22,436 nucleotides of DNA, taken from the IMG/VR virus record IMGVR_UViG_3300035698_004251, positions 1 through 22,436 of that record. One strand, given 5' to 3'. The notes under the pieces are model-generated. The model had not been told where the DNA came from and ran no database searches. It worked only from the letters and a program-made list of their open reading frames with translations. This document shows, piece by piece, positions 1 through 22,436 of the stretch (its first letter is position 1; each line of letters begins with the position of its first letter). A program made the position numbers and the translations under genes. The DNA is from a virus.

Positions 1-253
1 AATATAATAATCCTGACAAATCATCGTTTATCGTTAATGACATCTTATCTTCATCTTCGGCTTTGAGAACTACTGTTTCGTTGAACTGAACATTAACTGC
101 AATCCATGAACTTGTTGCATTGCCACCATCAACTACAGATGACACAATGTTCCCGAACTCATCTATACTAGCTGGAACCCAGAGATCAGTAGAAACCTCC
201 CCATGCATCCCAACAGGTAATACTCTTGTATCTCCAGTAATAGATTTAGTCAT
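1..253 (-). CDS. hypothetical protein, C-terminus cut by window edge
   Basis: An open frame starts with ATG at 253 and runs off the left edge after 84 codons (MTKSITGDTRVLPVG...). The ATG overlaps the TAA stop of the upstream coiled-coil gene by one base (TAATG), and an AAAGGA ribosome binding site lies just upstream inside that gene, so the start is well supported. The visible part is polar, with short beta-type stretches and no membrane segment. I recognise no family. Position, last in the visible virion operon and downstream of the fibre genes, suggests a structural or fibre-associated role, but that is inference only. It is too short for the usual minimum-length ORF lists because it is truncated. 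Confidence 0.75.
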   Translation of the reverse strand, partial: MTKSITGDTRVLPVGMHGEVSTDLWVPASIDEFGNIVSSVVDGGNATSSWIAVNVQFNETVVLKAEDEDKMSLTINDDLSGLLY

Positions 254-702
254 TAAATCATTCCTTTAATTTCCTGCATTACTTTCTGTCTCATCTTAGC
301 ATAATCATCTTTTAGTCTAAGAGCTTCTTTGTTAAGTGATTCTTGCTGTGATGCCATGTTTCTCTTAGCAGCAGCAATGTCAGCTAGTTCAACTTCCATC
401 TTTCTTTTCTCATTTTCAATATAATTACTAGCTTCTTTCTTGACAGACACTGCATTAGCATTCTCTTCAGCAGCTTCCTGTTTGAGTTTCTTAGCTTCAT
501 CGAGCAGGTCAAGAACATTCTCTACTTCTTTAACCTTTGCTTCACGAGCCAATAGCCCATTAGCCTTGATTGCTAGTTCAGATTCAAGCTCTGATGCAAT
601 CTTACTCTGACCTTTAAGATTATCCTGCAACTTGCATAGTTCTTCATCTTTCTTTACTACTGTGTCATACAACGCTTTTACTTTGTCCATCACCTGTTTC
701 AT
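253..702 (-). CDS. coiled-coil protein of unknown function
   Basis: A 149-aa protein rich in Lys, Glu, Ala and Leu with heptad-like spacing over almost its whole length, so a long alpha-helical coiled coil is very likely. It has no signal peptide, membrane segment or catalytic motif that I can see. The start is supported by AAAGGAG eight bases upstream of the ATG at 702. It follows another coiled-coil gene of nearly equal length (148 aa) with 15 bases between them, and its stop overlaps the start of the next gene (TAATG). Sitting right after the tail-fibre genes, it could be a fibre stalk component, a fibre assembly chaperone or a minor virion protein; the sequence does not choose between these. 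A spanin role is unlikely because there is no membrane anchor or lipobox. Confidence 0.85.
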   Translation of the reverse strand: MKQVMDKVKALYDTVVKKDEELCKLQDNLKGQSKIASELESELAIKANGLLAREAKVKEVENVLDLLDEAKKLKQEAAEENANAVSVKKEASNYIENEKRKMEVELADIAAAKRNMASQQESLNKEALRLKDDYAKMRQKVMQEIKGMI

Positions 703-717
703 GTTATTCTCCTTTAG

Positions 718-1164
718 TTAGAATGATGCTTCGCCTTCTGTCATTACATATTTCTTTTTAGTTTCGTTGAAGTCAGCTATTGATTTCTGTAGGTTGTCAT
801 TGCCTTGCTCTAGTGTTCTCTCACGATTCTTAAGTATATTATTAGCCTTGTCTATCTTGGCAACGATCTCTGACTTATACTTCTCAAACTTGGCACGTTC
901 ATCATTGACATCACTCATACGTCCCTCAGCAGCCTTAATGGTAATCTCTGTATTCTTACGGACTTCCTCAAGAGAATCAACCTCTTCATACTTGTCAATT
1001 AACACGGAGAGTTTCTGGTCATCATTGATAAGCTCCATGTGTTTGACCTCTAACCTTTTTGCAAAGTCATCAAGCTCTGCCTTATGGCTAGAATATGAAT
1101 TGTAGACATCCTCTACTTTCTGAATGGCTTCACTTAACGTGTGTTTAAGGTCTTTAATATTCAT
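718..1164 (-). CDS. coiled-coil protein of unknown function
   Basis: A 148-aa, highly charged, helical protein with coiled-coil character throughout (for example around EEVRKNTEITIKAAEG). No membrane segment, signal peptide or enzyme motif is visible. AAAGGAG precedes the ATG at 1164 by a normal distance. It lies 11 bases after the signal-peptide fibre-like gene and 15 bases before the second coiled-coil gene, so the pair is clearly co-transcribed. Similar size, composition and adjacency hint at an old duplication or at two subunits of one helical assembly, but I cannot align the two convincingly by eye. Function unknown. Confidence 0.85.
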   Translation of the reverse strand: MNIKDLKHTLSEAIQKVEDVYNSYSSHKAELDDFAKRLEVKHMELINDDQKLSVLIDKYEEVDSLEEVRKNTEITIKAAEGRMSDVNDERAKFEKYKSEIVAKIDKANNILKNRERTLEQGNDNLQKSIADFNETKKKYVMTEGEASF

Positions 1165-1175
1165 AACGATCTCCT

Positions 1176-1829
1176 TTATACCCCTATCTCAGTTATAGTC
1201 ATACTTGATATTAAAACACCACCATAGAATCTTGACGCTGCAACTCCATTCACAGTTAGTGTGCCAGCAGCACCACCAGCCCTTACGGTAAATGTAGTTG
1301 CGGATGTTGTTCCAGCAACCATTCTATATAATACAGTTACTGGGACACAACGACTAGCATCTTCCTGACTAAGCGAACAGGCTATAGCATTGACAGTTGC
1401 ATCTTGGAATAATGCTACACATACTTTAGAACCAGCAGTAGTACATTCGCAGTTAAGAATCGCTTCTATTATGAGTATACTAGTTGCACTCTTTGGTGTG
1501 ATAGCTAGTGTTAAATATTGATCGCCTTCAGTTATTTGTGGGATTGTGTCATTATCTGGGATTACTGTTATGCCAGTAGATAATAATGCGGTTGACATGC
1601 TAACCATCTGTAATACTGCACCAGTTGAGCTTGCTGCAATACCACCTGATAAAGTAGCTTCACCAGTGACACCTAATGCACCAGCAATTTCTACTAGGTC
1701 TTCAAATGATGCTTCACCTTCAACGGTTAAGTCTGATGCCATATTGACATCATCATTGAATTGGTTATAGGCTGCGAATGACGGTACAGCTAATAACAGA
1801 AATAATATTGTGAGTAATAGTTTCTTCAT
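1176..1829 (-). CDS. tail-fibre-like protein with N-terminal signal peptide
   Basis: A 217-aa protein. Residues 1-19 form a textbook Sec signal peptide: MKK, a Leu-rich core, then VPSFA with likely cleavage after Ala19. Residues about 30-70 have the short DLTVEGEASF / GVTGEATLSGG type repeats common in phage fibre shafts. The C-terminal half (about 80-217) contains IPQITEGDQYLTLAITPKSA and ends near YGGVLISSMTITEIGV, a pattern I recall from fibre-tip or other tail-associated phage proteins. Its ATG overlaps the stop of the tail-fibre adaptor (TAATG) and has a strong AGGAGG site upstream. A secreted fibre-like protein is odd, because virions assemble in the cytoplasm. It may be exported, or the hydrophobic N-terminus may serve as an assembly anchor. 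Fibre assignment is from pattern memory, moderately sure; signal peptide is directly visible. Confidence 0.75.
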   Translation of the reverse strand: MKKLLLTILFLLLAVPSFAAYNQFNDDVNMASDLTVEGEASFEDLVEIAGALGVTGEATLSGGIAASSTGAVLQMVSMSTALLSTGITVIPDNDTIPQITEGDQYLTLAITPKSATSILIIEAILNCECTTAGSKVCVALFQDATVNAIACSLSQEDASRCVPVTVLYRMVAGTTSATTFTVRAGGAAGTLTVNGVAASRFYGGVLISSMTITEIGV

Positions 1830-2584
1830 TAGAATGTACCTCCTGTTTCTACGATTCCTTTTATCTTCAGATTACCATTTTCATCTAGTGTTGCGATTGT
1901 ATTTGCGCTACTATCTGTGAATGTGACTGTGCCACCACTAGGGACTTTAACATTATAACTTGGTGTCCAATTAGTACCATCATAGCATGTGTAGGTTATG
2001 AATGTATCTGTTGCAACATATATATCATTAGCAGATGGTGTCGCTGATTTACTAGCGTCAGCACCAGCAGACATTGTGCCTGTATAATCAGTTGTTGTTG
2101 ATGTTGGTGTGCCTACCGACCAATTAGTGCCGTCTGTATAAAGGTATCCAGCAGTTGAAATATCAAGGTCATCTGGATCAGCATTATTAATTGACACCTT
2201 TAATGCTCTGTCTGTCTCTTCTTTTATTTGACGGTTTTGGATTGATAGTCTGTCAAGGGCAGTTTCATGGGTTTCTGCCGCAAAGTCATCACCTTCGATG
2301 TAATCCGTTGGTTGTGTATACGTTACATTTGAAGTTAATATTAGCTCATAGGTTGATCCATAACTTGCTGCACCAGCATATGTGACAGTCCGTGTTCCGC
2401 TATCAAGCCCAGCCCCAACCACAGTATAACTACTAGCAGACACCGTAGTCAATGTCTCGTCAGTTTTAAAGTAGAGTTGTACTAACATGTCGCTTGATGC
2501 CACTATCGGGAATGTGAATGGGAACACCGTAGTGGAACTATCAAGAGTGTACGTGTTTTTATAGGTTGAACCTGATACTGTCAT
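1829..2584 (-). CDS. tail fibre protein, T7 gp17 N-terminal-type adaptor
   Basis: A 251-aa protein whose first about 130 residues match the layout of the T7 tail-fibre N-terminal domain, which attaches fibres to the tail tube. It begins with a short beta region (TYTLDSSTTVFPFTFP), then hydrophobic strands, then a helix near residues 96-127 with the typical DDFAAETHETALDRLSIQNR stretch. Residues 135-251 are Gly/Thr/Ser-rich beta structure with DGTNWS and DGTNWTPSY motifs. T7 gp17 is about 550 aa, so this one is short, and the fibre function is probably split: this protein as adaptor, the next gene (1176-1829) supplying a distal part. The start has AAAGGAG upstream; the gene is 12 bases after the large internal virion protein. 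Confidence 0.85.
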   Translation of the reverse strand: MTVSGSTYKNTYTLDSSTTVFPFTFPIVASSDMLVQLYFKTDETLTTVSASSYTVVGAGLDSGTRTVTYAGAASYGSTYELILTSNVTYTQPTDYIEGDDFAAETHETALDRLSIQNRQIKEETDRALKVSINNADPDDLDISTAGYLYTDGTNWSVGTPTSTTTDYTGTMSAGADASKSATPSANDIYVATDTFITYTCYDGTNWTPSYNVKVPSGGTVTFTDSSANTIATLDENGNLKIKGIVETGGTF

Positions 2585-2595
2585 ATCTTTCTCCT

Positions 2596-5500
2596 TTATG
2601 TTTTTAATGCTGATTCTGACAGAAACAATCTTCGTGCATCTTGAGTTTCCCCAGTTAATATATCAATTATACCTTTTGTTAATGTAGCTAATGCAAAACC
2701 TGGAAATTTCCCTTTCCATAATCCATACGCTTTAATGGCGTTAACAACAAGATTTTCTAATGACTCATCTTTTCCACCAAGTACTCCAGCAGCACTTATG
2801 ACTGTCTCTGTTCCAACAGCAAACGGAGCTAATAATGGATTAGATGGTTGAAACCCATACAATCTAGCATTAATAACATCACGTAATAATGGTATTGGAG
2901 CAACTGCGTACGAAACTAAACCTTTAGCAACCTTTTTAGGTGTAACTGAAAACCCGCTTTTAATCATTGTTGAATATAGAGCTGGAAGTAAGTATGCAAA
3001 GGTAAACGCCATGAATGCTTTACCAATATCTTTATCTCTTGAAAACCCTTTTATATGTTTAGCCCATAAGTTACCAGTGGTTGACCAATGGGAATAAAAC
3101 CATACAAACATTCTCATTAGACCACCTTGTTTCATCATTGATGGCATATCCTTAGCAAGCATCATTGGTTGTGTTTTCCTAACCATACTATCAGCGTATT
3201 CAATTGCTATATCTTGGTTTCCCTTTGTCTCACGTAGTTTCTTTTGAAATGCAGAATACCATACTGAATTTGACGTTATCCCATCAACTGTATGAATCCA
3301 TGAAAATAACAAATCTTGTGTATATTCCTTACCAGCGAACAATGCTTTACCTTTATCAGAATCAATAAACTCTCTTATTTCTCTATCGACTGCAACTGCT
3401 CTGTTTTTCTGTTGAATAGATAATCTATGTATTACTGGTATGATTTCATTAATATTATCTAAGAATGTATTTGTCCCAGTAACCATATTTGCAAGACCTA
3501 TCTCTGGAACTGCATTCCCAAACGAACCAGCCTGAACAGCAGACACGCTTAACTTAAATGATAAAGCTGAAGTTGTGAAATTCTTTCTTATATTTTCAAA
3601 AACATTGCTCCAGAATCTATTTGAATTAGAGCCATACTTAGTACTTTTATGATTGAATGTATTGGCGTATATATCCTGCATTGCTTTATACATTTCTTTT
3701 CCCTTGGCTGCAATAATACTACTGGAAATATCTTGATTCTTAAGAAGTCTTCGTATGTCTTGAGCTGCTATTGAATGAGTTATGAATGTGTTAACCTTAT
3801 CAAGATGGTTCATTGCAACATGTATAAAGTCAAGGTTAACTGGTTTCCCCTTACCCTTACCACGTTCTTTAGTAAATTGTCGTTGAGAAGATAATTGAGA
3901 AAACATGTATTTAAAATTCTCATCACTTTCAGCAAAACTCTCAAGATCACCTTTATATACTATTGGAAAATAATCTTCAATCTCTGTAAATGTTTCACCA
4001 GTAAGTTCACTAAGAGTCGCTTTTACCATACCAGCTTTATCTTGAATCATCTCCATTATCGAGTCAACAAACTGTTTGTCGGAATCACTAAGTTCATTTA
4101 GCATTTCATTTTTAAGAGTTTCGTTTATTTGCAATCCTTCAAGTAATCTACTATTATTATCAACATTTTTACTGTTTGCATATATGCCCAATAGTTCATG
4201 TCTTGTTATTGTAAGTTTCCTACCCTTTGCATCAGTAAACTTATCAAATGTAAACTTCTCTTGTAGCTTAGTGCTATTATCATAACCCTGTATAAGAGTT
4301 GTTATCTGAGCGTCATCGTGCTCACCAAGAACGAATAGTTTATTCTGTGCATCATATAATGGTTTATAGAATAATTTATAGAAGAATCCATCTATGCCTG
4401 TGCCACCATCAAACTCATCAAACAAGAACTCAAGTTTAACCATGGATGCCATAGCATTACTTAACCTCTCTTTGAGGTTTTCCATCTTAGTTTGATTGTC
4501 ATTTGCAACTCTTTCATCTTTAAGATCAAGATTAAATCCATTTTCAGAAAGAATCTTTTCAACATCTTTGACTATTGTATTAAGCTTCCTCTTACCAGAC
4601 AATTTCGATAACTTACCTTTTAACATTCCAAGTTTTATGAAATGCTGAACCACATTGTTAAGTTGGTTTATTTGATCAGTATCAAGGTCATTAAGATTTT
4701 GTCTACTCAATTCATCTATAAGTTCTGTTGGGATGCTTGATACAATACCTTCTAATGCTGCTTCATCAAGAATGTTTTTAATCTGATCAATTCTCTTCTG
4801 ACTCATTTTCTTGCTTGAACTAATTGCATTATCTAACGCTGATATTGCGTTTCTATACTCACTATCTATGGTTGAAAAATTAATTGCTTTAGATACGTTC
4901 TTATTGTATGTCTCTATCGCTTGTTGTTTATCAAATTTTGCTATAATATCATCTGTATACTGGAATATCTTATTTAATTCTTCTTGTGTATTAATACTAT
5001 TTACCTTACTTATCATTGTTCCACGTAATTGTTTCGGCATGAATGTCTTAATATATACTATTGCTTGTTTTCTTAAGGCAACAACATTTGCATTCTTATC
5101 TTTAAACTTCTTTGTTAAGGATTCACGAGTAACTCTCTTTGCTTCATTGTATGCATTCTTAGCTGCCTTACTCTCTCTACTAACTATAAGCCTTAATAAT
5201 GTGTCTTCAGACATTGTAATATTAGGTGCTAATGGTTTTATATTCTCCATTATAATGCTCTTTATATTCTTTAATGGAGTTGATTTTTCTATAAGTTTAT
5301 CAAGGGAATCAATAACAGCTTGTCTTTTCTTTGTTAACGAATCTGGAACTTTCTTATTATCCTTATTGAACTCATTTATTTTCTCTGTAAGCATCTTTAT
5401 TTCTTCAAATACCTGTGGTAATTCATTTGGTATTTCTTCTCCAAGCAACTCTTTTACATCTTCAATGTTTGTATCATCAGCAATAAGATCACCTCTTAGT

Positions 5501-6795
5501 CTAATTGGATCACCAGTAACACCCTCAACATCAATTGACTCATCTATTATTGATTGTTCTTGGATTGATTGTGTTGATGTTGGTTTCGGTTTAGTTCTCG
5601 TGATAGTGTTGTAAATACTGTTTAATGTATCAGATACTGCTGTTTTAATGTCAACCTTTCCCATATTATACAACTCATCATATATCTTGTTTGACATATC
5701 TATATCAGTAACGCCAAGTTCTGAAAGTTGCTTTTGAACACCCAACTTATTAGCATTTGCCCTAAATGACCCAACAGTACCACCAGTAAAAAGCCCCATT
5801 ATCCCAGCATATATTGCATCACCAGCTATTTTATCTATTGTCTTCTCTGTTGCTCCAGTCATATTTGTCATTGAATCTTCTATTACATTTTGCACTGCTT
5901 CAGTTAGAAACTCAGCCATACCACCCTTTAGTCCAACAAATAAAAAATTTGACCCCTTAAGTTTATTGAATATGAAATTATCACCAATTGATTCAGCTAT
6001 ACCAACAAGCGTACCAGTTGCATCACCGAGAGCAACTGCCTCAACCTTGTCAAAATTACCTGATTCCATTGCAGTTCTATATACAGACCCTTTTGTTATT
6101 TGCATAAATGCCAATGCTGCTAATGATGGGTCTTTTGTTAACGCCCAACCTCCAATTGATATTGCCATTGATGCAAATGCACCACCAAGATCACCAGCAA
6201 ACTTAACCTTGTAATTAAACAATTCATTGTTCATCAACTGTTCAGCCTTAGCTTCAGTCCACCCTACTGAATCAGCCATTATATCATCTATCTTTGTGTA
6301 CTTACCAACAAATGCATTCTGCGGGTTGTTGACCATTGGATTGAATACTGGCATTGTTCTTTTAATCTTCTCTGTCATTGGCACATCTTCAAACCATACA
6401 CCCAATCGTGATATATTCTCAAGTGGTGATTCAATCTCATTCATTAACTCAAGATCAGCTCTAATTGATGTCATGAAATCACGACCCATACTAACACCTG
6501 TTCTACCAAAGCCCTGAGCAAATGAAGCAACTGTATCAGTACTTGTTTGAGTATTGCCAAGACCAGTAAACGCTGATGTGAGGGCTTTCATACCAACTCC
6601 AACATCTTCATATGATGTTTTAGCTGTTTTCTCATCTGGTTCTTTCGCATAAAGAGCAGTAGTATCTATGTTCTCAGCACCAAACTTCTTAGTAAAATAC
6701 GAATTTATCTGATCTGGTGTAGCATCAAGATCAAATTGGTATGTTTTACCAGCAGCATTTACTTCTCTAAATTTCTCTTTAGGTTCTTCGGTCAT
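2596..6795 (-). CDS. large internal virion protein, T7 gp16-like ejection protein
   Basis: A 1399-aa protein, the longest in the window, in the position of T7 gp16 (internal core protein, 1318 aa), which is ejected ahead of the DNA and lines a channel across the cell envelope. N-terminal residues 9-40 (KTYQFDLDATPDQINSYF...) resemble the short domain found at the start of many large phage proteins. Residues about 200-345 are Gly/Ala-rich and hydrophobic; 400-830 are charged and helical. The C-terminus (about 1210-1290) has RKTQPMMLAKDM, GGLMRMFVWFYSHW and a membrane-like segment near 1260-1280, resembling the LPD38-type domain of polyvalent phage proteins. I see no clear lytic transglycosylase signature, unlike T7 gp16. 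Its ATG overlaps the upstream stop by four bases (ATGA). Confidence 0.8.
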   Translation of the reverse strand: MTEEPKEKFREVNAAGKTYQFDLDATPDQINSYFTKKFGAENIDTTALYAKEPDEKTAKTSYEDVGVGMKALTSAFTGLGNTQTSTDTVASFAQGFGRTGVSMGRDFMTSIRADLELMNEIESPLENISRLGVWFEDVPMTEKIKRTMPVFNPMVNNPQNAFVGKYTKIDDIMADSVGWTEAKAEQLMNNELFNYKVKFAGDLGGAFASMAISIGGWALTKDPSLAALAFMQITKGSVYRTAMESGNFDKVEAVALGDATGTLVGIAESIGDNFIFNKLKGSNFLFVGLKGGMAEFLTEAVQNVIEDSMTNMTGATEKTIDKIAGDAIYAGIMGLFTGGTVGSFRANANKLGVQKQLSELGVTDIDMSNKIYDELYNMGKVDIKTAVSDTLNSIYNTITRTKPKPTSTQSIQEQSIIDESIDVEGVTGDPIRLRGDLIADDTNIEDVKELLGEEIPNELPQVFEEIKMLTEKINEFNKDNKKVPDSLTKKRQAVIDSLDKLIEKSTPLKNIKSIIMENIKPLAPNITMSEDTLLRLIVSRESKAAKNAYNEAKRVTRESLTKKFKDKNANVVALRKQAIVYIKTFMPKQLRGTMISKVNSINTQEELNKIFQYTDDIIAKFDKQQAIETYNKNVSKAINFSTIDSEYRNAISALDNAISSSKKMSQKRIDQIKNILDEAALEGIVSSIPTELIDELSRQNLNDLDTDQINQLNNVVQHFIKLGMLKGKLSKLSGKRKLNTIVKDVEKILSENGFNLDLKDERVANDNQTKMENLKERLSNAMASMVKLEFLFDEFDGGTGIDGFFYKLFYKPLYDAQNKLFVLGEHDDAQITTLIQGYDNSTKLQEKFTFDKFTDAKGRKLTITRHELLGIYANSKNVDNNSRLLEGLQINETLKNEMLNELSDSDKQFVDSIMEMIQDKAGMVKATLSELTGETFTEIEDYFPIVYKGDLESFAESDENFKYMFSQLSSQRQFTKERGKGKGKPVNLDFIHVAMNHLDKVNTFITHSIAAQDIRRLLKNQDISSSIIAAKGKEMYKAMQDIYANTFNHKSTKYGSNSNRFWSNVFENIRKNFTTSALSFKLSVSAVQAGSFGNAVPEIGLANMVTGTNTFLDNINEIIPVIHRLSIQQKNRAVAVDREIREFIDSDKGKALFAGKEYTQDLLFSWIHTVDGITSNSVWYSAFQKKLRETKGNQDIAIEYADSMVRKTQPMMLAKDMPSMMKQGGLMRMFVWFYSHWSTTGNLWAKHIKGFSRDKDIGKAFMAFTFAYLLPALYSTMIKSGFSVTPKKVAKGLVSYAVAPIPLLRDVINARLYGFQPSNPLLAPFAVGTETVISAAGVLGGKDESLENLVVNAIKAYGLWKGKFPGFALATLTKGIIDILTGETQDARRLFLSESALKT

Positions 6796-8195
6796 GCGAA
6801 TGTTACCTTTATTTTACCATCTTCAGTTGTTGTTTCCTTAATACTCGCTGTTTCATCAACTATTGCTTTTCTTTTTTCGTAATCAGCTATATATTTATTT
6901 AACATTGCTTCTCTGTCGCCCTCAAGTAGAACGTATTTCCCTTGATCTTCCATATCCTGTATAATATTATTTACTATATCATTATAATCAAGTGGTTTAT
7001 ATTTAGACACCGTACGAATAATATCAATCTTCGAATTATATTTCTGTATCTTTCTATCAACTGAATCACTTTGACTTTTAACTATTTCAGTTATCTGGTC
7101 TTTTAATTGTTTCTTTGTTATCTTGCCCTCATCAAGTAATCTTGTACCATTTTTATACCAATCTTCCATAGCTCCCTTTTTATTAAATGCAGAAGTCCAT
7201 GACATTATTTTATCCTTCTTAATGTTTAATGCAGTCAATTCTGATGATACAAGATTTTGATATTCTTCATCAGTATATAGTAGTGCCTTTAATATTTTTT
7301 CTTGTGCACCAGTTAGCCCACCATTGGCAACTTCAGCCTTCCATATTGCTTCATTTGAATTATTGAAATCCTCGTTATCAATCATATCAGAGAATTTATC
7401 AAGATTTTCCTCTGTTATTTCACGTTCAAATTCAGCCCTTGCTCTTTCAAGTAATACCTGGTTCTTCTTGATTGTTTTATTCTTGTCTGAATACTCCTTA
7501 TCATTAAAGAATTCTTTTAAATCATCAAGCATATTTGTTGCAGCATCAATATTAGTTGAAGATAGATTGTTTATAAGTCTATCTGCCATATCTTTATTTA
7601 ATGAACGAACTTCATTCTCAATATGGTCATCAGACCAACCCTCTGATTGAGCTTGCTTAAGTAACATATTCTTATATTGAAATGCTTCGGCAGTATATAT
7701 TGTTTCATTATTTGTATCAACTGAATATAATGCCTTGAGACGAGCAGCCCTTGCGTTATGTTCAGTTTTAATCCTATCTCTACTAATATCTGTTTTATTC
7801 ATCGGAAGTGTTGCCCTTATGAATTCAGCTGTCGCTTCATTTTGAGCCTGCTCTCTTACTGACGCATTTTTTATATTGCTAGTAGATGCTAATAAATCTT
7901 CTTCTAATGACTTCTGTATTAAATTAGACTCTTCCTTACTTCTACTTTCAGCATGAGCTAATTGTGCCTTACTTATAATACCTTGCCGAAACAATTGGTT
8001 ATCAGTAGCTTCCCTTGCATTTTCAATCTTAGTCACCTTCTGGTCTATATCTTCAATGGTCATACCAGTCTTCTCAAGAGCCATGCCGACATTTTGTAAT
8101 GATTTCGCATACTCAGTGTTAAGTTGCTTCTGTTGGAACGCCTGACCACCTGTACTTGCGCTTATCTTTCTTCTCGATTTAGGGAACTGTGGCAT
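6792..8195 (-). CDS. internal virion protein, probably T7 gp15-like
   Basis: A 467-aa, mostly helical and charged protein between the gp14-like and gp16-like genes, the place of T7 gp15 (747 aa, internal core). It is shorter than gp15 and no catalytic motif is visible. The assignment rests mainly on gene order, helical character and the N-terminal MPQFPKSRRKISASTG, a basic start also seen in ejection proteins. I choose the ATG at 8195: it has GGAG seven bases upstream and lies one base after the upstream stop (TAA T ATG). An in-frame TTG at 8207 would extend it by four residues but would consume the ribosome binding site. The stop overlaps the start of the next gene. Confidence 0.75.
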   Translation of the reverse strand: MPQFPKSRRKISASTGGQAFQQKQLNTEYAKSLQNVGMALEKTGMTIEDIDQKVTKIENAREATDNQLFRQGIISKAQLAHAESRSKEESNLIQKSLEEDLLASTSNIKNASVREQAQNEATAEFIRATLPMNKTDISRDRIKTEHNARAARLKALYSVDTNNETIYTAEAFQYKNMLLKQAQSEGWSDDHIENEVRSLNKDMADRLINNLSSTNIDAATNMLDDLKEFFNDKEYSDKNKTIKKNQVLLERARAEFEREITEENLDKFSDMIDNEDFNNSNEAIWKAEVANGGLTGAQEKILKALLYTDEEYQNLVSSELTALNIKKDKIMSWTSAFNKKGAMEDWYKNGTRLLDEGKITKKQLKDQITEIVKSQSDSVDRKIQKYNSKIDIIRTVSKYKPLDYNDIVNNIIQDMEDQGKYVLLEGDREAMLNKYIADYEKRKAIVDETASIKETTTEDGKIKVTFA

Positions 8196-8196
8196 A

Positions 8197-8754
8197 TTAA
8201 TCTCCAAACGATGTTCTAAAACCAGAGCCAGAAGATGTTGTAATCCTAGTACCAGTATTAGGGCTTTTAGAGCCTTTGGCTAATGATTTAGAAATCTTAC
8301 CACTACGTTGGTTAGCCATGCTAGAAGCACTCCCAAGTAATGATGAAGCTATCTTTAATGGTAATGCACGTTTAGATGCTGAAAGATCGCTAGCAAGTAA
8401 TTGTTTCTGTTGTGCTGAACGAGAGCTTGCTACCATCTTCTGTATTTCAAGCGATATTACATCCATCTCTATGTCTTTCACTGTGTTCATGAATACGTCA
8501 ATGTTACTACCTGAGAACTTTGTTCCAGACGCACCAATGAATGCACGTTGTTCTCCGAGCAGTTCCTCACCCTCATCACGAATACGCCTAATGTCCATAT
8601 CGGTCAAGGCTTGGTCTATCCGTGTATTAGCATCTATTATAGCCTGATTATATTTAGTGGTTGCCTTCTTCTCGTTGAACGCTGATGCCTGTGAGTACGC
8701 ATTAAGTATCCCGCCCGTTATCCCTATGCCTAAAGCCAATGCTCCTAGTGCCAT
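8197..8754 (-). CDS. internal virion protein, T7 gp14-like
   Basis: A 185-aa protein, close to T7 gp14 (196 aa), the small ejection protein that forms a pore in the outer membrane. The first about 22 residues are a Gly/Ala-rich hydrophobic segment (ALGALALGIGITGGIL). Residues 25-65 are helical, and 67-88 hold the GEQRAFIGASGTKFSG motif; the IGASG...GSN core followed by a helix is characteristic of this family. The tail (150-185) is Lys/Ser/Gly-rich and probably disordered. AGGAG precedes the ATG. It sits directly downstream of tail tubular protein B and is tightly coupled to the gp15-like gene, the same order as in T7-like phages. Confidence 0.8.
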   Translation of the reverse strand: MALGALALGIGITGGILNAYSQASAFNEKKATTKYNQAIIDANTRIDQALTDMDIRRIRDEGEELLGEQRAFIGASGTKFSGSNIDVFMNTVKDIEMDVISLEIQKMVASSRSAQQKQLLASDLSASKRALPLKIASSLLGSASSMANQRSGKISKSLAKGSKSPNTGTRITTSSGSGFRTSFGD

Positions 8755-8763
8755 ATGTCACTC

Positions 8764-10701
8764 CTAATCATTTGTATTCATATCTGGAAATACTGCGTTC
8801 ACCGTAAGTGGTAATGGATTCGTCTGTGTGATTCGTACAGTCTTTTCCTTCTTGTAACCCTGTGGGAATGTAACGCCCTTATACCCTGTATATAAACTTG
8901 CTGGTTGATCGAATTGGACTGTATCCATCTTAGTCGATGTACCTATCTGTATACCAGCACCAGTATTATAAAGTTGAACCCATGCTTGATTAATCTGTCT
9001 ATATTTAGTTAGAGCAGAACCTATTGCAGAGCCAGCATTTATGTCAAGTGTTTCTATCGTTGAGTCATAGCCAATGCCAACTTGCACTACTGATGCTGCT
9101 CTGTCTAGAGTTATTTCACCTGATGCTACAGTCTTGTTTGGTTGCACAAATCCATCTGCTAGTATCTCAACTGATTCACCCTCTAGGTGCGTAAGGCCAG
9201 TAATGGTTGTTGTTGAGGTGCTGTCATAAGTAATACCACTACGAACAAAGAACTGGTTTGCTTGAACAGTAACATCATATGCTTTAAGATACTCTATATA
9301 TCTAACCTTACTACCATCTATAACACGCTCAACTACAAACCAAACCTCATCATAACCCACCTTCGGGATGACGGCAACTGACTTATACAGGCCAGTGTCC
9401 TCTTGCTGCGTAAATGCAATTATATTCTGTGAAGCATCAATTGTAGAAGTTGAGAGTGTTCCGTCTTCCATTACATACCAGATGATTGAATGTGGATTCT
9501 GTTGATGAGCCATATCAACTACCGTGTCACCTATAAGGGAACGTGATAGTAACGAAACATCAGCACCGAAATGTTTATCATTCTGTAATGAGTATTGGAG
9601 GGTTCGTATGATCTTACCGTCACGACCTACATAGTATGGTTGGGAACCGATTGATACAGGGAGTACACTGTTTGCACCTTCCTCCACTATCTTCTTAGCA
9701 TTCTTATTAGTTGGTGTAATCGGAGCTGATTCACTACCAGACCAGTAACGGACCATACCACCTTCATTGGCAAGTATAATTGCATCTCCACTATCAATCC
9801 ATTTAAAGATGTTTAGCTTACGAGCATTGACTGTATCAGTGATACTATCATCTGCTTCCGAACCGCCCTCAAACTGCTCATATGCACCTGGCTCACTAAG
9901 CCATACCGTGTTTGGTTGATGATCTGTAGCAGCCATTACGAGGCGGTCTTCAAAAAATGCACAACAATGTGGGAATCCACGATAGGTTGAGAATGATGAT
10001 TCATACCAATCTGCTGTTGCGGTATGAGCTGTCAGATCATTATTTACTGTAGCTACTGCATTGGTTGAATCTGTCACTGTAGTGATTGTCATATATCCAC
10101 TATGCATCTTGAATTTAGCTCCTACATGGTCAAATGAGAAGAACGATGCGCTAGCAACTAAGTCAATGCCAACACCAGTAACCGCACTCGCATCCATAGT
10201 AATTGCAGTAGTGTTCATATCAAGCCACGGTCCCCACACAAATGTTATATCGCTTAATGTCCAATCGGTGTCACCCGACCTAACTAGTTGGGCTGGAGGA
10301 TGATCTGGATGGAATAAATATAGAACATCTGCTGTTTGGACGTACTGAATATCGAAGACTTCAGATTCTGTATATGTTGTAACAACTTCATATGGTGAAC
10401 CGCCACTTTCAATGTTTGCATTATCTTTATAAAACCTTATATAAAGGTCTCCAAACTCTAATATATAGTTATCCACGTTACTGAATATAAATGGTATGAT
10501 ACGTGTGCTATCCGCTGAATCTTTAACTTCTTTTACAAATGCAGTCCCTGGTGTACGAGTTGCCCCACCATACCACTCAATTATTACATTAGTTAGCTCT
10601 TTCGCTCCACTCTTGTATTGGTCAATGTCTGAACGCCCTAGTAACTTTGGGTCAAACTGACCAGATGTAAATGATGTTGTAGGAACATTGCTTCTAGGCA
10701 T
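8764..10701 (-). CDS. tail tubular protein B (T7 gp12-like nozzle)
   Basis: A 645-aa beta-rich protein. The N-terminus TTSFTSGQFDPKLLGRSDID, then Tyr-rich text and GGATRTPGTAFV (about 45-56), is the signature of podovirus tail nozzle / tail tubular B proteins. T7 gp12 is 794 aa, so this is somewhat shorter but within the family's range. The protein forms the distal tube below the gatekeeper ring. Its ATG overlaps the TAA of tail tubular protein A (TAATG) with AAGGAG upstream, so the two partners are translationally coupled. No membrane segment or catalytic site is seen. Confidence 0.9.
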   Translation of the reverse strand: MPRSNVPTTSFTSGQFDPKLLGRSDIDQYKSGAKELTNVIIEWYGGATRTPGTAFVKEVKDSADSTRIIPFIFSNVDNYILEFGDLYIRFYKDNANIESGGSPYEVVTTYTESEVFDIQYVQTADVLYLFHPDHPPAQLVRSGDTDWTLSDITFVWGPWLDMNTTAITMDASAVTGVGIDLVASASFFSFDHVGAKFKMHSGYMTITTVTDSTNAVATVNNDLTAHTATADWYESSFSTYRGFPHCCAFFEDRLVMAATDHQPNTVWLSEPGAYEQFEGGSEADDSITDTVNARKLNIFKWIDSGDAIILANEGGMVRYWSGSESAPITPTNKNAKKIVEEGANSVLPVSIGSQPYYVGRDGKIIRTLQYSLQNDKHFGADVSLLSRSLIGDTVVDMAHQQNPHSIIWYVMEDGTLSTSTIDASQNIIAFTQQEDTGLYKSVAVIPKVGYDEVWFVVERVIDGSKVRYIEYLKAYDVTVQANQFFVRSGITYDSTSTTTITGLTHLEGESVEILADGFVQPNKTVASGEITLDRAASVVQVGIGYDSTIETLDINAGSAIGSALTKYRQINQAWVQLYNTGAGIQIGTSTKMDTVQFDQPASLYTGYKGVTFPQGYKKEKTVRITQTNPLPLTVNAVFPDMNTND

Positions 10702-11276
10702 TAACGTACAACTCCTTTTCTTGCGTCCACTATTCTGTCAGAAAATATACTGATAGCCGTTCCTTCTTGAGCATCAATGGCTTTGGCTCGTTTGCGTTCT
10801 AGTCGTAATGCTTCATATAATTGTAAGGTCATTGTGCGAGAGCCTGTAAGTGAAAAAGCTAATTCATATTTAAGACGAGCTGCGATTAGTGATTTAAATG
10901 CAGAAGAAAACAGGTTTGTATTAGATATATGTTTTATGTACTCAATGGATAGTGTTGATTGTGCTGAATATATCCTATCACCAACAACCTTGAATGCATC
11001 ATCAGCAGCTTCATTTGCTAATATACGGAGACTATCAGATGGAACTGCATATGCATACGTGTAATCGTCAAGGACATCAATGACTGTATCTGTTGTCTGG
11101 GCGCATTGTATACGGGATGTAGCAAAATTCCAAGGATGGCCACTAAGCTCATCATCACGTAGATATGGATATATCTCGTTACATTTACGAGCTTGTTCTG
11201 TTTCTTCGTCTGGGTCTAAAACTCTATCAACTCCCAGTGGTACTAAAGCCATATTGTAAATCCCAACTAATGACAT
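10701..11276 (-). CDS. tail tubular protein A (T7 gp11-like gatekeeper)
   Basis: A 191-aa protein, almost the same length as T7 gp11 (196 aa), the dodecameric ring between portal and nozzle. Family features visible are the N-terminal IYNMALVPLGVDRV helix, ARKCNEIYPYLRDDEL, the HPWNFATSR motif near residues 47-55, and a C-terminal helix LYEALRLERKRAKAIDAQEG. AAGGAG precedes the ATG at 11276 and lies inside the end of the upstream membrane-protein gene, which it overlaps by 10 bases. Its own stop overlaps the start of tail tubular protein B. Confidence 0.92.
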   Translation of the reverse strand: MSLVGIYNMALVPLGVDRVLDPDEETEQARKCNEIYPYLRDDELSGHPWNFATSRIQCAQTTDTVIDVLDDYTYAYAVPSDSLRILANEAADDAFKVVGDRIYSAQSTLSIEYIKHISNTNLFSSAFKSLIAARLKYELAFSLTGSRTMTLQLYEALRLERKRAKAIDAQEGTAISIFSDRIVDARKGVVR

Positions 11277-12400
11277 ATTGACTCCTTATTGTTTAACATA
11301 CCAAATACTAACATTGTGTTAAAAGCTATTGCTGCTACGTGCATAGTGAATGTGCCACCAGATGCCACAGCTATATATACCAAAGATGCATATAACATAT
11401 AATTGTCACGATGAATCCTAATGTGTCTTAATATATTGAAAAACATTGTAAATATAATTATAATTCCATAAATTCCCAATTCATATAACATTTCTATATA
11501 TTCATTATGGGCTTCTGCCATAGTGTTCGGTTGCACTGATGAATAAGCATGATAAAAGAACTTGTATGAATTAATTCCAAGACCAGAACAAATGTATCGT
11601 TTCCCATCCAAGAATGGTTTACTCAATTGCTCTATTGTCGCTTTCCAATGAACAACCCTATTACTATCTTCAAATATTTTAGTGCCAAACACCTCAGCAT
11701 GATAGTCATATGCAAGAAAAGACCCAATTAGTGTCAATAATATTATGACTGGGATAATGAGCCGCCTCCATTTGTAACAGGCAATGAATAGTAGTGAAAT
11801 TACAAGAGAACCAATACCAACCATACTATATGTAACTATGACACCTAATGTGATTATTATGGCAGCAAGCCAATTCTTTTTATGCAACGCAATTGGCACT
11901 ACCATCCCCATGTATGGGGCAACCAATGTTGAGTTACCAAAGAAACCAGCAACCCTATGCGTCACACTAGTCTTTATCCCTATACATCTAGAATATTGAT
12001 GCAAGTTGAAATATTGCAGAATACATTGTATTGCCATTACAACACTACATAATATCATTATATTCATTATGGTTTTAACATTTATCTTGTTGAACGAGAC
12101 AGCTAAGAAGCTCAAATAAAATGCAAGCCATATAAACAATAATTTCCATATGTAGAAATTACTTACATTAATCTGGAAAAATGGTGTCTTAGCGTGTGGT
12201 GCTTGCCAACTAGCAAACATACAATACAAAAAGAATATTCCAACCCATTTACTCATTTTCAAAGATCGGTTACTGAATAAACCCAGGGACAATGCTATAG
12301 TCGTTGCTAGCATCAATTGCGGCTCTCTTCCAGAATGGCCAAGAATGCCTAAAAACGGTATAGCAATTATCCCTGAGTATATCAGTATACTAAAAAACAT
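11267..12400 (-). CDS. O-antigen ligase/polymerase-like membrane protein (WaaL/Wzy family)
   Basis: A 377-aa protein with about ten hydrophobic segments (roughly 2-20, 28-44, 50-66, 83-103, 110-130, 157-172, 178-208, 213-230, 308-327, 335-365). Between the last two groups is a periplasmic-type loop holding NRVVHWKATIEQL (247-259), SGLGINSY (272-279) and EAHNEYIEMLYELGIYG (296-312), the arrangement expected of the Wzy_C O-antigen ligase domain. Such enzymes join or polymerise lipopolysaccharide sugars on the periplasmic face of the inner membrane. AGGAG stands before the ATG; the gene ends inside the start of tail tubular protein A. It is a foreign type of cargo in a virion operon and may alter the host surface to block further adsorption. 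Ligase versus polymerase cannot be told from sequence alone. Confidence 0.82.
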   Translation of the reverse strand: MFFSILIYSGIIAIPFLGILGHSGREPQLMLATTIALSLGLFSNRSLKMSKWVGIFFLYCMFASWQAPHAKTPFFQINVSNFYIWKLLFIWLAFYLSFLAVSFNKINVKTIMNIMILCSVVMAIQCILQYFNLHQYSRCIGIKTSVTHRVAGFFGNSTLVAPYMGMVVPIALHKKNWLAAIIITLGVIVTYSMVGIGSLVISLLFIACYKWRRLIIPVIILLTLIGSFLAYDYHAEVFGTKIFEDSNRVVHWKATIEQLSKPFLDGKRYICSGLGINSYKFFYHAYSSVQPNTMAEAHNEYIEMLYELGIYGIIIIFTMFFNILRHIRIHRDNYMLYASLVYIAVASGGTFTMHVAAIAFNTMLVFGMLNNKESICH

Positions 12401-12413
12401 AAACTCCTAGTTC

Positions 12414-12938
12414 TTAATCCGCTCCACCATCAGTCCAGGCAGAACTTCCCATATCAATAACATACCATGTAGTTGTTGCACCAATTAATTCAATGGAATC
12501 ACCAGTTGTTCCAGCAGAATCAATAGCGTCACCAGCATCGAGTCCTAGATACTTAATGGTGTCACTTGTTGAAGCGGGGTCAACTGTTATGGTTCTTCCC
12601 AATGAAGATGCAAACCTAAACTGAAGATCGGCTGCCGCAGCGGGTAGCGTAAAATCAGTTGTAGAATTGGTTGATGTCGTGATATATATAGTTTTGGTGT
12701 CTGCGGTAGTAATTGTGTCTGTCGCAGCAGTAACAATCTCAGTTACCCAGTCATCATCACTATATGTAATGGTTGCTGTATCTTGTCCATCAAACGTACA
12801 AGCAATGTCACCAGTGTAATTGAGCTTTACTGCATTACCTTGCTTAACTCCACTATCTTGTACTTCGATATTTCCTGCATAACAAGTAACAGAAAGAACT
12901 AAAAGTAATGCAAAAAGAAATAATACTATCTTTTTCAT
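12414..12938 (-). CDS. secreted beta-rich protein of unknown function
   Basis: A 174-aa protein with a clear signal peptide: MKK, a Leu/Phe/Val core, then VTCYA with likely cleavage after Ala21. A Cys at 19 is not in a good lipobox, so a lipoprotein is less likely. The mature part is Thr/Asp-rich and beta-like, ending with a segment (TSDTIKYLGLDAGDAIDSAG, then TTTWYVIDMG) that reads like phage capsid-decoration or fibre domains. The ribosome binding site is only moderate (GAAGGGG). It sits between the capsid-associated paralogs and the O-antigen ligase-like gene, 13 bases from the latter. It could be a periplasmic or surface partner of that enzyme, or a minor virion protein with an unusual leader. 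Function unknown; signal peptide is directly visible. Confidence 0.75.
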   Translation of the reverse strand: MKKIVLFLFALLLVLSVTCYAGNIEVQDSGVKQGNAVKLNYTGDIACTFDGQDTATITYSDDDWVTEIVTAATDTITTADTKTIYITTSTNSTTDFTLPAAAADLQFRFASSLGRTITVDPASTSDTIKYLGLDAGDAIDSAGTTGDSIELIGATTTWYVIDMGSSAWTDGGAD

Positions 12939-12952
12939 TTTAACCCCTTCTG

Positions 12953-13393
12953 TTATACTCTTGAGTAAAGTATGGTTATTTTAATTGTTCCACTCATTGC
13001 GTTATCACCAAGCGTAAGCTGGATGATTTCATCGCCAGAAGCAGTTCCGATAACATAGTCAACACCGTCAACAACGATAGCAGTATTACCACTAACCACA
13101 GCAGCATTAACATCAATGTCTGTTGCGTAACGAGTTGCTGTTTCCGTGTCACCAATATTAATTGTTTCTGACTCAGCACCCATGTCATCTGTAGAAAGGA
13201 TAAAACCAATTATCCGATCCCCAGCTTGTAGCGGATGCCCAATGTAAACAACATCTTCAGCAGTAGTACCACTAGCTTCGTAGGTATCTCTCATGTACGA
13301 GACATCTCCACTAACCATACCACGGGCCTGAATGTTATCTTCACTTGGTCCTGTAAGATATTTAGTGTAATTAACACCATATAGTGTGCTCAT
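12953..13393 (-). CDS. capsid-associated protein, paralog 2 (possible head decoration)
   Basis: A 146-aa beta-rich protein. By eye it is more than half identical to the adjacent 145-aa protein over the full length, with shared TLYG.NYTKY, GP.EDNIQARG, RDTYEASGTTA, FILSTD and the C-terminal TILYSRV. The pair is a tandem gene duplication right after the major capsid gene. Small beta proteins in this place are often capsid cement, decoration or head-spike proteins; that role is inferred from context. The ATG at 13393 has AAAGAG upstream. No signal peptide or membrane segment. The middle region (about 70-95) and the loop after FILSTD differ most between the copies, suggesting exposed variable loops. 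Confidence 0.8.
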   Translation of the reverse strand: MSTLYGVNYTKYLTGPSEDNIQARGMVSGDVSYMRDTYEASGTTAEDVVYIGHPLQAGDRIIGFILSTDDMGAESETINIGDTETATRYATDIDVNAAVVSGNTAIVVDGVDYVIGTASGDEIIQLTLGDNAMSGTIKITILYSRV

Positions 13394-13409
13394 ATTTAAC
13401 TCTTTCTAT

Positions 13410-13847
13410 TTAAACACGTGAATAAAGTATAGTTAATTTAATCGTTCCAGTCATTGTTGCAGTATTCAAAGTCAACATTATGATGTCATCATTAGTAGTT
13501 GTACCAACAACATAATCACAACCATCGACAAGAATAGCAGTGTTTCCACTTACAACTTGACCACTAACATCAATAGCACTTGCGAACTCATCATCATTTG
13601 CAAGAGTACCAATATCCATTGTTCCTGTACTGGTCATATTATCTGTTGATAGGATAAATCCTTGTATTCTATCTCCAGCGTTTAACTTGTGGCCCATATA
13701 GACCACATCAGTAGCAGTAGTACCAGAGGCTTCATATGTATCTCGTATATATGAAAGTTTTCCACTAACTGCACCTCTGGCTTGAATATTATCTTCTGTT
13801 GGACCTGTGTTATATTTCGTATAGTTTGCACCATATAAGGTAGTCAT
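13410..13847 (-). CDS. capsid-associated protein, paralog 1 (possible head decoration)
   Basis: A 145-aa protein directly downstream of the major capsid gene, with a strong AGAAGGAG site before the ATG at 13847. It shares its whole architecture with the next gene (12953-13393), including DTYEASGTTATDVVYMGHKL versus the corresponding DTYEASGTTAEDVVYIGHPL. Beta-rich, soluble, no catalytic motif. The better ribosome binding site and position nearest the capsid gene suggest it is the more abundant copy. Likely a capsid stabilising or decorating subunit, by analogy with cement proteins encoded next to capsid genes in many podoviruses; not proven by sequence. Confidence 0.82.
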   Translation of the reverse strand: MTTLYGANYTKYNTGPTEDNIQARGAVSGKLSYIRDTYEASGTTATDVVYMGHKLNAGDRIQGFILSTDNMTSTGTMDIGTLANDDEFASAIDVSGQVVSGNTAILVDGCDYVVGTTTNDDIIMLTLNTATMTGTIKLTILYSRV

Positions 13848-13861
13848 ATTATCTCCTTCTG

Positions 13862-14743
13862 TTATGATGCGTTAGTTACATTAACTGCAACAACTTTAGC
13901 TTCTTCCATACGAACAGCTCCCATAATCATCTCTGCCCAAAACTGAGTAGAGTAATTAAGGTCAGTCCGCATATCAACCTTAGTCTGCAAGTCACTTTTA
14001 ATACCAAGCATTAAGCCTGATTTTACATAAGCAACACAATAATCAACACTTGATGTACGAGTGATGATACCATTTTCAACATTAGAAGGAGGAAGTATAA
14101 TAAACTTAAAACCACAGAAAGAATCAATTTCGCCAGCAGCAAGTGCTTTGACTGTATTATAGTCAGAACTTTTTACTTCAGTCGTATTAAGTAAATCGGT
14201 GATTTCATAAGACGTAACAACCATGTAACGAGGGTCTACAGTTGGGTCATCTACGTTTCCAAGATCAAGAACTTGTTTCGTTTCAAGAATCTTATCAACC
14301 GTAAGACCACTAGCAGCAGTTACAGTGTTACTAATACTATTTGATGTCGTTCCAGCTTTAGAACTATAGGCAGTACCAAGTAATTGCGTATAGATTGTTT
14401 TATCGATCTGACGAGCAAATGCACGAGCTTGTGCAGTTACAAGACCAGTATTAGGATCGATAGCCATTGAGAGTCGGTCAACTTTATCAACTACGAAATT
14501 ATGAAGATAATCCACAGCGGTAAGTTTACGCTTGTCCCATGATGCATCGATAATAGGCGTGGTTTGATTTCTTGATGTTCTCGTGACAACAGACGTTTGG
14601 TCTAGTTGATCGTAATACTTTGCTTCGCCAGTAAAGTCAGTGTCAACCATTACTGTACCACGAAGCCGAGCGTTCTTTTGTTGTACTAAATGTTGCAGTA
14701 CATCATGATACTCGTTTTTAAAGGCTTCTGTTATAGCTCCCAT
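13862..14743 (-). CDS. major capsid protein
   Basis: A 293-aa protein in the canonical place after scaffold. The N-terminal helix (ITEAFKNEYHDVLQHLVQQ), LRGTVMVDTDFTGEAKYYDQ, the DASWDKRKL segment with VDYLHNFVVDKVDRL, the GLVTAQARAFARQIDKTIY helix and the LPPSNVENGIITRTSSVDYC region fit the HK97-fold podovirus capsid family annotated as phage capsid protein. It forms the icosahedral head. The leader is unusual for this compact cluster: 138 untranslated bases with a candidate promoter (14823-14852) and a stem that covers part of the AAGGAG site. This suggests separately controlled, high expression. Confidence 0.88.
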   Translation of the reverse strand: MGAITEAFKNEYHDVLQHLVQQKNARLRGTVMVDTDFTGEAKYYDQLDQTSVVTRTSRNQTTPIIDASWDKRKLTAVDYLHNFVVDKVDRLSMAIDPNTGLVTAQARAFARQIDKTIYTQLLGTAYSSKAGTTSNSISNTVTAASGLTVDKILETKQVLDLGNVDDPTVDPRYMVVTSYEITDLLNTTEVKSSDYNTVKALAAGEIDSFCGFKFIILPPSNVENGIITRTSSVDYCVAYVKSGLMLGIKSDLQTKVDMRTDLNYSTQFWAEMIMGAVRMEEAKVVAVNVTNAS

Positions 14744-14747
14744 TTTA

Positions 14748-14798
14748 GGATACTCCTTTTTGTTTAATTAAGAAAGTTAGATCACAGCGAGAGTATCC
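14748..14798 (-). promoter_or_regulatory. stem masking the capsid-gene ribosome binding site
   Basis: In the capsid-gene leader, GGATACTC (14798-14791) is perfectly complementary to GAGTATCC (14755-14748), giving an 8-bp stem with a 35-nt A/T-rich loop. The GAG of the AAAAGGAG ribosome binding site (14760-14753) is inside the stem, and the ATG at 14743 is four bases below it. When formed, the stem would hinder initiation, so translation could be set by ribosome loading, an RNA partner or a protein. Seen in the sequence; regulation is inference. Confidence 0.5.
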
Positions 14799-14822
14799 GT
14801 AATGGGTCCCGTAATACATTGT

Positions 14823-14852
14823 ATTGTAGGTACGTCAGTGGCGTAGTGTCTA
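14823..14852 (-). promoter_or_regulatory. candidate sigma70 promoter for the capsid gene
   Basis: On the minus strand TAGACA (14852-14847) and TACAAT (14828-14823) are separated by 18 bases; each hexamer matches the sigma70 consensus at five of six places. Transcription would start near 14816, giving a leader of about 73 nt that contains the stem described at 14748-14798. It lies in the only gap above 100 bases inside the virion gene block, which fits a dedicated capsid promoter. A short hairpin CGTAG-ACA-CTACG overlaps the -35 region. Confidence 0.4.
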
Positions 14853-14881
14853 CGAGATTTTATGTTTAGTCGAAGGTTCTG

Positions 14882-15199
14882 TTAAATCATTACCTGTTTA
14901 CGGTCTGAGTTACCAAATACTGATATAACAGAAGTGTCTTCATTTTGTTCTGGTACACTACCAACGATTTCTTGTGGTGTCTGCACGTTGGCTGGTTTAG
15001 ATTCGGTAATAGTTTTAGTTGCTGGCTTCCTACCAATTATAAAATTATAGTACTCTTCGGCTTTTTGTTGTGGCTTTCCAGCGTCCGATCTACTACCATT
15101 CTCTACTACCATCATGAGGCATTTAAGCCTAATATATGTTTTGTCCTTTTCGGACAATGTTACTTTTGGTATAGTTGTTTTCTTCTTAGCTATAGTCAT
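14882..15199 (-). CDS. hypothetical protein between scaffold and capsid genes
   Basis: A 105-aa protein with a basic N-terminus (MTIAKKKTTIPKVTL), a helical middle (KDKTYIRLKCLMMVVENG, then AEEYYNFIIGR) and a low-complexity polar tail. I do not recognise a family. The ATG overlaps the stop of the scaffold gene (TAATG); an AGGAAGG site is present but 11 bases away. Placed between scaffold and capsid, it could be a capsid assembly factor or minor head protein. It is followed by the 138-base capsid leader. Confidence 0.75.
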   Translation of the reverse strand: MTIAKKKTTIPKVTLSEKDKTYIRLKCLMMVVENGSRSDAGKPQQKAEEYYNFIIGRKPATKTITESKPANVQTPQEIVGSVPEQNEDTSVISVFGNSDRKQVMI

Positions 15200-16053
15200 T
15201 ATGCACTCGCCTTCCTAAGGGACTCAAGCTGTGCATATGCGTTACGCACTTTAGTCTTGACTGCCTTATGGTCGGGTGCTTCATTATTGTAATAAGATGA
15301 GTCGGTTACTTTTATCTGACTATCAATGAACGATTGTATTGACTGAACTGTATCAGTTGGTACTCCAGCACCTTTCTTGAAACTGTCTTCACTTATTACC
15401 TGTGACATGTTGAATCCAACACGCTTACCAAGTGGACTGTTAATGAATGCATCCAGTTCATCTTTATTAACGCCTTTTCCAAATGACTTAAGTGCTAACT
15501 CTGACTGTTTGCTGTTCGCATCATAGTTTACAAGCCATTCGTTCATTAGCCCCTTGGTTGATTCTTCTACACGTTGGTTCTCAGTCTGTATGATGCCTTT
15601 AATCTCGGTTAGCTGTGCCTCACTGTATTCCTTGCTGAGTCCCTCAAATTGTTTCTGAGTCAAACCATACTTATGAGCAATGCCTTTAAAGTTGTCTAGT
15701 TTCTCTTCTGAGAAGAACTGTTTCAAGTCTTCTTCTACAACTATTTCTGGGTTAACATACTTAGCTGCCTCATCTGGTCTTCCAAGTTCATTGTAGTAAC
15801 GTGCCATATCATTGGGGTCATTCTCATTAGGAAGCACTACGCCTTTCTTGCCAATCATACCGACTAGTTCAAGGTGAGCCTTCCCCATATCATCTACTGT
15901 ACCATACTTTTTAAAGTTATCATTGTTCTTGTATTCATCACTTGTAAAACCATCTCTCCATGTTGGTGGAACTACTGGAGTTGGTCCTGGAACTGGTTGT
16001 GGCCCAGGTGTCGGCTTTGGAGTCGGCTGAGGTGTCACTTCTGGTTTTGTCAT
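15199..16053 (-). CDS. capsid scaffolding protein
   Basis: A 284-aa protein, close to T7 gp9 (307 aa). Residues 5-31 are Pro-rich (TPQPTPKPTPGPQPVPGP), followed by WRDGFTSDEYKNN. Residues about 44-100 carry the pattern typical of podovirus scaffolds: KYGTVDDMGKAHLELVGMIG, then VVLPNENDPNDMARYYNELG and RPDEAAKYV. The rest is charged helix ending in a basic, helical C-terminus (VRNAYAQLESLRKASA), the part that usually binds the capsid protein. It directs procapsid assembly and is then released. AAAGGT precedes the ATG; the stop overlaps the next start. No protease motif seen. Confidence 0.85.
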   Translation of the reverse strand: MTKPEVTPQPTPKPTPGPQPVPGPTPVVPPTWRDGFTSDEYKNNDNFKKYGTVDDMGKAHLELVGMIGKKGVVLPNENDPNDMARYYNELGRPDEAAKYVNPEIVVEEDLKQFFSEEKLDNFKGIAHKYGLTQKQFEGLSKEYSEAQLTEIKGIIQTENQRVEESTKGLMNEWLVNYDANSKQSELALKSFGKGVNKDELDAFINSPLGKRVGFNMSQVISEDSFKKGAGVPTDTVQSIQSFIDSQIKVTDSSYYNNEAPDHKAVKTKVRNAYAQLESLRKASA

Positions 16054-16060
16054 AAATCAC

Positions 16061-16336
16061 TTACCTTTCTTCTTCTGGTTTATTAATACCTAATTGTTCT
16101 AGTTGTTTGCTACTAGCAAGATTCTTTATATATAGAATGACCGTCCTTTGGCCTTCTCGCATACCACGTATGAATATATCAGCTTGTTCGTCTTTACCTG
16201 ATGTTGACTTATTAATGTAATACTTATCCTCTAAATCTTCCATCACAGCAAGACCATTTATAGTATCAAAGAAATCCTTATAGGCTTCGTGTTTCTTATG
16301 GAGTAGATTAATTAACTTAGCTCTGTTTTCATCCAT
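16061..16336 (-). CDS. hypothetical protein between portal and scaffold
   Basis: A 91-aa soluble helical protein (MDENRAKLINLLHKKHEAY...). No recognised domain. Small helical proteins occur in this slot of many podovirus genomes and are usually unannotated. Its ATG overlaps the portal stop (TAATG), implying coupled translation, and the scaffold gene starts seven bases after its stop. A head-assembly role is likely from context only. Confidence 0.75.
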   Translation of the reverse strand: MDENRAKLINLLHKKHEAYKDFFDTINGLAVMEDLEDKYYINKSTSGKDEQADIFIRGMREGQRTVILYIKNLASSKQLEQLGINKPEEER

Positions 16337-17973
16337 TAGTTATTCTCCGCTTGTGAGAGGTTTTTCTCCGCAGAACTTGCGTCCTTTGCTACCTGAGCAC
16401 CCTCTACTATTTCCTGCTTCTGCATCATTGCAGCCTGTGCAGCCTTTCGTTCATCTCTAGTTTTCTTAACAGCTTCAGCTTCCTTTATAATATCCTGTGG
16501 GACACCAGTTGTATCAGCAGCAACTCTTGCATACTTATCCCAGTCTGGTATATCAACCACATCTGGATTAAATTGAACAGCTCCACCTAAGAACTGAAGA
16601 AAAGCCTGTAATGATTGATATTCACTTACTTGTTGAGCTTTAGCCAATGGTGACAAATACTTTAATGTGAAGGTACGCCCAGCAAGGGCTTCTGGTAACT
16701 CACCAATCTCTTTTCGCTCTATTAATATCTCGACAATATCTTCTATGATGTAATTGATGAAATCTGTTGTTAAGTTCCAGACAGCAGGCCCAAGCATGGG
16801 CGCACGATCAGCTATTCTTTGTTGAACTTCAACGGTAGTCATCCGTTTAGTGGAATCGATTATTGAACGGTAAAGGTCAACGAAGAACGCCCGTTTAATT
16901 TTAGTACGAGCGTCATTCACTGATTCGTTCACAGCAGATGATGCAGGAGGGGGCATCATGTATTCTGCCTTGTCTTTCGGGTCATCGGAGGTACGGTAGT
17001 TAATGGAACCTGGGTCAGAGAGGTATGGTAGAATGAATCCGTCATGCGGTAAATTAGTTACTGGGTCAGCTTCTTTTGCAGATCGTCTAAGTAATGATAG
17101 AACCAGTTGATTTAGTGACTTCGCATCATAGAAACAAAGATGTGCTGGTCCGTATGAGTATGGGCTATGTGGATCACGGATGTAATGACCAACGAAATAT
17201 GGGAATTTATCATATCCATCTTCACTTAGAATGGTCGCATTAGCAATGTCAATCCATATAGATTCATATGCCTTGTTGAGTTTATCCTTCTTCGATACAT
17301 CACGTTGCCATCTAGGACGCACCACATGCATACAATTGACAAGTGCAGCCTGCTTGTTTTCCTTGGCATCATCACGCACCTTCTGTGAGACTGTATTTGG
17401 AAACTCCTCTATTAATTGTAACGGTGATTTCCGGACCTTCCGATACATAGAGTTTACCCTGTTCTTCTTATCATACTCATAATAGCATTCTGTCAAAGGT
17501 AGTGTGTAATATCGAACAATATCACGCTCGTCTCTCTCACGATATACCACACAGTTTCCACCAGTGAGTGAATGGTACGCTTGATGGATTGCTGAATAAA
17601 AGTTTGATTGTGCAAGAACAGAGGCCACTCGTTTCCCTACTACTTCAAGATAATCCTTGACACCAGATAGTTCCATGAGTTCATTGTCTAATGTCATGGT
17701 GAACCATTTAGATGCTGGGTTAGTTAGATATGAATAGAATAGGTTTGAAAACTCGAATGATGCTTGTACCATCTCTGAGTCATATATATCGGCAGGTAAG
17801 TTACTTCGTGTGTTGGTTTCATCATACTTGTAATTGTAGAGGGCTGGCACAGCATAATGATTGATACGGTTCAGCCAATCGTCACGCTGAGTTGCATCTG
17901 ATTCTAATTGTTGTAGTTTCTTTCTATAGCTTTCCACTCTATCTTGATCACCATTAATGATGTTATCTGACAT
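16336..17973 (-). CDS. portal protein (T7 gp8-like head-tail connector)
   Basis: A 545-aa protein, the same size as T7 gp8 (536 aa). It has the family layout: N-terminal helices (DDWLNRINHYAVPALYNYKY), FSNLFYSYLTNPASKWFTMT near residue 75, the QSNFYSAIHQAYHSLTGGNC helix and VVYRERDE, the YSYGPAHLCFYDAKSLNQLV segment, and a C-terminal helical, Gln/Ala/Lys-rich barrel region. It forms the dodecameric ring at one capsid vertex through which TerL pumps DNA. The start overlaps the upstream stop (TAATG) and has a G-rich site (AGGGGG) before it. No damage is evident. Confidence 0.92.
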   Translation of the reverse strand: MSDNIINGDQDRVESYRKKLQQLESDATQRDDWLNRINHYAVPALYNYKYDETNTRSNLPADIYDSEMVQASFEFSNLFYSYLTNPASKWFTMTLDNELMELSGVKDYLEVVGKRVASVLAQSNFYSAIHQAYHSLTGGNCVVYRERDERDIVRYYTLPLTECYYEYDKKNRVNSMYRKVRKSPLQLIEEFPNTVSQKVRDDAKENKQAALVNCMHVVRPRWQRDVSKKDKLNKAYESIWIDIANATILSEDGYDKFPYFVGHYIRDPHSPYSYGPAHLCFYDAKSLNQLVLSLLRRSAKEADPVTNLPHDGFILPYLSDPGSINYRTSDDPKDKAEYMMPPPASSAVNESVNDARTKIKRAFFVDLYRSIIDSTKRMTTVEVQQRIADRAPMLGPAVWNLTTDFINYIIEDIVEILIERKEIGELPEALAGRTFTLKYLSPLAKAQQVSEYQSLQAFLQFLGGAVQFNPDVVDIPDWDKYARVAADTTGVPQDIIKEAEAVKKTRDERKAAQAAMMQKQEIVEGAQVAKDASSAEKNLSQAENN

Positions 17974-18320
17974 TAATTTCCCCCTAGCGTACTATTGTTG
18001 TTCTTATTGTCTGTACCAAGTAAACCTAATCCTGATGTGAATATTGTGCGGGTCTGTTGTGAGAGTTTCTTACGGGTCTTATCTTTGGCTTCTTGTTCTG
18101 CTACTACTTCTGCTTCCTTTGATTTCTTCTCTATTGCTGCTGCATTACGTTGGAAACCAGAGGTATCTGGTCCCTTATCATCTTTCCCTCTATTTGATAA
18201 TGCTACTGCACCTGCTCCATATGCTGCTGCTGCACCTACTGCTCCTATCGTTCCTGCTGCAGCTGCCGTAGCTCCTAATGTTGTTGCGAATGCTGCTATT
18301 GCTGAAGATATTACTGGCAT
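17973..18320 (-). CDS. small Ala/Gly-rich hydrophobic virion-associated protein
   Basis: A 115-aa protein. Residues 5-42 are almost entirely Ala, Gly, Val, Thr and Ile and could form a membrane hairpin. Residues 45-90 are charged helix, and the tail reads RTIFTSGLGLLGTDNKNNN. A helical middle plus a short SxLGLLG-type ending is a pattern I recall from small proteins encoded just before the portal in podoviruses; their function is not settled. It may be a minor ejected or head protein. AAGGAG precedes the ATG; the stop overlaps the portal start. Confidence 0.75.
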   Translation of the reverse strand: MPVISSAIAAFATTLGATAAAAGTIGAVGAAAAYGAGAVALSNRGKDDKGPDTSGFQRNAAAIEKKSKEAEVVAEQEAKDKTRKKLSQQTRTIFTSGLGLLGTDNKNNNSTLGGN

Positions 18321-18755
18321 CTAAAACTCCTTTATGTATTGCTTCTCAAATAACTCATACCCACATCTATTGAAGAACCGTTCTAACTTAGAGTCATTTA
18401 GGTTTCCCATGTTACAGACTACCATGTGTTTGATGTTATTCTCTTTGCACCATGCTTCACAATGTTTCAGTAGCCTTACCCCACATGTACGATAGTTCTC
18501 GTTGACATACCAGATAATCTCACGGTATAACTTGTCGGTAGTACCTATACCATTCTCAACAAGACCGCCTATAACACCAACCACCTTACCATCATGCTCT
18601 GCTACGAAACTACTGGATTCAGCAGCGACAACCATCTGTCTTACCTGATCATCATTAATACTAAATCCGTATTTACCTATTGACTCATCAAAGAACTCAC
18701 GAACTAAAGAACTTATAAAATCGTAATCATTAATATGTATTTTCCGTATATTCAT
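18321..18755 (-). CDS. GNAT-family N-acetyltransferase
   Basis: A 144-aa protein, the normal size of a GNAT domain. Visible elements are the N-terminal strand MNIRKIHINDYDFI, the central strands FVAEHDGKVVGVIGGLV (50-66), strand REIIWYVNENYR with the acetyl-CoA loop YRTCGVRLL (88-96), then a helix and VVCNMGNLNDSKLERFFNRC with GYELFEKQYIKEF at the end. The R-x-x-G-x-R form of motif A is slightly off consensus. The substrate is unknown; similar genes near phage terminase genes are common and may modify a host protein or small molecule. A near-perfect promoter ends directly at its ATG, so from that promoter its start codon would not be transcribed. It must rely on read-through from terL, with a modest TAGGA site. 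Confidence 0.82.
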   Translation of the reverse strand: MNIRKIHINDYDFISSLVREFFDESIGKYGFSINDDQVRQMVVAAESSSFVAEHDGKVVGVIGGLVENGIGTTDKLYREIIWYVNENYRTCGVRLLKHCEAWCKENNIKHMVVCNMGNLNDSKLERFFNRCGYELFEKQYIKEF

Positions 18756-18784
18756 ATTATACTATCCTAATAAACTGTTGTCAA
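18756..18784 (-). promoter_or_regulatory. consensus sigma70 promoter between terL and the GNAT gene
   Basis: Minus strand: TTGACA (18784-18779), 17 bases, TATAAT (18761-18756). Both boxes are perfect and the spacing is optimal. The -35 starts eight bases after the terL stop and the -10 touches the ATG of the GNAT gene. Transcription should begin near 18749, two codons into that ORF, so the promoter mainly serves the small hydrophobic protein, portal and later virion genes. Confidence 0.8.
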
Positions 18785-18791
18785 GCACTTT

Positions 18792-20306
18792 TTAAAATAC
18801 CCTGGAACCTATAGAGCTACGTGGCAGATCATTACGTTTCTGTACGTTCTTCTGGCTATCCTTGCTGATGGGTGGCTTGGCGAATTGAGCGAATTGAGCA
18901 ATGCCATCTAACACATCATCATAACGTGACTTAGCACCATACTTTGTAAACATTAGTAGCTCAGTCTTGACTTCTTCTAACCATGATGCCTTCTCTGGTA
19001 ATATGAGTTTTCCTAAATGAACTCTTTGGGATAATGCATATATTATCTTGTCTTCCTTACTGATCTTATTGGAAGGCGTTATCCAGACAGGCGTGAATAT
19101 ACAGCGTTCCTCAGTCATGGCTTTATTAATGGTTGAACGGAGGAGCCCGCCATGTTGACCTGCGGTTTCCACTCCAACCTTATATGGCTTATAGGCTCGG
19201 ACCGCCTCAAACAACTTATTAAGCTGTTCTGTTGGTTCCCATTTCCCATAGTATACATCTAATAGATACCAGTAGTCATCTTCATCTACACCTATTATTG
19301 GGATAGCACATAGGTCCGACTTCTTCTTGTTAGTGCCAGTTGGATCATAAGCTGCGTATATATTACACCTTGCGATAATATTACGTTTCTCTTGTTCAAC
19401 ATACCATCTAAGATCATCCTCTTTGAAGACCTGGGTTTCAGGGGACACGGCAACACACATCCTATTTCTCATCCATACGGCTATGTCACCAGTCACACCA
19501 TACTTACGTTTTTCCTCTAAGATATAGTCTACAGGAAACATCTCAGGCCATGCTGATACATTGTTTTCATCTAAGATGGGAACCCGTATGAAGTTGAAGC
19601 CAAATGCCTCTGGGTTAGCAGCAATCTGTTCTATGATACATTTCTCCCCTAAATTATTGGCAATCATGAAGAAGCGTGTGTTCTTACCGAGGAAACCAAC
19701 CTCTGCCCTAAACCATAGCCAGTCTGCCGTCATGGTGGTCTGGGACTTAGCATCATCTTCATCTTGTAAGTCATCTAATAGAATAACATTAGGACGTTTC
19801 TCTTTGTAGGCTAGACCACGTATGGCTTTACCTTTACCGTAGGCTTCGATGCGAACTATCCTCTTATTGCCATTATCATCATAAATTTGTATACAGAAGG
19901 CATCTGCTGATTCCTCTATCACCTTGATGAGCCTTATCCTAAACAGGTCGTTCTCCATGAAGTCGGACTCAACCTCTTTTAGTTTCTTGCGGGCTGTCTC
20001 GGTATTACTACATACTATGACTATGTATTCCCTGTTGATGTTCGGGTAGAACAGACAGTAGAGTGGGTAGCTACGCATGATGTACTGTGTTTTTCCGCTT
20101 TCTCTAAAGCCTTCTATGGCATAGTTTTCCGTATCAAACAGTAGCATCTTTGACCATTCATAGTGGTACTTGGCTGAGGGTTTCTCATTGACACCTATCA
20201 TAAGGAAGTTCTTACGGAAGTCAACTAGGCTCTTGCGACCTTCACTGAACTTCTTTAGTAGTGCAGCTTTCTGTTCTTCTGTTATCTCAAAGTCTTTCTT
20301 AGCCAT
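18792..20306 (-). CDS. terL: terminase large subunit
   Basis: A 504-aa DNA-packaging motor. The ATPase half has Walker A GFRESGKT (66-73) and Walker B VILLDDLQDE (174-183), followed by a coupling-type MIANN (214-218). The nuclease half has AAYDPTG with Asp321, VGVETAGQHGG with Glu380, and RYDDVLDG with Asp463, Asp464 and Asp467, the expected metal-binding acids of an RNase H-like terminase nuclease. It cuts and pumps concatemeric DNA through the portal. The ATG overlaps the stop of a 51-aa gene (TAATG) with AAAGGA upstream. All motifs are intact; somewhat smaller than T7 gp19 (586 aa). Confidence 0.93.
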   Translation of the reverse strand: MAKKDFEITEEQKAALLKKFSEGRKSLVDFRKNFLMIGVNEKPSAKYHYEWSKMLLFDTENYAIEGFRESGKTQYIMRSYPLYCLFYPNINREYIVIVCSNTETARKKLKEVESDFMENDLFRIRLIKVIEESADAFCIQIYDDNGNKRIVRIEAYGKGKAIRGLAYKEKRPNVILLDDLQDEDDAKSQTTMTADWLWFRAEVGFLGKNTRFFMIANNLGEKCIIEQIAANPEAFGFNFIRVPILDENNVSAWPEMFPVDYILEEKRKYGVTGDIAVWMRNRMCVAVSPETQVFKEDDLRWYVEQEKRNIIARCNIYAAYDPTGTNKKKSDLCAIPIIGVDEDDYWYLLDVYYGKWEPTEQLNKLFEAVRAYKPYKVGVETAGQHGGLLRSTINKAMTEERCIFTPVWITPSNKISKEDKIIYALSQRVHLGKLILPEKASWLEEVKTELLMFTKYGAKSRYDDVLDGIAQFAQFAKPPISKDSQKNVQKRNDLPRSSIGSRVF

Positions 20307-20461
20307 TAGTTATCCTTTAGTATACATCTAATAGTTCCATTGTCTTTATACCATATCTGTGTTGCGTAATCGTCAAGTTCCAGTAATGTACATGAATAGG
20401 ATCGTCCATTGACGTTTACCGTTGGTCCGAATATTCCATGTGTCAGCTTAATGACAGTCAT
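20306..20461 (-). CDS. 51-aa protein coupled to terL
   Basis: A short frame, easily missed by length filters: MTVIKLTHGIFGPTVNVNGR at the start and RCILKDN at the end, stop TAA. Evidence that it is real is a strong AAAGGAG six bases before the ATG, a TAATG overlap with terL, and an otherwise empty 150-base gap that it fills. The protein looks like a small beta fold (short strands, GPTVNVNG turn, SYSCTLLELDDYATQIWYKD), soluble, with no metal-binding motif. No family recognised. Position suggests a packaging accessory or simply a leader that loads ribosomes onto terL. Confidence 0.7.
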   Translation of the reverse strand: MTVIKLTHGIFGPTVNVNGRSYSCTLLELDDYATQIWYKDNGTIRCILKDN

Positions 20462-20479
20462 TGTGCTCCTTTTGATTAT

Positions 20480-20614
20480 GGACGAGGTAACGATTTGACA
20501 AGAAAGCCGTTGTTCCTAGGCAGGGAAGCTCATCTCCCGCTTTGTACTTGTATAGTCACGTTACATGATTACGACTAATCTCGTAAATGTGTCTACCTAT
20601 TCCACCACTCGTCC
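20480..20614 (-). ncRNA. tRNA-like structured RNA with interrupted T arm
   Basis: On the minus strand this 135-nt segment begins one base after the stop of the 92-aa gene and ends 18 bases before the ATG of the 51-aa gene. GGACGAG (20614-20608) pairs perfectly with CTCGTCC (20486-20480) as a 7-bp acceptor-like stem, followed by A. Next come TG and GTGGAATAGGTAGACAC (20605-20589), which reads like a bacterial tRNA-Leu D arm. A third arm TTACGA/TCGTAA (20586-20581 with 20574-20569) has a 6-nt loop GATTAG, not a normal anticodon loop. After TCAT, GTAACG (20564-20559) pairs with CGTTAC (20492-20487), stacked directly on the acceptor stem like a T stem. Its loop holds TCAAAT plus about 59 extra nt with further pairing (AAAGC/GCTTT, ACAAG/CTTGT or TGAC/GTCA, GGGA/TCCC). 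No CCA is encoded. Likely not a decoding tRNA; function unknown. Confidence 0.65.
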
Positions 20615-20615
20615 G

Positions 20616-20894
20616 TTATTGTTTACTTACTGAATGTTCCCGTTTTAAACGCTTAACCAATTCAACAGCTTCCTTATAACCATATGCTATCATCAAACCA
20701 TTATTCTTTCCATAACATTTTTTGCTTGGACAATACGCAAAAGATTGGTCTACATCTTTCTTATATATCTTATAACACTCTTTACAATAAGTATATATAT
20801 CACTACGATCCTTAGCTAGCTCATCACTTAGCAATGGCACGTTCCATTCCTCTATAACACGCAACATTCTTATTATCTTATTCAGTAAATTCAT
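20616..20894 (-). CDS. small zinc-ribbon protein
   Basis: A 92-aa protein with CKEC (C37, C40) and CPSKKC (C55, C60), a four-cysteine arrangement that probably binds one zinc ion. The N-terminal 30 residues and the C-terminal 25 (GYKEAVELVKRLKREHSVSK) are helical and the ends are basic, so nucleic-acid binding is plausible. I do not recognise a named family. The ribosome binding site is weak (GAAGA). It is the gene immediately before the tRNA-like RNA, whose 5' end is one base after its stop, so the RNA must be cut from or embedded in the same transcript. Confidence 0.75.
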   Translation of the reverse strand: MNLLNKIIRMLRVIEEWNVPLLSDELAKDRSDIYTYCKECYKIYKKDVDQSFAYCPSKKCYGKNNGLMIAYGYKEAVELVKRLKREHSVSKQ

Positions 20895-20926
20895 AATTGA
20901 TTATTCTTCAAAATTTTTATGAGAAA

Positions 20927-20954
20927 AATATATATTATTAATCTAGAACGTAAA
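20927..20954 (-). promoter_or_regulatory. weak candidate sigma70 promoter
   Basis: Minus strand TTTACG (20954-20949), 16 bases, TATATT (20932-20927), in an AT-rich gap ahead of the 92-aa gene and the RNA. Matches are four and five of six. It would start transcription near 20920, 26 bases before the ATG. Chance occurrence in AT-rich DNA is quite possible. Confidence 0.25.
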
Positions 20955-20990
20955 AGTTAGGTGGATAATGTGAGTGTGATATAAACAAAT

Positions 20991-21012
20991 AACCCACGGG
21001 GTAATGGGGGTT
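20991..21012 (-). terminator. possible hairpin terminator after the 122-aa gene
   Basis: Minus strand AACCC (21012-21008) can pair with GGGTT (20995-20991), with an alternative inner ACCC-CGT-GGGT hairpin, followed by TATTTGTTTAT. It is a GC-rich patch in AT-rich surroundings, 29 bases after the 122-aa gene stop. The stem is short and the T tract broken, so at best a partial terminator. Confidence 0.3.
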
Positions 21013-21040
21013 TCGACCATCCGCCTACGAATAACCATAC

Positions 21041-21409
21041 TTAATCTATGTCGCTGTCTGGTGTTACGTCAATGGCCTCGTGTGTGGTCTCGGTCACCTG
21101 ATCGATAGGCGCATCCGATTGCTTCATTAACGCAAAGAACATGGCCTTAGTCTTGTTGTCCTCGGTGTTAGCCCTGAGCTTGGCTATATCCTTTTGCGTA
21201 TCCAGTACTATATGCTTGAGATAGAACGGTGCTAGTGTGTTGAGTTTTTCCTTCATACCGTCGTACTGCTTAGTGCCTGGTGTGCCTTCGTTTATCTTAT
21301 GCGCTAAATCAAGTATATTGGCATTAAGATTTGATCTAAGGTTAACCATATACTGCGGTGGTTTACCCTTTGCACACCGTAATTGTACCTTTTTATCTTT
21401 AGCGTTCAT
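21041..21409 (-). CDS. hypothetical protein, possible small terminase subunit
   Basis: A 122-aa protein: basic N-terminus (MNAKDKKVQLRCAKGK), two or three helices (ANILDLAHKINEG; KLNTLAPFYLKHIVLDTQKDIAKLR), and an acidic disordered tail (EAIDVTPDSDID). Size, helical core, acidic tail and position at the head of the packaging and structural operon would suit a small terminase, whose sequence is rarely conserved, but no diagnostic motif is visible. It has a GAGGG ribosome binding site and a near-consensus promoter about 50 bases upstream. Transcription regulation or another early role is an alternative. Confidence 0.7.
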   Translation of the reverse strand: MNAKDKKVQLRCAKGKPPQYMVNLRSNLNANILDLAHKINEGTPGTKQYDGMKEKLNTLAPFYLKHIVLDTQKDIAKLRANTEDNKTKAMFFALMKQSDAPIDQVTETTHEAIDVTPDSDID

Positions 21410-21465
21410 AAACTATTGCCCTCATTATGATTTAATAGGATGATAATATTGCATTATCTACATAT

Positions 21466-21494
21466 ATTATACTAATTGCCCACACGCTAGTCAA
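21466..21494 (-). promoter_or_regulatory. near-consensus sigma70 promoter of the leftward operon
   Basis: Minus strand TTGACT (21494-21489), 17 bases, TATAAT (21471-21466). Start of transcription near 21459, about 50 bases before the ATG of the 122-aa gene. Flanks resemble the promoter at 18756-18784: both have GCTTGAC upstream and TAGTATAATAT downstream, suggesting one shared promoter type read by host RNA polymerase. Confidence 0.75.
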
Positions 21495-21545
21495 GCCCTA
21501 ATCGCTTACAACGCAAATATGGAGCATAAATGAATGGTCAAACTA

Positions 21546-21562
21546 CCGGGAATGCCGGGAAT
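21546..21562 (+). repeat. CCGGGAAT direct repeat pair
   Basis: CCGGGAAT occurs at 21546-21553 and 21555-21562, a 9-base period, GC-rich against its surroundings. It lies inside a 14-codon rightward ORF (21530-21574) that has GGAG five bases upstream. Could be a protein-binding site or coding repeat. Confidence 0.4.
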
Positions 21563-21611
21563 ACTATGCAATAGCCAATGATCATATAGTTAATACATGC
21601 TATTTCATTCA

Positions 21612-21632
21612 ATGTGACGTTGATGTGACGTT
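21612..21632 (+). repeat. ATGTGACGTT direct repeats with distant inverted copy
   Basis: ATGTGACGTT at 21612-21621 and 21623-21632 (11-base period, about one helical turn). A reverse-complement copy ACGTCACATT is at 21994-22003. Candidate operators beside the leftward promoter at 21642-21668, with a partner site across the control region. Confidence 0.5.
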
Positions 21633-21641
21633 CAACACACT

Positions 21642-21668
21642 ATTATATAGTATACATAGTCTTGTCAA
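21642..21668 (-). promoter_or_regulatory. second leftward sigma70-like promoter
   Basis: Minus strand TTGACA (21668-21663) and TATAAT (21647-21642) are both perfect hexamers but only 15 bases apart, shorter than optimal. It would give a leader of about 225 nt before the 122-aa gene. Close to the ATGTGACGTT repeats, so it may be regulated. Confidence 0.45.
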
Positions 21669-21749
21669 ATGACCATAATTCAGGGTGTTTTGACCCCTGT
21701 TTTGGGCTTTGTCATACCTTGTCATCCTTTGTCAGTTGTCACTTTGTCA
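21662..21749 (+). repeat. TTGTCA repeat series
   Basis: TTGTCA starts at 21662, 21709, 21719, 21729, 21736 and 21744. Three copies are exactly 10 bases apart, then 7 and 8. An inverted TGACAA is at 21781-21786. The array is immediately beside the leftward promoter at 21642-21668, whose -35 overlaps the first copy. Likely binding sites for a repressor or origin-binding protein. Confidence 0.6.
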
Positions 21750-21793
21750 CCCCCCTTAAGTATACCCAATAAGAGGCACGTGACAAAACGCCC

Positions 21794-21817
21794 TTTGGCG
21801 GTGTTTTTGGCGGTGTT
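21794..21817 (+). repeat. 12-bp perfect tandem repeat with hairpin
   Basis: TTTGGCGGTGTT is repeated without spacing (21794-21805, 21806-21817). Just before it CGCC-CTTT-GGCG (21789-21800) can form a short hairpin followed by GTGTTTTT, which could act as a weak rightward terminator. No gene covers it convincingly. Confidence 0.5.
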
Positions 21818-21874
21818 CTCTCCGTTCTTTCTTTTTGCTTTAAAAGGCTTTTCTTGTTGTCTCTGGTGTTTGTT

Positions 21875-21928
21875 CCATTAGTAGAACAAGACTTCCATTA
21901 TCGGTAGATTGACCTTTCCCATTAATGG
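21875..21928 (+). repeat. CCATTA series and CCATTAATGG palindrome
   Basis: CCATTA at 21875-21880, 21895-21900 and 21919-21924; the first two are part of TTCCATTA exactly 20 bases apart. The third is half of a perfect 10-bp palindrome CCATTAATGG (21919-21928). TGTTC/GAACA (21871-21888) forms another inverted repeat. Operator-like. Confidence 0.45.
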
Positions 21929-21941
21929 TATCAATAAAGCC

Positions 21942-21970
21942 TTGTTATACAATGGTTTAAGGTGTAACAT
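21942..21970 (+). promoter_or_regulatory. weak rightward promoter candidate
   Basis: TTGTTA (21942-21947), 17 bases, TAACAT (21965-21970); each box matches four of six. No better rightward promoter was found in the control region, so the rightward genes may use this, another sigma factor or a phage polymerase. Confidence 0.2.
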
Positions 21971-22186
21971 TATTGTATAGGCAAGTGTTTTTTACGTCAC
22001 ATTATAATTACAGTCTATATGTTGTGTGGTTTGTGCTTAATATCACTATATGTTGTGGTTTATTATTGGCATGGGAGTTGCTATATAAGATATATGAATA
22101 CAAACATATTAATACTCATTTACGGATTAATCGAGAACATTACTGGAGAAAGGTGTATCAAGCTAATTAGTTATAAGGTAGGGCAA

Positions 22187-22246
22187 ATGGTTAAGATTAA
22201 GATATTGGGGTTAATGGTCGATAATGAGTGTAACAAGAGGGGTTAA
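22187..22246 (+). CDS. possible 19-aa leader ORF
   Basis: MVKIKILGLMVDNECNKRG with AAGG and AGGG 4-9 bases upstream of the ATG. It is the end of a longer frame (from 22094, 50 aa) that lacks a good ribosome binding site. Two bases after its stop comes a five-codon ORF (22249-22266) preceded by GAGGGG. Either tiny leader peptides or chance. Confidence 0.25.
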   Translation: MVKIKILGLMVDNECNKRG

Positions 22247-22305
22247 TTATGATTAATGACTCATAAAGTTTTTGGTTGTAAATCATTTATGCTTAAGGAG
22301 ATATA

Positions 22306-22344
22306 ATGAAAGTAAATAGATACGACCTACTAGAAAGGTGCTAA
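22306..22344 (+). CDS. 12-aa leader peptide ORF
   Basis: MKVNRYDLLERC followed by two TAA stops. The ATG has an excellent AAGGAG seven bases upstream, better than most genes here. It ends four bases before the next ATG (22349), and its last codons contain AGAAAGG that could serve the following start. A leader peptide coupling ribosomes to the next gene is plausible. Confidence 0.45.
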   Translation: MKVNRYDLLERC

Positions 22345-22350
22345 TAAAAT

Positions 22351-22390
22351 GAATACTGGAGAAGGCAAATGAATACTGGAGAAGGCAAAT
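22351..22390 (+). repeat. exact 20-bp tandem duplication at a gene start
   Basis: The 20-base unit GAATACTGGAGAAGGCAAAT occurs at 22351-22370 and 22371-22390 without spacing. Because 20 is not a multiple of three, the first ATG (22349) now reads a seven-codon ORF ending in TGA that overlaps the second ATG (22369) as ATGA. Confidence 0.9.
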
Positions 22391-22436
22391 GTGTCCATTG
22401 CGTTGATGAATTCGGTAAATATCTAGATATGGAGGA
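22369..22436 (+). CDS. partial rightward gene with CxxC motif
   Basis: MNTGEGKCVHCVDEFGKYLD is readable before the window ends. CVHC suggests the first half of a small zinc-binding site, but the rest is missing. Start at 22369 has GGAG (22358-22361) seven bases upstream, supplied by the first copy of the 20-bp duplication. Probably the first normal gene of the rightward, presumably early, region. Function unknown. Confidence 0.55.
   Translation, partial: MNTGEGKCVHCVDEFGKYLDME

Follow-up and report, generated by a model that had tools for sequence, protein, structure and literature searches.

A tRNA-Leu-like phage RNA with an additional arm in its T loop, and its relatives without an anticodon arm

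Described tRNA-like RNAs and the element in the window

Class II tRNA-Leu (RF00005), with its long variable arm, offers a close comparison for an unannotated RNA on the minus strand of a 22,436-base IMG/VR virus fragment (IMGVR_UViG_3300035698_004251, positions 1 to 22,436; hereafter the window). With tRNA-Leu this RNA and its relatives have in common the 7-bp acceptor stem, a D arm of the form GUGGCGGAAUAGGUAGACGC, U48 and the elbow residues, and a helix of the family stops 2 nt short of the T stem, at the site of the long variable arm. They differ from it in the absence of an anticodon and its arm, a T stem of 6 bp, a T loop that reads UGCAAAU or carries an insert, an unencoded CCA and a variable discriminator base. 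Among the parts by which a tRNA is recognized, acceptor stem, D arm and T arm are present, and an anticodon arm with a 7-nt loop is absent.

Four further systems bear partial resemblance. Bacterial Y RNA (YrlA) likewise combines mimicry of the tRNA acceptor, D and T arms with an extra domain, and a Ro-like gene lies near some loci of the present family; the ends of the family RNA, however, pair as an acceptor stem in the manner of tRNA, where Y RNA has a Ro-binding stem, and a Ro-like gene was missing from most of the fetched loci. The T4 species 1 and 2 RNAs (rnaC, rnaD) are stable phage RNAs beside tRNA genes, and rnaC has a tRNA-like T arm, but the tRNA-Leu D arm is missing, and the family model gave no match to either. 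In tmRNA, a tRNA-like end domain is combined with another domain in place of the anticodon arm, whereas the family RNA retains the D stem and mostly measures 83-216 nt; a tag reading frame and a match to RF00023 were both absent. The yjdF riboswitch has a tRNA-derived fold with an elbow within an mRNA, but is tRNA-Lys-like, ligand-responsive and retains an anticodon-like arm (PMC9142559).

The window element spans positions 20480..20614 (135 nt, minus strand, as for all features given here), with a discriminator A at 20479, as judged from the reading of the sequence and from family membership. The acceptor strands GGACGAG (20608..20614) and CTCGTCC (20480..20486) form a perfect 7-bp stem, which covaries in the family. 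After U8 and G9 follows a tRNA-Leu-type D arm, GTG-GAATAGGTAGA-CAC (20589..20605), the stem of which is compensatory relative to the GCG..CGC usual in the family. A middle domain of 24 nt (20565..20588), the shortest of the element set, replaces the anticodon and variable arms; it consists of the hairpin TTACGA-GATTAG-TCGTAA with a 6-bp stem, followed by TCAT, with U48 adjoining the T stem. The 6-bp T stem, GTAACG (20559..20564) with CGTTAC (20487..20492), also covaries and encloses a loop of the form UG-(59 nt)-CAAAU. Of this loop, the insert between tRNA positions 55 and 56 (20498..20556) is among the longest in the family, and the remaining CAAAT (positions 56-60; 20493..20497) is common to the family, although these letters were imposed by the search patterns. 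Within the insert, ACTAT is followed by a basal helix, ACAAG (20551-20547) with CTTGT (20502-20498), which encloses an inner hairpin GCGGGA..TCCCTGC (20540-20520).

An earlier note, made from the sequence alone, had described a tRNA-like RNA with a tRNA-Leu-like D arm, a structured T-loop insert and neither anticodon nor encoded CCA; the minus-strand reading agrees on these points (the middle loop of 6 nt provides no usable anticodon), and the fold and insert are also upheld by covariation in the family. The insert had been placed at 20557-20499; its existence stands, but the family loop UG|CAAAU favours 20556-20498. The 6-bp arm with a 6-nt loop is likewise confirmed as an arm, but not as a failed anticodon arm, and corresponds to the shortest form of the domain at the variable-arm site.

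The proximity to terL proposed in the same note holds and recurs in relatives, whereas the RNA does not exactly fill an intergenic gap. A 92-aa ORF (20616..20894), which found no family match in profile and Pfam searches, stops 1 nt before it, and because of this spacing the two are probably co-transcribed. A 51-aa ORF (20306..20461), without a Pfam match and preceded by an AGGAG ribosome-binding site, starts 18 nt past the acceptor and separates the RNA from the terminase large subunit gene terL (18792..20306; phrog_38, E 8e-71; Terminase_6C). Searches of viral and genome collections with the terL and portal proteins revealed no close relative of the window virus. Elsewhere in the window, at 11267-12400, a Wzy_C / O-antigen ligase-like membrane protein is encoded within the phage structural operon.

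In single-sequence folding, the energy of the window RNA was unremarkable (z = -1.04, with 30 of 200 shuffles as stable), and forcing the acceptor and T stems cost 0.6 kcal/mol (-34.2 vs. -34.8 at the minimum). Folding energy alone is no proof of the structure; it is the comparison with relatives that we consider decisive against chance.

Relatives in phages and covariation of the fold

The earlier note had proposed a search for homologs with covariation, which was positive on both counts, and runs of ARAGORN and Rfam, neither of which called the window RNA. ARAGORN made no call at default settings, and with introns allowed gave nothing at default and only noise at lowered thresholds. Rfam, without a call for the window, missed family members too, and neither RF00005 nor ARAGORN recognized a cloverleaf in the window or in the family elements tested.

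Relatives were collected with two patterns. The first, the D arm and TCAAATC at a spacing of 77-107 nt, matched 108 viral stretches, with acceptor and T stems in 74 matches; the second, for the insert-free UGCAAAU form with acceptor pairing left unspecified, matched at least 120. At least 190 unique elements were parsed, and a 6-bp T stem was found in 155. Since the patterns specified letters of the D arm and T loop, the invariance of these letters is partly by construction; members found by BLAST differ in them (GGTATACGC, GGTAGATGC, GATGG..CAT). By BLAST, the element was located, unannotated, in the isolated phages SPP1, phi3T, BUCT082, Ln-9 and Listeria LP-LmcIH1-8, and further in latilactobacillus TMW 1.1365 P3, Lenus, phiSHEF16, VEsP-1, Sha1, phiJL-1, LP65, LpeD, Goe3 and SBSphiJ, so that its carriers include Bacillus Herelleviridae as well as Listeria, Enterococcus and lactobacillus phages. 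A match in Synechococcus S-E7 was discarded as an ordinary tRNA-Leu, and an overlap of a Listeria member with rliG (Rfam) concerned adjoining upstream sequence and not the RNA. A match in a Pirellulales MAG (L114) revealed no clear prophage context.

Acceptor pairing was assessed in elements that had not been pre-filtered for it, as some of the other acceptor counts had been. Among the 114 distinct second-pattern matches listed, 94 paired at 7/7 and 14 at 6/7 positions, i.e. 108 at 6-7, against about 12 expected with shuffled partners; these matches contain 81 different acceptor 5' strands, and each of the four Watson-Crick types occurs at every one of positions 1-6. A covariation test was carried out on 58 sequences with different acceptors, aligned as joined conserved segments with the middle domain left out. 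Here, 97.5% of cells were paired, vs. 71.4% after shuffling and 29-53% with the partner slid, 252 double changes were counted, and the covariation score of 0.728 (0.193 shuffled) was reached in none of 500 shuffles. The D stem covaries as well (GCG:CGC, GTG:CAC, GAG:CTC), as does the T stem. Compensatory change of this strength ruled out decay.

The family keeps the elbow positions U8, A14, A15-U48, G18, G19 and C56 together with acceptor, D and T arms; U48 is present in 147 of 148 members. We regard as solid the assignment of the window RNA to a large, so far uncatalogued phage RNA family, a description of which was not found in the literature searched (preprints and most subscription journals lay outside its scope). 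Placement is predominantly intergenic: an ORF of at least 80 aa overlaps 20 of 127 members, vs. 494 of 620 random stretches.

The family lacks an anticodon arm. Behind the D stem, a linker leads into a variable domain of about 30-150 nt in the relatives (24 nt in the window), and a closing helix was found in 125 of 127 members, compared to 101.6 (maximum 109) in shuffles, with a mean score of 13.1 vs. 8.0. In 81 members this helix ends 2 nt 5' of the T stem; because it thereby sits at the variable-arm site of class II tRNA-Leu, the anticodon arm appears to have been lost and the variable arm to have grown. The signal for a general pseudoknot joining the linker to the closing-helix loop was only marginal (106 vs. 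100.8 in shuffles).

In most members the T loop is the insert-free UGCAAAU, and inserts, of 4, 9, about 29 or 36-60 nt, all lie between UG and CAAAU. An extra arm in the T loop thus marks a subset that includes the window and ten other loci (L013, L015, L040, L088, L089, L101 and L111-L114), with the common form GTGACTATAC-helix-TCAAATC. Its predicted basal helix covaries, from mostly ACGAG/CTCGT to ACAAG/CTTGT in the window, ACTCT/AGAGT in L015 and ACGAG/CTTGT in L112. These members show a T loop that takes up a whole additional arm between tRNA positions 55 and 56.

A structured RNA with strong support is present, unannotated, in classic laboratory phages, SPP1 and phi3T among them, and in many phages of lactic acid bacteria, Listeria and Enterococcus, which shows non-decoding tRNA-derived scaffolds to be common in phages. 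Their wide sharing among unrelated phages suggests that tRNA look-alikes are used for something besides codon reading.

Genomic surroundings and possible function

In a survey of 110 genes sampled on each side of the RNA, terL, terS and HNH families were foremost downstream and the transcriptional activators phrog_248 and phrog_36 upstream, with Sha1 showing the typical order RinA - RNA - terminator - HNH - terS - terL; among the loci of the T-loop-arm subset that were checked by profile, terL was found at L040, about 3 kb downstream. In SPP1, however, the RNA is found between genes 9 and 11, in the gap before the scaffold gene, in phi3T in the yonN-yonK gap, and in larger phages within tRNA clusters; one locus (L227) carries two copies 2 nt apart. 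PADLOC detected no recurrent defence system among the upstream genes.

Variable domains and acceptors are shared in part along host lines. The SPP1 domain is the same as that of Herelleviridae such as Grass and SPG24 (84%, E 6e-34), the phi3T domain recurs in different Herelleviridae, for example Goe3 and SBSphiJ (75-82%), L. plantarum phages of several families have the acceptor GTGCTTG with different middle domains in RNAs of 83-216 nt, and two unrelated Enterococcus phages have the acceptor GTCACTG in common. Simple gene exchange among unrelated phages of the same host could be the source.

In tRNA maturation, RNase P cuts the 5' end and RNase Z the 3' end. Since the element lies right against an ORF and has no encoded CCA, we infer that these host enzymes would excise it from the operon transcript, leaving a stable, non-decoding RNA. 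Such an RNA would act in trans, offering its tRNA elbow and acceptor to a protein of the host that handles tRNA and most likely occupying or decoying that protein; examples would be a defence enzyme directed at tRNA or the machinery of RNA turnover. Adjustment of this interaction to the host would be left to the fast-changing domain or, for the window RNA, to the T-loop arm. To this function, a trans-acting mimic processed like tRNA that engages a host tRNA-handling factor, we assign roughly an even chance; trans action and tRNA-like processing are suggested by a position that varies across loci while the structure stays constant, and the host-linked pools of domains and acceptors speak for this reading as well. 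Precedents for tRNA being contested in phage infection are the cleavage of tRNA tails by Cas12a3 (PMC12851939) and the inspection of the acceptor stem by FaRel2 (PMC11559606). More tentatively, the anticodon-less mimics, spread among unrelated phages of the same host, may be RNA decoys or inhibitors of host tRNA-directed enzymes, with the hypervariable domain and the T-loop arm evolving under host conflict. SPP1 in B. subtilis is a ready genetic system for finding the role.

Considerably less probable is a cis-acting leader, in which the tRNA-like fold within a polycistronic mRNA would boost translation of the next gene or set an RNase P/Z cut. In the window, where the RNA comes 1 nt after the upstream ORF and is directly followed by a ribosome-binding site, a cis role is possible; the RNA often lies between a late activator gene and HNH-terS-terL, and the 30 of 127 members with a ribosome-binding site and start codon within 40 nt downstream would suit such a role as well. 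Moreover, tRNA-like leaders raise in vitro translation 2- to 6.3-fold whatever the loop sequence (PMC9142559). For most members the distances do not fit, the next ribosome-binding site and start lying at a median of 123.5 nt and beyond 300 nt in 26 of 110; terminators follow some members (L114, Sha1), a gene immediately downstream is often missing for those in tRNA clusters, and the hypervariable domain would be left without a purpose.

Slightly less probable again is a role of the Y RNA type, in which the tRNA mimic would pair up with a Ro-like ring protein, of phage or host, that guides the decay or repair of RNA. Six loci (L211, L165, L070, L133, L218 and L174, all tRNA-bearing regions) have a Ro-like gene (DUF2828 + vWA) at a distance of 0.4-2.3 kb from the RNA, where about 0.2-1.6 such loci would be expected by chance, and in phiSHEF16 such a gene (46072-47601) lies 3.3 kb away; bacterial Y RNAs, too, mimic the tRNA D, T and acceptor arms (PMC8394870). 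All six loci, however, bear other tRNA genes, a confounder, and by profile the Ro-like gene is absent from the other fetched loci and from the 22-kb window record. Rfam Y RNA families gave no match at gathering and, for the window, none up to E 10, and Listeria and mycobacteriophage loci with Ro lack the tRNA-like RNA. A similar idea was put forward in a study of Listeria phage CKA15, prompted by a Ro-like protein and by unexplained RNAs that were abundant and located close to tRNA genes (PMC12282133); the related LMTA-57 locus does not contain the family RNA. In LMTA-57, a gap of 1 kb (L260, 4994-6065) close to the Ro-like gene and to tRNA genes holds an unannotated tRNA gene (5332-5406, Rfam), and its remainder may hold RNAs like the abundant ones of CKA15.

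LeuRS does not read the anticodon and has A73 as a determinant. An anticodon-less adaptor, leucylated by LeuRS and used outside normal decoding or as a tmRNA-like device, would accord with the retained A15-U48 and D loop of tRNA-Leu and with A73 in the window and most T-loop-arm members. We consider it improbable, as only 90 of 148 members have A as discriminator (T 39, C 14, G 5), a single one of 127 encodes CCA, position 55 of the usual T loop is G, and the RNA leaves no space for a tmRNA tag and did not match tmRNA.

A packaging or motor RNA acting with terminase, for which phi29 pRNA had been cited as precedent in the earlier note, draws on the enrichment of terminase and HNH genes downstream. 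The constant link to packaging genes of the phi29 type was nevertheless not found, as many members are far from terminase, in the SPP1 gap, beside yonN or in tRNA clusters, which makes this role very unlikely; SPP1 DNA, moreover, is packaged in vitro by purified terminase and procapsids, and the domain seems too variable for a ring-forming RNA.

Hardly credible, finally, is a decayed tRNA pseudogene or a tRNA gene with a small T-loop intron, the latter already raised as an option: the origin from tRNA-Leu is clear and insert-free relatives have UGCAAAU, but these likewise lack the anticodon arm, and the inserts of 4-60 nt have no common splice-like or catalytic core.

Additional RNAs at the family loci

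Several loci were found to hold further RNAs. In SPP1, the element is followed (L115, ~2625-2665) by a mini tRNA-like hairpin pair, ACGGACGG...CGGGTTCAATTCCCGG...GTCCGT, without D or anticodon arm, which recurs in phages PM1 and 279BB001 (L259, ~605-650). In 279BB001, an SPP1 relative, the pre-scaffold gap contains a different tRNA-like RNA (L259, ~740-880; GTGAAAG..CTTTCAC, T loop TTCGATT), and the SPP1-type pre-scaffold locus thus seems open to further types of tRNA-like RNA. Directly 3' of the family member in Lenus (L120, ~2606-2692) and LP65 (L252, ~820-905) lies a non-Leu tRNA-like RNA, GCGGGAT..GTCCCGC, with TTCGACT in its T arm; the LP65 site is annotated as pseudo tRNA-OTHER. One locus (L108) has two tRNA-Leu genes with CCA and an apparent insert of ~50-60 nt in the anticodon loop. 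In Enterococcus phage phiSHEF16, a tmRNA gene that is absent from the record annotation (L245, 1146-1493; tag AKNEELLAVA according to ARAGORN) lies directly 5' of the tRNA-like RNA.
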